Shown here one piece after another: positions 1 through 64,000 of a DNA stretch of 64,000 nt. How positions within the stretch are numbered: position 1 is the first letter of the stretch; every line of letters starts with the position of its first letter. Origin of the DNA: Loigolactobacillus binensis (GTDB taxonomy: Bacteria; Bacillota; Bacilli; Lactobacillales; Lactobacillaceae); the NCBI RefSeq assembly GCF_005405165.1, contig NZ_BJDN01000001.1:1-64000 (forward strand). Direction: 5' to 3'. Position numbers and translations under genes: made by a program. The notes under the pieces were generated by a model that worked only from the letters and a program-made list of their open reading frames with translations, had not been told where the DNA came from and searched no databases.

Positions 1-100
1 TGGATTTTTTGGATGGGGGCTGTGGGCTCTTTTTTGCACAAAAAATCCTGTTAATAGCTTACCACTTTGTAAACGATCAACAGGAAAAAGTATAGAGCCA

Positions 101-131
101 AAAAAATCCAGGTGAGCCTGGATTTTTTTTT
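101..131 (+). terminator. Rho-independent terminator
   Basis: A 12-bp stem (AAAAAATCCAGG, loop TGAG, then its complement) is followed by a run of T. It closes a transcription unit whose gene lies left of the window. The rest of 1-314 has no gene I can support; a second short hairpin (CCTGTT/AACAGG) lies at about 47-85. Confidence 0.75.
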
Positions 132-191
132 ACGCTAAAATGCTTCACGTGGAACAGAAAGGCCAATCTGTCCGGTAAGTATTGGGTCGAA

Positions 192-219
192 TTGTGAAAT
201 CTGGTACAGTAAGGATAAT
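192..219 (+). promoter_or_regulatory. Possible promoter of the GGDEF gene
   Basis: TTGTGA at 192-197 and GATAAT at 214-219 are separated by 16 bp, about 95 bp before the GGDEF start codon. The match is moderate and I see no operator-like palindrome around it. Confidence 0.35.
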
Positions 220-314
220 CTATTTAATTGATCTGGTGCGTGTTCATTGAGTTTAGCCAATGTATTATTGATTAATTCAGTAATTTTCTAGCGATAAAAT
301 CGAGGGTAAGGTAA

Positions 315-1448
315 ATGATGACAATTGTTAGTCAATTTGTTTTTTTTATAATTGAATTATTAGTTACGTTAGGGATCGTGTTTGGATTTCAATTGATCGC
401 TGACTATTATACGATGAGATATGCCAATGAAGTTGTTTGGATCGGTAATATGAATTGGCAAATGCGATTGACGGCGATTATCTATTTTTCAATCGTTGGT
501 ATTGGTTTATCGCTTGTGGAGCAACTATACTTTGCGCATACTTTGACCTTGGCCAATTTGCGAATCATGGCAATTTTATTATTGGTTATTTTTCTAGGAA
601 CCCAAATTGCCACTGTTGTTCTGGTGGTTGCGGTTTCAGCCTATTTTTTGTTTTGGGGCCTGCAAACTTATATTTTATTTTATACCTTACTTTATATTCT
701 GTTGTTTGTCGGGGTGGCCTTATTAACCCAAAGCAAAAGATTAAGCTTTTTATGGCAGGTTCTTTGTTTCGGCGTTTTAGCAAGTGGGTTTTGGGTGGCG
801 ATCTTTGTTTATAAAAATATGACGGTAGCGAATAGTTTTTCGGTTACAGCCATGTTACTGCGAATCATTGAAATGGTTTTTCTTTGTGGGAGCCCCACCG
901 TGTTGATCCATTTATTAGAGCAAAATCAGTTGTTGATCTCCAAGCAAGCAATAGGTGCTTATGTTGACGAGCTAACGCAAATTTACAATTATCATTCCTT
1001 TAGTTTGAACTTTGAACGGGCCTTTCAAAAGGCGGCTAAAACACAAGTACCATTGAGCCTAATGATTCTTGATCTAGATGGTTTCAAACAAGTTAATGAT
1101 ACTTACGGGCATTTAGCCGGCAACTATGTATTGCGAGAGTTCAGCCGCATGTTGGCGACCATGTCTGGTACCAATATTATTCCTTATCGAATCGGTGGCG
1201 AAGAAATGGCCTTAGTTTTTAACGGGATGCCACAAAATAAGGCACAACAGTTGGCGGATCAATTATTAAAACAGTTGCGGCAACACGAATTTCAGTACGA
1301 AAATAGTCAAATTTATTTAACTTTTTCTGCTGGATTAAGCCAGGCCCAGTTAAGCGATGAAACTTCACGTGACTTTTTCCGCCGGGTTGACGACCTGACC
1401 TACGTTGCGAAACGCGCTGGTGGTAATAAAATCAGTGTTGACGTTTAA
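315..1448 (+). CDS. Membrane GGDEF-domain protein (putative diguanylate cyclase)
   Basis: Probable c-di-GMP synthase anchored in the membrane. The first roughly 210 residues are very hydrophobic, with about six predicted membrane segments; the last about 160 residues form a GGDEF domain starting near AYVDELTQIYN, with the DLDGFKQVNDTYGH helix and the active-site loop RIGGEEM. The GGEE core is intact while the final Phe is Met, which by family knowledge need not abolish activity. No RxxD inhibitory site precedes the loop, so product feedback at the usual I-site is unlikely. A GAGGGTAAGG ribosome site precedes the ATG. The EAL gene downstream makes a synthesis/degradation pair likely, though a terminator separates the two. 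Confidence 0.85.
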   Translation: MMTIVSQFVFFIIELLVTLGIVFGFQLIADYYTMRYANEVVWIGNMNWQMRLTAIIYFSIVGIGLSLVEQLYFAHTLTLANLRIMAILLLVIFLGTQIATVVLVVAVSAYFLFWGLQTYILFYTLLYILLFVGVALLTQSKRLSFLWQVLCFGVLASGFWVAIFVYKNMTVANSFSVTAMLLRIIEMVFLCGSPTVLIHLLEQNQLLISKQAIGAYVDELTQIYNYHSFSLNFERAFQKAAKTQVPLSLMILDLDGFKQVNDTYGHLAGNYVLREFSRMLATMSGTNIIPYRIGGEEMALVFNGMPQNKAQQLADQLLKQLRQHEFQYENSQIYLTFSAGLSQAQLSDETSRDFFRRVDDLTYVAKRAGGNKISVDV

Positions 1449-1583
1449 GTAAATAATTGTTATAATTTTGATGTTGAAAATTATAGTTTTATGAATATTT
1501 TCATTGCTTGATAGAAAATAGTTACTTAAGAAACTAAATAAGATTAATTGCTCAACTTTATTGTGCCGAATAATAAAGATACG

Positions 1584-1620
1584 ACCCACACTTGAGAAAG
1601 ACAAGCTGTGGGCTTTTTTT
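1584..1620 (+). terminator. Terminator between GGDEF and EAL genes
   Basis: CCCACA-CTTG pairs with CAAG-C-TGTGGG around a short loop, followed by seven T. It ends 25 bp before the EAL start codon, so it could either end the GGDEF transcript or act as a leader attenuator for the EAL gene. Confidence 0.7.
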
Positions 1621-1645
1621 AATTTTGGGAGGAGTAAGGTCGCTT

Positions 1646-2308
1646 ATGTATAAATATTTTGTTCAACCAATATTGAACAAATATAACCAAACTTTAATTG
1701 GTTATGAACTGTTGTTAAAGCAACATACAACTGCTGGCTGGCAAACCCCGGCTTCTTTTACTACCATTCCACCTACAATTATTGCTGATTTATTATTTGA
1801 AGTGACAAGCCAATTAAAATTAAAAATCGGATCATTATCGTTAAACTTAAATCGGAGTCAAATGATTGATCCAGAGGTTATTTCTACATTGCTGATTGTT
1901 CAAGATCAATTACGACCGGTACGCATAAAAATTGAGATCACCGAAGAGGATACGATTGCTAATATTGAAAATGATCAGTTAATTCCGATTCTACAACGTT
2001 TTTCTGATCATGGTATGGAGATTTCTTTGGATGACGTGGGCAGCGGGCGTAATCTATTAGCACAAATTAAACAATTACTTCCCTATGTACAGGAAATTAA
2101 GTTTGCACTGCAAAACTTTGAAAGCACGATCCATGATCCATTGATGCAGGCGCAAGTGATTTTTTGGCGTAATTTTGCCGATCAGCATAAATTACGTTTT
2201 ATTCTTGAAGGCATTGAAAATGCTGATGATGATGAGCTAGTCGACAGTATGAAAATTGACCTGCGGCAAGGCTACTTCTATGGCAAACCACATTTACTAG
2301 CTTGTTAA
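1646..2308 (+). CDS. Stand-alone EAL-domain protein (putative c-di-GMP phosphodiesterase)
   Basis: 220 residues, all EAL domain. The family's catalytic and metal residues are recognisable: Glu in GYELLLK (ELL in place of EAL), Asn in LNLNRS, Glu in EITEED, the DD pair in LDDVGSG, Lys in EIKFA, Glu in LEGIEN and QGY near the end, so an active linear-pGpG-forming phosphodiesterase is plausible. The start is the ATG at 1646 because GGGAGGAG stands 11 bp upstream; the frame stays open further left only through the terminator. It is 19 bp upstream of the NADH oxidase gene and probably cotranscribed with it. Confidence 0.8.
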   Translation: MYKYFVQPILNKYNQTLIGYELLLKQHTTAGWQTPASFTTIPPTIIADLLFEVTSQLKLKIGSLSLNLNRSQMIDPEVISTLLIVQDQLRPVRIKIEITEEDTIANIENDQLIPILQRFSDHGMEISLDDVGSGRNLLAQIKQLLPYVQEIKFALQNFESTIHDPLMQAQVIFWRNFADQHKLRFILEGIENADDDELVDSMKIDLRQGYFYGKPHLLAC

Positions 2309-2327
2309 GTTAAGGGAGGACGGTATC

Positions 2328-3671
2328 TTGAAAGTTATTGTAGTAGGGTGCACCCATGCTGGTGTGACGGTGGTCACTGAAGTTTTAAAACACCATCCCG
2401 ATGCTGAAGTTACCGTTTATGAGCGTAATGACAATGTCTCTTTTTTATCTTGTGGCATTGCTTTGTATTTACAGGATACAGTCAAACGCTTAGAAGATAT
2501 GTTTTACGAAACGCCGGAACATTTGACTGCGTTAGGTGCTAACGTTAAAACGGAGTACGATGTTTTAAAAATTGATGCTAGTAAGCAGCAGATCACCATC
2601 CAGAACTTGAAAACTAGGCTGATCAGCACTGATACTTATGATCGGCTAGTCATGACGTCTGGTTCGGCGGCTTCAGTGCCACCTATTCACGGGGTCGATA
2701 GTAGTAAGGTTTTAGTGTGCAAAAATTATCACCAAGCGTTGGCGATTAAAAAGAACGCTGCTCTCAGTCGCCAAGTGACGATCGTGGGAGCAGGTTATTC
2801 TGGTATTGAATTAGCAGAAGCCTATGCTAATACGGATCATCAAGTTACCTTGTTGCAAGGCGATGAGCAGGTGCTCGGTAATTATATTGACCCAGAAATG
2901 TCCGCCAGAATCGTGGCGTTATTGCGGCAGCACGGGGTGACGGTGCATCTAAGTACACCAGTGACCGCTTTTGCTACTAAGGGGCCAACTGACCCGGTCG
3001 TGATCAAAACATCTAAAGGGGACTTTAATTCTGATTTTGTGGTGGTTTGTACTGGTTTTGTGCCTAACACTGAATTGGTGCAGGGACAAGTGGCGTTGGA
3101 TCGCAATAACGCTATTATCACTAATGAATGGTTAGAAACATCTGAGCCGACTATTTTTGCTGCTGGGGATGCTTGCGCTGCTAAATTTAATCCAACTGAC
3201 CAACCAACCTTTATTCCATTAGCAACGAATGCGGTTCAGCAAGGCCGAATCATTGCCCGTAATTTATTCGGCCATGTACAACGTTATCCGGGCACACAAG
3301 CAACGACAGCTTTACGTTTATTTGCCCAAACATTGGCTACAACTGGTGTTACCCTTAAACGGGCTTTGGCTAGCGGTATTGCTGCTGCCAGTGTGACTTA
3401 CCGCGGCCCTTATCGGCCACTGTTCATGCCGCAAACCAGTGAAGTGGTGATCGAATTAGTTTACGCGAAAACAAATCATCGTATTTTAGGTGCCCAATTT
3501 TATGGTGAATATGATCTGACGCAGTCGGCTAATGCCGTTTCGATCAGTATTCAAAATAAAAATACGATCGAAGATTTAGCCTTTACGGATACTTTATTCA
3601 ATCCATTTTACGATCAGCCGGTTAATTATCTGAACCAAGTCGCGCAAATGGCGCTTGATCAAGAAGGCTAA
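2328..3671 (+). CDS. nox: NADH oxidase (water-forming type, FAD-dependent)
   Basis: 447-residue flavoprotein of the NADH oxidase/CoA-disulfide reductase family. An N-terminal FAD-binding motif (VVGCTHAG) is followed by the redox cysteine in SFLSCGIALYL near residue 42, an NADH-binding motif VGAGYSGIE near residue 155, a second FAD motif (FAAGDACA) near residue 280 and the C-terminal dimerisation domain. In lactobacilli such enzymes reduce O2 with NADH and regenerate NAD+. The start codon is TTG with AGGGAGGA 8 bp upstream. Peroxide-forming oxidase or CoA-disulfide reductase activity cannot be excluded from sequence alone. Confidence 0.85.
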   Translation: MKVIVVGCTHAGVTVVTEVLKHHPDAEVTVYERNDNVSFLSCGIALYLQDTVKRLEDMFYETPEHLTALGANVKTEYDVLKIDASKQQITIQNLKTRLISTDTYDRLVMTSGSAASVPPIHGVDSSKVLVCKNYHQALAIKKNAALSRQVTIVGAGYSGIELAEAYANTDHQVTLLQGDEQVLGNYIDPEMSARIVALLRQHGVTVHLSTPVTAFATKGPTDPVVIKTSKGDFNSDFVVVCTGFVPNTELVQGQVALDRNNAIITNEWLETSEPTIFAAGDACAAKFNPTDQPTFIPLATNAVQQGRIIARNLFGHVQRYPGTQATTALRLFAQTLATTGVTLKRALASGIAAASVTYRGPYRPLFMPQTSEVVIELVYAKTNHRILGAQFYGEYDLTQSANAVSISIQNKNTIEDLAFTDTLFNPFYDQPVNYLNQVAQMALDQEG

Positions 3672-3730
3672 ATCATTTGGTGGCTTGGTTACAAGCCAAG
3701 GTTTAACGCTAATACTTAGAAACTAAATAA

Positions 3731-3762
3731 GAAGATGTGGCCGCGGCCGCACCTTCTTTATT
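3731..3762 (+). terminator. Terminator after nox
   Basis: A 13-bp G+C-rich hairpin centred on GGCCGCGGCC, with two mismatches that become G-U pairs in RNA, followed by TTTATTT. It contains a NotI-type octamer, unusual in DNA of this composition. Confidence 0.7.
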
Positions 3763-3849
3763 TGGCTACTTGGCAATAGACGCTGTATCACTAAAGCGAT
3801 TGTGATAAAATAAGGTTATCATTTTAGGATCTGGTCAAGAGGAGTTATT

Positions 3850-5862
3850 ATGAAAAAATTGTTTTCAAAGGACCGTTTGCCAGCATTTTTGCAAAATGAT
3901 CGTTTGCGCCTAACTGCAGTTGGGTTAGTTGGTTTAGCTATATTAGGGGTTATTCTAGCCTTCTTTATTAATTTTATACTGGGTATCTTTTTATTAGTCT
4001 TATTGACTGCCTTGGTGGGCACCGTCTTTTATGCCTTGGAGACGGTCACCCAAAATACGAATGCGTATATTTCTGATCTCTCTTACCGCATCAAACGGGG
4101 AGAACAAGAGGCATTGATCAAAATGCCGATCGGAATTTTACTTTATAGTGAAGCGAATGAAATTGAGTGGACGAATCCCTATTTACAGGAATACCTCGGT
4201 AAAAAGGAAGTACTAGGTGAGCCGATCGCCACGATTGATCCAGAATTAGCTAAATTGATTCAGGAAAATGAGGCGACCAGTGAGCCAAAAACAGTGCGTT
4301 GGGGCGAGAATCAGTTTGAAATTATTATCCAAGAAGGTATTCGGGTCGTGTACTTACTGGACATTACCCGTTACGCCAAAATTGAGGAACGTTACAACGC
4401 AGAACAATTGTCGATCGGGCAAATTTTCCTAGATAATTATGATGAGATCACCCAGACAATGACCGATAAAAATATCTCTAATTTAAATAATTATGTCACC
4501 AATGAATTAAGTAATTGGGCCCGGCAATACGGGATGTTTTTGAAGCGCGTCGATGATGATCACTTTTTCGTACTGATCTACGCCCAAGCACTGCAAAAAA
4601 TTGAGGCCGATAATTTTAAAATTCTGGATCGGATTCGGGAGCGAACTTCGAAGCAGAATTATCCATTGACCTTGTCGGTTGGTATTGCTTATGGGGATAC
4701 TGATCTCGCTAAATTAGCAACGGTTTCGCAAAGTAACCTTGATTTAGCGTTAGGCCGAGGTGGCGATCAAGTTGTCGTCAAGGCTGAAACTGAACAAGCA
4801 CGTTTTTACGGTGGTAAAACGAATCCAATGGAAAAACGAACACGGGTTCGAGCACGCATGATCAGTCAGGCGTTGCAAGAAGTGATGAATCAAACCGATC
4901 AGGTCTTCGTTATGGGCCACGCACAGCCGGATATGGACTCTTTAGGTGCTTGCCTAGGGATTCGCCGGATCGCGGCAATGAACGGCAAGAAGTGCTCAAT
5001 TGTTGTCAATCAGGAGCATGTGCATACTGATATTCAACGTTTAATGGCACAGCTTAAGGCTGATCCGGAGATCGGCCCCGATATTTTGACCCCAGACCAA
5101 GCACCAGAGTTAGCAACTAGCCATAGTTTACTGGTGATGGTCGATCATTCTAAGCCGTCGATCTCCACTAGTCCAGTGTTGTACCACCAATTGGCTAACC
5201 GAACGATCATTATCGACCATCATCGGCGTGGTGAGGAATTTCCGGAAAATCCAATGTTGGTTTATATTGAACCTTATGCTTCTTCGACTTGTGAATTGAT
5301 CACCGAAATGTTTGAATATCAACCTAAGGAAACAGAAGCCATCAATAAATTAGAGGCTACAGCCATGTTGGCTGGGATCACGGTTGATACTAAATCATTT
5401 TCATTACGGACAGGGACGCGGACTTTTGATGCGGCGAGTTACTTACGCTCCGTTGGTGCGGATGCGATCATGGTGCAACGTTTATTGAAAGAGAATGTTG
5501 ATAATTACATTCAAAAGAATCATTTGATCGAATCAATTGAGTTTATCCGTCCCAATATGGCATTATGTTTAGGTGAGGAAGATGAAGCTTACGATCCCGT
5601 GATCGCAGCGCAAGCGGCTGATACGTTACTATCCTTATCGGGGATCGATGCCTCGTTTGTGATCATTCGACGCCCTAGTGGGGATGTCGGTATTTCTGCC
5701 CGCAGCCTAGGCGAAGTCAACGTGCAGGTGATCATGGAACAACTTGGCGGCGGCGGTCATTTATCCAATGCAGCGACCCAGTTGACGAATACTAATATTG
5801 CGGCGGCACGGGATCAACTCGAGCAAGTCCTGACTAAAATTGAGCAAGATACAGCGGAATAA
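3850..5862 (+). CDS. gdpP: Cyclic-di-AMP phosphodiesterase GdpP
   Basis: 670 residues, the usual GdpP length. Two N-terminal membrane helices (about residues 17-57) lead to a PAS-like region (about 85-170), a degenerate GGDEF domain (about 170-300) without a GGDEF motif, and DHH/DHHA1 domains: [11 protein letters not shown] near 355, IIDHHRRG near 455 and GGGGH near 633. The family hydrolyses c-di-AMP to pApA and so affects potassium, osmotic and cell-wall homeostasis. AAGAGGAG precedes the ATG. It is followed by rplI after 19 bp, the conserved Firmicutes order, so the two are probably cotranscribed. Confidence 0.96.
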
Positions 5863-5881
5863 TACGAGGAGGAATTTTATT

Positions 5882-6334
5882 ATGCGAGTTATTTTCTTAG
5901 AAGATGTACGCGGCAAAGGCAAACGCGGGGAGATCAAGGAAGTGCCAGACGGGTACGCCCAGAACTTTCTGATCAAAAACGGCAAGGCTAAATCGGCGAC
6001 TAAACAAGCCATGAGCCAACTTAAAGGGCAACAACGGGCTGAAGAACGGCGCGCTGAAGAAGAATTAGCCGAGGCTAAAGCACTGAAGAAGTTGATCGAG
6101 GCTGACGATACCGTCGTTGTCATCGAAGCTAAGGCTGGCGAGGATAGTCGTTTATTCGGTTCAATCCCAAGTAAACAAATCGCGCAGGCATTGGACAAGC
6201 AATTCCAGATCAAAGTTGATAAGCGTAAAATCGAATTGCCAGAGCCGATTCGGGCATTAGGTTACCGAAACGTTCCAGTTAAATTATATGGTGATGTTGC
6301 CGCAAAGATCCGTGTGCATATTACTAAGAAATAA
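5882..6334 (+). CDS. rplI: 50S ribosomal protein L9
   Basis: 150 residues, with the N-terminal L9 signature [17 protein letters not shown] and NFLIKNGKA, then the long connecting helix rich in Lys, Glu and Ala (about 40-75) and the C-terminal domain. L9 binds 23S rRNA near the L1 stalk. The start is the ATG at 5882, with GAGGAGG 7-13 bp before it; the frame is open further left only because it overlaps the end of gdpP. Confidence 0.97.
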
Positions 6335-6372
6335 AGCTAGCGGCTACGGTAGCTGAAAAGTGAAGATTAAAA

Positions 6373-6467
6373 GATCAGCCTAATTCAATTTGAACATAGG
6401 CCTGATCATTAAGAGCATCTAGCGTTCTACTGATAGTCTTAGTGAAGAACGTTAGGGGCCCTTTTTT
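6373..6467 (+). terminator. Two hairpins between rplI and dnaB, the second a probable terminator
   Basis: Hairpin 1 (6373-6407) pairs GATCAG-CCTA with TAGG-C-CTGATC. Hairpin 2 pairs CTAGCGTTCT (6419-6428) with AGAACGTTAG (6446-6455), then GGGCCC and six T. The six-base gap before the T run is atypical, so it is a terminator with reservation. Confidence 0.6.
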
Positions 6468-6492
6468 GACTGAATTAAATTAACTGCTTTGA

Positions 6493-6521
6493 TTGCGGCT
6501 GATGAATGAACAACGTATAAT
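6493..6521 (+). promoter_or_regulatory. dnaB promoter
   Basis: TTGCGG (6493-6498), 17-bp spacer, TATAAT (6516-6521). It places transcription start near 6528 and excludes an upstream in-frame start at 6493 for DnaB. Confidence 0.7.
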
Positions 6522-6570
6522 AGTGGCAGTATTTTATTGTCAGTTGATTTTTGAAGAGAGGATTTTTCGC

Positions 6571-7977
6571 GTGAATGACTTAATCGATCAAACACCGCCA
6601 CAGAATATTGAAGCCGAACAAGCGGTTCTCGGTGCGGTTTTTCTTAATCCTGATGCGTTGGTTGAAGCGATGGAATTTGTGACGCCAGATGACTTCTATC
6701 GGCGGGCGCACCAACTGATTTTCCAAGCGATGGTCGACTTAAATGACGCTTCCGAAGCGATTGATGTGGTCACATTAAAAGACCGCTTAGATGGCCAAAA
6801 TCAGCTGGAAGATATCGGTGGGCTACCTTATTTAGCCGATTTAGCGGTGGCAGTTCCAACTGCGGCTAACGTGGCGCATTACGCTAAAATCGTGCAGGAA
6901 AAGTCGATCCTGCGGCGCTTGATCAAGGCGGCGACTAACATTGTTACCAAAAGTTATACTGAAGATGATGTGACCGCGATCTTAGATGAAGCCGAACAGG
7001 ATATTATGAATGTCTCTGAACAGCGAAATTCCACCGGTTTTAAATCAATTTCGGATGTTTTAAATAGTACGATTGAGCAAATCGATCAATTGTATCAAAA
7101 TAATGATGATATCACTGGTTTACCGACTGGCTATCGTGATCTGGACAAAATGACTGCCGGCTTGCAGGAAGATGAATTGATCATTATTGCTGCGCGGCCA
7201 GCCGTTGGTAAAACCGCTTTTGCTTTAAACATTGCCCAGAATGTTGGGACTAAAACTGACAAAACAGTGGCGATTTTTAGTTTGGAAATGAGTGCCGAGT
7301 CGCTAGTCAACCGGATGTTGTGTGCAGAAGGTAGCATTGACGCTGGCCATCTACGCACGGGCCAATTATCGGAAGAAGAGTGGCAGAATCTGATCATCGC
7401 CATGGGGAGCTTGTCCAAGGCGTCGATCTATATTGATGATACGCCGGGGAACAAAATGTCGGAGATTCGGGCTAAATGTCGTCGTTTGGCTAAAGAAAAA
7501 GGCAACCTCGGCTTAGTGGTGGTCGATTATCTACAGCTGATCGAAGGTAGCAACAAAGAAAGTCGCCAACAAGAAGTTTCCGGCATTTCGCGGCAATTGA
7601 AAAAGTTGGCTAAAGAATTACGGGTACCAGTGATCGCGTTATCCCAGCTTTCACGTGGGGTTGAACAGCGGCAGGACAAGCGGCCTGTGTTATCCGATAT
7701 TCGTGAATCAGGTTCGATTGAACAGGATGCTGACATCGTGGCTTTTCTATACCGGGATGATTACTATCGGGATGAAGATGGTGGCGAAGACGATGATAAC
7801 AGTAAATTCGCTCAAAATAGTGCGGCTGGCGGCGAGCGGACTGAAGATCAAGAAGTCGGTGAAGTTGAAGTCATCATTGAAAAGAATCGTAGCGGTGCCC
7901 GGGGGACGGTTAAATTATTGTTCGTTAAACAGTACAATAAGTTTTCTTCGATCGCCTACGTACCGGAAGCACAATAG
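6571..7977 (+). CDS. dnaB: Replicative DNA helicase DnaB
   Basis: 468 residues, the usual length. The N-terminal primase-interacting domain (PPQNIEAEQAVLGAVF) is followed by the RecA-like ATPase with Walker A ARPAVGKT near residue 210, Walker B VVDYLQLI, and the QLSR and FLYRDDYY motifs. The hexamer unwinds DNA at the fork. I choose GTG at 6571, with GAGAGGA 8-14 bp upstream and downstream of a consensus promoter. An acidic, Asp/Glu-rich insertion (about residues 395-430) lies before the last strands, as is common in lactobacilli. Confidence 0.96.
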   Translation: MNDLIDQTPPQNIEAEQAVLGAVFLNPDALVEAMEFVTPDDFYRRAHQLIFQAMVDLNDASEAIDVVTLKDRLDGQNQLEDIGGLPYLADLAVAVPTAANVAHYAKIVQEKSILRRLIKAATNIVTKSYTEDDVTAILDEAEQDIMNVSEQRNSTGFKSISDVLNSTIEQIDQLYQNNDDITGLPTGYRDLDKMTAGLQEDELIIIAARPAVGKTAFALNIAQNVGTKTDKTVAIFSLEMSAESLVNRMLCAEGSIDAGHLRTGQLSEEEWQNLIIAMGSLSKASIYIDDTPGNKMSEIRAKCRRLAKEKGNLGLVVVDYLQLIEGSNKESRQQEVSGISRQLKKLAKELRVPVIALSQLSRGVEQRQDKRPVLSDIRESGSIEQDADIVAFLYRDDYYRDEDGGEDDDNSKFAQNSAAGGERTEDQEVGEVEVIIEKNRSGARGTVKLLFVKQYNKFSSIAYVPEAQ

Positions 7978-7993
7978 AGTAGGTGTTTAGCGA

Positions 7994-8836
7994 ATGAAGC
8001 AAAAGTTAAAAGAACGGCTAGATGTTTTCAGTGATGCGATCATTGCGATTTTGATCACGATCATGGTGTTAGAGTTACCAGTGGAGATTCACGGCCAAAG
8101 TGTGCATTACGTCCAACTTTTCCACGCGGTGGGGATCTATTTAGTTAGTTTCTGTTTTATCGCCAATCTGTGGTACCAACATGCGGTGATCTTCAATGAA
8201 GCCAAAACGGTACCTAATCAGATCGTCGTATTAGATCTATCATTTTTATTCTTAATGTCATTAATGCCGACTTTTACGCGGCTGATGACGGAGGCGACGA
8301 CGCAGGTAACGGTATTGATGTATGGTGGCTTAAGTTTAGTGATCTCGCTGCTCTTTCGGCGGATCGCCAAAACGATCATTCACGAGAAATATACCGATAA
8401 AAAAGATATGCGCAAGGTCTATAACGTGATCTATGGTGCTAGCTACCTCGAATCAGGCTTGCTTTACCTAGCCATTATGGTAGTAGGCTATTTCTGGCCG
8501 CGGGTGGCCTTGGTGCTGTACATTATCATGCCGATCCGTTCTTTTATTAGCGATAGTGCTGAGCACGAGGAAATGGATGAGGTAGCGAAAATGGACGTGC
8601 AGGGGCGTACCGGGTTGTTAGAAATGTCCCACAGTGATCAACGGCAATTCAAACGCTTATTGCTTGATTATACGCGTCAAGCACGCAGCGCCGGCAAGGA
8701 ACCAGCCAAACAAAAGGCTGCTTGGCAAGACTTTTCCCAGCAGGCACAACGGAAGTTCGGTATTTCTGATGCGACCTTGGCATTGTGGCTGCAACAATCA
8801 CGACAGCGTGGCTTTGAACCACGACGTCATCAATAA
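7994..8836 (+). CDS. TMEM175-family membrane protein (putative potassium channel)
   Basis: 280 residues. It begins with the family signature RLDVFSDAIIAILITIMVLEL, containing the FSD motif of TMEM175/DUF1211 proteins, followed by about six hydrophobic segments (to residue about 185). Bacterial members form leak-like K+ channels. The last about 90 residues are soluble, basic and Gln/Arg-rich, longer than in the minimal family; I do not recognise this tail. The gene starts 16 bp after dnaB and may be read from the same transcript. K+ leak would fit functionally with GdpP/c-di-AMP control nearby, which is inference. Confidence 0.8.
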   Translation: MKQKLKERLDVFSDAIIAILITIMVLELPVEIHGQSVHYVQLFHAVGIYLVSFCFIANLWYQHAVIFNEAKTVPNQIVVLDLSFLFLMSLMPTFTRLMTEATTQVTVLMYGGLSLVISLLFRRIAKTIIHEKYTDKKDMRKVYNVIYGASYLESGLLYLAIMVVGYFWPRVALVLYIIMPIRSFISDSAEHEEMDEVAKMDVQGRTGLLEMSHSDQRQFKRLLLDYTRQARSAGKEPAKQKAAWQDFSQQAQRKFGISDATLALWLQQSRQRGFEPRRHQ

Positions 8837-9020
8837 AGGATCACGGATAACTCGGCGCTTTTGCGGCGGGTTATTTAGCTATGTCAAATAATGTCAGTAT
8901 AACTAGATGTTTTTTTTACTATTTAAAATTTCTAATAAAAAGCTTGAGTTACTCCAGTAGAGCGCTTATATTTAAGGTATACTACGATAATTTTATTTTA
9001 ATTTGGAGGATAAAATAGTT

Positions 9021-10319
9021 ATGAATAAGAAACGGATCGTCAGTGCGACACTTGCTAGTGCCCTTTTGTTTGCGCCTTTTTTGGGCCAAACATCTTCGGT
9101 TTTGGCGGATAGTTTTTATGCGAATCAGACGAATGCAGAACGGGCGGATATTACTAATTGGGTTGCTAACGATACTGAACAAATTAGCAGCAATATCAGT
9201 TCACAACATATTGACGTTAATAACTTGGATCAAAGCAATTATATTATTCAGTGGGGTGATACGTTATCGGGTATTTCAGCCGCGACGGGGATCTCGGTAC
9301 GTAAATTAGCTTATGATAACAATATTAAAAATGTTGATTTGATCTACGCCGGTGATACGTTGATATTAAATCGTGACGGTTATGTGCCAGCTAATTGGGA
9401 CTATCAAGGCGACGGTACTTGGGTCGCTAACACGAAAGTCACGATCAATAATTTTACCGATAATAGTGATAATTCTGTTAATATCAACGTTTCACCTGTG
9501 ACTGTAAATGATAAGAGTACCAACAATTCTACAAATATTTACGCTTCACCGGCTGACCCTGAACCAACAACCGCCACTGCTGATGGCGATGCAACTGCTG
9601 TAACTTCTAGTAGCGTTGAAAGTAGCAGTACTGAATCTAAAGCTGCATCCTCTAAGCAAGCGGACGCTGATTCAGATACCGGAACTGCAAGTAGTACTGA
9701 TACTTCGCGCGCAACAACGGCGCCGTTAGATGATGATGAATTCGCTGATGCCATCACGGCTAAGTTAGCCGATAAATTAGGCCTCGAAGATGAATCTGAA
9801 TTAACCGTTGATTTTACGGAACAAGATGCGGATGCTACTACAGACAGTGAAAGTAGTGCTACTGAAGACGAAGATACTGAATCAGTGGCTGATGAATCCA
9901 GTGATGCGGATGCCGCCAGTGAAGATTCTGAAACTGAAGCACTTTATACTGAAGATCAGCCGATCGTAACGCGCAACACGAAGCAAACGACTAAAAATGC
10001 TAATAAATTAGCTAAGAAGATCTATCGGCAATTAAAAGTGGATGATAAATTAAGTGAGATCAAGGATGCGACGGATATTGAAGTGATCGTGATCGCAACT
10101 GATGATGGCTTCGACTTTAATGTTGCTTTACCAACGGACACCGATACGGATAGTTCAGACGCAACAACCGATACGGATAGTTCTAGTGACGATGCTGATT
10201 CAGCAACAGATGACACAGAATCTGCGGAAGACAGTACTAGTGAGAACGAAAATGAGGCTAGCGACACGACCTTCACAACTAATTCTGATCAAGCTGCTAA
10301 TACCGATGTCGCTGAATAA
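9021..10319 (+). CDS. Secreted LysM-domain protein with long acidic Ser/Thr/Asp-rich region
   Basis: 432 residues. A signal peptide (residues 1-29, cleavage probably after VLA) precedes one LysM domain (about 73-117, NYIIQWGDTLSGISAATG), which binds peptidoglycan. Residues about 175-250, 270-315 and 385-432 are low-complexity and rich in Asp, Glu, Ser and Thr; two short structured-looking segments (EFADAITAKLADKLGLEDE and KLAKKIYRQLKVDDKLSEIKD) interrupt them. No catalytic domain or LPxTG anchor is visible. TTGGAGGA stands 10 bp before the ATG, and TATACT at 8978-8983 may be its -10 box. It is likely a cell-wall-bound surface protein. Confidence 0.8.
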   Translation: MNKKRIVSATLASALLFAPFLGQTSSVLADSFYANQTNAERADITNWVANDTEQISSNISSQHIDVNNLDQSNYIIQWGDTLSGISAATGISVRKLAYDNNIKNVDLIYAGDTLILNRDGYVPANWDYQGDGTWVANTKVTINNFTDNSDNSVNINVSPVTVNDKSTNNSTNIYASPADPEPTTATADGDATAVTSSSVESSSTESKAASSKQADADSDTGTASSTDTSRATTAPLDDDEFADAITAKLADKLGLEDESELTVDFTEQDADATTDSESSATEDEDTESVADESSDADAASEDSETEALYTEDQPIVTRNTKQTTKNANKLAKKIYRQLKVDDKLSEIKDATDIEVIVIATDDGFDFNVALPTDTDTDSSDATTDTDSSSDDADSATDDTESAEDSTSENENEASDTTFTTNSDQAANTDVAE

Positions 10320-10349
10320 CGTCAACTAAGTGAGGGGAATTAGGAACCA

Positions 10350-10817
10350 ATGAAGAAAAAGAAATGGGTAATTTTGGGGTTATTGATCGTTATTATTTTG
10401 GCTGTTGGCGGCGGCTTTTACTGGAATATGAGCCATTCAGTGGCACAGCGTATCCCGGGGAATACTTACCGCTACCAAAGTGTGTCCAAAGATAAGTCGC
10501 TTTACGTGACCTTTGCGCAAAGCGGTAACAAAATTGTGGTCAACCAGGATAAAAATACCGCGCTAAACGCCGGCAAAAGTCAAAGTGCTTTTGATAAAGA
10601 GTACGCGGCGCAATCTAAGGAAATAACTTGGAATTACAAGGCTGAAGGCGGTACGCTAACTTTGGCGCAGATCAAAGATAATAAGGTTTCGCAATGGCAG
10701 TATAATAAGATCCTTGCGACCAACAGCAAATTCACCGCCCGGAGTTTTACTTATCAGATCGCACAAGCAGGACAAGGGCAAGTAAAAAGTAAAACGGTTT
10801 TTGAAAAGGTAAATTGA
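10350..10817 (+). CDS. Membrane-anchored small protein of unknown function
   Basis: 155 residues. KKKK is followed by one strong hydrophobic segment (about residues 6-25), then a soluble extracellular part with alternating beta-type sequence (NTYRYQSVSKDKSLYVTFAQ). The N terminus lacks a lipobox, so it is a single-pass anchored protein, not a lipoprotein. I recognise no family with confidence; its form resembles small lactobacillar surface proteins. It lies 30 bp after the LysM gene with no terminator between, so the two may share a transcript and act at the cell surface. Confidence 0.7.
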   Translation: MKKKKWVILGLLIVIILAVGGGFYWNMSHSVAQRIPGNTYRYQSVSKDKSLYVTFAQSGNKIVVNQDKNTALNAGKSQSAFDKEYAAQSKEITWNYKAEGGTLTLAQIKDNKVSQWQYNKILATNSKFTARSFTYQIAQAGQGQVKSKTVFEKVN

Positions 10818-10880
10818 GCGTGGCCTTAGTTTTTAGTTGGTTGGGAGCCGAAATGCAGATCACGAAGACCGAGCTGATAC

Positions 10881-10930
10881 AAATAAAGGACGCTGTGACA
10901 TTGATCCAATGCCATAGCGTCCTTTATTTA
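10881..10930. terminator. Bidirectional terminator
   Basis: A long near-perfect hairpin (AAATAAAGGACGCT...AGCGTCCTTTATTT) lies between convergent genes, with A tract on one side and T tract on the other. It overlaps the last codons of the minus-strand transporter gene. Confidence 0.8.
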
Positions 10931-11871
10931 TTGGTTGCCGGATCGACAGGTAAGTTTTGGTGCCATAAATAATTCAAATAGCGTAGGAAAATACAGCCGA
11001 CGACGACTAATGCGATCAGGCTTTCACCACGAGCGGCTAACTGAAGCCAAAAAGTGTGCTGCCCGGCTTGTTGCAGGTAATCAACTAAATAGGTTAGTCC
11101 CAGTGCGCTGATCACTAGCGGAAAGGTAAAGGCCGCATAGCTGGGGTAAAAGGGCAGCTGCGCTAGCCGCGGCATCAGCAGTAGAACGAACAAGTAGGCG
11201 AGCTGCGCTAATATAACAAGCGACCATAGTAGATTCATTTGTAGGTGGGCGAAATCACGCAGATAACCGGCGAGGCAAAGTGAACCAGGTGCGGCGATCA
11301 CGGTGATCAACGGCAGCGTTGCTTCAGGCATTTGGCGGACGATCAGAACACGCCACAAAACCAGCGGTAGCAGAATTAAATAAGTCCCTAACGCTAACCA
11401 GAAGGTGATTTGGCCTAGTAGCGGATTGAAATGTGCCGCGGTCAACGGGATGACGCCGGTGCCGACGTAGACGATAAACCAACTAGGATAGATCTGGGTC
11501 AGGCGCAAATGCGCAGTATCGACAAAACGCCACGTAAAGTAGCCTAACAGGCCATATTGTAAAAATACGCCGGCATACCAAATAGTATTAGCTAAAATTG
11601 GATAAGCAGTGAAAAAAGTTGCCGCCACCAGCAAGGCCATGGAAAAATTGGGGAACACTGAGGCGATGATCGGATCACGCAATAACGCCAACGTTTGCCG
11701 GGGGGCATTAATAAATTTAAACACGATCAGTAGGATCAAGGTGATACCGCTGATACCGAAAAAGTCCCCAAGTACTAAGTGTTGGTAGTCTTTGAATAGA
11801 TTACCTAAGGACAACAAAGCTAAAATTAAGCCGCAAATTGGCAGCGGAATCGACTTTAAAAATTTGGTCAA
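10924..11871 (-). CDS. TDT-family transporter (tellurite-resistance/dicarboxylate type)
   Basis: 315 residues with about ten membrane segments and the family features FPNFSMALLVAATFF near the N terminus and YPSWFIVYVGTGVIPLTAA mid-protein. TDT members include C4-dicarboxylate carriers, tellurite-resistance proteins and SLAC1-like anion channels; substrate cannot be told here. The start is decided by a ribosome site: on the minus strand GGGAGG precedes TTG at 11871 by 7 bp, while the ATG 12 codons further upstream has none. It is transcribed alone, convergent with the small membrane-protein gene and divergent from purA. Confidence 0.75.
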   Translation of the reverse strand: MTKFLKSIPLPICGLILALLSLGNLFKDYQHLVLGDFFGISGITLILLIVFKFINAPRQTLALLRDPIIASVFPNFSMALLVAATFFTAYPILANTIWYAGVFLQYGLLGYFTWRFVDTAHLRLTQIYPSWFIVYVGTGVIPLTAAHFNPLLGQITFWLALGTYLILLPLVLWRVLIVRQMPEATLPLITVIAAPGSLCLAGYLRDFAHLQMNLLWSLVILAQLAYLFVLLLMPRLAQLPFYPSYAAFTFPLVISALGLTYLVDYLQQAGQHTFWLQLAARGESLIALVVVGCIFLRYLNYLWHQNLPVDPATNK

Positions 11872-12012
11872 ACGACCACCTCCCACTTTATAATAAGCTG
11901 GTTTCATTTTACGAAAGATTCGTAATTTTTACAACTAACGTATTTATATCAAATTAATGTTCGGATTTTAAGTGATAATTTATTAAATTAAAAAAATTCA
12001 TTCGGATTTAAC

Positions 12013-12041
12013 TTGAAGTCAATGTCTTTTATTGCTAAAAT
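12013..12041 (+). promoter_or_regulatory. purA promoter
   Basis: TTGAAG (12013-12018), exactly 17 bp, then TAAAAT (12036-12041) preceded by TG one base upstream (extended -10). Transcription would start near 12048, so the in-frame TTG at 12013 cannot be the start codon. Confidence 0.7.
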
Positions 12042-12102
12042 GAGCATTGGTGTGTTGTTGCGTTGCAGCAAGACATACACTAATTCAATGAGGTGTTATT
12101 AT

Positions 12103-13395
12103 ATGGCATCAGTTGTTGTAGTAGGATCCCAATGGGGCGATGAAGGAAAAGGAAAAATCACCGATTTCCTAGGCGAAAGTGCGGATATTATTGCTCGCTC
12201 ACAAGGCGGCGACAACGCGGGACATACGATCCACGCGCAAGGTAAGATCTTAAAACTTCGCTTAATTCCATCCGGTATTCTCTATCCAAACAAACTCTCG
12301 ATCATCGGTAACGGTGTGGTGGTCAATCCAGAGTCTTTGGTAGCAGAATTGGACTACTTAGCTGAGAATGGGGTAACGGCGGATAATCTACGGATCTCCG
12401 ACCGCGCCCACGTAATCTTACCCTACCATATCGAACTTGACCGCTTGCAGGAAGCAAGTAAAGGCGATCAAAAAATCGGCACGACTAATCGCGGTATTGG
12501 CCCGGCTTATATGGACAAAGCGGCGCGTACTGGGATTCGGATGGTCGACTTACTCGATAAGGACATTTTTGCAGCAAAATTACGGGCAAATCTCGACTTT
12601 AAGAATCAGCTATTTACCAAAATTTATGGCGGTCAAGCACTTGATTTTGATGATATTTTTGAAAAATTTTATGCTTATGGTCAGCGTTTAAAGCAATATG
12701 TTGCCGATACGTCGGTGATTTTAAACGCAGCGTTTGACAAGGGACAGAAGGTTTTATTTGAAGGCGCGCAAGGCGTTATGCTGGATATTGATCAAGGGAC
12801 TTACCCCTTCGTCACTTCGTCTAACCCAGTTGCTGGCGGTGTGACTGTCGGTAACGGCGTTGGGCCAACTCAGATCAACCGGGTCGTCGGTGTCTGCAAG
12901 GCCTATACATCGCGGGTCGGCGATGGTCCATTTCCAACGGAATTATTGAATGAAACTGGTGATTTCTTACGTGAAGCCGGTCATGAATATGGTACGGTAA
13001 CCAAGCGGCCACGGCGGATCGGTTGGTTTGATGCAGTAGTCATGCGTCACGCCAAGCGTGTTTCGGGTTTAACGGACCTTTGTTTAAACTGTTTAGATGT
13101 TTTAACTGGTTTAGATACCGTGAAGATCTGTACTGCTTATGAACGCAACGGGGAAACGATCTATCATTATCCTGCTAGCTTGCCGGAATTAGCGCAGTGT
13201 CAGCCAATTTATGAAGAAATGCCGGGTTGGCAAGAAGATATTACTGGCGTTAAAACGTTGGCAGAATTACCAGTAAACGCGCGGCATTATGTTGAACGGG
13301 TCGCAGCGTTGATCGGTGTGGATATTGCTACTTTCTCGGTTGGTCCTGATCGTGACCAAACCAATGTTTTAACTGATATTTGGGCTGAAGCCTAA
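12103..13395 (+). CDS. purA: Adenylosuccinate synthase
   Basis: 430 residues, full length. It opens with [18 protein letters not shown], the GTP-binding and catalytic loop (Asp13 and Lys region), followed by GGDNAGHT (catalytic His), [40 protein letters not shown] and [11 protein letters not shown]. It joins IMP and aspartate using GTP in AMP synthesis. TGAGGTG lies about 8 bp before the ATG. It appears monocistronic, with its own promoter and terminator. Confidence 0.97.
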
Positions 13396-13397
13396 GT

Positions 13398-13437
13398 AAA
13401 ATAGCCGTAGCGGTAAATGCTGCGGCTATTTGTTTAC
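13398..13437 (+). terminator. purA terminator
   Basis: AAATAGCCGTAGC pairs with GCTGCGGCTATTT (one G-U pair), followed by a weak T-rich tail. The rest of 13440-13606 holds nothing I recognise. Confidence 0.65.
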
Positions 13438-13606
13438 GCTAAATTAGTTGGTAATGACGTAGTTTTGAGGTTTGGTGACTGAACAACAGCACACAGCGGC
13501 CTGAAATCTGCTCTGATTTATTTCAACCTAATTTCAAAGCTGTAAAAATTAACTGAAGCAGGTAACTTTGCGCCGCTAGCTTCCGGTTGAGAATAAAAGA
13601 AAAAGG

Positions 13607-14404
13607 TTAGCCAAAGTATTCCTTCGGATAACCTTCCCCAATTTTATGCACGATCTTCAGTGGTTGTTGTGGTGCTTGGCTAGCTAGTTTTTCGCTGCGT
13701 TGAACAAAATCTTTGAACAGTTCTTGCATCTCCGTGTAGTGTTTATACATGTTTTCAGGATGCCATTGCACGGCTAAAATCTGGTCACTGTCGACGGATT
13801 CAACGGCCTCGATAACGTGATCATCGGCGTAAGCAACACTGCGCAAACTAGGTGCTAATTCCTTAACGGCTTCGTGATGGCGCGAATTAACGTAAGGACG
13901 GGCACCTAGCAAGGAAAGTAAACGGGAATCAGGTTCAACGGTGATATGGTGCGTTGGTAAATTACCTGGTGCCGTCTGTGAATGTTTCATTTGCGCCGCA
14001 GGATCTTCGGAAAGATCTTGGTACAAAGTGCCACCGAGGGCGACATTGATCACTTGCATGCCGCGACAGATTCCGAAAATACTTTTACCCGCTAATAATG
14101 ATTGTTTGACCAGCTCGATCTCGAAACGATCGCGGGGAATATAGGTTTGACCTAAATTCATGTGGGGTTCTTCGTGATAAAAAGTTGGGTCCACATCAGA
14201 ACCACCAAGGAAAAGAACGCCGTCGAAAGTTTCAATATAATCAGTTACGTTTTCAGGGGCGCTGTTAGGTAGAATGATGGGGATGCCACCAGATTTTAGA
14301 ACCGCATTGACCGCCATTCGGGGCGCAAAGTCAGCGTTGCGTTCGTTGATCACTTTTGTGGCTTCGGTTAGCGTATCGGCAGGTATTGCGATTCTTGGTC
14401 TCAT
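13607..14404 (-). CDS. Class I glutamine amidotransferase-like (peptidase C26) protein
   Basis: 265 residues of the gamma-glutamyl hydrolase/gamma-glutamyl-GABA hydrolase (PuuD-like) family. FLGGSDVDP, the nucleophile cysteine in FGICRGMQVINVALGGTL, RHHEAVKELAP and the QWHPE histidine/glutamate pair are all present, so the triad is complete. It probably cleaves gamma-glutamyl amides; the true substrate is unknown. The ATG at 14404 is preceded on its strand by GAGAGGGGAC; a start six codons upstream would leave that site inside the gene. It is transcribed alone. Confidence 0.85.
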   Translation of the reverse strand: MRPRIAIPADTLTEATKVINERNADFAPRMAVNAVLKSGGIPIILPNSAPENVTDYIETFDGVLFLGGSDVDPTFYHEEPHMNLGQTYIPRDRFEIELVKQSLLAGKSIFGICRGMQVINVALGGTLYQDLSEDPAAQMKHSQTAPGNLPTHHITVEPDSRLLSLLGARPYVNSRHHEAVKELAPSLRSVAYADDHVIEAVESVDSDQILAVQWHPENMYKHYTEMQELFKDFVQRSEKLASQAPQQPLKIVHKIGEGYPKEYFG

Positions 14405-14581
14405 GAATGAGTCCCCTCTCATTGGAATTTAATAATAGCCAAACTATAAAGCAAAAGTAGTTAATTAGCAAGCGCCTTGTTCAGATTACTTTAAGAAAGT
14501 CTAAAAAGGGTGCGCATTCCGTCACCAGCAGTTACATTTGCAATCATTTATGTTAGACTAATTGCCTTGGTGGCTAATAAA

Positions 14582-14617
14582 AAATACCTTAACCCACAAA
14601 TGTGAATTAAGGTATTA
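14582..14617 (-). terminator. tRNA-Lys terminator
   Basis: Read on the minus strand, AATACCTTAA pairs with TTAAGGTATT around a short CACA/TGTG helix and is followed by a T run, directly after the tRNA. Confidence 0.75.
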
Positions 14618-14623
14618 CTATGA

Positions 14624-14696
14624 TGGAGCGCCAGGGGATCGAACCCTGGACCCACGGATTAAGAGTCCGTTGCTCTGCCAGCTGAGCTAGCGCTCC
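14624..14696 (-). tRNA. tRNA-Lys (anticodon CTT)
   Basis: On the minus strand 73 nt fold as a full cloverleaf: acceptor GGAGCGC/GCGCTCC with discriminator A, D-loop AGCTCAGCTGGCAGAGC, anticodon loop CTCTTAA giving CTT, and T-arm CCAGGGTTCGATCCCCTGG. CCA is not encoded. It is a single tRNA with its own terminator, divergent from the walR promoter. Confidence 0.95.
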
Positions 14697-14821
14697 ATGT
14701 CATCAACGAATAATAGTATAGCAAAAATACGGACCGCACGCAATGCTTTTTGCTGAGATTTTTTTACAAGCTGAATTTTTAAACATAATTGGCTTGAGCG
14801 CACGCGCTTTCACAGTGGTCT

Positions 14822-14850
14822 TTGCCAATTTTGATCGGAATGAGTATAAT
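14822..14850 (+). promoter_or_regulatory. walRK promoter
   Basis: TTGCCA (14822-14827), 17 bp, TATAAT (14845-14850). It gives a transcript starting near 14857 with a leader of about 224 nt before walR. Confidence 0.75.
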
Positions 14851-14856
14851 TGATAC

Positions 14857-15080
14857 AAGGTGCATCGTAAGTGATGCAGAATTCAAAATCGATCAGCTCT
14901 AATGGAACGTCAGGGGATCGAGCCCTAAGCGAAAGGTTCTATTAGCATGATTATTGTGAGCAACTGCGCGCAAGCTAGCGTTAGCACGGTGATCAAGTGC
15001 AGGCTGTGAAAAAATTCGTGCAGTGCATGAACGAGTCAGTGAAGCCAGTTCTAAGCTTCGCGAAGGAGGACGACCGATTT
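14857..15080 (+). promoter_or_regulatory. Structured walR leader with tRNA-like fragment
   Basis: The leader contains CTAATGGAAC (14899-14908) pairing with GTTCTATTAG (14936-14945), ten base pairs with one G-U, enclosing a small AGGG/CCCT hairpin. The stretch 14902-14925 matches the 3' arm of the neighbouring tRNA-Lys (read on the plus strand) with three differences in about 24 bases. No T-box consensus, terminator or upstream frame with a ribosome site is evident, so any regulatory role is inference. Confidence 0.5.
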
Positions 15081-15791
15081 ATGGCAAAAAAAATATTAGT
15101 TGTAGATGATGAAAAACCGATTTCGGATATTGTTAAATTTAATTTGACCAAAGAAGGCTATGAGGTAATCACAGCTTACGATGGGGAAGAAGCGTTGGCA
15201 AAGGTCAATGAAAGTAATCCCGATTTAATTCTGTTGGATCTTATGTTACCGAAAATTGATGGCTTGGAAGTAGCCCGGGAGGTTCGTAAGGATCACGATA
15301 TGCCGATCATTATGCTGACCGCCAAGGATTCGGAGATCGATAAAGTTCTAGGTTTGGAAATGGGCGCTGACGATTATGTGACCAAGCCGTTTTCAAACCG
15401 TGAATTAGTGGCGCGTGTTAAAGCTAATTTACGGCGGCAAGGAACGATCGCTAATGCACAATCAGAAGACGATGAAAATAGTGAAATTGAAATTGGGGAT
15501 TTAACGATCCACCCAGATGCCTATATCGTTTCTAAACGCGGCGATAAAATTGAATTAACGCACCGCGAATTTGAATTACTGCATTATTTGGCGCAACATA
15601 TTGGGCAGGTCATGACCCGGGAACATTTGTTACAAACGGTTTGGGGCTATGACTATTTCGGTGACGTTCGGACAGTTGACGTCACAGTACGCCGTTTACG
15701 GGAAAAAATTGAGGATAATCCTAGCCATCCAGAATGGTTAGTCACGCGGCGTGGTGTTGGTTATTATCTACGTAATCCAGACCAAGAGTAG
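15081..15791 (+). CDS. walR: Response regulator WalR (YycF)
   Basis: 236 residues. The receiver domain (about 1-120) has the acidic pair Asp9/Asp10, phosphoacceptor Asp53 in [10 protein letters not shown], and Lys in VTKPFS; an OmpR/PhoB winged helix follows (about 135-233, [21 protein letters not shown] and [15 protein letters not shown]). WalR controls cell-wall hydrolase genes and is essential in most Firmicutes. AAGGAGGAC sits about 8 bp before the ATG; the 28 upstream in-frame codons belong to the leader. It is followed by walK after an unusually long 147-bp gap holding a hairpin. Confidence 0.97.
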
Positions 15792-15846
15792 CAGCGAATT
15801 TAGCTGTTAAGCACGCGTTAACTAAAAGCGAACTATTTTGGAAAGT

Positions 15847-15914
15847 GGGCCACGTGATCTTTGGTTCTACAGTGCACAAAGCGCGCCAGTAGAGTTGGTC
15901 ACGCGGTCTTTTTA
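15847..15914 (+). terminator. Possible attenuator between walR and walK
   Basis: GGCCACGTGATC (from 15848) pairs with GGTCACGCGGTC (15897-15908), with several G-U pairs, and a run of five T follows. The intervening about 37 nt can pair internally (TCTAC/GTAGA). It resembles a leaky terminator that could set the WalR:WalK ratio. Confidence 0.5.
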
Positions 15915-15938
15915 TTTTGATTTGGGGATATAAATGTA

Positions 15939-17819
15939 ATGAATAAAAAAATTCGTTTCTTTCAATCGATCAATTTTAAAATTGCGATCGTTTTTATTCT
16001 ATTGTTAATGATCACGCTGGAAATTATCGGCGCGTATTTTGTGAAGCAATTAGAACAACAGAATATTGAAACTTTTAAGCAGCAAGTGCAAACACCGGTT
16101 TACGTTAATAATCAGCTCAGCAATCAGTTGTTGAAAAGTAATACGGCGACGGCCAACAAAGCGATCGCCAATATTCTGTCGGATCTCAATAATTCGGCGG
16201 ATATTCGTGTGGTCGATAGTAAAGGTACCGTTCGGGGCACAAGTGATCTGAACGATCAAGGGGTCGTCGGGCAGAAAACAACGGATAATAATATTAAAAA
16301 CGTGTTGTACAACAATCGTTCTTATCAAACCCTATCCTATGATGAAAAAAGTCACGCCAGCTATTACGTCAGTATTGTGCCGTTGGTCAATCCCAACAGT
16401 GACAGTAGTAGTATCGTTGGTGTGATCTATGTGCGTGCTAACATGCAAAGTGTGTACCGCAATATTAATAATATCACGTTGATTTTCTTGACCGCCTCAT
16501 TAGTGGCGGCGCTATTTTCATCAATTATTGCTGTGGTGATTTCGCGGGCGATCACCCGACCGATCGATGAAATGAAGAAGCAGGCGATCCGGATGTCCCG
16601 TGGTGATTATTCTGGGCAAGTGCGCATTTATGGGCGTGATGAATTAGGCCAATTAGCGGTGGCGGTCAATAACTTGTCAGTGCGAGTCGAAGAAGCACAG
16701 GAAGCTTCGGAAGCAGAACGACGGCGTTTGGATAGTGTGCTATCACATATGACTGACGGGGTGATTTCCACTGATCGGCGTGGCAATGTGATCATTATCA
16801 ATGAAGCAGCGGCAGAATTTTTAAATCTTAACGACGAAGAAGTCATCGGACAATCCATTTTGAAAATTCTTAAAATTGAGGCGGACCATACGATTCGTGA
16901 TCTATTGGAAAATCAAACTGAATTGATGTTAGATTTTTCGGCACCAGAACATAGTTTGATATTACACGCTGAATTTTCTTTGATCCAACGCGAAACTGGG
17001 TTTATCAGTGGGATCGTCTGCGTTTTACATGACGTCACCGAACAGCAGAAGAATGAGCGTGAACGGCGGCAGTTTGTTTCCAACGTTTCCCATGAATTAC
17101 GGACGCCGTTAACTTCAATGCGTAGTTATTTGGAGGCCTTAACCGATGGTGCGTGGAAAGATCCTGAAGTCGCGCCTAACTTCTTGCACGTGACGCAGGA
17201 AGAAACGGAACGTATGATCCGCATGATCAATGATCTGTTAAGCCTGTCACGCATGGATTCCGGTACGGTTAAATTAGATATGGAATTGGTCAATCTAAAT
17301 GAATTGTTCAATTATACGTTGAATCGCTTTGATATGATGATCAAATCTGACGTCACTAGTAGTGATAATAATCGAACGGAAGCTAACGTTACGAAAAAGT
17401 ATTCCTTGAAACGTGAATTTACTAAGCGTGATTTATGGGTGGAGATCGATACCGATAAATTTATGCAGGTAGTGGATAATATTATCAATAATGCGATTAA
17501 GTATTCACCAGACGGTGGTGTGATCACCTGTCGGCTATTGGAAACCAACAATCACGTGATCCTCAGTATTTCTGATCAAGGCTTAGGCATTCCGAAGAAG
17601 GACTTGCCCCACGTTTTCGACCGTTTCTACCGGGTAGATAAAGCACGCTCACGAGCGCAGGGGGGAACTGGCTTAGGCTTGGCTATTTCTAAAGAAGTCA
17701 TTGAACGGCTGAATGGGCGGATCTGGGTCGACAGTAAGGAAGGAAAAGGCTCAACGTTCTATATTTCCTTACCGTACCAAGAAGCTTACGAGGAGGATGA
17801 TCTCTGGGATGAAAATTAG
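15939..17819 (+). CDS. walK: Sensor histidine kinase WalK (YycG)
   Basis: 626 residues. A membrane helix (about 13-35), an extracellular Cache-like domain (about 36-177), a second helix (about 178-201), HAMP (about 202-255), PAS (about 262-370), HisKA with phosphoacceptor His385 in VSNVSHELRTPLTS, and HATPase with N box (NIINNAIKYSP), DQGLGIPKKDL and GGTGLGLAIS. It phosphorylates WalR in response to cell-wall status. A GGGGAT site precedes the ATG. Its 3' end overlaps walH by 11 bp, so translation is probably coupled. Confidence 0.97.
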   Translation: MNKKIRFFQSINFKIAIVFILLLMITLEIIGAYFVKQLEQQNIETFKQQVQTPVYVNNQLSNQLLKSNTATANKAIANILSDLNNSADIRVVDSKGTVRGTSDLNDQGVVGQKTTDNNIKNVLYNNRSYQTLSYDEKSHASYYVSIVPLVNPNSDSSSIVGVIYVRANMQSVYRNINNITLIFLTASLVAALFSSIIAVVISRAITRPIDEMKKQAIRMSRGDYSGQVRIYGRDELGQLAVAVNNLSVRVEEAQEASEAERRRLDSVLSHMTDGVISTDRRGNVIIINEAAAEFLNLNDEEVIGQSILKILKIEADHTIRDLLENQTELMLDFSAPEHSLILHAEFSLIQRETGFISGIVCVLHDVTEQQKNERERRQFVSNVSHELRTPLTSMRSYLEALTDGAWKDPEVAPNFLHVTQEETERMIRMINDLLSLSRMDSGTVKLDMELVNLNELFNYTLNRFDMMIKSDVTSSDNNRTEANVTKKYSLKREFTKRDLWVEIDTDKFMQVVDNIINNAIKYSPDGGVITCRLLETNNHVILSISDQGLGIPKKDLPHVFDRFYRVDKARSRAQGGTGLGLAISKEVIERLNGRIWVDSKEGKGSTFYISLPYQEAYEEDDLWDEN

Positions 17820-19131
17820 TCAGCTATTGTTGAAGATCAGCTTACTAGTGATGATCGGCATCAGTCTTTTGTTATCGTGGTTGATTTGGACCAATAATGC
17901 TCGTTTTCAGCGCAACACTACGGATGTGACGACAACCAAAACGCAGACGGAAACTAAGGATGTTGGGGAAGTTTATTTGCCGACGCAGATTCTGACTAGT
18001 AACGCCAACGGCGAGCAATATATGGTCTATAACAATAAAGAGAACTTGATCGACGCCCTGCATAAGCAGCTTTCTGGCTGGCAATTCACTAGTCCGAAAA
18101 AAATGAAATTAAGCAGTAAGAATTATTTAGCCACGATCAACCAGAAAAATCGGGTCAGCTTAGTTTATCCACGTAATATTAGTTACGCGATCTTCGGTAA
18201 AACCTTTAAGCAAAAAGTGGCTAAGGCAGATCGACAACGATTATTTAACCGAATTGTTATTCCCACTAATCGCTCGGGAATCGTTTATTTCTTGAATGAT
18301 CACCACAAAACGGGTTTCAGTGTCAAAGTTGATCAGCAAAAGATGGCGGCACTTCAAGCGCGCTTAAACGCAGCAACGATTCAATTTCCCGTCACCGAAA
18401 AGTTATTCAATAACCGGCCGGAACTTTATTATACTAGTGCAGTGCAGGTCACACAGTACAGCTATTTGGTCACTAAGCAGAACCCGACGGATTTCGTCAC
18501 CTCGTTATTTAGTGGCAGTGATCCAAGCGCGCTTGAAACTAAAGAACAAGGAAATAGCACCACTTATACCGACGGCACGTACAAGAGTTTACAAGCTGAT
18601 CACCAAAAGGCAACGATCGAGTTTGAAGATTATTCTAGTGATGTTTCCAGTACTAACGCCACTGCTATCTTAAATGGTGGCTTTAAAACCTTGTCCAAAT
18701 TAGGGAGCGCGCCTGGCAATATGCGTTATTTTGGTTACGAATCTAAAACGCACACCGTGATTTATCGCAGCTACGTTGAAGGGCTGCCGGTTTTTAACCA
18801 AACCGATTTTGGCGCTGTTAAGGTGCAGCTATTGACAACAGGCGTTAAATTGAATTTTTCAGTTTACACCCTACAGGTACCACTGCCAGCCGATAAAATG
18901 GCGACGCCACTGCCAACAACGCAGACGGCACTAAATAATCTATCAGCAGCCGGCTATAATATGGCGGATATTACGTCCTTCGAATTAGGGTACCATTGGT
19001 CAGTTAATTCTAGCTCGGATTCGGTGATCGATTTAACACCGACATATTATTTCCAATATAATGGTAAATGGGTAAGCTATAATCAAATGTTGAATACGAC
19101 ACCAAGTACGGCCGAGGGGGGTGCCAGCTAA
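17809..19131 (+). CDS. yycH: WalRK regulatory protein YycH
   Basis: 440 residues. One N-terminal membrane helix (about 8-26) and a large extracellular domain. In Bacillus, YycH and YycI hold the WalK kinase in check from outside the membrane; similarity here is recognised mainly from position and architecture. The ATG at 17809 follows GAGGAGGATGA and lies inside the last codons of walK. Two copies of the palindrome AAGCGCGCTT (18356 and 18525) fall in the gene in different reading frames. Stop and the start of yycI overlap by one base. Confidence 0.9.
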   Translation: MKISQLLLKISLLVMIGISLLLSWLIWTNNARFQRNTTDVTTTKTQTETKDVGEVYLPTQILTSNANGEQYMVYNNKENLIDALHKQLSGWQFTSPKKMKLSSKNYLATINQKNRVSLVYPRNISYAIFGKTFKQKVAKADRQRLFNRIVIPTNRSGIVYFLNDHHKTGFSVKVDQQKMAALQARLNAATIQFPVTEKLFNNRPELYYTSAVQVTQYSYLVTKQNPTDFVTSLFSGSDPSALETKEQGNSTTYTDGTYKSLQADHQKATIEFEDYSSDVSSTNATAILNGGFKTLSKLGSAPGNMRYFGYESKTHTVIYRSYVEGLPVFNQTDFGAVKVQLLTTGVKLNFSVYTLQVPLPADKMATPLPTTQTALNNLSAAGYNMADITSFELGYHWSVNSSSDSVIDLTPTYYFQYNGKWVSYNQMLNTTPSTAEGGAS

Positions 19132-19955
19132 TGGATTTTAAACGGATCGAAGTTATTTTCTTGATCGTTTTTGTCTGTTTAAACATTTTCCTATTCACGT
19201 CCTATAAGCAAAATCAACACGTGGAAACGGTGAACAATGACGATATCAGTCAAAGCGCAATGGTTTTGCGTGAAATGCGCGGCGATCAGATCACGGTGCC
19301 GACGCTGGCCACTAAAGTAGGATCAGGTTATTATTTGTCCAGCGGCTCAAGCCAGGCACTTCAAAATGCGAGCCAGCGGTTACAAAACCAACGGTACAGC
19401 TTCACCAATAACCGCCTGTACAGTCGCCTAGTGCACCCGATCAGTGTTAAAAATGGTAAAGATACGGCGGCCTTAAAAAATGTGCTAGCTAACCCGCGGA
19501 TGGTGGCTTTTGGCAAGCACTACCGTTATTCCAAATTGTTTTCAACCGCAAATCGACTTGTTTATACGCAGAAGTTACCTGAAGGTGATCTTTATGATGC
19601 TCAGGGAGAAATTATTTTTCAGATCTCGAATAAGCAGATCGTCAGTTATGAACAATCTTATATCAGTAAGGTCACCACTTTGCGGGAAAAGGAAGCGACG
19701 ATCACCGAGAAGCAGGCGGTACTTGCGTTATACAGTAATAATGCAATTGCCAATGGCGCAACGATCAAGTGGACAACGCTAGGGTATTCGCGGTTGCTGG
19801 ATGCCAATGATAGTTCAGTTTATATTCCGACCTGGTTTATCGCAGTTGAAAATAAAAACAGCGGTAATGTGCAGATCAAGCGCATCAACGCCTTTTCCAG
19901 CGTGTTGATGAAGGCCAGCGACGATGCGAATTTGTCCAGCTCGACCAGTAACTAA
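19131..19955 (+). CDS. yycI: WalRK regulatory protein YycI
   Basis: 274 residues. It starts MDFKRIEVIFLIVFVCLNIFL, a family-typical membrane anchor (about 6-25), followed by an extracellular domain predicted to pair with YycH; the WFIAVENK stretch near the C terminus is characteristic. TAATG overlap with yycH implies translational coupling. It ends the walR-walK-yycH-yycI unit, with a terminator 10 bp downstream, so yycJ is transcribed separately here. Confidence 0.9.
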   Translation: MDFKRIEVIFLIVFVCLNIFLFTSYKQNQHVETVNNDDISQSAMVLREMRGDQITVPTLATKVGSGYYLSSGSSQALQNASQRLQNQRYSFTNNRLYSRLVHPISVKNGKDTAALKNVLANPRMVAFGKHYRYSKLFSTANRLVYTQKLPEGDLYDAQGEIIFQISNKQIVSYEQSYISKVTTLREKEATITEKQAVLALYSNNAIANGATIKWTTLGYSRLLDANDSSVYIPTWFIAVENKNSGNVQIKRINAFSSVLMKASDDANLSSSTSN

Positions 19956-19963
19956 AAGCGACT

Positions 19964-20009
19964 AAACTGTAGATAAAGTCATTTTTCGGCTGTGTCTACA
20001 GTTTTTTTA
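19964..20009 (+). terminator. Terminator of the walRK-yycHI unit
   Basis: AAACTGTAGA pairs with TCTACAGTTT around an about 20-nt loop, followed by T6. Confidence 0.75.
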
Positions 20010-20045
20010 TATCATTAGTTGGCACAAGTAGAAAGGTTGATTGTG

Positions 20046-20381
20046 ATGTTCTATTATTTATGCGGCTTCGTTACGCTACTAAGCGCGCTTGTGAGTTTTG
20101 GCTTTTCAGTTGCGGCTTATCTAAAGGCTAAACCTAGCGGCGATACTAGTTTGACCAATGCAAAATATGCACTCTCTAGAAGTTTTGCGATCCTTTTAGG
20201 CGTAAGCAGCGTATTTATTTTTCAGTCAAGTGCGGTTTTAGTTGTCGCAGCGATCATTATGATCGCTGTTCAATTAAGCGATGGCCTGATCGGTATGAAA
20301 ATAAGTTCTTTCAAAACGCTGGGTCCGCTACTAACCGCTTTGGGCAACACTTTAGTGCTAGGCCTCTTTTTGTTGAATTAA
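20046..20381 (+). CDS. Small four-helix membrane protein, unknown
   Basis: 111 residues with about four hydrophobic segments (about 5-25, 45-62, 64-82, 92-110). I recognise no specific family. AAAGG lies 11 bp before the ATG at 20046; a GTG one codon earlier is an alternative. It sits between the walRK terminator and yycJ, a position not occupied in the conserved core order, so it is probably a lineage-specific insertion. It contains one AAGCGCGCTT palindrome at 20081. A weak hairpin (CAGCGCGCTG followed by AGCGG and T6, 20391-20412) may end it. Confidence 0.6.
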   Translation: MFYYLCGFVTLLSALVSFGFSVAAYLKAKPSGDTSLTNAKYALSRSFAILLGVSSVFIFQSSAVLVVAAIIMIAVQLSDGLIGMKISSFKTLGPLLTALGNTLVLGLFLLN

Positions 20382-20432
20382 ATTCTTTTCCAGCGCGCTG
20401 AGCGGTTTTTTAATTTAGCCTGTACGCTAGAG

Positions 20433-20461
20433 TGTGCATTATGGATGAAAGTAAGTATAAT
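20433..20461 (+). promoter_or_regulatory. Possible yycJ promoter
   Basis: TGTGCA, 17 bp, TATAAT (20456-20461). The -10 is perfect and the -35 poor. It fits the separation of yycJ from the walRK unit. Confidence 0.5.
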
Positions 20462-20534
20462 AGACTAGTAAGTAAACGTACGTGTAAGGTAGCCGATAAC
20501 CTGTTTTACGCGTACTTTGGAATGGAGAACAAGC

Positions 20535-21347
20535 ATGGTGCAAAATGACGATCAAATGAAGATCAGTATTTTAAGTAGTGGTAGCACCGGCAATGTGACC
20601 TACATCGAAACGCCGCAACGTAAAGTGTTAGTTGATGCCGGTTTAAGCGGAAAAAAAATCGAAGGCTTGATGCAGTCGATCGGCCGGGATATGACGCAGG
20701 TCGATGATTTGTTGGTAACTCATGAGCATACCGACCATATTAAAAGCGTTGGTATATTGGCGCGGCGTTACCCGCAGCTCAACGTTTACGCTAATCAACC
20801 GACTTGGCAGGCGATGTTGCCTACGATCGGTAAGGTCCCGACTGCCCAGCAACATATTTTTGAAATGGGTGCGCTGAAAAGTTTTGCTGACCTGGATATT
20901 CAAAGTTTTGGTGTTTCGCATGATGCAGTGGCGCCGCAGTTCTATGAATTTCAACATAATGGCAAAACTTTCGTTATTTTAACTGATACTGGTTATGTAT
21001 CTGAACGGCTTAGTGCGGAGATCAGTGACGCCGATGCATACTTATTTGAATGTAACCATGACGTGGAAATGTTACGGATGGGCATGTACCCTTGGCCATT
21101 GAAACAACGAATCCTTGGTGATAAGGGCCACCTTAGCAATGAGGCAGGCGCCGATGGGTTAATGGATGTGATCGGTAACCGCACCAAAAATATTTTTCTA
21201 GGCCATCGTAGTTTGCATAATAATATGAAGGAACTTTGTCATCTAACTGTGGCCTCAATGCTGAAGCAACACGATTTTGGTGTTGGCCATGATTTTAAAC
21301 TGTATGACACTGAACCAGATGAAGCTTTGCCATTACTAAGCCTCTAA
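20535..21347 (+). CDS. yycJ: Metallo-beta-lactamase-fold hydrolase YycJ (WalJ)
   Basis: 270 residues. The HxHxDH motif appears as VTHEHTDH near residue 65, with DTGYV and the late GHRSLHN histidine that complete two metal sites. The family is a 5'-to-3' nuclease-type MBL protein, classically linked to walRK and to coordination of division with replication. The ATG at 20535 follows GGAATGGAGAAC; the six upstream in-frame codons include that site. It is followed by a strong hairpin and then htrA. Confidence 0.92.
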   Translation: MVQNDDQMKISILSSGSTGNVTYIETPQRKVLVDAGLSGKKIEGLMQSIGRDMTQVDDLLVTHEHTDHIKSVGILARRYPQLNVYANQPTWQAMLPTIGKVPTAQQHIFEMGALKSFADLDIQSFGVSHDAVAPQFYEFQHNGKTFVILTDTGYVSERLSAEISDADAYLFECNHDVEMLRMGMYPWPLKQRILGDKGHLSNEAGADGLMDVIGNRTKNIFLGHRSLHNNMKELCHLTVASMLKQHDFGVGHDFKLYDTEPDEALPLLSL

Positions 21348-21380
21348 GGGTTATTCTAAAATTTAAACGATTTAGCATAA

Positions 21381-21424
21381 ATGTGGCGCAAAAGGCAGTG
21401 AGTTAACCGCTTTTTGCGCCACAT
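21381..21424. other. Strong inverted repeat between yycJ and htrA
   Basis: ATGTGGCGCAAAAGGC pairs with GCTTTTTGCGCCACAT (16 bp, one G-U) around a 12-nt loop. No T run follows on either side, so it is not a standard intrinsic terminator; it may still stop transcription or stabilise the yycJ mRNA end. Confidence 0.6.
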
Positions 21425-21538
21425 GCTGATTAAGCTTTGCTTAAAGTGTTATTTAATCGCAACTTGTTCAATATTTTTTCAAAATTTTGCGCTATTCTAA
21501 TAACATAAGCAAATTCTGAAAAAAACTGGAGGTTTGTC

Positions 21539-22798
21539 ATGAAACAAGCAAATGGTTTAGTTAAAACAGCAGTCGTTGCTGTGGTCGCAGCCGTTATTGG
21601 TGGGGGCGTTGTCTACGGAGGCGTGAATTTGTTAGGCAACGATAGTAGTTCCAACGGCAGTGTTGTGAATACGAATAAGGCCGGAACTACCCAAGTCAGT
21701 AACGTTAAGGTCAGCACGAATTCGCAGGTTTCTAACGTTTTTAAACACACTAAAAATGCCGTTGTTTCGGTGATCAACTTACAAAGTCAAAGTAGTAGCG
21801 ATGACAGCGGCCTAAGCGAATTTTTTGGCGGTAGCTCCGATTCTTCTTCCAGTTCGTCTGGCAGTTCTAGTAGCTTGGAAGAATATAGTGAAGGTTCCGG
21901 GGTCATATATAAAAAAGCAGATGGTAAAGCTTATATTGTGACCAATAACCACGTGGTTTCCGGTTCGCAGAAATTGGAAGTTATCCTGAGTGATGGAACC
22001 AAATTGACGGCGAAAAAGGTTGGGACTGATTCAGTGACCGACTTAGCGGTATTGAGTATCAGTGCGGATAAAGTAACGCAAGTGGCCAGTTTTGGTGACT
22101 CAGATAGTATCAAAGTTGGTGAACCAGCGATCGCTATCGGCTCACCTTTAGGCTCTGAATACGCAACGTCCGTGACGCAAGGGATCATTTCTGCTAAGAA
22201 TCGGACCGTTGCGGTAACCGATGAAACCACAGGGCAAGAAACGGGTGCAGCAACAGTTATCCAAACGGATGCGGCCATCAACTCTGGTAATTCTGGTGGC
22301 CCCTTGCTGAACATTCAAGGCCAGGTCATCGGGATCAATTCAATGAAGTTAAGTAGTTCTGGTAGTAGCTCTAGCACCGCAACGGTTGAAGGGATGGGCT
22401 TCGCCATTCCTAGTAACGAAGTGGTCAAGATCATCGATCAGCTGGTTACTAATGGTAAAATCGTACGACCAGCATTAGGTGTTTCAATGGCCGACTTAGC
22501 GAATATCTCAGCGGCGCAACAGAAATCAATTTTGAAGTTACCTGCTAGTGTTACCGGCGGTGTCGTGCTCATGTCAGTGAAAACAAGTTCTCCAGCCGCT
22601 AATGCAGGCTTGAAGAAATACGATGTTATCACGTCCCTAGGTGGTAAAACCGTTACTGACAGCGCTGATCTACGCACTGAATTGTATAACCATAGTGTTG
22701 GTGATAAAGTTGCAGTTCAGTATTATCGCGATGGAGCTAAAAAATCAGGAACAATTACCTTAAGTGAAAATACGACCCAGCTGAAAGTAACTGAATAA
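21539..22798 (+). CDS. htrA: Serine protease HtrA (DegP/DegQ family)
   Basis: 419 residues. An N-terminal membrane anchor (about 8-32), a Ser/Asp-rich linker (about 85-115), a trypsin-like domain with catalytic His138 (VTNNHVV), Asp168 (SVTDLAVL) and Ser252 (NSGNSGGPL), and one C-terminal PDZ domain (about 310-405). Surface HtrA degrades misfolded exported proteins. CTGGAGGTT precedes the ATG by 6 bp. A strong terminator follows, so it is monocistronic. Its place between yycJ and rlmH is the conserved Lactobacillales order. Confidence 0.96.
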   Translation: MKQANGLVKTAVVAVVAAVIGGGVVYGGVNLLGNDSSSNGSVVNTNKAGTTQVSNVKVSTNSQVSNVFKHTKNAVVSVINLQSQSSSDDSGLSEFFGGSSDSSSSSSGSSSSLEEYSEGSGVIYKKADGKAYIVTNNHVVSGSQKLEVILSDGTKLTAKKVGTDSVTDLAVLSISADKVTQVASFGDSDSIKVGEPAIAIGSPLGSEYATSVTQGIISAKNRTVAVTDETTGQETGAATVIQTDAAINSGNSGGPLLNIQGQVIGINSMKLSSSGSSSSTATVEGMGFAIPSNEVVKIIDQLVTNGKIVRPALGVSMADLANISAAQQKSILKLPASVTGGVVLMSVKTSSPAANAGLKKYDVITSLGGKTVTDSADLRTELYNHSVGDKVAVQYYRDGAKKSGTITLSENTTQLKVTE

Positions 22799-22807
22799 GC
22801 GGCGCTT

Positions 22808-22845
22808 AAAATAAAACCCGGAGGGAATTCGGGTTTTATTTTTTT
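22808..22845 (+). terminator. htrA terminator
   Basis: AAAATAAAACCCG pairs with CGGGTTTTATTTT, with a T tail. Confidence 0.85.
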
Positions 22846-23040
22846 GTTTAAAAATCGGGACTTAATTCAGCGTAGCAACAGTCAATTAGTGACTGTAGAA
22901 CCTGAACGTTCGGTAACACTAAAAATGGTCTAGGAAAACGTAAGCGGATAATCTACTATAGAACCTTACTTCAGCGCAACTTAAGTCGTTACCACTAACT
23001 TTAGATAATGTTAAGAAATAGAAATGTCAATGTTCATAAA

Positions 23041-23400
23041 AGTTGTGAACAGCTTTTTGCACAGCTGTGGATAACTTAATATTGCCGGAATAACACAAAA
23101 TATGGCCGATTAAGTTATCCACAGGAACAAAAGAATGCTGTGCGTAACTTTATTTTTTACTAAATTAATTAATTATAAAGTCTGGTATAATAGGAATTAT
23201 AGGGAATTAAGCGCGTTTTGACGAACAATAACTAAAATGTGGATAACTAAAATAGGAAAAAAAACAAGATTTTTTTGATTACATGATTTAGTACACGAAA
23301 AAAAGTTCGCCACCATATTTAGCCACAGCAGTTGTTAACATGTTGATAACTGCTGTGGACAACTTGTGCACGGTGGTGAATTTGTGGGAAAACTTTTCAA
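23041..23400. other. DnaA-box cluster with A+T-rich stretch (htrA-rlmH intergenic)
   Basis: The 588-bp gap after the htrA terminator holds three perfect DnaA boxes (TTATCCACA): 23066-23074 (minus), 23115-23123 (plus) and 23238-23246 (minus). One-mismatch boxes lie at 23139-23147 and 23354-23362 (both minus). Between boxes two and three is an A+T-rich stretch (about 23149-23206). A 36-bp near-palindrome (CCACAGCAGTT...AACTGCTGTGG, 23323-23358) ends at the last box. This is DnaA-binding DNA by sequence; whether it is an origin part or a titration/regulatory cluster is open. I see no gene in 22846-23433. Confidence 0.75.
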
Positions 23401-23433
23401 CAACTCAGCGCGCTAAAATTAGGGAGGAAATTT

Positions 23434-23916
23434 ATGCTCAATATAAAAATCATTGGTGTCGGTAAATTAAAGGAAAAATATTTAAAACAAGGCATTGCCG
23501 AATACGCTAAACGGCTCGATACCTTTTGTAAATTAGAGTTAGTCGAGGTCGCCGATGAGAAGGCGCCAGAAAAGTTAAGCGCCGCTGAAATGGTCGCTGT
23601 TAAAGAAAAAGAAGGCGCACGGATTCTCGCCAAAATCAAGGACCGCGAGTACGTTTATGCGCTGGCGATCGAAGGTAAGCAGCGCGCCTCTGAGGAATTT
23701 GCCGCCGAACTGGACCATTTAGCGACGTACGGCCACTCGGCGATCACCTTTGTTATTGGTGGTTCGTTAGGTTTAGCGCCGGCGGTAATGCAGCGGAGTG
23801 ACGACCAACTTAGTTTTGGTAAACTGACGCTGCCGCACCAGTTGATGCGGTTAGTGCTGATCGAGCAGGTTTATCGCGGGTTTATGATCAACGCGGGGAG
23901 TCCGTATCATAAGTGA
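23434..23916 (+). CDS. rlmH: 23S rRNA (pseudouridine1915-N3)-methyltransferase RlmH
   Basis: 160 residues. SPOUT-fold signatures are present: [24 protein letters not shown] (SAM-binding knot) and [28 protein letters not shown] at the C-terminal end, the family's invariant tail. It methylates helix 69 of 23S rRNA. AGGGAGGAAA lies just before the ATG. Its leader is the DnaA-box region, so its transcription may respond to DnaA (inference). Confidence 0.97.
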
Positions 23917-23973
23917 TAAGCGTTAGCAGCATAAAGAAATTTGTTGAAGCCAGGAAATAAAGAAGGGTTATAG

Positions 23974-24501
23974 GTGGCACATTCAGAATGGTTACAAACT
24001 AAGCGGATCGGTTTTTCGCAATGGCAGGTGGCGGATCTACCGCTGGCACAACAGCTATGGGGTAACCCGCAAGTCACACATTTTATTAGCCAACATGGTT
24101 TTACGGATAGTGACATCCAGCAACGGTTGCAGCTGGAAATTCAATCACAGACGAAAAATAAAGTTCAATATTGGCCACTTTTCCGCTTAAAGGATCAGCG
24201 ATTGATCGGCTGTTGCGGCCTTCACCGAGCAGGTCTAGTCTACGAATTGGGGTACCATTTGCTGCCGGAAATGTGGCACCAAGGTTTTGCAACAGAGGCC
24301 ACCCAAGCAGTACTCGGATATGCGTTTCAAACCTTGAAAATTAACAAAATCGTGGCCGGCCATCATCCCGCTAATTTAGCGTCCGGCCATGTTTTAAAGA
24401 AATGTGGTTTTCAGTACAGCGGCACTGAATTTTATGCGCCTACCGGACTGCAGCATCCCACCTATGAATTGACTGCGGCGGATTTTAGACAAAAAGGTTA
24501 G
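23974..24501 (+). CDS. GNAT-family N-acetyltransferase (RimJ/RimL type)
   Basis: 175 residues. The fold is recognised from LQTKRIGFSQW at the start, LIGCCGL on the core strand, the acetyl-CoA loop region EMWHQGFATEATQAVLGYAF and NLASGHVLKKCGFQYSG. Substrate unknown. The start is GTG at 23974 with GAAGGG 6 bp upstream; no ATG start exists in frame near it. It follows rlmH by 57 bp. A second acetyltransferase of the same class lies downstream but is separated by a hairpin-rich gap. Confidence 0.8.
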   Translation: MAHSEWLQTKRIGFSQWQVADLPLAQQLWGNPQVTHFISQHGFTDSDIQQRLQLEIQSQTKNKVQYWPLFRLKDQRLIGCCGLHRAGLVYELGYHLLPEMWHQGFATEATQAVLGYAFQTLKINKIVAGHHPANLASGHVLKKCGFQYSGTEFYAPTGLQHPTYELTAADFRQKG

Positions 24502-24729
24502 GAACAGCTGGCAGTAGTCAAGTAGCCACAAAAAATAAGCGCTGCTGTTTATTTTGGTGCTATATTGACAGCACACAAAAAACATGCTAAAAATAAATCA
24601 GGCAGAAGTATCAGACAACAGTTGGGAGGACTTAATTTTAAGTAGCGAATTTTAGATTGATCTAGAATGTGGCTCGGTGAACAGTTTTTTTAGTGTGCAT
24701 TGAGCGATCGTTACTTGAAATAAAGCCTT

Positions 24730-24796
24730 ACCTTCTGCTATTGACGATGATAATAAATAAGCAGAAGTGTGACTATCGTTCACCTTCTGTTTTTTT
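24730..24796 (+). promoter_or_regulatory. Possible attenuator before the second acetyltransferase gene
   Basis: Three mutually complementary segments: CCTTCTGCT (24731-24739), AGCAGAAG (24760-24767) and CACCTTCTG followed by a T run (24781-24796). Segments 1-2 form an 8-bp stem; segments 2-3 form a terminator-like stem with a one-base bulge. The two folds exclude each other, as in attenuators. The remaining gap (24502-24729) shows only weak hairpins (AAAATAA/TTATTTT near 24531-24556) and no convincing leader peptide. Confidence 0.45.
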
Positions 24797-24859
24797 GTAG
24801 CTATTTCTAGATTGATGACTGTTGCAACGATTCTGATGTCAATCAAAGGAGTACAAAAA

Positions 24860-25411
24860 ATGACCAAATTAATAACAAAACGAATGAATTTAAGAAACTT
24901 TAAATTAACTGATGCGGCGAGTGTTTATCAATATGCTAAAAACCCCAATATCGGGCCGATCGCGGGCTGGCCGGTGCATACAAGCGTGGCGAATTCGCGC
25001 TATTTCATTAAAGCTTATTTTATGAGCCCGCATATTTTTGCGATCACGTTAAAAGCGGCGCCTGAAGCTGTCATCGGTTTGGTTGGCTTAGAGTTAGTCG
25101 ATGAGGGTAATGGTAAAGCATTCATGCAAACAAACGAAGCAGAAATTAGTTACTGGATCGGCGAACCTTTCTGGGGACAAGGACTGGTGCCAGAAGCGAT
25201 TGCAGCCGTCGTCAATTATGGCTTTGAAAACTTGGGCTTGCAAACGATCTGGTGCGGTTATAAGGCGGGAAACCAACAGTCTAAACGGGCACAGGAAAAA
25301 CAAGGTTTTAAGTATGCGCGGACGGTTGAACGTATGTATAATCCGATTCTGGATGAATATATTGTTGAACATTTTACCAAGTTGGACAGGACGGACTGGG
25401 TGCGACGCTGA
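24860..25411 (+). CDS. GNAT-family N-acetyltransferase (RimJ/RimL type)
   Basis: 183 residues, RimJ/RimL-like: LITKRMNLRNFKLTDAASVY at the start, EISYWIGEPFWGQGLVPEAIAAV (the loop region that binds acetyl-CoA) and GNQQSKRAQEKQGFKY near the C terminus. The acceptor is unknown; protein N-termini or small amines are usual. The ATG at 24860 follows AAAGGAG; the 16 upstream in-frame codons overlap the possible attenuator. It shares only the general fold with the acetyltransferase 360 bp upstream. Confidence 0.8.
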   Translation: MTKLITKRMNLRNFKLTDAASVYQYAKNPNIGPIAGWPVHTSVANSRYFIKAYFMSPHIFAITLKAAPEAVIGLVGLELVDEGNGKAFMQTNEAEISYWIGEPFWGQGLVPEAIAAVVNYGFENLGLQTIWCGYKAGNQQSKRAQEKQGFKYARTVERMYNPILDEYIVEHFTKLDRTDWVRR

Positions 25412-25459
25412 TTAAGTTTGAAGGCCTAGTCAGAAATCCTAATGTAGGAGGTGTGTATT

Positions 25460-25612
25460 TTGAGTAAAGAAACAGCAGCGGAAACTGAGCAAAAAATTAA
25501 AGCTAACGCAGTTCTTGATCATTTAAGTGATCAATTAACGCGTGATTTTAAGCAAATGCGTGCGGGCGACTTTTTAACTTCAGCCGCAGCGAAGAAACGG
25601 CTGGGAGTTTAG
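25460..25612 (+). CDS. Small 50-residue protein, unknown (possibly antitoxin-like)
   Basis: A 50-codon frame starting at TTG, with a good AGGAGG site about 7 bp upstream. The peptide is helical and charged: acidic/Ala-rich at the start, then HLSDQLTRDFKQMRAGDF, ending AAAKKRLGV. It follows the acetyltransferase by 48 bp. The size and helical C-terminal half recall small antitoxins, but there is no toxin gene beside it and I cannot assign a family. A strong terminator follows. Confidence 0.5.
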   Translation: MSKETAAETEQKIKANAVLDHLSDQLTRDFKQMRAGDFLTSAAAKKRLGV

Positions 25613-25662
25613 CGGCTAATTGGCAAGCAAGTTGCGGTGAATCATGTTTGTCTAGATAATTT

Positions 25663-25705
25663 AAAGTAGCAGCTGGTGGCGTTTGCCGCTTAGCTGCTAC
25701 TTTTT
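25663..25705. terminator. Bidirectional terminator
   Basis: AAAGTAGCAGCT pairs with AGCTGCTACTTT around an inner GGCG/TGCC helix, between the small-protein gene and the minus-strand TetR gene. Confidence 0.8.
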
Positions 25706-25714
25706 GATTACGAT

Positions 25715-26257
25715 CTAGTCATGGTAGAATAACTGACCACAGTTATTAGTTAGTTGATTAAATAAAGTAACCGTTGCGGTGATCGCGGCGTCAGAAAAAT
25801 CATGCTCAGCAATGAAAGTGTGGATAAATGCCACGACGGTTGCGGCGTAAAAATTAGCCATATATTTTTTGACCGGTGCGGATAACTGCCGTGGCGCCAG
25901 TAGCTCGCCGATCCATACGGAAAAAGCGTGGTTCAATTCAGCGGTTGCGTCCGACCAGATCAGCAGTTCAAATAGATCAATATTTTGTTGCCAATAAGTC
26001 AGCGTCAACCTAATGAAGGCGGTACTATCCATTGGTTGTTGCGCCAATGAATGAGTAAAAGCGTCCATTTTAAGTTGTAATTGCAACAACAAGGGATCCT
26101 TGAGGGTCAAATAATTGCGGTAGATCGTCGGTCGCGAAATCGCGGCCTTTTGAGCCAATTCAGCGACGGTCAGACTAGCAAAAGAACGGCCTTCTGCTGC
26201 CAATTGACTAAGTGCTTTAATAATTGCTTCGTGTGACGTTGTGCGCCGTTTATCCAT
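25715..26257 (-). CDS. TetR-family regulator
   Basis: 180 residues. The N-terminal helix-turn-helix (ASLTVAELAQKAAISRPTIYRNYLTLKD, about residues 26-53) is typical TetR; the ligand-binding half is divergent as usual. It is divergent from an alpha/beta hydrolase gene, with two palindromes in the 123-bp gap. The expected role is repression of itself and of the hydrolase gene, relieved by an unknown ligand. Confidence 0.85.
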   Translation of the reverse strand: MDKRRTTSHEAIIKALSQLAAEGRSFASLTVAELAQKAAISRPTIYRNYLTLKDPLLLQLQLKMDAFTHSLAQQPMDSTAFIRLTLTYWQQNIDLFELLIWSDATAELNHAFSVWIGELLAPRQLSAPVKKYMANFYAATVVAFIHTFIAEHDFSDAAITATVTLFNQLTNNCGQLFYHD

Positions 26258-26285
26258 TTTATGTGCCAGCTTTCCGGTTTTGTTA

Positions 26286-26341
26286 CATAAAGTCGCGTTT
26301 ATGCTTGCTCACTAACTAAAGTAAAAATATACTCCAGTATA
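26286..26341 (+). promoter_or_regulatory. Hydrolase promoter with TetR-type operators
   Basis: Promoter TTGCTC (26305-26310), 17 bp, TATACT (26328-26333). The palindrome TATACT-CC-AGTATA (26328-26341) covers the -10 box. A second, CATAAA-N6-TTTATG (26286-26303), lies just upstream, between the -35 and the tetR start. Confidence 0.6.
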
Positions 26342-26380
26342 GGTTATGTGACAAATTGTAAAATAAAAGGGGTACACGCG

Positions 26381-27217
26381 ATGAAATCTGTACAGACACG
26401 CTTTGGTAAGTTAGCGTATATTGGTCAGCTAACCGGTAAGCCGGTTATAATTGCCGTCCATGGTCTTGGTGGCGCGGCCGATTATTTTCAGGCCCTGCGT
26501 CCTTATTTAACCCAATATGATGTTTTAGCATTTAATTTATTAGGGACGCCGCCGTCTACTGCTGCTAAAGATGATATCTACACCGTTGAAAGCGCAGCAG
26601 CATCGCTTTGGGCCGCAATTGATGTATTAGCAATAAAGACGCCGCTTATTCTGATGGGCCACTCGCTGGGCGGAAGTGTTGTCACCGCAATGTTAGCGCA
26701 GCGCGCGGCGCAAGTACAAAGCTTAATATTGATCAGCACATCAACCAGCGGCCAATATATTCACTTGAATCCACTGCTTAAGTTATTAGGCTACCCACTG
26801 ATCAGTCCCGTTTTGCAAAATATAATGAAACTAGCCAAACGGCACCTGACTTATAGTCCATTTTTGGATCCGGCAAAAGTGGCAGAACCGTCTTTTTTAG
26901 TTGAACCAATGATCCAAAAAAATCGGCGGGTCATTAAGCAAGAGTTGACGTTGTTTGCTCGTTATACAACTGCGGTACCGATGGCGCAACGGCTATCACT
27001 TTATAGTAAAGTCCCCGTCTTGGTCATTTTCGGCGATCATGATGAGTTGGCGACTGATCAAGGGCGTTTAAACGATCAACGGCACTACAGCAAGTTACCA
27101 CAAGTAACTTTTGTAACGGTGCCACAGGCAAGTCATCTCGTACTAGTTGAAAAACCGGCGGCCGTCAGCGCGCTAGTGAATAAGTTTTTAGGTAACGCTG
27201 CGCCAATGAAAAAATGA
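26381..27217 (+). CDS. Alpha/beta hydrolase
   Basis: 278 residues. Oxyanion region AVHGLGGAADYF, nucleophile elbow LMGHSLGGSV (Ser), acid in VIFGDHDELA and base His in VPQASHLVLVEKP, so the triad is complete and in order. It is probably an intracellular esterase or lipase; the substrate is unknown. AAAAGGGG lies 9 bp before the ATG at 26381. Its stop codon overlaps a 34-codon frame by ATGA. It pairs with the divergent TetR gene. Confidence 0.8.
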   Translation: MKSVQTRFGKLAYIGQLTGKPVIIAVHGLGGAADYFQALRPYLTQYDVLAFNLLGTPPSTAAKDDIYTVESAAASLWAAIDVLAIKTPLILMGHSLGGSVVTAMLAQRAAQVQSLILISTSTSGQYIHLNPLLKLLGYPLISPVLQNIMKLAKRHLTYSPFLDPAKVAEPSFLVEPMIQKNRRVIKQELTLFARYTTAVPMAQRLSLYSKVPVLVIFGDHDELATDQGRLNDQRHYSKLPQVTFVTVPQASHLVLVEKPAAVSALVNKFLGNAAPMKK

Positions 27218-27318
27218 GTTCGCCTAAAGAATTGGTTGGCCTCGTTTCGCGGATCGTTGGCAAACCAGTCAGAGATAGTATTTACGATTACGGGCGCTAC
27301 CGTTTCAAGCGCGCTTGA
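27214..27318 (+). CDS. Possible 34-residue peptide coupled to the hydrolase gene
   Basis: The ATG overlaps the hydrolase stop as ATGA, a standard coupling arrangement. The frame has 34 sense codons, starts MSSPKELVGLVSRIVGKPV and ends in a basic stretch (YGRYRFKRA). The AAGCGCGCTT palindrome supplies its last codons and stop. There is no separate ribosome site beyond the hydrolase reading through. I recognise no family; it could be a short gene remnant or chance. Confidence 0.3.
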   Translation: MSSPKELVGLVSRIVGKPVRDSIYDYGRYRFKRA

Positions 27319-27322
27319 ACTA

Positions 27323-27370
27323 GAAAAAGCCAGTGCTACCTGTAAGTTGATCAGGTAGCACTGGCTTTTT
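27323..27370. terminator. Bidirectional terminator
   Basis: A perfect 19-bp hairpin (AAAAAGCCAGTGCTACCTG and complement) between convergent genes. Confidence 0.9.
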
Positions 27371-28400
27371 ACTTAACAATACCCAGATCAATCATCGATT
27401 GTGCGGTGGCGATGATCGCTTCTTTAGCTGAGCGGCAGTGCCAACCTAACAGTTTAGTGGCCTTAGCGTTGCTAGTTTCAGCGTACAGGCCGGCGACTGA
27501 TGCCACCATGCGCAACATCGGGTTAGCTTTGGCGGCAATTTTAAGGGCCGCGGTGGGCACGACTTTGGTGGGGATGTTAGCGGCAAATTCAGGAAAGGCG
27601 GTGCGCAAAATGTTGGCGACTTCCAGCATAGAATAGGTTTCACCGGTAGTCGCGAGGAAACGCTGCCCAGCCGCTTGTGCCTTGGTCATGGCCAATAAAT
27701 GTAGACTGGCGACATCGCGCGCGTCAACGTAACCAGAATGCACGTCGGCCAGTACTTTAGTTTTGCCAGTCAACATTTCTTGAATTTGAATGTTGGAATG
27801 AGAATAATCGTTGGCTAGCACCGGCCCCATCACGGCCACTGGATTGACGGTGGCTAGTTCTAAGCCGCTATCATCGTTGGCGATAAAATCCCAAGCAGCG
27901 CGCTCGGATAAGGTTTTAGATTTTTGGTAGGGATGAACGCCTTTGACGGTCAGATCGGACCAATCATTTTCGGTGAATGGTGTGGTTTGTGTGCGGTGGC
28001 CGGCAAAAATGGCCCCGTAAGCCGAGGTCAGCACTACCCGTTTGACGTGATTTTTACTGGCGGCGCGCAAAACGTACAGCACACCGTTGACCGCTGGTTG
28101 GATCATTTCCGCTTCGTCCTTGAAATTCAGCGTTGGGGTCGGCGAGGCAACGTGGATCACATAGGTCGCGCCGGCAATTGCTTGGTTCCACGGTTCTTCA
28201 TGGGTCAGGTCGGCAGCAATGAAGGATAGGTCATCCAGTTGCGTTTGACCGCCGTTTTTCAACATTTCAGTGATCAGCGTGCGCTTTTCTAGTGCGCGTA
28301 CCGTAGTGCGAACTGCATAACCTTGTTGTAACAATTGTAAAATGATGTGAATGGCAATAAAGCCACTACCGCCAGTAACGACGACTAATTTTTTTGACAT
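27369..28400 (-). CDS. NAD(P)-dependent epimerase/aldehyde reductase (extended SDR)
   Basis: 343 residues of the dihydroflavonol-reductase-like extended SDR group: nucleotide-binding motif VTGGSGFIA near residue 7, VIHVASPTP, active-site Tyr and Lys in HPYQKSKTLSERA, and the NPVAVMGPVL segment. Such lactobacillar enzymes often reduce aldehydes or ketones; the substrate is not predictable here. It is divergent from a TetR gene 122 bp away, and the two probably form a regulator/target pair. The gene is convergent with the hydrolase and shares its terminator. Confidence 0.8.
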   Translation of the reverse strand: MSKKLVVVTGGSGFIAIHIILQLLQQGYAVRTTVRALEKRTLITEMLKNGGQTQLDDLSFIAADLTHEEPWNQAIAGATYVIHVASPTPTLNFKDEAEMIQPAVNGVLYVLRAASKNHVKRVVLTSAYGAIFAGHRTQTTPFTENDWSDLTVKGVHPYQKSKTLSERAAWDFIANDDSGLELATVNPVAVMGPVLANDYSHSNIQIQEMLTGKTKVLADVHSGYVDARDVASLHLLAMTKAQAAGQRFLATTGETYSMLEVANILRTAFPEFAANIPTKVVPTAALKIAAKANPMLRMVASVAGLYAETSNAKATKLLGWHCRSAKEAIIATAQSMIDLGIVK

Positions 28401-28435
28401 CGGCTAAGCTCCTTTGTTTGTTTCTGACGTAGCAT

Positions 28436-28465
28436 TTGTAACTTCAGTGACAATAGCGTACACTG
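28436..28465 (+). promoter_or_regulatory. TetR promoter with possible operator
   Basis: TTGTAA (28436-28441), 17 bp, TACACT (28459-28464). The inverted arms CAGTG (28445-28449) and CACTG (28461-28465) overlap the spacer and -10, a modest operator candidate. Confidence 0.45.
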
Positions 28466-28522
28466 AATCCAAATGTGGGACAAGCCGTTTAGCGGCATCT
28501 GTGACAGAAGGAGGAAATTGTA

Positions 28523-29086
28523 TTGGCAGCAACGCAGCACGCACAACAAATCAAACAAGATTCGCAGGACTATTTGACGACCGCGTTATTTCAATTACTA
28601 CAAAAAAAGGAACTCGATCAGATCAAGGTGGCTGAATTGATCAAGCGCGCTGGCGTCAGTCGAATGGCGTTTTATCGTAACTATCATTCGTTGGCGGAGA
28701 TCTTGGAACAATATTTTGCGCCGCATATTCAACGTTTGTTCAATGATGTGATCATTGCGGTACCGTCAGCGGCAAAAATTACCGATATGACTGCCTTTTT
28801 CGATCATTTTGCGGCAGAATTACGTTTAGCGGCGACCCGCAATTACGAATATATTATTCGGCAATTATTTTATGATAATATGGTCCGCTACTATGATGCC
28901 GGCACCGCGTGGCAGGGAATCAGTGCGACCAAACGCCGTTATTGGGTCACGTTCATGAGTGCTGGCGTGTACGCGATTTGGCGCGAGTGGCTACTGAATC
29001 GCCAGAAGGAAACTTTAGCGCAGATGCATGAACTGATCGGCCAGCTGCAAAATGCGACCGCCGCCGCAATGATCGCGCCAAAATAA
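28523..29086 (+). CDS. TetR-family regulator
   Basis: 187 residues with an N-terminal helix-turn-helix (IKVAELIKRAGVSRMAFYRNYHSLAEIL). The C-terminal part matches the TetR_C type in which FMSAGVYAIWREWLLN is typical. The start is TTG with GAAGGAGG 9 bp upstream. It is divergent from the aldehyde-reductase gene, the likely target, and is followed 80 bp later by pepI, which has its own promoter. Confidence 0.85.
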   Translation: MAATQHAQQIKQDSQDYLTTALFQLLQKKELDQIKVAELIKRAGVSRMAFYRNYHSLAEILEQYFAPHIQRLFNDVIIAVPSAAKITDMTAFFDHFAAELRLAATRNYEYIIRQLFYDNMVRYYDAGTAWQGISATKRRYWVTFMSAGVYAIWREWLLNRQKETLAQMHELIGQLQNATAAAMIAPK

Positions 29087-29101
29087 GCCATACTTTTGCA
29101 T

Positions 29102-29130
29102 TTGAGCCGCACCACTTCCAGTAGTACAAT
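29102..29130 (+). promoter_or_regulatory. pepI promoter
   Basis: TTGAGC, 17 bp, TACAAT (29125-29130), 36 bp before the ATG. Confidence 0.6.
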
Positions 29131-29166
29131 CAAAGTCAGAGGTACTAAAATCAAAGGACTGATTGG

Positions 29167-30045
29167 ATGAAGATCGAAGAAGGTTACATGCCGTTTCGCG
29201 GTTACAAAACTTATTATCGAATCGTGGGTGAACCGAGCAAGGATAAAGCACCGTTGCTATTGCTCCATGGCGGCCCTGGTTCTTCGCATAATTATTTTGA
29301 ATTAATGGATGATTATGCAGAAACAGGCCGGCAATTGATCATGTACGACCAAGTGGGCTGTGGTAAGTCATCGCTGCCAGAGGACGAAAGTGTTTACGTC
29401 AAGGAGACTTGGGCCGAAGAATTAATTGCGTTGCGTAAATATCTGCATTTAGATGAAATTCATATGCTGGGCCAATCGTGGGGTGGCATGTTGGAAATGC
29501 TTTATTTGACCCAATATGACCAGACTGGCGTTAAAAGTGTCATGATCGACGGTTCGCCAGCTTCAATTAAATTGTGGACCCAAGAACAACACCGCTTGAT
29601 CTCTTATTTAAGTTATGAGGATCGTGAAGCCATCGCTGAAGCTGAGCGCACCGGCAACTTCTCAGGACCGAAATATTTAGCGGCAAATGATCGTTATATG
29701 GAACGTTATTGTTGGGATGATCCCGATGAAAACTCACCGGAACCGTTGCGGCGGCCGACTAATGGTAAGCGCGCCAGCTTGATCGCTGAAGGACCTAACG
29801 AATTCACTGAAAATGGTACGATCAGTGATTTTGAAGTTACCGATCAGTTAACGAAGATCCACGTGCCGGTTTTAGTGACTAACGGAACCGATGATTTGTG
29901 CACGCCGTTGATCGCCAAATCAGTTTATGATCATATTCCTGGCGCTAAGTGGCATTTATTTGCCAATAGTCGTCATCTAGCCTTGTTGGATCAGCACGAT
30001 GAATTTATTAGCGTCCTCGATCATTGGCTAGCGGCTAACGATTGA
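29167..30045 (+). CDS. pepI: Proline iminopeptidase
   Basis: 292 residues, the usual PepI length. The S33-family markers are present: LLLHGGPGSSHNYF, nucleophile Ser104 in MLGQSWGGML, acid in NGTDDLCTP near residue 242 and base His in SRHLALLD near 269. It releases N-terminal proline from small peptides and helps lactobacilli use proline-rich milk or plant proteins. It lies alone between its promoter and a strong terminator. Prolinase activity is the main alternative. Confidence 0.85.
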   Translation: MKIEEGYMPFRGYKTYYRIVGEPSKDKAPLLLLHGGPGSSHNYFELMDDYAETGRQLIMYDQVGCGKSSLPEDESVYVKETWAEELIALRKYLHLDEIHMLGQSWGGMLEMLYLTQYDQTGVKSVMIDGSPASIKLWTQEQHRLISYLSYEDREAIAEAERTGNFSGPKYLAANDRYMERYCWDDPDENSPEPLRRPTNGKRASLIAEGPNEFTENGTISDFEVTDQLTKIHVPVLVTNGTDDLCTPLIAKSVYDHIPGAKWHLFANSRHLALLDQHDEFISVLDHWLAAND

Positions 30046-30047
30046 TC

Positions 30048-30098
30048 AAAAAAACCAGTATCAAGCGCGCTTAACTTGCGCTTGATGCTGGTTTTTTA
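30048..30098. terminator. Bidirectional terminator containing AAGCGCGCTT
   Basis: AAAAAACCAG-TATCAAGCGC pairs with GCGCTTGATGCTGGTTTTTT. One arm carries the iterated palindrome at 30063-30072. Confidence 0.9.
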
Positions 30099-30099
30099 A

Positions 30100-30312
30100 C
30101 TATCTTTGTTTTAGGTCCTCATGAATACTGATGGCGTGGCTGATCGAAATGTCAGTCACGGCAGCACCAGCGGCTAGTAAGAAGGCGATGTTGCGCTTGT
30201 GCAGGCCATCATAGCTATGTAGCCTTTTAATGGCGTGGGTCAATGAGATCGTGCTAGGTATCAGGGTCAGGCCGGTGAGAACTACCATTTTGTGCCAGTA
30301 ATTTTTTTCCAT
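30100..30312 (-). CDS. Small membrane protein, unknown
   Basis: 70 residues. Two hydrophobic stretches (about 8-26 and 42-60) separated by a basic turn (KRLHSYDGLHKRN). AAAGGGGAAA lies about 8 bp before the ATG on its strand, which supports translation. I recognise no family. Upstream on its strand is a 13-bp palindrome TATGCT-T-AGCATA (30337-30349), a possible operator or -10 region. Confidence 0.55.
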   Translation of the reverse strand: MEKNYWHKMVVLTGLTLIPSTISLTHAIKRLHSYDGLHKRNIAFLLAAGAAVTDISISHAISIHEDLKQR

Positions 30313-30525
30313 AATCTATTTCCCCTTTGGTTTGATTATGCTTAGCATACTACTTTAGCAGCGCGATAAATATGGCTTTTCTATGAAAAATTATCTGGGA
30401 CGTTGGCTAGCATAGTTATATTCCATAAGCTGAACGCTTTGCCAAACACGCTCTAGTTTTGTTTTAGCCTGTGGCGTTAGACGTGTATACTGGTTTTATG
30501 ACAATAGGCGAAGGAGGAATAGCGC

Positions 30526-32481
30526 ATGAAACAGATAACAGCAGGAATCATTGCTCATGTGGATGCTGGTAAAACCACGCTTTCGGAGGCGCTGCTTTAT
30601 CGAGCTGGCGCGCTGCGGCAATTAGGCCGGGTTGATAACGGCGATGCTTTTTTAGATACAGAAAAGCTGGAGAAAAAGCGGGGCATCACGATTTTTTCAC
30701 ATCAAGCGCGCTTGCAATATAATAAGCTGGCGCTGACTTTGGTGGATACGCCGGGGCACGTGGATTTTGCGGCCCAAACGGAGCAGGTACTGGATGTGCT
30801 CGATTATGCGGTTTTGGTGATTTCGGCGGCGGATGGCGTTCAAGGTTACACGCGCACGCTTTGGCGCTTGCTGCAACGGTATCAGGTGCCGACATTTATT
30901 TTTATTAATAAAATGGATGCGCCTGGTGTCGATAAACAGCAGCTACTAGATCAGTTGCAAAGTGTGCTGGCCGCTGGTTGCATCGATTTTAGTGCGGCGG
31001 ATTCGGCGGCAATCAATGAAGAAATAGCGCTGTGTAATGATGAGGTACTGGAGAAATTTTTGGCTACCGGCGAGCTCACTGACGCTACAGTGCAGCAAAT
31101 GATCCAGCAGCGGGAAGTTTTTCCCTGCTATTTTGGGGCGGCGCTTAAGCTGACCGGCGTGGATGAGTTACTTGCTGGCTTGGAACGGTGGACACGGCCG
31201 ACCGCGTATACGCAAGATTTTGGTGCCCGTGTTTTTAAAATTTCTTATACTGAAAAAGGGGAACGGCTAACCTGGCTACGGGTCACGGGTGGTACTTTGC
31301 GAACTAAGGATGTTTTATTCGGCGAACAACAAGCTAATCAGCTACGCGTTTATAACGGGGCTAAATTTACTGTGCAACCGGAAGTTACCGCCGGGGTCGT
31401 TTGCGCGATCCCTAATTTGACCGCAACGTATTCCGGGCAAGGGCTGGGCAAGGAAAGTGACGGCGCCGCGCCGATAATTCAACCTGTACTGAATTACGCG
31501 CTGGATCCGAAAACACAGGACATCCATATTTGTTTGGCGGCGTTACGGCAATTGGAAGATGAAGATCCGCAATTGCACATTACGTGGTCCAGCCATTTGC
31601 AAGAGATCCATGTACAGATCATGGGCGCCGTGCAGCTGGAGATCTTGCAGCAGCTATTGCTGGAGCGCTTTAAGCTGGACGTTGGTTTTGATCAAGGTAG
31701 TATCCTTTATAAGGAGACGATCACGCAGGCGGTCGAAGGCGTCGGTCACTTTGAACCGTTGCGCCATTACGCTGAAGTTCATTTGTTGCTGCAACCAGCT
31801 CCTCGTGGTAATGGGCTGACTTTCGCGGCACAGTGCAGCCTTGAGGTATTGGGGCGCAATTGGCAGCATCAAGTCACCTCTAATTTACAGGCGAAAGAAC
31901 ATTTAGGCGTGCTAACAGGTTCGCCACTGACGGACGTGCAGATCACGTTGGTCGGCGGCAAAGCCAGTATTGTCCATTCCGTTGGCGGTGATTTTCGCGA
32001 GGCCACGTGGCGTGCGGTTCGCCAGGGGTTGATGATGTTACGCCAAAATGGCGGCTGCCAACTGTTAGAGCCGTGGTACCAATTTAGATTAGAGGTTGGT
32101 CAGGAACAGGTCGGCCGGGCGATGACCGATATTCAGCGTATGAGTGGTGATTTCGCTGCACCGGAAATGACGGCTGGCGGGACGGCGATTTTGACTGGCA
32201 GCGTGCCAGTTGCGGAAATGCAGGACTATGCGCCAGAAGTCAATGCTTACACCCATGGCCAAGGGCAGTTGGAGTGTATCGTTGATGGTTATCGACCGTG
32301 CCACAATGCAGCTGCGGTGGTGGCCGCAATGAAATACGCGCCAGTGTCCGATTTAGCGAATACGCCGGATTCTGTTTTCTGCGCTCATGGTGCGGGCTAT
32401 CCGGTGGCTTGGGATCAAGTGCCAGCAATGGCGCACGTACCGTATATTTATTCACAAACCGATTTAATGAAATTATCGTAG
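30526..32481 (+). CDS. TetM/EF-G-like ribosome-associated GTPase
   Basis: 651 residues, close to the 639 of Tet(M). G motifs are intact: AHVDAGKTT (G1, about 10-18), RGITI (G2), DTPGHVDF (G3) and NKMD (G4). EF-G-like domains II-V follow, with HSVGGDFREATWRAVRQG in the domain IV region. Ribosomal protection proteins of this family remove tetracycline from the ribosome; many lactobacilli carry a chromosomal homologue of uncertain function. AAGGAGG precedes the ATG. No mobile element flanks it and its codon use looks native, so I infer a resident paralogue, not an acquired resistance gene. Confidence 0.8.
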   Translation: MKQITAGIIAHVDAGKTTLSEALLYRAGALRQLGRVDNGDAFLDTEKLEKKRGITIFSHQARLQYNKLALTLVDTPGHVDFAAQTEQVLDVLDYAVLVISAADGVQGYTRTLWRLLQRYQVPTFIFINKMDAPGVDKQQLLDQLQSVLAAGCIDFSAADSAAINEEIALCNDEVLEKFLATGELTDATVQQMIQQREVFPCYFGAALKLTGVDELLAGLERWTRPTAYTQDFGARVFKISYTEKGERLTWLRVTGGTLRTKDVLFGEQQANQLRVYNGAKFTVQPEVTAGVVCAIPNLTATYSGQGLGKESDGAAPIIQPVLNYALDPKTQDIHICLAALRQLEDEDPQLHITWSSHLQEIHVQIMGAVQLEILQQLLLERFKLDVGFDQGSILYKETITQAVEGVGHFEPLRHYAEVHLLLQPAPRGNGLTFAAQCSLEVLGRNWQHQVTSNLQAKEHLGVLTGSPLTDVQITLVGGKASIVHSVGGDFREATWRAVRQGLMMLRQNGGCQLLEPWYQFRLEVGQEQVGRAMTDIQRMSGDFAAPEMTAGGTAILTGSVPVAEMQDYAPEVNAYTHGQGQLECIVDGYRPCHNAAAVVAAMKYAPVSDLANTPDSVFCAHGAGYPVAWDQVPAMAHVPYIYSQTDLMKLS

Positions 32482-32587
32482 CTACTGGTGAAGTCGCGCC
32501 TAAACAATGAGCACTTAATTTATTTTTAAGGTTAAACGGCCATACTGATCGTTGGCAACTTATTCAATAGCTATGGGGTGGTTTCAC

Positions 32588-33592
32588 ATGAAAAGACATC
32601 TATTGACCAGCGTTACGGCGGCATTATTTTTAATGGTGACGTTGGCGGCCTGTTCGACTAATAATTCAGCCAATAAAAGCAGTTCTAGCAGTTCGACCGC
32701 AACCAGCAAGGCTAGCAGTTCTAGCAGTTTCAAAAAGACAAACACTGACGACGCCAAAACGGATCCGGCACTGACTAGTGTGCTAGCAGAAACCGAGTCC
32801 AAGTTCAAACAACTTTCGTTTAAAGACAGTAAAACTGGCGTGACCTTGCAATATAATTTGTACGTACCGGCTAACTATACCAGTAAAAAATCGTACCCAA
32901 TGGTTAGTTTCATTCACGACGATTCAGTCACTGGTCAAAGCGTCAAAACTGGCCTGACTCAAGGCTATGGCGGTACGATCTGGGCGACCGCAACCGAACA
33001 GGCTAAACACGCTAGTTTTGTATTGGTTCCCGTTTTCAGTACTTCGACGATTGCTGGCGGCATGGGTCAATCGGGTTCGGCGGTGGTCAAAGCGCAAGTG
33101 CAGACTTACCTTGATCTAGTGAAAACGTTGGAAAATAAATACAGCATCGATAAGGATCGCCTTTATGGCACTGGTCAGTCAATGGGTGGGATGACCATGT
33201 TCTACCTAAATTCGCATTATCCGAATCTTTTTGCCGCGACGTTGTACGTTTCTTCGCAATGGGATGTTAAACAATTGGCCGCGCTGAAAAAGCAAAAATT
33301 CTTCTACATTGTTTCTGGTGGCGACAGTACGGCCAGCGCGGGACAAACTAATTTGCTGACTTACCTGAAACAAAATAAAGTGGCCTATACACACACCACT
33401 TTAAGCGCCTCAGCTAGCACGGCGACTAAGAATACCGCTGTCAATAAACTACTGGCACAAAAGGCAGCGGCTAACTTCATTACTTGGGATGCCACCTTAG
33501 CCAGCGGCCAAACCTTGGACCATAACACCTCATTTGACTATGGCTACACGATTCCAGCAGTCCGCGATTGGCTGTTTAATCAACATAAGTAA
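32588..33592 (+). CDS. Lipoprotein with alpha/beta-hydrolase domain
   Basis: 334 residues. A lipoprotein signal ends VTLAACS (lipid-carrying Cys22), then a Ser/Lys linker (about 23-50), then a hydrolase of the esterase/peptidase kind seen in secreted depolymerase-like proteins: YNLYVPANY, FIHDDS, nucleophile in GTGQSMGGMT (about Ser198) and a late His in LDHNTSFDYGY. It acts outside the membrane; the substrate is unknown. The start at 32588 follows TATGGGGTGG and gives a proper signal peptide, unlike the in-frame start 12 codons earlier. Confidence 0.8.
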   Translation: MKRHLLTSVTAALFLMVTLAACSTNNSANKSSSSSSTATSKASSSSSFKKTNTDDAKTDPALTSVLAETESKFKQLSFKDSKTGVTLQYNLYVPANYTSKKSYPMVSFIHDDSVTGQSVKTGLTQGYGGTIWATATEQAKHASFVLVPVFSTSTIAGGMGQSGSAVVKAQVQTYLDLVKTLENKYSIDKDRLYGTGQSMGGMTMFYLNSHYPNLFAATLYVSSQWDVKQLAALKKQKFFYIVSGGDSTASAGQTNLLTYLKQNKVAYTHTTLSASASTATKNTAVNKLLAQKAAANFITWDATLASGQTLDHNTSFDYGYTIPAVRDWLFNQHK

Positions 33593-33629
33593 AGAAAGCC
33601 TGAACTAACATTAGTTCAGGCTTTCTTTT
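33591..33629. terminator. Bidirectional terminator
   Basis: AAAGAAAGCCTGAACTAA, three-base loop, then its complement, between convergent genes. Confidence 0.9.
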
Positions 33630-34467
33630 AGTTGCGGGCACGCCGTTCTAAATGGTGTAAAAGTGCACCAGTGGCGGCGCGAAAAGCTTTAGGGTGCGCA
33701 CGGACAACGTGGACAACTAAGCGGTCACCGAATGAATTAAAGTAGCGTTGCTTTGGTTTAGGATCGGTAGCGGCAGCATAAAAAACATGGGCCAGATCGG
33801 CGGAAGTGGCGCTGATCCTATTGTTAGCTGAGCTTAGGACGTTACCGAGTACATCAACTAACGGCAGATACGCCGAGTTTGGCTGCAGGTTTTTGCGCAT
33901 ATTTTGTACCGCAATATCGCCCCAAGCTGATTGAGTGCCGCCAGGCTGAACGATCACAGAACGAATCCCAAAGCGTTGTACTTCAAGGTCCAAAGCGTCG
34001 CTCCATTGTTGCAGCGCTGCTTTTGAAGCGTGGTAATAAGCGTTTAGCGGCATGTAAAGATCGCCACCGATCGAAGAAATATTAACGATGCGGCCCGCTT
34101 TTTGCGCGCGCATGGTTGGTAAAGTTAATTTAGTTAATTCAACCGCACCGAAAAAATTAGTTTCAAATTGTTTGCGGACGTTTGCCAGTGGAATATCTTC
34201 AACCGGACCGCCTTCGCCGTAGCCAGCGTTATTGATCAGGACGTCGATTCGTTGTTGTTCAGTTGTAATTAGGTTGATAAAGTTGTGGTTTGATGCGCTA
34301 TCAGTAACGTCCAGTTTAACGGCGTGAATATTAGTACCAGTGGAAATATTTTCCACGCGGCGAGCACCACCATAAACGATCCAGCCACGATGGGCAAACA
34401 ATTGAACAGCTGCTTTACCCATGCCACTACTTGCGCCAGTGATTGCAATTACTTTTTTTGTTGACAT
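33628..34467 (-). CDS. Short-chain dehydrogenase/reductase
   Basis: 279 residues, classical SDR: TGASSGMG cofactor motif at about 10-17, NNAGYG, catalytic Ser in VNISSIGG and YYHASKAAL (Tyr/Lys). The C-terminal half (VIVQPGGTQSAWGD, FNSFGDRLVVHVVR) places it with the oxidoreductases that resemble 17-beta-HSD-type SDRs in lactobacilli. The substrate is unknown. It is similar along its length to the next SDR on the same strand, so the two are probably tandem duplicates, but this one has its own promoter at 34544-34572. Confidence 0.85.
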   Translation of the reverse strand: MSTKKVIAITGASSGMGKAAVQLFAHRGWIVYGGARRVENISTGTNIHAVKLDVTDSASNHNFINLITTEQQRIDVLINNAGYGEGGPVEDIPLANVRKQFETNFFGAVELTKLTLPTMRAQKAGRIVNISSIGGDLYMPLNAYYHASKAALQQWSDALDLEVQRFGIRSVIVQPGGTQSAWGDIAVQNMRKNLQPNSAYLPLVDVLGNVLSSANNRISATSADLAHVFYAAATDPKPKQRYFNSFGDRLVVHVVRAHPKAFRAATGALLHHLERRARN

Positions 34468-34543
34468 AATTTTCTCCTGTCATAAGGCAATATTTGTTTT
34501 TAAAATTAGTCGTGTTACGGTCGCAACGGCTTTGATTGGGAAG

Positions 34544-34572
34544 AGTATACCGCCAATTTTTGCGCAGGACAA
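34544..34572 (-). promoter_or_regulatory. Promoter of the first SDR gene
   Basis: On the minus strand TTGTCC (34572-34567), 17 bp, TATACT (34549-34544), leader about 70 nt. Confidence 0.6.
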
Positions 34573-34668
34573 TTATTTACAACGACTAAGTGACAAAAGG
34601 AGAGAATTTGTTAGCGACTGACCCAGCGGAGAATATTTAGACGCAATAACTGGCCGTGTCCCTTCTCG

Positions 34669-35475
34669 TTAGCGTAGCATGCGGTTGGCGCTCCAGTCCT
34701 GCAGGCGGTAACCCACAAAATGGACTAAATTCATGGCCAATTTGTCGAGGAATTTTACTTGGTAGCGAATTTTTGGTCGTTGCGCCTGGGCGGCTTTAAG
34801 AATGACGGCGGCCACTTCTTGTGCGGTTTGGGTTGCTTGCGTGATCATTTGCGCCTGCTTTTCAGCTAATTGCCGATAGGGCGAGTTTTCTGGCGTAACT
34901 TGTAGTAAATGCTGATTGGTCACTTGGGCCCAATTAGTGGCGGTGATCCCAGGTTCAACGATCACGACGTCAATGCCAAATGGTTTCAATTCCAAACGCA
35001 AAACGTCACTCATGGTTTCTAAGGCATGCTTGGAAATATAATACCAACCGGCTAAGGCGGAGTAACTTTGACCAGCTAGCGAGGAAATATTGATGATCTT
35101 GCCGGCTTTTTGCTGGCGCATTGTTGGAATCGTCAACTGGATCAGGTCCACAATGCCTAGCAAATTAACTTCCAGCTGATTTCTGGCTTCGCTAAGGGGC
35201 ACTTCTTCTAAAGCGCCAAAAGAACCGTAACCGGCAGCGTTGACCAAGACGTCGATTCGGTGATAGTTAGTCAGCACATACTGAATAAAGGCCTGATTGC
35301 TGGCGTGATCGGTAACGTCTAGTGGGTGGGTCACAATACCTGAATTTTTTAATTCAGAATCGTGCTCAATATTACGCGCGCCGCCGATCACAGTGTAGCC
35401 CGCCTGTTGGAAGGTTAGCGCTGCTTGCTTGCCAATACCGGAGGATGCGCCAGTGATAATTGCTATTTTTGTCAT
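34669..35475 (-). CDS. Short-chain dehydrogenase/reductase
   Basis: 268 residues, classical SDR: TGASSGIG, NAAGYGSFGALEE, INISSLAG and YYISKHAL (active-site Tyr/Lys). The C-terminal lid matches the preceding SDR in order and spacing, supporting tandem duplication with divergence. Its promoter (TTGACA-N18-TATAAT on the minus strand, 35553-35524) contains one TetR-type operator and has a perfect one just downstream, so it is very probably the target of the divergent TetR gene at 35591. The substrate is unknown. Confidence 0.85.
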   Translation of the reverse strand: MTKIAIITGASSGIGKQAALTFQQAGYTVIGGARNIEHDSELKNSGIVTHPLDVTDHASNQAFIQYVLTNYHRIDVLVNAAGYGSFGALEEVPLSEARNQLEVNLLGIVDLIQLTIPTMRQQKAGKIINISSLAGQSYSALAGWYYISKHALETMSDVLRLELKPFGIDVVIVEPGITATNWAQVTNQHLLQVTPENSPYRQLAEKQAQMITQATQTAQEVAAVILKAAQAQRPKIRYQVKFLDKLAMNLVHFVGYRLQDWSANRMLR

Positions 35476-35489
35476 TTTGTACTCCTTTT

Positions 35490-35569
35490 AAGAGATAGAA
35501 CTATCTCTTTTAGATTTGCATTTATTATAAGAGATAGCATTATCACTTGTCAATTAGTTAGCGTATAAT
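35490..35569. promoter_or_regulatory. Divergent promoters with two TetR operators
   Basis: Operator 1 (35490-35509): AAGAGATAG-AA-CTATCTCTT, perfect. Operator 2 (35529-35548): AAGAGATAG-CA-TTATCACTT, two mismatches. Leftward promoter: TTGACA (35553-35548), 18 bp, TATAAT (35529-35524). Rightward promoter: TTATCA (35540-35545), 18 bp, TATAAT (35564-35569). Operator 2 fills the leftward spacer and overlaps the rightward -35; operator 1 lies just past the leftward start site. Confidence 0.8.
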
Positions 35570-35590
35570 TATGGGTGAGTGAGGTGCAAA

Positions 35591-36169
35591 ATGAAATTAA
35601 AAAACGAGCAATTACGGCAGAATATTATTCTGGCGACGACAGATTTAATTATTGCGCAAGGTTTCGCTGGCACATCGACCGTTAAGGTGGCTAAACAAGC
35701 AAAAACGGCGCAGTCGAATATTTACCGCTATTTTGAAAACCGGCAAACGCTATTGTTAGCGGTTTTTAAATATCATCAGCAAAAATTGATCGCGGCTTTA
35801 GCGCCGCTACTTGATACTACTGCAGCGCCCTTAGTCCAAATCGATGGTCTGATCAACGCAATGATCCAGTTTAGTTTGACTGATTTTGATACGATGCGGG
35901 TGTTGGCGCTGTTTCGTGATCAACCGAATATGCGCCCATTACTGCCTAAAATCAGTGAAGATACTTTTTTTGCTCAGCTATTTAAGTTAATTAAGCACTA
36001 TCAAGAATTGAAGGTCGTCAAACCGTATTATTCGGAGTTTTTAGCCGCTGGTGTTTTTTCGCTCATTATGAATTATGCGTTGGCAGTGGCTTTAGATGAA
36101 ATACCGGCGCACCAATTGACCCAGCAAGATGTGGTTGCTTTGATCCATGATTTTTTGTTGGTCAAATAG
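35591..36169 (+). CDS. TetR-family regulator (represses divergent SDR)
   Basis: 192 residues. The helix-turn-helix spans STVKVAKQAKTAQSNIYRYFENRQTLL (about 29-55); the rest is a typical helical ligand domain. GAGGTG lies about 4-9 bp before the ATG at 35591; an in-frame GTG four codons upstream is less likely. Two operators in the intergenic region predict repression of its own gene and of the divergent SDR. Followed by a gene remnant, not by a terminator I can see. Confidence 0.87.
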   Translation: MKLKNEQLRQNIILATTDLIIAQGFAGTSTVKVAKQAKTAQSNIYRYFENRQTLLLAVFKYHQQKLIAALAPLLDTTAAPLVQIDGLINAMIQFSLTDFDTMRVLALFRDQPNMRPLLPKISEDTFFAQLFKLIKHYQELKVVKPYYSEFLAAGVFSLIMNYALAVALDEIPAHQLTQQDVVALIHDFLLVK

Positions 36170-36232
36170 TCATTGCGGGATTAAGACGCGTTAAAATTAT
36201 AGCGGACCAGCTAAGGTTTTAGGGTAGGTTAA

Positions 36233-36445
36233 AAAGCTTTTTTAGTTGCAACTGACCCAGTGAGCAAAGCGGTTTAGCGCATTTTTCATCAATTAGCGCT
36301 AACCCCCCACATTAAGCGGCATGCACTGATCGCGGCCGACTTTACGATCGCATTAGTTAATTGCTTGTGGCCAGGTGATTTTGCGGCCGTGACACGCGAA
36401 CGGCAATTTGAATTAACGTTAATGCAACAACAAGAGAATAACTAG
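36233..36445 (+). pseudogene. Remnant of a regulator-like gene, interrupted by a stop
   Basis: One frame reads LVATDPVSKAV, then TAG (36275-36277), then about 55 further codons (RIFHQLALTPHIKRHA ... FELTLMQQQENN) to a stop. The composition is protein-like and the first part looks like the N terminus of a small helix-turn-helix regulator; no start codon with a ribosome site exists. A similar phrase (LATDPAENI, then stop) occurs at 34608-34640. I infer decayed copies of a TetR-type gene; family assignment is weak. The rest of 36170-36545 holds nothing else. Confidence 0.4.
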
Positions 36446-36545
36446 TGCTGGTGCTTTTTAGATGAATAGCTAACAAGTAAGCGCCTATTTTTAGTGGTTA
36501 TTTTCATGATGACCCACAGGCAGCGTATTTGAAAGGTCACTAGTC

Positions 36546-36603
36546 TTGAAACTTTTTGGCGAAACGCGTAGTATTATTCGTATACGAACAGTTCGGATAC
36601 GAA
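36546..36603 (+). promoter_or_regulatory. MarR operon promoter with two tandem operators
   Basis: TTGAAA (36546-36551), 17 bp, TAGTAT (36569-36574). Immediately after come two 12-bp palindromes, TTCGTATACGAA (36577-36588, perfect) and TTCGGATACGAA (36592-36603, one mismatch), offset by 15 bp and covering the likely start site. This is a strong candidate for MarR autorepression. Confidence 0.75.
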
Positions 36604-36620
36604 AGGTTAGGGGATTTACA

Positions 36621-37058
36621 TTGAATAGCGAGGCACAGATCAAGGCGCTTATTCTATCATTACGTTCACTGCGCAAAGAAACGCGGCGTATTTTTTATTA
36701 TCAGGCGGCGAAGCAACAACTAACTGAAACTTGGGTGATTGCTTTAGGTGCATTGACAACAAAAAATCCTAGTTCGTTGGAGGAATTGGCTCACGCTTTA
36801 CGACTTGGCAACAGTACAACATCGGGAATCGTTGACCGGATGGTAACCGAAGGCTTGATCACTAAGGAACGCGATCCGCTGAACAAGCGTAAAATCAATA
36901 TTCGACCAACGGCAAAAGGCCAGCAGAAATACGCCGCCACTTATGCTGACTTTTGGGAAAAACTGGCACCGGTTAGTGAAATAGATGGTGCTGAGTTAAC
37001 TGCGCTTTTGGCGACTCAAACTGAGTTGTTGAAAAAGTTGGCGGGCATCAAACAATGA
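36621..37058 (+). CDS. MarR-family regulator
   Basis: 145 residues, the usual length, with the winged helix from NPSSLEELAHALRLGNSTTSGIVDRMV through LITKERDPLNKRKINIRPT (the wing, with the family's Asp-x-Arg-type basic loop). The start is TTG at 36621, with TAGGGGA 7-13 bp upstream; the 25 in-frame codons to the left cover the promoter and operators and would not be translated. Its end overlaps the MFS exporter start by ATGA, so the two are one operon, probably induced by the exporter's substrates. Confidence 0.87.
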   Translation: MNSEAQIKALILSLRSLRKETRRIFYYQAAKQQLTETWVIALGALTTKNPSSLEELAHALRLGNSTTSGIVDRMVTEGLITKERDPLNKRKINIRPTAKGQQKYAATYADFWEKLAPVSEIDGAELTALLATQTELLKKLAGIKQ

Positions 37059-38473
37059 GTAAGTTAAAAGCAGAAAGTAATCAACGGATCATGTTAGTTT
37101 TGGTTATGGGGACCTTTTTGGCCTACTTAAACCAGACATTGATGAATGTGGCACTACCTAGCATTATGCGCTCCTTCAGTATTTCTGCCGCCCAAGGACA
37201 GTGGTTGTCTAATGGTTATATGTTGGTCAATGGGATCATGGTGCCCTTGACGGCCTATTTAATTCAACGTTTTACGACGCGGCAGCTTTATTTAAGTGCT
37301 ATGGGTGTGTTTGCTTTCGGAACGATCGTAGCTGGGATCGCGCCAACTTATTTTATTTTGATCAGTGGCCGGATGATCCAAGCAGCTGGAGCCGGTGTGA
37401 TCGCACCGTTAATGAACGTGTCGATCATGAATATGTATGCAGCGGATAAACGGGGAACTGCGATGGGCTGGGTTGGCCTAGCGTTAAATTTTGCGCCAGC
37501 ATTAGGACCAACTGTTTCCGGTTATTTAGTCGAACAGTATAATTGGCGTTCCTTGTTTTATATGATCGCGCCGTTGATCATTCTTGATATTATTTTTGCA
37601 ACTTTTATGTTACGGAATTTAGGGGCAACGGCTAAGTTAAAGCTTAATTGGAGTGGTGTGATTCTTTCGAGTATCGGTTTAGGATCACTTTTGTTAGGGT
37701 TCAGCAACGCCGGTAGTGACCCATTGCTGTCTAAAGCAGTGCTGGGTTTTAGCGTTTTCGGAGCCATAATTGTGGCGCTTTTTGTTTACCAACAAGTTCA
37801 CATCAAGGATAAATTACTGAATTTTGCGGTTTTTAAAAATCATAATTTCATTATTGCCGTGATCGTCAATGCCTGTTTGATGATGGCCTTGTATGGTGGG
37901 ATGCTGTTATTACCACTATATATGCAAAATATCATGCATTATAGCGCCGTCTATTCAGGCTTGGCGATGTTGCCCGGTGCGGTGATCATCGCGATCATGT
38001 CGCCGATCAGTGGCCGAATGTATGACCAATGGGGTGCGAAATATTTGTCTTTTAGCGGTATTATCGTGTTATTGATCGGTACGCTGCTGCTTAGCCGCGT
38101 GACGCTGCATTCCAGTTTTACCTTTATTACCACGGCGCAGGCTATTCGTCAGTTAGGATTATCAGTGGTGACCATGCCGATTCAAACGGAAGCCTTCAAC
38201 GCATTGCCGCAAGCGATCATTCCGGATGGCTCAGCGATGTATACGACGATCAGACAGGTGGCAGGGTCATTCGGGACAGCATTATTGATCGGGATCATGA
38301 GTGTGCTGGAGAAAAATAATATTGCCCACTTAATGGGACAGCACAGCTTGAAAGTTGCGACCCAGTTGGGTTCACTGCAGGCCATTAAAAGTACTTATTT
38401 AATCGCCGCAATTTTTGTTTTGGCCAGTTGCCTCATGACTTTGAAATTTAAAAAACGACAACTTTTAAATTAA
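37055..38473 (+). CDS. MFS drug exporter (EmrB/QacA, 14-helix type)
   Basis: 472 residues with about 14 membrane segments. Markers are FLAYLNQTLMNVALPSIMRSF (helix 1 motif D1), the GQWLSNGYMLVNGIMVPLTAYL stretch and the antiporter motif C region ALNFAPALGPTVSGYLVE. It should export hydrophobic drugs in exchange for protons; specificity is unknown. Coupled to the MarR gene by a 4-bp overlap. Ends with a weak terminator before the AlkD-like gene. Confidence 0.87.
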   Translation: MSKLKAESNQRIMLVLVMGTFLAYLNQTLMNVALPSIMRSFSISAAQGQWLSNGYMLVNGIMVPLTAYLIQRFTTRQLYLSAMGVFAFGTIVAGIAPTYFILISGRMIQAAGAGVIAPLMNVSIMNMYAADKRGTAMGWVGLALNFAPALGPTVSGYLVEQYNWRSLFYMIAPLIILDIIFATFMLRNLGATAKLKLNWSGVILSSIGLGSLLLGFSNAGSDPLLSKAVLGFSVFGAIIVALFVYQQVHIKDKLLNFAVFKNHNFIIAVIVNACLMMALYGGMLLLPLYMQNIMHYSAVYSGLAMLPGAVIIAIMSPISGRMYDQWGAKYLSFSGIIVLLIGTLLLSRVTLHSSFTFITTAQAIRQLGLSVVTMPIQTEAFNALPQAIIPDGSAMYTTIRQVAGSFGTALLIGIMSVLEKNNIAHLMGQHSLKVATQLGSLQAIKSTYLIAAIFVLASCLMTLKFKKRQLLN

Positions 38474-38481
38474 ATGATCAC

Positions 38482-38524
38482 AGTAAGTAGCGAAAGGATT
38501 ATACTTTTGTTACTTACTTTTTAT
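38482..38524 (+). terminator. Terminator after the MFS exporter
   Basis: AGTAAGTA pairs with TACTTACT around a 21-nt loop, then TTTTATTTT. Confidence 0.55.
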
Positions 38525-38539
38525 TTTGGGGGAACGATC

Positions 38540-39193
38540 ATGACAGTCGATCAAAAACTTAATTTTGAATTTATTGGTGATCCGGCAGTTGCACCCGCAA
38601 TGGCACGGTATATGAAAAATCGGTTCCTGTTTCTCGGCCTTAAATCACCAGTTAGAAAGGCGCAAAGTAAACCAGTTTTACAGGCTAGTCGCAAAGTTGA
38701 GCTAGTGACGGTCCACGCGTGGATCGCGGCACTATATGCGCGTGCGCCGCGGGAGTATCAGTACTTGGCGCTGGATCTGGCCGAATATAACGTTCGCCGC
38801 TGGCAGTTGGCCGATATCGTCATTTTTAAACAATTCGTGACCCAGAAAAGCTGGTGGGACAGTGTTGATCATTGGGGCACTATTTTCGGTAAATATATTC
38901 AGCGCCATCCTGAACAGAAAGCCGCGATTTTTCAGCTTTTTTACCAAAGTCCTAACTTGTGGGAACGGCGGATCACAATCACGCTGCAACTTAAGGAAAA
39001 AGCGCAGGTGGATACTGATCTGTTGACGCAAGCCATTTTATTCGATCAGTACACCGATGAATTTTTTATTCAAAAGGCGATCGGTTGGGCGCTACGCCAA
39101 TACAGCAAGTTCGCACCAGACTGGGTGCTGCAATTTTTAAACACGTATCAGTTAAGCAACTTGGCGGTGCGCGAAGCTAGTAAATATTTATGA
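38540..39193 (+). CDS. DNA alkylation repair protein (AlkD/AlkC-like HEAT-repeat)
   Basis: 217 residues of helical repeats. FLGLKSPVRKAQ near the start, WDSVDHWG mid-protein and FIQKAIGWALRQYSKFAPDWV followed by REASKYL at the end are hallmarks of the AlkD-type glycosylase family, which removes positively charged alkylated bases. The ATG at 38540 follows GGGGGAACG; the 22 in-frame upstream codons overlap the terminator. It begins a run of three same-strand genes. Confidence 0.87.
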   Translation: MTVDQKLNFEFIGDPAVAPAMARYMKNRFLFLGLKSPVRKAQSKPVLQASRKVELVTVHAWIAALYARAPREYQYLALDLAEYNVRRWQLADIVIFKQFVTQKSWWDSVDHWGTIFGKYIQRHPEQKAAIFQLFYQSPNLWERRITITLQLKEKAQVDTDLLTQAILFDQYTDEFFIQKAIGWALRQYSKFAPDWVLQFLNTYQLSNLAVREASKYL

Positions 39194-39205
39194 TGGAGGA
39201 AAATA

Positions 39206-39655
39206 ATGGATGACAGTAAATTAATAATCAAAAAAACCAGCGAGTTAACTAACTTTGAATTACTGGATATTTTAAAAGCCCGCACAGCAGTATTTGTGGT
39301 TGAACAAAATTGCCCGTATCAAGAGGTCGATGATCAGGACTATACGGCGCTGCACGTTATGTTGAAAGTGCAGGATCAGTTAGCTGCTTACGCTAGAATT
39401 ATTCCGCATCAAGACAATGTTCATATTAGTTTTGGCCGGGTTTTGGTGGTAAAGGCGTTTCGGGGCCAGCAATTAGGCCGTCAGCTGGTGACAGCAACGA
39501 TTGCAGCAACTAAGCGCTATTTTCCTGACCAAGCTATAAAAATTGCTGGACAAAGTTATCTGAAGGCCTTCTACATGTCATTTGGCTTTAAGCCGGTTTC
39601 AGCGGTTTATCTTGAAGATAATATTCCGCATATTGATTTTGTGCTCGCAGCCTAA
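39206..39655 (+). CDS. ElaA-type GNAT acetyltransferase
   Basis: 149 residues. The ElaA hallmark ILKARTAVFVVEQNCPYQEVDDQD is followed by GRVLVVKAFRGQQLGRQLV (acetyl-CoA loop) and GFKPVSAVYLEDNIPHIDF at the end. Substrate unknown. ATGGAGGAAA precedes the ATG, and it begins 12 bp after the AlkD-like gene, so the two are probably cotranscribed. Confidence 0.87.
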   Translation: MDDSKLIIKKTSELTNFELLDILKARTAVFVVEQNCPYQEVDDQDYTALHVMLKVQDQLAAYARIIPHQDNVHISFGRVLVVKAFRGQQLGRQLVTATIAATKRYFPDQAIKIAGQSYLKAFYMSFGFKPVSAVYLEDNIPHIDFVLAA

Positions 39656-39734
39656 AAGCAGCTGTAACGGTTTATCTGATTTGCAGGATTTTCGATCGGG
39701 TAATAAAATTAATTAATGTAAGAAGGGTGATACG

Positions 39735-40319
39735 ATGCAAACAGCAGCGCAAATTTTCGCCGCAATTCAGGCTGATCCACAAAATAAAGCATTCACCGCC
39801 CAAGGGATCCAGCCTTTGTACCACGTGGTTCCGACAGCAGAGATTTTGATCATCAGTCAGGCGCCAAGTCGCAAGGCGCAGGAGTCGATGGTTTTCTGGA
39901 ATGATCCCAGCGGTGACCGGCTACGTGAGTGGATGGGCGTCACGAAGGCGGAATTCTATGATTCCGGTAAGGTTGGTGTCATGCCATTGGATTTTTACTA
40001 TCCCGGTAAAGGTGCCCACGGTGATTTACCACCGCGCAAAGGCTTTGCCGAAAAGTGGCACGAACCGTTATTAGCGTTGATGCCTAAAGTACAATTAACG
40101 TTATTGATCGGGCAATACGCGCAGAAATATTATTTACAGCAAACGCGACAAAAAAACTTGACCGCAACGGTGCACCACTACACGGACTATTTACCGGCTT
40201 ATTTTCCACTGGTTCATCCCTCACCGTTGAATTATGGCTGGTTGCATAAAAATACTTGGTTTACAACAACGGTAGTACCGGCGTTGCAACAAGATGTCCG
40301 CCGAATTTTGCAAAACTGA
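39735..40319 (+). CDS. Uracil-DNA glycosylase-superfamily protein
   Basis: 194 residues. The UDG fold is recognised from ILIISQAPSRKAQE (motif A, normally GQDPY or GEAPG-like), DFYYPGKG, LLIGQYA and LVHPSPLN (motif B, HPSPxN). It fits the small family of UDG-like proteins in Firmicutes that differ from classical Ung in motif A; base excision is likely but not certain. The GAAGGG site 8 bp before the ATG supports the start. It follows ElaA by 79 bp with no clear terminator. Confidence 0.8.
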   Translation: MQTAAQIFAAIQADPQNKAFTAQGIQPLYHVVPTAEILIISQAPSRKAQESMVFWNDPSGDRLREWMGVTKAEFYDSGKVGVMPLDFYYPGKGAHGDLPPRKGFAEKWHEPLLALMPKVQLTLLIGQYAQKYYLQQTRQKNLTATVHHYTDYLPAYFPLVHPSPLNYGWLHKNTWFTTTVVPALQQDVRRILQN

Positions 40320-40329
40320 TTAAGTGAAT

Positions 40330-40380
40330 TAAAAAGCCCGTTAAAGCGTTAGTTAAGGCTAACGGTTTAACGGGCTTTTT
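40330..40380 (+). terminator. Terminator after the UDG-like gene
   Basis: AAAAAGCCCGTTAAA pairs with TTTAACGGGCTTTTT with a further CGTTAG/CTAACG inner stem. Confidence 0.9.
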
Positions 40381-40384
40381 AAAA

Positions 40385-40410
40385 TCAAGCGCGCTTTCTA
40401 GCGCGCTTGA
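40385..40410 (-). terminator. LysR-gene terminator built from the iterated palindrome
   Basis: A perfect 11-bp hairpin, TCAAGCGCGCT - TTCT - AGCGCGCTTGA. On the minus strand TTTTAAAAA follows, so it suits the LysR gene that ends next to it. Confidence 0.75.
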
Positions 40411-41298
40411 TCACTGCTGACGCTGTGCTTTGACAAAATCAACAAATTGCTGAACCGCCGGGGTCAAATAGTGTTGCTTCAACGTTGCCATGTAAAAAAC
40501 CCGTTTCCACTTAGGAAAAGTTAACGGGATGATCCTGATCGGCATGGTTTTCAGACTACTCATATTCGGCACCACCGCAATGCCAAAATTATTTGCGACT
40601 AAGCCAGCCACCGCCTGATCTTCTTCGATCGAGTAGGCACTGTTTGGTTGGCCACCGCATTCAGAAAAAAGGCGTTGCATAACTGGATATAAGCCGCTAC
40701 GTGTCGAAAAAGTGATTTGGTCATAGGGCAAAGTTTCGGTTAACGTGATCGCTTTCTTTTTTGCTAATGGGTGATCTAGTGGCGTGATCACGACTAATTC
40801 TTGTTCAGCAATCGGAAAGTAGTCAATATCGTTTTGATCATCTACTTTGGAGCAGAAGGCAACATCGTATTTTTCTTCACGCAAATTAGCAATAATGTCT
40901 GGAGATAAGCCGGTATCGTTGGAAAACTTAAAGCGAGTGTCGGTTTCCGGATGAGCGGCTAAAAAATTGTGCGCAGTATTAGGCAACCATTTAGTGCTTA
41001 GTGTCCGTAAACCAGCGACCTTGATCAATGTATTACGCTGGGTGCTTTGCTGAATTTCCGCAACCCCGCGATCTAAAATAGCCAGCGCCTGATCGACTTG
41101 TTGGACGAACTGGTGTCCAGCAGGGGTTAGATAGACGTTGCGGCCTTGTTTGGCAAATAATTGAACGTGAACTTCTTGTTCCAGTGAATGAATGGCGTTA
41201 CTCAGGCTAGGTTGTGTAATACTTAACATCTTGGCGGCTTGGGTATAGTTCTCGGTCTCAGCTAATACTGAAAAGTAGCGTAGATGATAGAGATTCAT
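40411..41298 (-). CDS. LysR-family regulator of the shikimate/quinate cluster
   Basis: 295 residues. The N-terminal helix-turn-helix (YTQAAKMLSITQPSLSNAIHSLEQEV) is followed by the periplasmic-binding-type effector domain with the usual FSTRSGLYPVMQ pocket region. It is divergent from the TIM-barrel gene across 160 bp. By analogy with QsuR of corynebacteria, a LysR activator beside quinate/shikimate genes, I infer that it senses an aromatic-pathway intermediate. CTATAGATT-type dyads at 41345-41360 may be its binding site. Confidence 0.87.
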   Translation of the reverse strand: MNLYHLRYFSVLAETENYTQAAKMLSITQPSLSNAIHSLEQEVHVQLFAKQGRNVYLTPAGHQFVQQVDQALAILDRGVAEIQQSTQRNTLIKVAGLRTLSTKWLPNTAHNFLAAHPETDTRFKFSNDTGLSPDIIANLREEKYDVAFCSKVDDQNDIDYFPIAEQELVVITPLDHPLAKKKAITLTETLPYDQITFSTRSGLYPVMQRLFSECGGQPNSAYSIEEDQAVAGLVANNFGIAVVPNMSSLKTMPIRIIPLTFPKWKRVFYMATLKQHYLTPAVQQFVDFVKAQRQQ

Positions 41299-41385
41299 GA
41301 TTAATAGCCTCTTTCTATTCTTTACCTCGCTTAATTATAGCTTTTATCTATAGATTAGTCGATGATTATCAATTAGACGGTTGGT

Positions 41386-41400
41386 TGATTAGCGCTTACA
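41386..41400. promoter_or_regulatory. Possible catabolite-responsive (cre-like) site
   Basis: TGATTAGCGCTTACA has a perfect right half (AGCGCTTACA) of the CcpA consensus TGTAAGCGCTTACA; the left half carries an extra base. It lies 60 bp before the TIM-barrel gene, where glucose repression would be expected. Confidence 0.4.
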
Positions 41401-41458
41401 CTGAGTTTGTAAATTAATTCATGTGAAATTAAAAGCAATCAAATAGGAGGAATTTATA

Positions 41459-42295
41459 ATGGCACAAGCACATCCAATTACGATCAGTTCATGGACTTTA
41501 GGCGATCAATGTACATTTGAACAACGGTGTAAAGCAGCACACGAAGCTGGTTACGATGGTATCGGTTTGCGAGCTGAAACTTATGTTGATGCTTTAAATG
41601 AAGGCTTAACTGACGCTGATATTTTAGCTTTATTGAAGAAATATGAATTACGTTGTACCGAAGTTGAATATATCGTGCAATGGTGTGAAGAACCACGCTC
41701 TTATGAACAAAAATATAAGGAACAAGCTTGCTTCCATATGTGCGACTTGTTCGGTGTTAAACATATCAATACCGGTTTGATGGAAACTTATTCCGTTGAA
41801 AAAACCGCGGAGAAATTAAAGGAATTATGCAGCCGAGCAGGTAATTTGATCATTGCCTTGGAACCAATGCCTTACAGTGGTTTACCTAACTTGGATAAAA
41901 CTTGGAAAGTATTGCAAGCCGCTGACTGTGACAACGCAATGATGCTGTTGGACACTTGGCATTGGGTTCGCGCTAACCAATCTTATGATTTATTGACCAA
42001 GGAGCAAGCCAAGAAAGTGATTTCCATTCAAATCGATGATGCTTACCAACGGCCATATGCAAAAACAATTTTGCGGGACGAATCCATGCATGATCGCTTA
42101 GCCCCTGGTGTTGGTACGGCTGACACCGTTGCCTTCGTTAAAATGATCAAGGCGGCTGGCGTTGATCCTAAAGTTGTCGGTGTTGAAGTGATTTCCGATG
42201 GTTATATGGACAAAGGAATTGATTGGGTCGCTAAATACACTTACGACAACACAGTTAAAGTACTACAAGCAGCATGGCCAGAAATTTTAAAATAA
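41459..42295 (+). CDS. TIM-barrel protein, possible 3-dehydroshikimate dehydratase
   Basis: 278 residues of the sugar-phosphate isomerase/AP-endonuclease-2 fold. The divalent-metal ligands expected for this fold are visible as Glu135 (ALEPMP), Asp165 with His168 (LLDTWHW), Gln191 (ISIQIDD) and Glu243 (GVEVIS), matching AsbF/QsuB-type dehydroshikimate dehydratases in order. Given a divergent LysR, an SDR and two shikimate dehydrogenase paralogues, conversion of 3-dehydroshikimate to protocatechuate is my inference; a sugar or inositol isomerase is the alternative. AGGAGG lies 8 bp before the ATG. Confidence 0.7.
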   Translation: MAQAHPITISSWTLGDQCTFEQRCKAAHEAGYDGIGLRAETYVDALNEGLTDADILALLKKYELRCTEVEYIVQWCEEPRSYEQKYKEQACFHMCDLFGVKHINTGLMETYSVEKTAEKLKELCSRAGNLIIALEPMPYSGLPNLDKTWKVLQAADCDNAMMLLDTWHWVRANQSYDLLTKEQAKKVISIQIDDAYQRPYAKTILRDESMHDRLAPGVGTADTVAFVKMIKAAGVDPKVVGVEVISDGYMDKGIDWVAKYTYDNTVKVLQAAWPEILK

Positions 42296-42322
42296 GTTAT
42301 TAATTCAGGAGGTACTATTTTT

Positions 42323-43162
42323 ATGAGTGATAGTTGGTTAGGTTTAGAAGATAAAGTTGTCGTTGTTACTGGCGCTGTCGGTGGCATGGGCACTAAATTT
42401 ACTGAAGAATACGCAAAACAAGGGGCAAAAATTGCCTTAGTCGATATGATCGCCGATAAAACCGAGGCACGGGCGAAGGAATTACATGCTAAATACAATG
42501 TTGATACCTTAGCCGTTAAATGTAATACAACGGATGAAGCTGAAGTTGATGCGGCCGTTAAAGCAGTTGTCGATCATTTTGGCCGCGTTGATGTATTGGT
42601 CAACACCGCCGCAATTTTACGTTTCTCACCATTGGAGGACCTGCGTTTAGACGAATGGAAAATGGCGTTGAACGTTAACTTGACAGGTTACTTCCTAGTT
42701 TCCCAACGTTTTGGTCAAGTGATGATCAAGCAGCATAAGGGCACAATGGTTCACATTTCAACGATCGCTTCCCGTTTCCCAGAAACTTACAGTGGTGCTT
42801 ATAGTACAACTAAGGCCGGCGTTAACATGTTATCACGGCAGATCGCTGCTGAATGGGGCGAATATGGCGTTCGCAGTAACTGCGTCTTACCATGCTTAGT
42901 TAAAACACCATTATCTGCTGACTTTTATTCCGATCCTAAGGTTGAAGCTGGTCGTAAGAAGTTAACGGCTAGCAAGCGTATCGGGACTTTAGATGACATT
43001 GCGAATACAGTTTTGTATCTATCAAGTGATCGTTCTGATTACACTAATGGTGGCGAAGTCACGGTTGAAGGTGGCTTTGGCATCATGATGGGTGATCAAA
43101 TTCCTAAGCCAGGTGGCCGCCGCGAATATGCAGTTGCGCATCATCAACCAGCTAAGAAATAA
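42323..43162 (+). CDS. Short-chain dehydrogenase (quinate/shikimate cluster)
   Basis: 279 residues. Cofactor motif TGAVGGMG (about 16-23), NTAAI, active-site Ser in HISTIAS, Tyr160 and Lys164 in GAYSTTKAG. It follows the TIM-barrel gene by 27 bp with AGGAGG before the ATG, so the two form one operon ended by a terminator at 43237. The role is probably oxidation or reduction of a cyclitol or aromatic-pathway hydroxyl group; glucose/ribitol-type SDR activity cannot be excluded. Confidence 0.8.
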   Translation: MSDSWLGLEDKVVVVTGAVGGMGTKFTEEYAKQGAKIALVDMIADKTEARAKELHAKYNVDTLAVKCNTTDEAEVDAAVKAVVDHFGRVDVLVNTAAILRFSPLEDLRLDEWKMALNVNLTGYFLVSQRFGQVMIKQHKGTMVHISTIASRFPETYSGAYSTTKAGVNMLSRQIAAEWGEYGVRSNCVLPCLVKTPLSADFYSDPKVEAGRKKLTASKRIGTLDDIANTVLYLSSDRSDYTNGGEVTVEGGFGIMMGDQIPKPGGRREYAVAHHQPAKK

Positions 43163-43236
43163 TCAGTAAAAATAATTACTATTGCGACAACGATCGTCGT
43201 TAGATCCGCAACTTTTACCACGACTAAAGCATTTAG

Positions 43237-43273
43237 TTGGAGCTATTGATATGTTGGATAGCTCCAATTTTTT
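43237..43273 (+). terminator. Terminator inside the cluster
   Basis: TTGGAGCTAT, 11-nt loop, ATAGCTCCAA, T6. It separates the TIM-barrel/SDR operon from the dehydrogenase/transporter genes. Confidence 0.85.
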
Positions 43274-43322
43274 GGTTAAGTTCGTGACAAATTGAACTTA
43301 ATAATGAAAGGTCGAACCTATC

Positions 43323-44207
43323 ATGGAAAAAAGAATTTCAGGAACTACCGGACTCTATTGTTTAGTTGGCTCGCCAGTCGGCCATTCTGGCTCACCGGCC
43401 ATGTATAATTTTAGCTTCCAGAAACAAGGCTTAGATTACGCTTATCTTGCCTTTGATGTTCAAAAAGAACAAATGGCGCAAACAATGGCTGCCATTCGCT
43501 TGTTTAAAGTTCGCGGCGGCAACATCACCATGCCCTGCAAGAATATCGCCGCAACGTTAGTCGATGAATTATCGCCTGCCGCAAAGATCATCGGCGCGAT
43601 CAATGTATTCGTCAACGATAACGGCCATATCACCGGCCACATTACCGACGGCATCGGCTTTGTTCGTAATTTAAAGGAACACGGGATCGATGTTAAAGGT
43701 AAAAAACTAGTGGTTCTCGGAGCTGGTGGCGCCGCGACCGCTTTACAAGTTCAAAGTGCTCTGGATGGTGCCCGCGAGCTAGCGATCTTCAACCGGGATG
43801 ATGAATTTTATCCACGGGCGCAAGAAACCGTTAAAAAGATCGAAAAGGCAGCACCAACAGTAATCGTCAATGCGTACCCATTAGCGGATACGGCAAAATT
43901 AAAAGCAGAGATCGCTGATGCGGATATTTTGGTCAACGCAACGGTGGTCGGCATGAAACCGTTAGATGGGCAATCATTGATCGACCCCAGCTTCTTACGC
44001 AAGGATCTAGTTGTCGCCGATACCGTTTATAGTCCTTTAAAAACGAAGTTGATCTTAGATGCTGAAAAAATCGGCTGCCAAACTGCTCCTGGTAAAGGCA
44101 TGCTGTTATGGCAAGGTGCCGCCGGTTATAAATTATTTGCTGGTCAAGAAATGCCAGTTAAAGAATATCAAGAATACGAACAGCAACAGGCTGCAGCTGG
44201 AAAATAG
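43323..44207 (+). CDS. Shikimate/quinate dehydrogenase paralogue 1
   Basis: 294 residues of the AroE/YdiB family: SPVGHSGSPAMYN substrate pocket (Tyr where AroE has His), catalytic Lys73 in NITMPCK and Asp109 in HITDG, then the cofactor loop VLGAGGAATA. The residue before Thr-Asp is Ile (HITDG, not HNTDG) and NVF replaces the usual NT motif, so substrate binding differs from its neighbour. The location, away from other aro genes, suggests catabolic dehydrogenation of quinate or shikimate with NAD(P)+. It has no terminator before paralogue 2, 34 bp downstream. Confidence 0.82.
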   Translation: MEKRISGTTGLYCLVGSPVGHSGSPAMYNFSFQKQGLDYAYLAFDVQKEQMAQTMAAIRLFKVRGGNITMPCKNIAATLVDELSPAAKIIGAINVFVNDNGHITGHITDGIGFVRNLKEHGIDVKGKKLVVLGAGGAATALQVQSALDGARELAIFNRDDEFYPRAQETVKKIEKAAPTVIVNAYPLADTAKLKAEIADADILVNATVVGMKPLDGQSLIDPSFLRKDLVVADTVYSPLKTKLILDAEKIGCQTAPGKGMLLWQGAAGYKLFAGQEMPVKEYQEYEQQQAAAGK

Positions 44208-44241
44208 CCGAACCTGAATTTAATTGAACAGGTGATATTTT

Positions 44242-45117
44242 ATGGAAAAAAGAATTGATGGTCATACCGTTATGTTAGGTTTGTTTGGTTCGCCAGTTGG
44301 TCACTCTGGCTCGCCAGCCATGTACAATTATAGTTTTGCGCACAGTGGCATTAATTATGCTTACTTGGCGTTTGACATTCAGGCGGCCGAAATGAAACAA
44401 GCTTTGGACACAATGCGGTTGTTTAACATGCGTGGCGCCAATGTTACCATGCCTTGTAAACAAAAGGCGGCCGAATTAGTTGATCAACTATCGCCAGCCG
44501 CGAAGTTGATTGGGGCGGTCAACACGATCGTTAATGATAACGGTGTCCTTACCGGTCATAATACGGATGGTGCTGGTTATGTAGCTAATTTGAAGCAGCA
44601 TGGGGTCGACGTTAAAGGCAAAACGATCACGTTACTCGGTGCTGGCGGCGCTGGAACTGCGATCGCCGTTCAAGTTGCTTTAGATGGTGCCAAGCAGATC
44701 AACATCTTTAATCCGAAAGATGCCTTTTTCGGTAATGCGGAACAAACCGCTAATAAAATTATGGCTAGCGTGCCAGCTTGCAAAGTGACGGTTAACGATA
44801 TTGCCGATACCGCGAATTTATACCGTTTGATCGGTGCCAGTGATATTTTCGGTAATGCCACTAAAGTAGGGATGACACCTAATGTTGACGCCACTAATAT
44901 TGCGGATACTTCCGTGTTCCGGCCTGGTTTAGTTGTAACGGACACAGTATACAGTCCCGATAAAACGAAAATGATGCAAGATGCTGAAGCCAAAGGGGCT
45001 ACCGTGATCGGTGGTCGCGGTATGTTATTATGGCAAGGTGCCGCTGCATTCAAGCTTTACACAGGTGAAACAATGCCAGTTAAGGAAGTTGGCCAACTCT
45101 TTTTCAGTCAGGAGTAG
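44242..45117 (+). CDS. Shikimate/quinate dehydrogenase paralogue 2
   Basis: 291 residues with the same plan as paralogue 1 (identical MEKRI start, SPVGHSGSPAMYN, NVTMPCK with Lys73) but with the standard HNTDG (Asp109), VNT and LLGAGGAGTA motifs. I infer a tandem duplication in which this copy kept the classical pocket. Both end with the same GMLLWQGAA motif for the dehydrogenase C terminus. It is followed at once by an MFS gene whose ribosome site overlaps its last codons, so it is part of the same operon. Confidence 0.85.
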   Translation: MEKRIDGHTVMLGLFGSPVGHSGSPAMYNYSFAHSGINYAYLAFDIQAAEMKQALDTMRLFNMRGANVTMPCKQKAAELVDQLSPAAKLIGAVNTIVNDNGVLTGHNTDGAGYVANLKQHGVDVKGKTITLLGAGGAGTAIAVQVALDGAKQINIFNPKDAFFGNAEQTANKIMASVPACKVTVNDIADTANLYRLIGASDIFGNATKVGMTPNVDATNIADTSVFRPGLVVTDTVYSPDKTKMMQDAEAKGATVIGGRGMLLWQGAAAFKLYTGETMPVKEVGQLFFSQE

Positions 45118-45123
45118 TTGATT

Positions 45124-46341
45124 ATGGAAAATTCTAAAAAATATTTACCAACTGCGTTGATTTTATATTTTTCTTACGCCATGTTAGGCATTGCGTCCTC
45201 TGTGCTTAGTCAGTATAAAACTGAGTTTGCAAAGGCATGGGGTGCTCAGACGCTATCTTCTGGAGTGGTTAACGTCAGTATGGTGGTTTCTGTGATCGCA
45301 GCCTTTGGTTTAGGGCGCTTGATCGCCTATCCGTTTTCGGGGCCGGTTTCTGATAAGTTCGGTCGCCGGGTCAGTGGCTTGATCGGGGTCTTGTTGTACG
45401 CGGGCTTCTTCTTCGGGATCGCTTTTAGTAAAAGCTTCTGGCTTGCTTACGCCATCGGGATTTTAAACGGGGTAGCCAATTCCTTTTTGGACACTTGTGT
45501 TTCACCTAGCTTAATGGAAATGTTTCCCAAGTCAGCGTCGATCGCCAATTTATTCACGAAATTTTCGATCGTGACTGCCCAGTTCTTATTGCCGTTTTTC
45601 ATTGGTTGGATCGCCATGGCAAAATTTTCTTACCACACGATTTTTGTTATTTGTGGCATCGCCATGTTAGTCGCAGCTGTTTCGCTGTTATTCTTGCCGT
45701 TTCCGGTTCAAAATAAAGCCCAAGCCGCAACGTCTGCTAAACCGGCAAAAAAAGCGCGCATGCATTTTTCTGCGGGCGCGATCGCTGCGATCTTGATCGG
45801 TTTTACCAGTTCGACCACCTTCATGTTGTGGCTAAATTGTAACCAAGAATTAGGGACTAGCTACGGGATTAAGGATCCCAGTGTTTTACAGTCGTTTTAC
45901 GCGGCTGGTGCGGCCTTGGCTGTGTTAGTCACTGCCCAGTTGATTCATATGGGGATCAAGGAAACTACTGTTTTGGTTTTGTATCCTAGTATTGCTGTGG
46001 TTATGTTATTATTATGTTATTTCATTCAGCAGCCAGTTATTTTGTACATTGGCAGCTTTGTGATTGGTTATTCGGCGGCTGGTGGGGTACTACAATTGGC
46101 CACGTCAACAACGATCGAGTTTTTCCCGACCAGCAAAGGAACGGCAACTTCGTTGGTTATGATCGCCTCCAGTGTGGCTAACTACGCCGTCTTATCGTTA
46201 GCTGCCTATATTACCAGTACATTTAGTAGTAATGCCCCGCGGTTGATCATTTTATTAAACGTGGTCATTACTTTGATCGGAATCGCTTTTGCACTATTCG
46301 TTAAACGTAGTAAACGAGAATCTGTTGGTGTGACCGCCTAA
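45124..46341 (+). CDS. MFS transporter 1 (probable shikimate/quinate uptake)
   Basis: 405 residues with about 12 membrane segments. Motif A appears as GPVSDKFGRRVSG, and the N terminus reads YFSYAMLGIASSVLSQY. The ATG at 45124 is 9 bp from GGAG; TTG at 45118 is only 3 bp from it, so I reject that. Operon position directly after the two dehydrogenases suggests uptake of their substrate. Similarity to the next gene indicates tandem duplication. Oxalate/formate-type carriers are the nearest family resemblance. Confidence 0.82.
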   Translation: MENSKKYLPTALILYFSYAMLGIASSVLSQYKTEFAKAWGAQTLSSGVVNVSMVVSVIAAFGLGRLIAYPFSGPVSDKFGRRVSGLIGVLLYAGFFFGIAFSKSFWLAYAIGILNGVANSFLDTCVSPSLMEMFPKSASIANLFTKFSIVTAQFLLPFFIGWIAMAKFSYHTIFVICGIAMLVAAVSLLFLPFPVQNKAQAATSAKPAKKARMHFSAGAIAAILIGFTSSTTFMLWLNCNQELGTSYGIKDPSVLQSFYAAGAALAVLVTAQLIHMGIKETTVLVLYPSIAVVMLLLCYFIQQPVILYIGSFVIGYSAAGGVLQLATSTTIEFFPTSKGTATSLVMIASSVANYAVLSLAAYITSTFSSNAPRLIILLNVVITLIGIAFALFVKRSKRESVGVTA

Positions 46342-46378
46342 GCAGTGGCCATGAGGATGCTGGATCGAGGTTAACAAA

Positions 46379-47569
46379 ATGAAAAAACGGTTTATACCAT
46401 TAGCGGCAGGAATCTACGTCAATTACGCCATTCTCGGGATGGCAACGATCATTATTTCGCAATACAGTTCTAACTTTCAAAGATTATGGCATACTAATGT
46501 TGCTGGGATCTCAACGGTGATCGCGATGATCGGGATCGGCCGTTTGGTCACGGTGCTCTTTGCGGGGGCTTTATCCGATCGTTTAGGGCGTAAGCCGACC
46601 ATGTTGGTGGGAATGGGCGCAACGATCGTTTTCCTACTTGGTTTGGCGTTTAGTACTGATCTGATCATGGCCGCGATCTTCGCTTTGTTCTTAGGGGTCA
46701 CCAATTCATTTGATGATGCTTCCAGTTATCCGGCATTGACCGATGCTTTTGGCAGTCATGCGGCTAGTATGAATTCGCTGAATAAGGCCGCGATGTCGTT
46801 GGCACAATTTGTATTACCGTTTATTGTGGCGCTGGTTCCCGACGCTAAATTTACGCTGGTCGTGATGGCCTTAGTGATCGTGGTCGACATTCTCTGCATT
46901 ATCAAGATCACGTTTGCGCCGCAGACGGCTAAGCCAGCACCGGCGAAGCAAACAGCTACACCAGCCGCCCAACCATTAACGCAGAATAAACCGAGTATGG
47001 CCATTGACGGCAGCGCATTGATCGTCCTTGGCTTTACCATTTCCTTTACCTTTTATATTTATTCGCAATACGTTCCTAATTTTGGGATCACCGTTTTAGG
47101 TCTAAATAGTGATGTTGCGAAAGGGTTAATTTCTTGGTACGCTAGTTCATCGCTGATCTCGGTATTTATTACCTCAATATTGGTGACCAAGATCCGTCCG
47201 CTGCATTTAGTGCTGTATTATTCTACGATCTCGCTGGTTTTCTTGCTGCTTTTAGTAGTGGCTCCCAGCTTATTGGTTTTACGCATGACCAGTATCGTGA
47301 TCGGCTTCTTCGCAGCTGGCGGGATCTGGCAACTAGGGCTTACGGTATTGACTCAGTATTTCCCATTGCAAAAAGGTAAAGTGACCGGTTACTACAGTTT
47401 TGCCACCGCGCTAACTTACTTTGTTGGACCGTTTGTTTCCAGCTTTATTATCAACGATACTGCTGCAAGCGTCCTGCGGGTTTTTCAAATCGATGTGGTG
47501 GTCACATTGATCGGCGTGGCGATCGTGATCGGTGTTTTACTGCGCAATCGCCAGTATCATTTTGTATAA
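46379..47569 (+). CDS. MFS transporter 2 (probable shikimate/quinate uptake)
   Basis: 396 residues, about 12 membrane segments, motif A as GALSDRLGRKPTM. It shares the N-terminal pattern YVNYAILGMATIIISQYSSNF with transporter 1 and also the about 40-residue Ala/Pro/Lys-rich loop between helices 6 and 7. I infer a paralogue pair, perhaps one for shikimate and one for quinate. CGAGG lies 9 bp before the ATG. The cluster ends with the terminator at 47588. Confidence 0.82.
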   Translation: MKKRFIPLAAGIYVNYAILGMATIIISQYSSNFQRLWHTNVAGISTVIAMIGIGRLVTVLFAGALSDRLGRKPTMLVGMGATIVFLLGLAFSTDLIMAAIFALFLGVTNSFDDASSYPALTDAFGSHAASMNSLNKAAMSLAQFVLPFIVALVPDAKFTLVVMALVIVVDILCIIKITFAPQTAKPAPAKQTATPAAQPLTQNKPSMAIDGSALIVLGFTISFTFYIYSQYVPNFGITVLGLNSDVAKGLISWYASSSLISVFITSILVTKIRPLHLVLYYSTISLVFLLLLVVAPSLLVLRMTSIVIGFFAAGGIWQLGLTVLTQYFPLQKGKVTGYYSFATALTYFVGPFVSSFIINDTAASVLRVFQIDVVVTLIGVAIVIGVLLRNRQYHFV

Positions 47570-47587
47570 AGTTACGTTTTCAATGAT

Positions 47588-47634
47588 CGCCGTGCATCAA
47601 TTCGTTGAAGTTGATGCGCGGCGGTTATTTTTTT
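47588..47634 (+). terminator. Terminator of the shikimate/quinate cluster
   Basis: CGCCG-T-GCATCAA pairs with TTGATGC-G-CGGCG, followed by a T-rich tail. Confidence 0.85.
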
Positions 47635-47708
47635 AGCCGCTGATTTGCTATACTAAAAACAGATGATTTGAATAAATGGAAAAATTGGTGCATAAGGGAT
47701 GGTAAGAA

Positions 47709-48533
47709 ATGAGTATTAAAATGGTGGTCGTCGATATGGATGGCACTTTTCTAAATCAGCAGGACACGTACGATAAACACCACTTTATGGCGTTATTTAA
47801 ACGGATCAAACAGGCGGGCATTCATTTTGTTGTGGCCAGCGGTTCGCAATATCAGCGGCTGCAAAGCCAGTTTGCTGCAGTTAAAAATGAACTAGATTTC
47901 ATTTCGCAAAACGGTGCGATCGTTCATAGTGGTACTGAATTGCTGGCCGTCGATGCGATCAAACCCGCCGATTTAGCGCAGACTTTTGCGATCATGCGGC
48001 AGGATTTTCCGGCTAATGCGATCGTGCAGCGAACCGTTTCCGGTTTGAGCAAAACTTATATTGATCGGCAGATCTCACCTACCACGTATCGCAATATTCA
48101 CCGGTACTATTATGCGTTGGAAAAGGTGGATGATCTGGCCACGATTTCGGCGGCACAGGTCCACGATCAGCTCACTAAGATCAGTTTGACCTTTGCACCA
48201 CAGTTGGATTATGCAACGGCGGTCAAGCAATTGCGCGCTGCGCTACCAGCGACGCTGATGAGCCAAAATTCCGGCTTTAACACTGAATTGATTGGTAATA
48301 CCGGTATTGATAAGTTGACTGGGCTGCATAAGCTGCAGCAGCGTTACCATATCGCTGATGATGAAATGCTGACTTTCGGCGATAACGAAAATGATCTGGC
48401 CATGCTGACGGCCACGCCCTACGGCTTTGCTATGAAAAATGCGGCGGCTACTTTCCGCCGCCAAGCACCTAATGTGACGGCAGCGGATAATGACCATGAT
48501 GGTGTTTTAGCTACGATCGAACAGTTTATTTGA
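47709..48533 (+). CDS. HAD-superfamily (Cof-type) phosphatase
   Basis: 274 residues. Motif I VDMDGTFLN (nucleophile Asp9), a Cof-type cap (about 85-190) and motifs III/IV GIDKLTGL and LTFGDNENDLAML. Such enzymes dephosphorylate sugar phosphates, FMN or related metabolites; the substrate is unknown. It lies outside the shikimate cluster by terminator, and converges with the MMPL transporter gene. Confidence 0.85.
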   Translation: MSIKMVVVDMDGTFLNQQDTYDKHHFMALFKRIKQAGIHFVVASGSQYQRLQSQFAAVKNELDFISQNGAIVHSGTELLAVDAIKPADLAQTFAIMRQDFPANAIVQRTVSGLSKTYIDRQISPTTYRNIHRYYYALEKVDDLATISAAQVHDQLTKISLTFAPQLDYATAVKQLRAALPATLMSQNSGFNTELIGNTGIDKLTGLHKLQQRYHIADDEMLTFGDNENDLAMLTATPYGFAMKNAAATFRRQAPNVTAADNDHDGVLATIEQFI

Positions 48534-48537
48534 ACCC

Positions 48538-48584
48538 AAAAAACGTGCCCTTGAAATCAAACTTGATTTCAGGGGCACGTTTTT
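48538..48584. terminator. Bidirectional terminator
   Basis: AAAAACGTGCCC-TTGAAATCAA pairs with its complement and ends in T5. Confidence 0.85.
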
Positions 48585-48649
48585 AATCTGCAGCAGGCTG
48601 GTTAAGCTTTTGCAATTATTTTAACGGTTACTGCCAACCTAGAACTGCA

Positions 48650-51600
48650 TTAATGTTTACGTTTCTTAAGATTGTCGTCCAACTTATCTTTTAACGGATA
48701 AGTTAAATGGATCAAGCTGGAAATAACGACTGGTAAGATGATCACCAAAATGATCAAACCAATAATGACGGCTAACGCAACTTGGATCAAGGTGAGGACA
48801 CCAGATGGAATCAAAGCGGCGAAGGTCCCACTAAGGATGATCGCGGCGGAAATAACCACGGCGCCGATCACACCTGAAGCGGCAATGATTCGCGTGCTTG
48901 GGGTGCCGTCGGTAAGCCCATACTCCCGATACTTCATCATCAGGAAGATACTGTAGTCGACCCCTAACGCCACTAACATGACGAAGGAGAAGAACGGTGT
49001 ATTCCAGGTCAACATGCTTTGCCCAAGGACTGCAGCACTGAACCAGCGTGTCAAACTTAAGGAAGTGACGTAGGCCAACAATAGGGTACCTAGAATGTAG
49101 AACGGTTGTAGGATCGACCGGGTGATAACGATCAAGGCTAACAAAATACCGACTAACATAATTGCCGCTGTCCGCGTGAAGTCGCTGCTGGCAATATGGT
49201 GCGTGTCAGAGATCGAGGCGGTTTGACCACCGATAGCAACTTTTGCACCGGAAAGTGGCGTTCCTTTTAGTTCGTTTTGAACTTCACTTTGGAGTGAATC
49301 GATTCGCGCCATCGACTTCGCTGAACTTGGATTTGTGTTCAACACGATGGTTAACTTAGTGGTGTGCTTGTTACCTGACATATAGGACTTGATCGCTGCC
49401 GCAAAGGTTTTACCTTTAAGGACATTAGCTGGAATATAGAAATTATTCGCCGCTGCGGAGCCCTTTAAGCCGGTTAAATAACTATCGGCACTGGAAACAC
49501 CTTTGTTGATCTTAGTGATGCCACCACTAGCGCTAACTAAGCCGTTATGCAAGGTCTGCATTTGACTAACTAAGCCTTGTAAAGTGGTGTACATTGTTTT
49601 CTGACCATTATTGACTTGGATCAAACCGGCAGTCAATTGTGGTGCTTTAGCATTTAATTGACTAGCACCACTGGCTAATTGGCTGGCGCCACTGCTTAAC
49701 TGACTAACACCGCTTGTCAAGGCTGGGATCTGGCCATTTAAGGTTCCTAAGCCACCGGCTAACTGACTGGTGCCACTAGTTAAAGCGGCGGAGTTGGCAT
49801 TCAATTGGCTGGCCCCACTAGCAGCAGAGTCAACGCCGCTGGTATATTGATTTAAGCCGGCAGCTAATTGACTGATCTGACTAGCCATTTGTGATTGGCC
49901 GATGGTGGCGTTGATCGTGCTTTGGTTAGTTGTATCGACGCCACTACCGTTAACACCAGCGTTCAATTGGGTGGCAACGCTGGAAGCTTGATTGGCGGCA
50001 GTTTGTAATTGCGCTAGGGACTGGGTCAAAGTTGTCATCTGACTTTGTAGTGCACTAAGGCCACTAGTCGCACTGGTCAAATTACTAGTCTGGCTTAGCA
50101 TTTTATTGGCGTCGGCGAGCATGGTTTTCATGCCCGTTAATTCAGTCTTTAAGCTGCTAATATCGCTATCACTTGGTAACTGGTTAGCTAAGGTCGTTAA
50201 GCCAGATAGATCAGGTAATGACGTTTGGCTAGCAGATTTTTGTAGCGCCGTTAAGGTCGTACCGTTAGCGGCTAAATTATTAGTTAAACTGGCCGTCGCT
50301 GTTTTGATGATCGTTTCGGCTTGGGCCTTCGATGCAGCGGTGGCAGAAGAATCAGCTACGATCTTTTGTGCGGCAGCGATAACTGATTTATCCGCTGTTG
50401 CCGCAGCGGTATCACGCGTACCGATCTGCGTCAAAGCACTTTTTAGTGTTGTTTGGGTCTGCTCCAATGAAGTTGCGGCCGACTGCAAACTACTGATCTG
50501 CGTTTTCGCAGCTTGTAAGCTATCTAATAACGTGAGCATTTTATCCAGCTGCGGTTCGATCGTTTGCGCTTGAGCAACTTCTTTTTTCAGCGCCGCACTT
50601 TGACTACTTAAACTTTGTAGCTGTGTTTGGGCGCTACTTAAGGCGGCTAGTTTTGATTGATTAGCGGCCAACGCACTATTGATCTGCGTCACCCCACTGG
50701 CGATACCATTATTATAGGCAGTCAAACCGGCCACCGCTAGAGGCAACTGACTGCTTTGACTGACTAGGCTTTGGACACCACTGGTAACCTGATCAGAACT
50801 GCCAGCCAACTGGGATAAACCGCTGTTAAGTTGGCCGACCCCTGTGGTGTATTGGCCAAGGCCATTTTGCAACACGTAGGCACCACTGGTTAATTGATTC
50901 ACTCCGGCAGCTAAAGTTCCGGTGGAGCTATTCAATGTACCAAGACTGTTACTTAGAGTTGTCGCACCGCTTGCTAGTTGGCCCGTACCGCTGGTCAACT
51001 GCTGACTACCAGTGGTTAAGGTATTCGTTCCACTGATCAACTGTTGAACACCGCTCAGGCCGCTGGACATGTTGCTTTGACCTAGCTTATTGCTGGCCTT
51101 GGTCAAGCCACTATTAACTGTTTTTAGACCTTTACCAGCTGTTTTCATACCACTGGTTACCGTGCCTAATTGTTGATTGGCGTACAAGGCCTTGATTTTG
51201 CTGCCACTTGGTTGGGTGACCGAGGCCACTGTTTTAACGCCTTTTTCCTTTTGTAATTTGCGGGTGACCTGATCGATCACCTTTAAATATTGTTCCTGAT
51301 TCAGCTTCTTATTAGTTTTAATGTACAAAGTTGACGGTTCAGCCGTTCCTTTCGAGAAATGCTGCTGAACGACTTTGAAGCCTTGCTTAGCTGGCAAACT
51401 ATCGCTTAATTCATCTAGCGTGTCGTAGTTAAGCTGGCTGCTGTAAGTGAATAAGAAGGGTAACGTGACTAAAAGTACCAAACCAAGTGCAATGAAGGGA
51501 TGCAGAACGGAATGTTTGGATAAACCGTGCCACAATTTGCTGTTGCTACCACCATCGAAGTTCTTGATCGGCCAGAACATGCGCGCGCCTAAGGTGGCCA

Positions 51601-52585
51601 TGAAAAATGGATTCAGTGTCAGGAGCACTAGCAATAAGACGGCGACCCCGACAGCGACCCCGACGGCCGAGCGATAAACGGAGAATTTAGCCAACGACAG
51701 CGCCGTGAAGCCGATCAGAATGGTCGAACCACTGTACAAAATGGTCCGGCCAGCAATCCGCCGCGCCTTACGCGTGGCTGCCACTGAATCTAGCCCCGAA
51801 CTAAGCTCAGCCTTGAATTGATCATATAGCAGAATATTGTAGTCGGTACCGATCCCGAATAGCACGACCACCATGAACACTTGTGTAAATGATGATAGCG
51901 GGAATTGGAACCAATCGACTAAGTTCATGACGATACTCAGCGACGTCACTACGGAAATACCAACGGTCAATAAAGAAATCAATGGGACGATCGGTGAACG
52001 GAAGACGATGATCAAGACAATGAAAATAAAGACCGCCGCAATAACTTCGGTTTTCTTGAGCCCTTCTTCAGTTGCTTGACTGAAGTCGTCATTTAAAATA
52101 TCACTACCGGTAATATAAGTTTTAACACCGGTAGTTTTGGCTGCCTTAGTGATGTCAGCGTTCATCTTGCGCACAGTATCTTTCTTGCTGACCATCAATT
52201 GAACTAACTGGGTTGAGTGATCTTTAGAAATCAACTGCTTACGGGTAGCCGAATTATCATTGGCCGCCGTGACGGCTTTAATATGGTATTGCTGCTTATT
52301 AGTTCGCAACTTATGTACCGTCCGGGCGATATTGTTTTTTTGTGTAGTCGTTAGTTTTTGGCTACCATTATTGAAGACAACCACGACCTGCCGCGTATTA
52401 CCTTGGCCACGGCCCCAGTGATCTTGCATCACCGAAGCAACTTGGCTCTGTGCACTAGCGGGAATTTTGGTTTGACCATATTCGCGAATCAGTCGCGTCG
52501 TATCGGGCATAGCAACCAAGGCAACGACGATCACGATTAACCAGGCGATCAGCGCCCCAACGTGGCGTTCCCAGAAACGTTTCAC
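48650..52585 (-). CDS. MMPL/RND-type membrane transporter, 1311 residues, with long Ser/Gly/Leu/Gln-repeat domain
   Basis: Two MMPL-type membrane blocks (about 1-390 and about 1090-1300) each contain the helix pattern of RND transporters (VVLFGIGTDYNILLYDQF in block 1, VMLVALGVDYSIFLMMKYRE in block 2). Between them lies a very long extracellular region (about 500-1050) of repeated SG-x-x-QL-type heptads predicted to form long helices and coiled coils, as in MmpL/YhgE-like proteins. The cargo is unknown; lipids or envelope components are the usual suggestion. It is divergent from a TetR gene with a large dyad in between, the likely repressor. One gene, not two: the frame is unbroken. Confidence 0.85.
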   Translation of the reverse strand: MKRFWERHVGALIAWLIVIVVALVAMPDTTRLIREYGQTKIPASAQSQVASVMQDHWGRGQGNTRQVVVVFNNGSQKLTTTQKNNIARTVHKLRTNKQQYHIKAVTAANDNSATRKQLISKDHSTQLVQLMVSKKDTVRKMNADITKAAKTTGVKTYITGSDILNDDFSQATEEGLKKTEVIAAVFIFIVLIIVFRSPIVPLISLLTVGISVVTSLSIVMNLVDWFQFPLSSFTQVFMVVVLFGIGTDYNILLYDQFKAELSSGLDSVAATRKARRIAGRTILYSGSTILIGFTALSLAKFSVYRSAVGVAVGVAVLLLVLLTLNPFFMATLGARMFWPIKNFDGGSNSKLWHGLSKHSVLHPFIALGLVLLVTLPFLFTYSSQLNYDTLDELSDSLPAKQGFKVVQQHFSKGTAEPSTLYIKTNKKLNQEQYLKVIDQVTRKLQKEKGVKTVASVTQPSGSKIKALYANQQLGTVTSGMKTAGKGLKTVNSGLTKASNKLGQSNMSSGLSGVQQLISGTNTLTTGSQQLTSGTGQLASGATTLSNSLGTLNSSTGTLAAGVNQLTSGAYVLQNGLGQYTTGVGQLNSGLSQLAGSSDQVTSGVQSLVSQSSQLPLAVAGLTAYNNGIASGVTQINSALAANQSKLAALSSAQTQLQSLSSQSAALKKEVAQAQTIEPQLDKMLTLLDSLQAAKTQISSLQSAATSLEQTQTTLKSALTQIGTRDTAAATADKSVIAAAQKIVADSSATAASKAQAETIIKTATASLTNNLAANGTTLTALQKSASQTSLPDLSGLTTLANQLPSDSDISSLKTELTGMKTMLADANKMLSQTSNLTSATSGLSALQSQMTTLTQSLAQLQTAANQASSVATQLNAGVNGSGVDTTNQSTINATIGQSQMASQISQLAAGLNQYTSGVDSAASGASQLNANSAALTSGTSQLAGGLGTLNGQIPALTSGVSQLSSGASQLASGASQLNAKAPQLTAGLIQVNNGQKTMYTTLQGLVSQMQTLHNGLVSASGGITKINKGVSSADSYLTGLKGSAAANNFYIPANVLKGKTFAAAIKSYMSGNKHTTKLTIVLNTNPSSAKSMARIDSLQSEVQNELKGTPLSGAKVAIGGQTASISDTHHIASSDFTRTAAIMLVGILLALIVITRSILQPFYILGTLLLAYVTSLSLTRWFSAAVLGQSMLTWNTPFFSFVMLVALGVDYSIFLMMKYREYGLTDGTPSTRIIAASGVIGAVVISAAIILSGTFAALIPSGVLTLIQVALAVIIGLIILVIILPVVISSLIHLTYPLKDKLDDNLKKRKH

Positions 52586-52785
52586 AATAACTCATCTCTT
52601 TCTCACAAATTTAACTGAAAAATAATTCATAAAAGTGATAAACAACTATAATTTTAATCTAATCCTTTTATGAAAGTGTGCGTTGAAACCCCCTAATTCT
52701 ACAATGTTTGTATGCAACCATCTTACTCATTTATTTTGATTTGTCAATGACTTTGTATGTCCATTATAGATATTAATTACAGTTT

Positions 52786-52842
52786 ACTTTGACTTGTGCC
52801 AATTGTTGGACACTTGTCAAAGTTTAAAGATAATGATAAAGT
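52786..52842. promoter_or_regulatory. TetR operator and promoter between MMPL and tetR
   Basis: The 38-bp dyad ACTTTGAC ... GTCAAAGT (52786-52823) has an inner dyad TGTGCCAA/TTGGACAC. Promoter TTGTCA (52814-52819), 17 bp, TAAAGT (52837-52842) for tetR overlaps it. A leftward -10 (TATAAT on the minus strand, 52768-52763) suits the MMPL gene. The rest of 52586-52928 holds no gene. Confidence 0.6.
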
Positions 52843-52928
52843 GGGCGCAAGATGAAAACAAGCCGCAAAATTGGCGATTTGCAAAAATTTGGACAGATTC
52901 AGGAAAGTGTCAAAAAGGAGCAGGAATT

Positions 52929-53510
52929 TTGAAATATGATTTAACCAAGAAGCCGACTCGCGGGGCGCAGAGAACTTTAGCGGCTTTTTCGACCACAATG
53001 TTTGAGCTGCTAGCGCAGAAATCCTTTGAACAGATCAGTGTTAATGAAATTTGTCAGTTAAGTAACTTTCCGCGCGCAACGTTTTATAATTATTTTGATG
53101 ATAAATATGACCTTGTAAATTATTGTTGGTACACGTTGACGCAAGAAATTCATTTAGATGATGTTCAAAAAATTACTCCAGAGCAGGCCATGACTCCGAA
53201 GCAGGCATTAAGTATCTTTTTTGATCGTGTTTACCAATTGTTCACCGATCATAGTCAGAAGTTGACTGAAATTTTAAAAAATAATACATTGAACGGTCCG
53301 ATGGTGGTTAATTTTACGGACTACGTTAAATTAAATATGCAGGAGATCATTCACAATTGTTTGGATCTTTCTATGGTGCCAGTTCCGCTGGAATTGATTG
53401 CGGATCATTACAGTAATACGGTGTTGTTGGTGTTGGAGTGGGCCTTTTTACGGCGTGAGAATACTACGCTAGCCGATGCCCATCGGTATTTGGAATATTT
53501 GTTGAAGTAA
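52929..53510 (+). CDS. TetR-family regulator of the MMPL gene
   Basis: 193 residues. Helix-turn-helix: QISVNEICQLSNFPRATFYNYFDDKYDLVNY (about 37-67); the C-terminal part follows TetR_C patterns. The start is TTG at 52929 with GGAG 8 bp upstream; 45 in-frame codons further left overlap the promoter and dyad. The divergent MMPL transporter gene is the expected target. Confidence 0.85.
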   Translation: MKYDLTKKPTRGAQRTLAAFSTTMFELLAQKSFEQISVNEICQLSNFPRATFYNYFDDKYDLVNYCWYTLTQEIHLDDVQKITPEQAMTPKQALSIFFDRVYQLFTDHSQKLTEILKNNTLNGPMVVNFTDYVKLNMQEIIHNCLDLSMVPVPLELIADHYSNTVLLVLEWAFLRRENTTLADAHRYLEYLLK

Positions 53511-53589
53511 TGGCCTAAGCGCAAGTTCAAGCGCGCTTAAAAGCACGAGGGGAAAACTTAGCGGGAACGCTACTTATATAGGTAGGTTA

Positions 53590-53626
53590 AAAAAACGTTG
53601 ACTAGTTTTGCTAGTCAACGTTTTTT
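53590..53626. terminator. Bidirectional terminator
   Basis: AAAAAACGTTGACTAG, five-base loop, complement, T6; it overlaps the end of yaaA. Confidence 0.9.
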
Positions 53627-54373
53627 ACTATCCTCATTTATAAACACTAACTTAGTTTTTGTCGCTAACTCTGGCATAAACTGGTAATTTAACCGGTTAA
53701 ATTGCCGCAATTCAGCGAGCCGTTGAATGTTATTTTCCGCCATAAAACGAACCATTTCGCCGCGGGCCATTTTGGCTAAGGTGGCGCGGGTCTTAATTTT
53801 ACCATCGATCCAGTGTCCGAATACAATGTCGATCAGTGGTGTGTCAGGTTGTAAGTGGCGTTGGATGATTTTGGCGTATTCTTGGGAGGCTAAATTGATG
53901 ATCGGTTCTGTGTTTGTTTGCAGTGCTTGGTAAGGTTTCACGCCCCAAAAATCATATAAATTAGGGCTTTGGCCAACTTTTAAGCGCGCTTGCATTTCTA
54001 GACGGTAAGGCACAACACCGTCAAAAGGACGCAAAATACCGTAAAAACCAGATAGGATCCGAAGGTTGGCTTGGACATACGCTAATGCAGGGGCGGTAAA
54101 AACATCTGGGGCCATGTACTGATATTGAATACCGGAAAAGGCGAGCAAGGCCGGCGTTAATCGTTCTTTAAGATTGATTTGTTGCAACGACCGGTAGTTG
54201 GCTTTGGCTAATTTTTCATTACAGGCCCACAAACTTCTTAATTGTGCGTAGGATAATTGCCGCATAGTAGTCAAGATTTGTTGTGTTTCCGCTAGGTATT
54301 GTGGCAAGGCGGCAATGGCAAATGAATCGGTGTCGAGCCGCATTTTTTTAGCTGGTGCGATGATGATTTTCAT
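53615..54373 (-). CDS. yaaA: Peroxide-stress/DNA-binding protein YaaA
   Basis: 252 residues, the usual length. The family hallmarks MKIIIAPAKKM, FSGIQYQ, RILSGFYGILRPFDGVVPYRLEM and NLASQEYAKII are all there. In E. coli YaaA limits free iron and oxidative damage. It is expressed alone; the terminator overlaps its last codons. An AAGCGCGCTT palindrome (53982) lies inside it, encoding QARL on its strand. Confidence 0.95.
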   Translation of the reverse strand: MKIIIAPAKKMRLDTDSFAIAALPQYLAETQQILTTMRQLSYAQLRSLWACNEKLAKANYRSLQQINLKERLTPALLAFSGIQYQYMAPDVFTAPALAYVQANLRILSGFYGILRPFDGVVPYRLEMQARLKVGQSPNLYDFWGVKPYQALQTNTEPIINLASQEYAKIIQRHLQPDTPLIDIVFGHWIDGKIKTRATLAKMARGEMVRFMAENNIQRLAELRQFNRLNYQFMPELATKTKLVFINEDSKKR

Positions 54374-54502
54374 GGCAGAACCTCCGCGTAATTCGTAAGT
54401 CTATTTTAGCATTTTAATTAAGCCGCGGTTGTCAAAATTATTTGCTAGGCAAATCTATGCGGATTCCGTACACTGGAAGCAAAGGAAGTGGGGGAAATGT
54501 CA

Positions 54503-54895
54503 ATGATTATCGGCGAACGGCTTAAACAATGTCGGCAACAGCAGCAGTTATCGCAGGAAATGGAGGCGGCTAAATTGAAGGTTTCCCGCCAGACGATTTC
54601 CAATTGGGAAAATTCGCGTAGTTATCCGGATATTGAACGTTGCATTCATTTGGCTGATTTGTATGAATTATCTTTAGATGAATTGTTGAGGGGGGATCAA
54701 AAAATGGTCAAAAACTTGATTGATACCACTAATTTTGTCAAAGTTGGGCGTTTGATCGCGTTGGGGATTCTGCTGAATCTGGTTTTAGTGATCGGGTTGG
54801 TGTTTACGCTACAGTATTGGTGGGCGCTAGTATTAGTGGCGTTACTACTTTTAAATGTTTGCTGGTTATTTGTGCTTACGATTTGGGTTATTTAA
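54503..54895 (+). CDS. XRE regulator with C-terminal membrane segments (1)
   Basis: 130 residues. A Cro/CI helix-turn-helix (about 5-60; KVSRQTISNWENSRSYPDIE, with LDELL) is followed by two strong hydrophobic segments (about 87-105 and 107-127), so the DNA-binding part is tethered to the membrane. I choose ATG at 54503 because GGGGGA is 7 bp upstream; an ATG at 54497 is only 1-2 bp away from it. The small membrane protein 12 bp downstream is likely its operon partner. Confidence 0.75.
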   Translation: MIIGERLKQCRQQQQLSQEMEAAKLKVSRQTISNWENSRSYPDIERCIHLADLYELSLDELLRGDQKMVKNLIDTTNFVKVGRLIALGILLNLVLVIGLVFTLQYWWALVLVALLLLNVCWLFVLTIWVI

Positions 54896-54907
54896 GGAGG
54901 GGTCAAA

Positions 54908-55231
54908 ATGAAAATCACCTTGTTGTTTGTGGTTGGCGCCAGTTTTGCGGTCAATGCGATTTTATGCCAAGTCTTATTGTGGCGGTTAGTGCGCTTAGAC
55001 GCTGCTGCGCGCAATATTGCTCATCCACATTTGGCTGGGCTACTGGCGACCAGTGGGCAAAATGGGTCGGGGTTGTTCATGTATCTTATTTTGCGTCGCC
55101 AACGTGAAGTGATTGCTGAACTAGATGATGCGCCAAAGCGGCACCATTTGAAAATTCAGCTGACGGCTGGGTTTGCCGTTATGCTTAGTTTGTTTATCAG
55201 TTTTAGTCTTATTTTATTTTTGCTAAATTAA
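54908..55231 (+). CDS. Small membrane protein beside XRE regulator
   Basis: 107 residues. Hydrophobic segments about 4-26 and 83-106 flank a soluble loop (SGQNGSGLFMYLILRRQREV). AAGGAGGGG lies before the ATG, 12 bp after the XRE gene. No recognised family. I infer a membrane partner or target of the tethered regulator. Confidence 0.65.
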   Translation: MKITLLFVVGASFAVNAILCQVLLWRLVRLDAAARNIAHPHLAGLLATSGQNGSGLFMYLILRRQREVIAELDDAPKRHHLKIQLTAGFAVMLSLFISFSLILFLLN

Positions 55232-55367
55232 GCGCGCTTGACATCGCGCTTGCTCCTTTAGGCGTACGTGCTTAGAAACTTAGCCACGAATAACCACCAC
55301 GCCGACTTTCTTTTCTGGTATCTTAAATAGGGAGCCGTTATTCTCAAGGCATAGGAGGCTGGTTGGT

Positions 55368-55955
55368 ATGAAATTAGGTGCACAACTAAAAAGCGCACGC
55401 CAAAAATTAGGTGTGACCCAGGAAATCGTGGCCGCTGAGCTACACGTTTCTCGACAAACGATTTCTAGTTGGGAAAACGAACGCAGTTATCCCGACATCG
55501 CTAGCTTGATCGCACTTAGTGATTATTACCAGCTTTCGCTAGATGAATTATTAAAGGAGGATAACGGAATGGCAGATGATCTAGCACGGAAGGAACGCGA
55601 ACTAAAAGAGGCGCAGCGAATTTGGTTGATGTCGTATGTGGTTAATTTATTACTGTTGTTATTATTGTTAGCTAGAGATTTTGAATTATTCAGCATTAGG
55701 TGGAGTCACACGGCCGGTTTAGTTTTAGTGATGATTATTGGCATTAATGTTTACTTGCTATCAATTGCACGGAATAATTATCGCCGTTTGAAGGCACCAT
55801 CCAAGTTAACTAACAAGGTAAAATGGGGATTATTGCTATTTTGTTTAGTTTTAGGCATAGTATTTAGTACGATACAGCGTAACTTTTTGGAGATCACACT
55901 TGCACTTCTTTTTGTTGCGATCTATAAATTCATTAGAGCTTGTATTGCTCGTTAA
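55368..55955 (+). CDS. XRE regulator with C-terminal membrane segments (2)
   Basis: 195 residues. Helix-turn-helix (about 5-60; HVSRQTISSWENERSYPDIAS, LDELLKED) closely matches the first XRE protein, then four hydrophobic segments (about 88-103, 112-133, 148-168, 171-190). AGGAGG lies 9 bp before the ATG. It is clearly related to the other two XRE-membrane proteins here, so the locus is an expanded family. Confidence 0.75.
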   Translation: MKLGAQLKSARQKLGVTQEIVAAELHVSRQTISSWENERSYPDIASLIALSDYYQLSLDELLKEDNGMADDLARKERELKEAQRIWLMSYVVNLLLLLLLLARDFELFSIRWSHTAGLVLVMIIGINVYLLSIARNNYRRLKAPSKLTNKVKWGLLLFCLVLGIVFSTIQRNFLEITLALLFVAIYKFIRACIAR

Positions 55956-56063
55956 CGATTAGTCAGTAAATTCTATCAGAAAATAGCATAGTTTATTTTT
56001 CGCAAGTTGGGCTATCTAGCGGTACATTTTGTCCTGAAGCCAAAAGAATAAATCTTCTTAAAT

Positions 56064-56112
56064 AAAACTAGCGCGGTAGCAAAATTTGATTTTACTACCA
56101 CGCTAGTTTTTT
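56064..56112. terminator. Bidirectional terminator
   Basis: AAAACTAGCG-C-GGTAG pairs with CTACC-A-CGCTAGTTTT, with T tail. Confidence 0.85.
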
Positions 56113-56121
56113 GATCAAGTT

Positions 56122-56670
56122 TTAATTATAGATCGTTTTTTGATTGTATTTGATATAGCGGACGAAAAATTCGTATAAACTAAAAGTGATTTTTTGCGCT
56201 AGCGGCAGTAATGTGATGCCGATAACGAATAAAAATAGGCTCAAGATAACTTGGATAATGGCAAGTTGCTGTAAATTTAGCAAGTAAACCAGGAATGCAA
56301 TGACTGGGGATAGAATAAACGCGACAATGATCACCCATAATGCCAATAATAATGCAACTGCGGTAATTGCGCCGCCGGAGAAGAGCGTCATGTTAAAGAA
56401 AATGACGCCAAACAGGGCTAAGAAATTAATGTGCTTCATGTTTGTGGTGCCTTCTTTCTGTTGGGTGGCTTGCTTCGTTTCCGCTAGTAGCTCATCAATT
56501 GAAAGCTCATATAAACTACTGAGGTCTTTTAGCACGTAGATATTGGGGATCGTTTTGTTCTGTTCCCAACGCGAAACGGTTTGTCGAGTGACGTATAATT
56601 TTTTAGCAACAGCTGCTTGGGTCAGCTGTTTGGCCAAGCGTGCCGCTGATAGTGAATGACCTAGTGACAT
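56122..56670 (-). CDS. XRE regulator with C-terminal membrane segments (3)
   Basis: 182 residues. Helix-turn-helix (about 5-60; YVTRQTVSRWEQNKTIPNIY, LDELLAE), then three or four hydrophobic segments (about 82-100, 101-128, 130-160). On its strand AAAGGAGG stands 9 bp before the ATG at 56670; the 19 in-frame codons further out lack a ribosome site. It is the third member of the set, in opposite orientation. Confidence 0.75.
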   Translation of the reverse strand: MSLGHSLSAARLAKQLTQAAVAKKLYVTRQTVSRWEQNKTIPNIYVLKDLSSLYELSIDELLAETKQATQQKEGTTNMKHINFLALFGVIFFNMTLFSGGAITAVALLLALWVIIVAFILSPVIAFLVYLLNLQQLAIIQVILSLFLFVIGITLLPLAQKITFSLYEFFVRYIKYNQKTIYN

Positions 56671-56753
56671 TTTTCCGGCCTCCTTTTGTCCTTTATTATG
56701 GCGGATGGGCGGCCATAAGCAAAGCAACGATCTTGTTACATTCGCGGATAAAT

Positions 56754-56789
56754 AAAAATCAAGCGCGTTTTAAGCGCGCTTGATTTTTT
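56754..56789. terminator. Bidirectional terminator containing AAGCGCGCTT
   Basis: AAAAATCAAGCGCG pairs with CGCGCTTGATTTTT; the palindrome at 56772-56781 forms one arm. Confidence 0.85.
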
Positions 56790-56802
56790 GTGTGGGTGAC
56801 TA

Positions 56803-57162
56803 TTAGTTAGCAGCAACGATTAGTTTACTGATTTTACCGGCTGCATCAAATTCATAGTAATCATTACCTTGTAGTGTAAACAGAGCGCCCGATTTCTTTA
56901 TTCCTGCAACCGCCCAACTAGTTTTATAATTAACTGTAGTTGGGTCAGTATGAAAAACGTGTTTCAATGTTTGATTGCGCGTGAAGAAGCTGGTGAAAAA
57001 GGCCGCAATCTGTGCTTTACTGCTTACCTGGGAACCTGAGGCCGGAATGATCTGACTATCTGCGGCGAATAAACTAATGATGGTCTGTAAGGCTTGATTA
57101 TCATGCGCAGCGATATCGGATAACTCAAAGTAGGTTTGAATGGTTTGAACATTTTTATCCAT
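56803..57162 (-). CDS. SnoaL/NTF2-like protein
   Basis: 119 residues with the NTF2-like layout: an N-terminal helical part (TIQTYFELSDIAAHDNQAL), FFTSFFTRN, and a curved-sheet C-terminal part (FTLQGNDYYEFDAAGKISKL). The family binds small ligands or isomerises them; the role here is unknown. I prefer ATG at 57162, with an AAGAAGTG site on its strand. It is divergent from an ArsR-type regulator over a perfect 18-bp palindrome. Confidence 0.7.
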   Translation of the reverse strand: MDKNVQTIQTYFELSDIAAHDNQALQTIISLFAADSQIIPASGSQVSSKAQIAAFFTSFFTRNQTLKHVFHTDPTTVNYKTSWAVAGIKKSGALFTLQGNDYYEFDAAGKISKLIVAAN

Positions 57163-57183
57163 GAAAATCACTTCTTTTCGTTT

Positions 57184-57201
57184 GTTTAGTATATACTAAA
57201 C
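57184..57201. promoter_or_regulatory. Perfect 18-bp palindrome, ArsR operator
   Basis: GTTTAGTATATACTAAAC lies 22 bp outside the SnoaL start and 43 bp before the arsR-type start. TATACT at its centre could be a -10 on both strands. Confidence 0.7.
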
Positions 57202-57244
57202 AGATGAGAAAGCAATAAGTCTAGTTATATGAGGTGTTATCAAT

Positions 57245-57556
57245 ATGAATATAGTTTTACCGGTGCCGAAATTAGCCGATATAACATTGGCGGGAATTTT
57301 GAAGTCATTAAGCGATCCCACACGATTAACGATCGTAGCTCAATTATTTGCTGCAGAAGGTGAGGTTAGCTGTGCCGAGTTTAACGAGTTAGGTAAGAAA
57401 AGCAATTTATCGCAACATTATCGTAATTTACGGCTAAGTGGACTGATCAGTACGCGCCGTGAAGGGCGGCATAGTTATTTAACCTTACGTACCAAAGAAT
57501 TAGCAATAAAATTTCCTCAGCTGCTAGCGACCATCGTCAGCAACGCTAAATATTAA
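57245..57556 (+). CDS. ArsR-type winged-helix regulator
   Basis: 103 residues. LKSLSDPTRLTIVAQL and LSQHYRNLRLSGLISTRREGRHSYLTL are typical of ArsR winged helices. No metal-binding cysteine pair appears (only one Cys, in EVSCAEF), so it is probably not a metal sensor but a general repressor. GAGGTG precedes the ATG. It is divergent from the SnoaL-like gene, its likely target. Confidence 0.82.
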   Translation: MNIVLPVPKLADITLAGILKSLSDPTRLTIVAQLFAAEGEVSCAEFNELGKKSNLSQHYRNLRLSGLISTRREGRHSYLTLRTKELAIKFPQLLATIVSNAKY

Positions 57557-57638
57557 ATTTATTATCAAAATTTTGAAGTGGGGCCAGCGAATCTGTGAGG
57601 TATGGTATCATGAAGTATATCTTTAAAGGGAGCATTCC

Positions 57639-58364
57639 ATGAAAAAACGGACGAAAGTTTTACTGGGAATTGTAGTGGCTGTGTTAGTTCTGCTGGTGAG
57701 TGGTTGGGCTTATTTGCGTACCCAAATTTACCAACCTAGTCAGTCCGCAGAATCGGCGGCCCAGTCAGCCACTACCAGTGGGTCAGAGCTGATTTTTAAA
57801 AGTAAGTTAACGACCACGCCAATGGTGATTTTCTATCCGGGGGCATTGGTTGATCCTGCAAGCTATAGTGGTTGGGCCAAACAAGTGGCGGCAGCAGGGT
57901 ATCCCGTTTATATCGTGCGCTTTCCCATGGACCTGGCCGTTTTAGCGCCAAATAAAGCGGATCGTGTTTTAAAAAATTCACAGCGTGATTATGTGATCGG
58001 TGGCCATTCACTAGGCGGCGTTATGGCTAGTCGCTACGCTCAGAATCATCAAGAACGGTTAAAGGGTGTTTTCTTCTTAGCTAGTTATCCAGATGGTAAA
58101 GGTAGCTTGCGTTCCACGGTTTTACCGGTTTTGTCGATCACGGCTAGTCGTGATGGCGTATTGGATCAGACGGCTTATAAGAAAGCCAAATATAATTTAC
58201 CTAGAAATACCAAATACGTGCAGATCAAAGGCGGTAATCACGCTGGCTTTGGTAGTTACGGTAAACAAAAAGGCGATCAAACCGCGACGATCAGCAATCG
58301 AGCACAACAACGACAAGTCGCGACTAATTTAATTCAGTGGCTGCGTAGCGTTGATAAAAAATAA
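57639..58364 (+). CDS. Membrane-anchored alpha/beta hydrolase (Abhydrolase_5 type)
   Basis: 241 residues. One N-terminal membrane helix (about 5-26), then a hydrolase with oxyanion strand VIFYPGALVDP, nucleophile in VIGGHSLGGVM, acid in ITASRDGVL and His in GGNHAGFG. The compact order and position of the triad suit the Abhydrolase_5 family. It acts on the outer side of the membrane on an unknown substrate. It ends with a strong terminator. Confidence 0.8.
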   Translation: MKKRTKVLLGIVVAVLVLLVSGWAYLRTQIYQPSQSAESAAQSATTSGSELIFKSKLTTTPMVIFYPGALVDPASYSGWAKQVAAAGYPVYIVRFPMDLAVLAPNKADRVLKNSQRDYVIGGHSLGGVMASRYAQNHQERLKGVFFLASYPDGKGSLRSTVLPVLSITASRDGVLDQTAYKKAKYNLPRNTKYVQIKGGNHAGFGSYGKQKGDQTATISNRAQQRQVATNLIQWLRSVDKK

Positions 58365-58389
58365 AAATCCCACTTGTGGGATTTTTTTA
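58364..58389 (+). terminator. Terminator
   Basis: AAAAATCCCAC, two-base loop, GTGGGATTTTTTT. Between it and 58583 I see only a TATAAT (58493-58498), a possible -10 for the exporter operon. Confidence 0.9.
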
Positions 58390-58583
58390 TGCTCAATAAA
58401 TAATAAAAACAATAAGCACTATCAATAATTTGATAAATTTTACACAAAAAAGAACTAACTTGATTTGTCCTTTCGTAAATCATAAATATCTGTATAATTG
58501 AATTTGTGCGGAGATTAATCTACAGGAAAGGAAGTTTGCTGGTAGCTAAAAGTTAATTATTGAGCAAACAAGGTCAGAGTTGG

Positions 58584-59717
58584 ATGAAGAAATTATTACG
58601 GGGACGTTTTTGGATCATAGTGGGGGTTTTACTTGTTTTAGGCGTGATCGTCGCGGTGGGCTTAGTGAAAGCGAATAGCCAGCGGGCGGCGCAAAAGCAG
58701 CAATACCAGACCTATCAGGTCAAGCGTGATAGCGCGCTGTTACTAAAGGGCAAAGTAGCAGCGAAGGATACAGTCGCGGTTGAGACCGGCGTTAGCAGTA
58801 CGGGAACTTTGACGGCGATCAACGTTAAAAATGGGGAACACGTTGATCCCGGCACCGTCTTGATGACGTTTCACGATGATCAGGTGCAAAGTCAAATTGA
58901 TGACGCTAATCAGACCGTGGCGAAAACCGAGCTGGCAATTCAAAATGATCAGCAGGCGCTCACTACGTTGAAAAAGCAATCAAATCAGGCGGCAACGGTG
59001 ACCGCTGACAGTGGCACTGATAGTGCTGCTGCCGATTCTGGTAGCGCGGCTGATCAGTTGCAACAGGCACAGAATACGCTAGCAGCGGACCAATTGACGT
59101 TACAACAGACCAATGACAGTTTGACACGTTTACAGGCAAAGCTAGATCCGCAAGTAACGGCTAAAATCGCCGGCACGATCGCGTTGGATACCACCAATAA
59201 TAGTAATACTGGTATTCCAGATATGCAGATCATTAGTGACGGCCAGATCATTGACGGTCAAGTGACCGAGTACGATTACGCCAAGCTTAAACAAGACATG
59301 GCGGTCACTGTCCTGCCCGTCAGCAATACCGATCATTATCAAGGCAAAATTGTGACCATCGACCAAACGCCGCAAGCAGCTGCCCAAACAACTAGTGCGG
59401 CCCAAACTGGTGGCAGTGAAGCCGCAACCTATCAATTTACTGTAAAAATCGACCATAAATTGACTAATGGCTTTAATGTACAAATTCGCGTTCCCCAGAG
59501 CACGATTCGTTTACCAGCGGCTAGCTTAGTTAAAAAGGCTGGCGTGCGTTATGTTTATGTGGTCAAAAAACACAAGGCTTACCGGCAAAAGGTAGTGGTC
59601 AAGAAAGTTGCTGGCTACTGGCATTTAATGTCCGGTCTGCAACCTAAAACCACGATCATTACCAACCCAGATCGGCACTTAAAGAATGGGCAAGAGGTGA
59701 CGGTCAATGCTAATTGA
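58584..59717 (+). CDS. Membrane-fusion/adaptor subunit of an ABC exporter (MacA/HlyD-like)
   Basis: 377 residues from ATG at 58584 (an in-frame TTG eight codons earlier is possible; neither has a strong ribosome site). One membrane helix (about 8-30), a biotinyl-lipoyl-like half motif (GTLTAINVKNGEHVDPGTVLMTF), a coiled-coil hairpin (about 95-185) interrupted by a Ser/Ala-rich stretch, and a beta-barrel C-terminal region. Such subunits bridge the exporter to the cell surface. It overlaps the ATPase start by 11 bp and begins a three-gene transporter operon. Confidence 0.82.
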   Translation: MKKLLRGRFWIIVGVLLVLGVIVAVGLVKANSQRAAQKQQYQTYQVKRDSALLLKGKVAAKDTVAVETGVSSTGTLTAINVKNGEHVDPGTVLMTFHDDQVQSQIDDANQTVAKTELAIQNDQQALTTLKKQSNQAATVTADSGTDSAAADSGSAADQLQQAQNTLAADQLTLQQTNDSLTRLQAKLDPQVTAKIAGTIALDTTNNSNTGIPDMQIISDGQIIDGQVTEYDYAKLKQDMAVTVLPVSNTDHYQGKIVTIDQTPQAAAQTTSAAQTGGSEAATYQFTVKIDHKLTNGFNVQIRVPQSTIRLPAASLVKKAGVRYVYVVKKHKAYRQKVVVKKVAGYWHLMSGLQPKTTIITNPDRHLKNGQEVTVNAN

Positions 59718-60411
59718 GTTAAAAGCCGTCAATAAATACTATCAAAATGGGGCGCAAAACTTTCAGGTCTTGCGCGATATTAATTTGGCCATCGATCGCG
59801 GCGAATTTTTGTCGATCATGGGGCCGTCCGGCGCAGGTAAAACTTCCTTGATCAATTTAATTGGTTTTATTGATCGCCAATATGAAGGCGAGTACTTATT
59901 TAACGGGACGTCCTACCAAAAGGCCAGCGATAATACGTTGGCACGAATCCGTAATCGCAGTGTCGGTTTTGTCTTCCAAAATTTCAAGTTGATCGGCAAC
60001 AACACGATTTTAGAAAATGTTGAGCTACCGTTGCTTTATGGCGGGATGACTAAACGGGCCGCTAAGCCGATCGTTGAGCAAGCGCTGACTCGCGTCGGTT
60101 TACCTAACAGTAGTCAAAAGATCCCTAGTGAACTTTCTGGTGGCCAGCAACAGCGGGTCGCCATTGCGCGGGCGTTGGTACATCAGCCTAAATTTATTAT
60201 CGCTGACGAACCAACCGGCGCGCTAGACACTAAGACTTCGGCGGAGATCATGCAGATTTTTCGTGACCTTAATCGCAACGAGGGGACCACGATCGTTTTA
60301 GTGACCCATGATCCTCAGGTTTCGTTATACGGTGACCGGCTGATCAAAATTTTAGATGGTGCGATCACGGCCGATGAGCCAGTTGTGGGGGTGCAGCATG
60401 CGCTTCGCTGA
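59707..60411 (+). CDS. ABC transporter ATP-binding protein (MacB/LolD type)
   Basis: 234 residues. Walker A GPSGAGKTS (about 37-45), Q-loop VFQNFKLI, signature LSGGQQQR, Walker B FIIADEPTGALD and switch His in VTHD. The sequence ALVHQPKFIIADEPTGALDTKTS is the MacB/LolD subgroup. It energises the exporter with the flanking adaptor and permease, with which it overlaps on both sides. Confidence 0.92.
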   Translation: MLIELKAVNKYYQNGAQNFQVLRDINLAIDRGEFLSIMGPSGAGKTSLINLIGFIDRQYEGEYLFNGTSYQKASDNTLARIRNRSVGFVFQNFKLIGNNTILENVELPLLYGGMTKRAAKPIVEQALTRVGLPNSSQKIPSELSGGQQQRVAIARALVHQPKFIIADEPTGALDTKTSAEIMQIFRDLNRNEGTTIVLVTHDPQVSLYGDRLIKILDGAITADEPVVGVQHALR

Positions 60412-61612
60412 AATTTGGACCACCGCACTGCGTTCGATCTTAAAAAATAAACGCCGCAGTATTTTGACCATGTTAGGGATCATTATCGGGATCGCCGCCG
60501 TTGTGACGATTTTAGCGATCGGCGATGGCTTTTCCAATTGGGTGACTAAAAGCATTACCAGCAACAAGTCCGGCAAGGTTGAAACCCAGATCGTCTATAC
60601 ACCTAACGATACTGCCAATACCAGCGCACAACCCTTTAACGAGCGTGATCTGACTTTAGTGCGCCAAGTCAAAGGCATCGCTAAAGTGAAGCAGAGTAGT
60701 TCGGATGCGGATTATGCCCAGCTCACGTTACCAGTGAAGAATAAAACTAAAAGTGTGCTGGTTCATTACACCAAAGGTAAAAGCAGCAAGGTGATTGCTG
60801 GCCGGCGGTTGACCGCGATGGACAACGAAATTGGTAATCAAGTTGCAGTGATCGATGCTGGTTTAGCCAAAAGTTTATTCGGTGGCACCACTAACGCGCT
60901 GCACCACGGGATTACTGTCGACGAGCAATTGTATGAAATCGTTGGTGTCCGCAGTTCAGTAGCCAGCAGCGTTAATTTCACTGACGCCATGAGTGGCAAA
61001 ATTCCGACGAACATCACGATTCCGCGTAAAGTGCACCAGTACTATACTCGCAGCGAGCGCACCGGTGATCTACTGACGTTGTCGCTAACTAAAGGTGCTA
61101 AGGCCAGCCGCGTGAATAAACGGGTACTGCATATTCTGAAAGCCCAAGGCAGTATGCGCAGTCAAGGCGACTATCAAAGTAATGATCCAACCGCCCAAGC
61201 GGATACATTCGGCAAAGTGCTAAACGCGATCACTTACTTTGTTTCGGCCGTTGCGGGGATCTCGCTATTTATCGCCGGTATCGGTGTGATGAATATGATG
61301 TACATTTCAGTGGCTGAACGGACCACTGAAATTGGGATTCGCCGCGCGATGGGTGCCCGGCAACAGGACATTCGACTACAGTTTTTATTAGAAAGTGCGA
61401 CTTTGACGATTTTAGGGGGCTTGATCGGTTACGGACTAGGTGTGTTGCTGGCGTTAGGGGTCAGCGCGCTGCCGGTGATGCCGTTTAAGGCCAGCTTTAG
61501 CTTTGGTGGCTTTGCGTTAGCGTTTGGCGTTTCCACGGCCGTTGGTTTAGTCTTCGGGGTGATGCCAGCTAATGCCGCTAGCCGCAAGGATCTAATTGAG
61601 ATCATTCGTTAA
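60398..61612 (+). CDS. ABC transporter permease (MacB/FtsX type)
   Basis: 404 residues. An N-terminal helix (KRRSILTMLGIIIGIAAVVTILAIG, written in parts: KNKRRSILTMLGIIIG then IAAVVTILAIG), a large extracytoplasmic domain (about 45-270), then the three-helix FtsX-like block (GIGVMNMMYISVAERTTEIG and RRAMGARQQDI). The start at 60398 has GTGGGGGTG before it; it overlaps the ATPase gene by 14 bp. MacB-type exporters move peptides, drugs or lipid-linked molecules; cargo unknown. Confidence 0.9.
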   Translation: MRFAEIWTTALRSILKNKRRSILTMLGIIIGIAAVVTILAIGDGFSNWVTKSITSNKSGKVETQIVYTPNDTANTSAQPFNERDLTLVRQVKGIAKVKQSSSDADYAQLTLPVKNKTKSVLVHYTKGKSSKVIAGRRLTAMDNEIGNQVAVIDAGLAKSLFGGTTNALHHGITVDEQLYEIVGVRSSVASSVNFTDAMSGKIPTNITIPRKVHQYYTRSERTGDLLTLSLTKGAKASRVNKRVLHILKAQGSMRSQGDYQSNDPTAQADTFGKVLNAITYFVSAVAGISLFIAGIGVMNMMYISVAERTTEIGIRRAMGARQQDIRLQFLLESATLTILGGLIGYGLGVLLALGVSALPVMPFKASFSFGGFALAFGVSTAVGLVFGVMPANAASRKDLIEIIR

Positions 61613-61647
61613 AAAGGCGGCACACAACTTATTTGGAGGGAAATAAC

Positions 61648-62181
61648 ATGAAAAAATGGTTTAGTCAGGTTAGTGCCAATGACACAAAAATTTGGGTTGC
61701 TTTATATTTAGTGGTCGGTATGGTAATGACTTACTTTGTTGCCTTTGTCTATCCGCCTAAGAAATTATTGGCCAATGCACCTGCACTGGTCAAATGGGTG
61801 ACCTTTGGTAGTGGAGCGGTCGGCTTAGCCGTTGGCCTGTTTTTCTCCACCTATATCGGTTATCTAATCTATCTTATCTGGCGTAGCGTTCTGCATGAAG
61901 AGCCAACGGCAAAGGCGGCCACGAAACGCAGCTTTTATTTGACCACCTGTATTGTTGGTGTGTTGATCAGTTTAGTCCATTTAGTAACGATCATTGCCAC
62001 TAATGGTGTTATTAACCAGACCGTGACGCTGGTTCTGGCCGTAATCAGTTCTATTGTGACTGCCTGGCTGATCTATGAATTCTTTACCCACTTATTGCAC
62101 AACGTTAAATTAGGGCGCGCCGTTGCACTGACGCTATTTGTGGTTAATTTAATACCGACGATTATTGGCTTGTTTAGATAA
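61648..62181 (+). CDS. Four-helix membrane protein, unknown
   Basis: 177 residues with hydrophobic segments about 15-36, 47-72, 90-115, 117-140 and 150-172. No family recognised. TTGGAGGGAAA precedes the ATG. It follows the permease gene by 35 bp and is likely in the same operon. Confidence 0.65.
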   Translation: MKKWFSQVSANDTKIWVALYLVVGMVMTYFVAFVYPPKKLLANAPALVKWVTFGSGAVGLAVGLFFSTYIGYLIYLIWRSVLHEEPTAKAATKRSFYLTTCIVGVLISLVHLVTIIATNGVINQTVTLVLAVISSIVTAWLIYEFFTHLLHNVKLGRAVALTLFVVNLIPTIIGLFR

Positions 62182-62226
62182 ATATTAGCTTAGTTATTGG
62201 CCGCACGAAAAAAAGGAGCCATGGTG

Positions 62227-62595
62227 ATGCAAAACGAAAGTGACTATATCATGCGCCAGATCAAGGCTTTCGCTGAGGGCCTTGGTTATATTATGAGCCA
62301 ACGCAAAAATAATACTGATACTGAAATCGTGTTTCACATGGCTGAACCGCTGCTGCCCCATCAGCTTGAGTTGCAGCAACTGATCGCTAAAAAGCAATAC
62401 GCCGCCGTAGCTAAACGGTTGCTAGCTCTGCAGTACGCTATGCCAGAAGGGGATTTTTTCAAACTCAGTGTGTGGTTCTACGATACATTGAATCAGCGCA
62501 GTGATACCGAACTACAGCAAAATAATTATTCGCGTAGTGCGATCATTGCGGGGCTAAAGCAATTGCAGATGCTACAGGCTGAGAAAGATCAATGA
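62227..62595 (+). CDS. Soluble protein of a lactobacillar unknown family (DUF6483-like)
   Basis: 122 residues, helical and soluble: ESDYIMRQIKAFAEGLGYIMSQ then a C-terminal helical half. I recognise it as a conserved unknown protein of lactobacilli, possibly DUF6483; this name is from memory and not checked. The ATG at 62227 is 8 bp from AAGGAG, better than the ATG at 62221 (2 bp). It overlaps the following small gene by ATGA. Confidence 0.65.
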   Translation: MQNESDYIMRQIKAFAEGLGYIMSQRKNNTDTEIVFHMAEPLLPHQLELQQLIAKKQYAAVAKRLLALQYAMPEGDFFKLSVWFYDTLNQRSDTELQQNNYSRSAIIAGLKQLQMLQAEKDQ

Positions 62596-62780
62596 AACGA
62601 TGGCAGACTAACTCTACAGGTTTATTAGCAGCAGCCAGTGCGTTTTGGGTACTATTAGGTGCCTTATTGGTGCTTACCGGGTTTTTATTAATTACCGGGC
62701 AAGATTTCGGTCTGCCGTTAAGTCTTGCTTCCATCGGCATGACTACTTATTTCAGTGTATATGCTATTTACCGTAAATGA
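62592..62780 (+). CDS. Small two-helix membrane protein
   Basis: 62 residues, with hydrophobic segments about 10-31 and 35-58. It begins inside the preceding gene's stop (ATGA), so it is coupled to it. No family recognised. Confidence 0.6.
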   Translation: MKRWQTNSTGLLAAASAFWVLLGALLVLTGFLLITGQDFGLPLSLASIGMTTYFSVYAIYRK

Positions 62781-62799
62781 ATTGAAGCCCTAAAAAGTG

Positions 62800-62828
62800 C
62801 TGGCAGCCACTGTAAATAGCGTTATACT
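62800..62828 (+). promoter_or_regulatory. Promoter of the PNPOx-like gene
   Basis: CTGGCA, 17 bp, TATACT (62823-62828). Transcription would begin near 62835, so the first in-frame ATG at 62838 is nearly at the 5' end. Confidence 0.5.
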
Positions 62829-62858
62829 AAATGGAAAATGATGAAGAAGATGAAGTTA

Positions 62859-63344
62859 ATGCGGCGGAAAGAAAGAGAAGTTACCAGTACAACCGAAATA
62901 GCGGCGATTTTACAAGCTGCACACGTGATCCACCTGGGCATTCAAACGTCTGATTATCCGTATGTCGTACCCACGAATTACGGCTTTGAATTTGTTGAGC
63001 AGCAGTTGATTATTTATTTGCACGGTGCACCAGCTGGTCGCAAACGCGATCTGATCGCCCAGCAACCTAAAGTTGGTTTTGAGATCGATGATGGTGGTCA
63101 TCTGATGCCAGCAACCAATGGTGAGCCCAGTAAAAATTCATTTGCCTACCGCAGCATTATTGGGACTGGTGAAGCAGAATTGGTGACTGACCTTGCAACT
63201 AAGCAACACGCTTTACAGACGATCCTGGTGCATGAAACTGGGCACCCTTGGCCGAACATTAAGGAACATGACGTTGAGTATGTGGGTATTATCAAAATTA
63301 AAGTTAATCAATATAGTGCTAAAGCCCATTATGATCCTAAATAA
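62859..63344 (+). CDS. PNPOx-like (NimA-type) flavin-binding protein
   Basis: 161 residues. The typical start MRRKEREVTS, then YPYVVPTNYGFEFVEQQLIIYLHGAPAGRK (split-barrel FMN-binding strands) and GHPWPNIKEHDVEYVGIIKIKV towards the end, place it in the pyridoxamine-phosphate-oxidase-like/nitroimidazole-resistance family. I take ATG at 62859 on family grounds; ATGs at 62838, 62841 and 62850 are in frame. A strong terminator follows. Confidence 0.78.
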   Translation: MRRKEREVTSTTEIAAILQAAHVIHLGIQTSDYPYVVPTNYGFEFVEQQLIIYLHGAPAGRKRDLIAQQPKVGFEIDDGGHLMPATNGEPSKNSFAYRSIIGTGEAELVTDLATKQHALQTILVHETGHPWPNIKEHDVEYVGIIKIKVNQYSAKAHYDPK

Positions 63345-63391
63345 TAGCGTGCTCCGACAACCAAATTTTGGTTCGCGGGGCACGCTATTTT
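63343..63391. terminator. Terminator
   Basis: AATAGCGTGC-(T)-CCG ... CGG-(G)-GCACGCTATT, with an inner ACCAA/TTGGT. Confidence 0.85.
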
Positions 63392-63422
63392 GTTAATAAA
63401 TCGCGATTGTTAATATAAATAA

Positions 63423-63698
63423 TTGGTCCGCTTAACTAAAGAAGTATTGGAGAGAATTAAAAAGCAGGAATGGAATTTGATACCACCGAGCATAAAAGAT
63501 AATGGAGTTATACTTTATTTTAGTACCAGTCAAAAAGAATCTGGAAGAATGTGCTTCGAACCAAAAGAAAAGGGTCATTCATTTAAGTTAGATCCAATAA
63601 AATCTGCAGAAATGTACAATCTAAATAATTCTGTATTAGAAGGATATACATATCATGGTGATAGAGCATTGAAGTATTTTTTTATTGATCAAGGCTAG
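63423..63698 (+). CDS. AT-rich frame of unknown function, possibly truncated
   Basis: 91 residues from TTG, or an open frame without a good start: no ribosome site is visible and no ATG starts early in frame. It is markedly A/T-richer than its neighbours and uses codons such as AGA and ATA that are rare upstream. The peptide is soluble (GVILYFSTSQKESGRMCFEP, LEGYTYHGDRALKYFFIDQ). I recognise no family. It may be the 3' end of a transferred gene left beside the repeat at the window's edge. Confidence 0.4.
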   Translation: MVRLTKEVLERIKKQEWNLIPPSIKDNGVILYFSTSQKESGRMCFEPKEKGHSFKLDPIKSAEMYNLNNSVLEGYTYHGDRALKYFFIDQG

Positions 63699-63774
63699 CT
63701 TAATCTTTTCATAATCTTTTTTTCAATTTTATTGGTTAGTTTCATCACGCATTATTCACACTCTGTCAGTATAG
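63699..63774. repeat. Direct repeat copy 1 (76 bp)
   Basis: Identical to copy 2 (63925-64000) except for three positions, all in its right third. On the minus strand both copies encode the 16-residue frame MKLTNKIEKKIMKRLS (here 63695-63745, stop TAG). TATACT lies about 25 bp upstream of that ATG on the same strand. Confidence 0.85.
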
Positions 63775-63828
63775 TAATAGACATAGAGATAAGGACCCCA
63801 CCTTAATCCCTAACCCCAAAATTTAATT

Positions 63829-63900
63829 TTTCATTACTCCTCCCAAAGTAATGAAAACCCAACTCCTTTTTCCAGCGTACGCCCATACGCTGGTTTTTTT
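63829..63900 (+). terminator. Two hairpins between the repeat copies
   Basis: TTTTCATTACT/AGTAATGAAAA (63829-63856) and CCAGCGTA - CGCCCA - TACGCTGG followed by T7 (63872-63900). The second is a good plus-strand terminator. Confidence 0.65.
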
Positions 63901-63924
63901 ATGGGCTGATAGCGTTTCAGTTAA

Positions 63925-64000
63925 CTTAATCTTTTCATAATCTTTTTTTCAATTTTATTGGTTAGTTTCATCACGTATTATTCACATTCTGCCAGTATAG
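63925..64000. repeat. Direct repeat copy 2 (76 bp, cut by window edge)
   Basis: The copy 1 sequence recurs 226 bp further on and runs to the last base of the window, so the unit may be longer. Its minus-strand 16-codon frame (63921-63971) is the same peptide with stop TAA instead of TAG. Confidence 0.85.

Follow-up and report, generated by a model that had tools for sequence, protein, structure and literature searches.

Organization of the htrA–rlmH intergenic region

The window, which refers here to the whole stretch of 64,000 nucleotides analysed from Loigolactobacillus binensis, contains an array of DnaA boxes between the protease gene htrA and the 23S rRNA methyltransferase gene rlmH. The main features are given below, and the identity values are those to the window within the genus.

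21539–22798, + strand: htrA, trypsin/PDZ protease, the upstream neighbour (ORF; tblastn finds htrA of relatives)
22808–22842, + strand: terminator-like hairpin and T run of htrA
23066–23074, − strand: box A, perfect TTATCCACA; identity 1.00
23115–23123, + strand: box B, perfect TTATCCACA; identity 0.94
23139–23147, − strand: box C, two mismatches (TGTGCGTAA on the + strand), 24 bp after B; identity 0.87
23183–23191, + strand: extended −10 TGGTATAAT, between C and D, read by eye; identity 0.83
23238–23246, − strand: box D, perfect TTATCCACA; identity 0.96
23319–23327, + strand: one-mismatch box, not kept in the genus; identity 0.50
23323–23358, no strand: near-palindrome that overlaps boxes E and F; its two arms of 18 nt are 89% complementary
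23341–23349, − strand: box E, one mismatch; identity 0.94
23354–23362, − strand: box F, one mismatch; follows E at a distance of 13 bp and forms a tandem doublet with it; identity 0.93
23434–23916, + strand: rlmH, 23S rRNA methyltransferase (ORF; Pfam SPOUT_MTase PF02590, E 1.7e-55)

Three perfect TTATCCACA boxes were located between the two genes in a span of 181 bp, at 23066 (−), 23115 (+) and 23238 (−), as the first-pass annotation had stated. Its count of two one-mismatch boxes was too low; three are present (23319 on the + strand, 23341 and 23354 on the − strand), together with a two-mismatch box at 23139 (−), where two aligned relatives carry the closer match TGTGGATAA. These weak boxes were called by counting mismatches, and they carry the array out to 23362. 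The A+T-rich stretch said to separate the second and third perfect boxes is real (23150–23209, GC 0.17). The 36-bp near-palindrome is also present; it is composed largely of box-like halves and terminates within the one-mismatch box at 23354. It was rightly noted that neither dnaA nor dnaN adjoins the array in the window, the dnaA gene being located on another contig (C13). A fourth perfect box (25819–25827, −) is isolated within a TetR-like ORF of the minus strand (25715–26257).

The genus set comprised eight genomes, and seven Loigolactobacillus sequences were aligned on the window as the reference. The nearest named rlmH loci are those of L. backii and L. iwatensis (84%), and two of the htrA genes of relatives were confirmed by Pfam. 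The columns of boxes A to F are 0.94 identical to the window, compared with 0.63 for the other columns, and 5000 sets of six 9-mers placed at random gave no identity as high as that of the box columns. The A+T-rich stretch is poorly kept in the genus (0.41 at 23160–23174), whereas the adjacent extended −10 reaches 0.83. Just 5' of box A, the stretch AAGTTGTGAACAGCTTTTTGCACAGC (23040–23063) is conserved like the boxes (0.89–0.91) and holds box-like two-mismatch sites; this stretch may be an extension of the array. Another segment, GATTTAGTACACGAAAAAAAGTTCGCC at 23280–23313, is conserved in the genus (0.76–0.82) and contains no DnaA box; a short GCGAA/TTCGC-like inverted repeat is found there in relatives.

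Box frequency in the window and across genomes

The window contains four perfect boxes where 0.53 are expected, and none of 100 shuffles had as many. The looser pattern TTATNCACA occurs seven times, a total reached by 7 of 100 shuffles; because this degenerate total is unremarkable, the signal lies in the clustering and not in the total. The draft genome (97 contigs) holds 29 perfect boxes, with no other pair less than 500 bp apart on one contig, and the Poisson estimate for three perfect boxes within 181 bp anywhere in it is about 5e-5. The complete genome G297 of the same genus has 44 perfect boxes, and groups of at least three within 500 bp are found only beside dnaA and at the array. Among the complete box listings, the array is the only such group apart from dnaA in G297, G127, G056, G130, G266 and G214. 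Several consensus DnaA boxes are clustered here outside oriC beyond the chance expectation. The genome G058 (family f3) has a single perfect box at rlmH and a different group outside oriC (C1:2697296–2697400), in which three perfect boxes span 105 bp at a distance of about 71 kb from the opposite end of the chromosome record.

Conservation among Lactobacillales and other Bacilli

A comparison of the htrA–rlmH region in other Lactobacillales, which the first-pass annotation had proposed as a check, revealed conservation. At least two TTATNCACA boxes lie within 450 bp upstream of rlmH in 182 of 218 loci (L034/L035 and L043/L044 being apparently the same two species, each counted twice, and L047 having only 111 bp available upstream). 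By family, the counts are 23/25 (f1), 16/16 (f2), 23/23 (f3), 9/11 (f4), 4/17 (f5), 0/1 (f6), 8/15 (f7), 11/13 (f8) and 15/17 (f9), with 73/80 for the named loci. The upstream regions contain 691 boxes; first-order Markov sequences predict 9.15, and the highest count in any of 20 simulated sets was 14. The backward TTATNCACA pattern occurs 11 times in the same regions. Over the 218 loci, TTATNCACA reaches a density of 4–11 per kb within the 400 bp preceding rlmH, and at distances above 700 bp the density is mostly less than 0.5 per kb. Inside rlmH, an excess was also observed in the bin at 300–400 bp (33 boxes), with TTATNCACA recurring at positions +339 and +395 of many loci in f3 and f9; this excess is probably due to codon usage.

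Among the loci of at least 9 kb, 55 of 78 have at least three boxes before rlmH, compared with 27 of 22,007 other 450-bp segments in those 78 loci. All 27 come from four loci. Three of these (L066, L067 and L071) carry the array 1.5–2.1 kb upstream of rlmH, and in the fourth (L112) boxes adjoin htrA as well as rlmH. An equal box density in many unrelated intergenic regions, which the first-pass annotation had named as evidence against its proposal, is not what these counts show.

Outside the order, at least two boxes within 450 bp were found in 17 of 42 loci, drawn mostly as the best-scoring from the 97 genomes with a match; the other 25 lack them, many of these retaining htrA upstream. Boxes were present in all loci examined of f11 (3), f17 (4), f19 (4), f22 (2), f24 (1), f28 (1) and f40 (2). 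No locus with at least two boxes within 450 bp was found in f12, f13, f14, f15, f20, f25, f26, f29, f30, f31, f33 or f38, although f38 has three boxes just past 450 bp. Because the class-level counts are mixed, the array is widespread yet not universal in Bacilli, and the htrA–rlmH gene order alone is not sufficient for it. No prior report of such conservation was found in the open literature searched.

Two further observations concern particular families. The array looks tandemly duplicated in genomes labelled Listeria-like, a guess based on size and gene order, namely in L201 (genome G093) at −681 to −142 from rlmH, in L273 (7753–8277) and in L274 (8071–8595), the box positions recurring at an offset of about 401 bp. 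The f17 loci L233, L238, L239 and L247, which are Staphylococcus-like (again a guess), have three to five boxes directly upstream of rlmH. We take rlmH to be orfX, the attachment gene of SCC elements; if so, the DnaA boxes in f17 would border the SCC insertion site.

Spacing of the boxes

Spacing was analysed in 152 non-redundant arrays, with that of L256 left out as redundant. Boxes on the same strand and 12 (±1) bp apart occur 121 times. Randomised positions gave a mean of 37.5, and over all distances in 200 randomisations the count peaked at 63; no other spacing stands out as strongly as the same-strand distance of 12–13 bp. The randomised maxima are also exceeded by opposite pairs at distances of 13 and 23 bp, and narrowly by the (−,+) pair at 85 bp (31 versus 28). 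A pattern of five intervals was read from the same data, with 86 bp from A to B, 24 from B to C, 98 from C to D, 88 to 103 from D to E and 12 or 13 from E to F. At least four of these intervals are kept in 38 of 152 arrays, compared with a mean of 0.01 and a maximum of 1 in 300 randomisations, the rule itself being derived from these arrays. The window array keeps three; among the arrays away from rlmH, all five are kept in G130 and G060, four in G266 and three in G214. Scores are low in f3, f4, f8 and f9, and the pattern is missing from many named Bacillaceae. A single universal geometry was rejected on these grounds, since the five intervals recur only in certain families, and for the others nothing beyond the 12–13 bp doublet can be claimed. 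Shared ancestry, and not selection alone, can maintain such spacing.

Relationship between the array and the neighbouring genes

The array is usually retained where the htrA–rlmH interval has inserted or rearranged genes. Among the 138 Lactobacillales loci outside the named set, 29 are without two boxes in the 450 bp, and a displaced array was located for 16 of them: seven in f7 (L192–L196, L198 and L199), two in f8 with inserted sugar-uptake and bgl-type genes (L273 and L274), six in f5 (G266, G214, G060, G068, G130 and G004) and one in f1 (L129 of G102). The remaining 13 are G246, G067, G137, seven f5 loci, G005, G016 and G047. True losses or relocations occur in the order, namely in G246, G047, G005 and Ligilactobacillus equi (L052). 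For example, rlmH of G246 (L137) is located downstream of an alpha/beta-hydrolase gene like that at 29167–30045 of the window and has no boxes upstream; from this arrangement, the gene itself seems to have moved.

In G130, the array and an LPXTG-protein gene come after the wal-htrA genes, and rlmH is 121 kb off with no box upstream. In G266 and G214, the array adjoins neither htrA nor rlmH and is flanked by two convergent genes, one for a LacI-type regulator and the other for an ABC transporter or TrkH. Together with these two, convergent flanking genes were found at 13 loci; the others are those with an OsmC gene (L194, L195, L196 and L199), a QueT gene or unassigned ORF (L066, L067, L071 and L129) or KtrA (G004, G068 and G060); a subset of the flanking genes was assigned by Pfam, and the others were read from the similarity of their first residues. 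An extended −10 was not found between the convergent neighbours in 11 of the 13 loci, and three f7 arrays facing a co-directional MarR gene have one. Conversely, htrA is missing upstream and the boxes stay with rlmH in Pediococcus (L068 and L070), Periweissella (L058 and L059), G032 and G259. Domibacillus and some relatives have an inserted gene flanked by boxes on both sides. A strict tie to rlmH is ruled out by the arrays displaced from it, and a strict tie to htrA by Pediococcus, Periweissella, G266 and G214. The comparison separates the site from the gene, as the boxes survive the loss of rlmH, the loss of htrA and the switch to convergent neighbours.

Alternative explanations

Chance or compositional clustering might be suspected, since the intergenic DNA is A+T-rich and the TTATNCACA total of the window is unremarkable; however, the 691 boxes against 9.15 expected, the scarcity of the backward pattern and the conservation of the box columns above the remainder make it extremely improbable. 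A secondary or relic origin, in which the array and the A+T-rich stretch once opened or still open the DNA, would account for the box cluster beside such a stretch, and the tandem boxes with their distance of 12–13 bp are similar to the box pair in the basal unwinding system (PMC8287927). The oriC has its own box groups at dnaA, however. The complete chromosome of G297 (2,951,508 bp) opens with dnaA (from 346; domain 346–831), and its perfect-box groups lie at 2951130–2951390, at dnaA, and at 34051–34232, the array, about 34 kb from dnaA/oriC. In the draft genome, about 10 kb separate dnaA from the end of C13 and 23.4 kb separate the start of C1 from rlmH; together these would agree with the distance in G297 if the two contigs abut. 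Array–dnaA distances elsewhere range from 23 kb (G056) to 585 kb (G163), and because of this range tight proximity to the origin is not conserved and closeness to oriC is a weak explanation. The A+T-rich stretch is not kept in the genus. A strict DnaA-trio run (four in a row with at least two CTA, stricter than the published rule of any three NAN) was absent from all 152 arrays, that of the window included, whereas it was found between dnaA and dnaN in both positive controls, the genome of the window and G297. An origin is thus unlikely, and we regard the secondary or relic form as very improbable; the suggestion of a displaced origin part is not supported, with oriC at dnaA in G297 and no strict trios in the array.

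A DnaA-operated rlmH promoter deserves more weight. With DnaA occupying boxes that flank the −10 as well as boxes further downstream, the complex would repress or time rlmH, tying ribosome modification to replication. The extended −10 TGGTATAAT is a candidate rlmH promoter with a predicted leader of about 240 nt; a strict sigma-70 scan of the window gave a minus-strand site only and did not report TGGTATAAT, there being no required −35 on the + strand. The element, which lies between boxes C and D, is kept in the genus, the box density climbs towards rlmH, and the boxes accompany rlmH in the lineages without htrA upstream (Pediococcus, Periweissella, G032 and G259). Furthermore, an extended −10 faces rlmH in 51 of 130 non-redundant arrays and faces away in 14, and DnaA was reported to repress the yyzF-yydD operon (PMC4447404) and to regulate yyzF-yydABCD (PMC8203912). 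However, the motif is absent from 79 of the 130 non-redundant arrays upstream of rlmH, the array persists in G130 without rlmH downstream, and the arrays between convergent genes mostly lack the element (present in 2 of 13 versus 51 of the 130 upstream of rlmH, a difference that is small taken alone). The boxes do not always accompany an rlmH promoter, as G130, G266, G214, G060, G068, G004 and others illustrate. Control of rlmH is accordingly unlikely to explain the array. As to the DnaA-controlled rlmH promoter put forward by the first-pass annotation, the conserved −10 and the regulation reported in PMC8203912 are consistent with a possible secondary role in the window, but such control cannot be what the array does in general. 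An RNA element in the leader was also considered and rejected: a permissive Rfam search returned eight matches far below the gathering scores, several of them microRNA families on both strands, and they were taken to be chance palindromes.

Proposed role of the array

We consider it probable that the array is an origin-proximal, extra-oriC DnaA reservoir or regulatory cluster, a counterpart of that at yydA in B. subtilis, which would also affect rlmH where a promoter is present. Of the three readings offered by the first-pass annotation, the DnaA-titrating cluster is the best supported because the array persists once its neighbours change. The best reading is that the array is neither an origin nor only an rlmH operator; where a promoter is present, control of rlmH is likely as an extra role. 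This reading starts from what was observed: the boxes themselves, how they are conserved and spaced, and the fact that they persist beside altered neighbours. DnaA would bind the strong boxes A, B and D and then the weak tandem pair E–F, and would build a multi-protomer complex on the boxes. Duplicated soon after origin firing, the array would hold DnaA, leaving less free DnaA for re-initiation; with a promoter inside the array, as in the window, the same complex would modulate rlmH. By analogy with B. subtilis, DnaA is expected to bind the array and removal of the array to make initiation earlier; for Loigolactobacillus, we infer the timing by duplication and the effect on rlmH. A bolder idea, which is tentative and for now rather doubtful, is that the array represents an ancient DnaA-control element found in many Bacilli and independent of particular genes. 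As an ordered DnaA nucleoprotein array, it would take the place of the E. coli datA/DARS elements, switching or storing DnaA according to nucleotide state, and selection would act on its geometry and not on the adjoining genes.

PMC13220808 describes it as an open question how Firmicutes keep DnaA in check in the absence of datA, DARS, Hda, SeqA and Dam. In view of PMC5295017, a lone cluster may matter little, which is a point against the reservoir reading. Further points against it are the 25 of 42 class-level loci without two boxes, the losses or relocations within the order and the range of 23 to 585 kb in the distance from dnaA. Few perfect-box groups exist outside oriC in the fully listed genomes, so that lactic acid bacteria provide a chromosome with one main cluster outside oriC, in which one deletion could test what took six in B. 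subtilis.

Comparison with known DnaA-binding systems

This kind of array is already known from B. subtilis, and the present analysis adds the conservation counts, the persistence beside changed neighbours, the spacing and the absence of strict trios. The yydA gene is presumably rlmH, and we assume that the B. subtilis cluster and the window array lie on the same chromosome side as the wal-htrA-rlmH genes. Both clusters sit directly upstream of rlmH with several intergenic DnaA boxes. The homologous position was found in Bacillaceae loci other than B. subtilis, and for B. subtilis itself it follows from PMC4447404. The first-pass annotation had pointed to a DnaA cluster at yydA, and that paper confirms it: the region upstream of yydA is among eight prominent regions bound by DnaA in vitro, with seven sites and an apparent Kd of 0.16 uM for ATP-DnaA, and DnaA appears to repress yyzF-yydD (PMC4447404). 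The operon yyzF-yydABCD is also among eight sets directly regulated by DnaA (PMC8203912). Deletion of six clusters led to early initiation, which was strong only with all six deleted and was partly relieved by returning one (PMC5295017); we infer that the yydA cluster is among the six. In contrast to the window array, the B. subtilis region contains the small gene yyzF (PMC4447404), and DnaA binding was measured there. The array geometry of Bacillaceae relatives also differs from the Lactobacillaceae pattern. Another high-affinity region of B. subtilis (PMC4447404) is located between convergent genes, like the 13 displaced arrays, although its position is unrelated.

The oriC and its basal unwinding system share DnaA boxes with the array, including tandem pairs; whereas the array has no strict DnaA-trio run, and dnaA is about 34 kb off in G297. 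The datA, DARS1 and DARS2 elements of E. coli differ in that their target is the nucleotide carried by DnaA and that IHF, and also Fis, takes part. PMC13220808 describes datA, DARS and IHF as absent in B. subtilis. Like the array, however, the E. coli elements are non-coding multi-box DnaA elements outside oriC that are independent of the neighbouring gene (PMC5295017).
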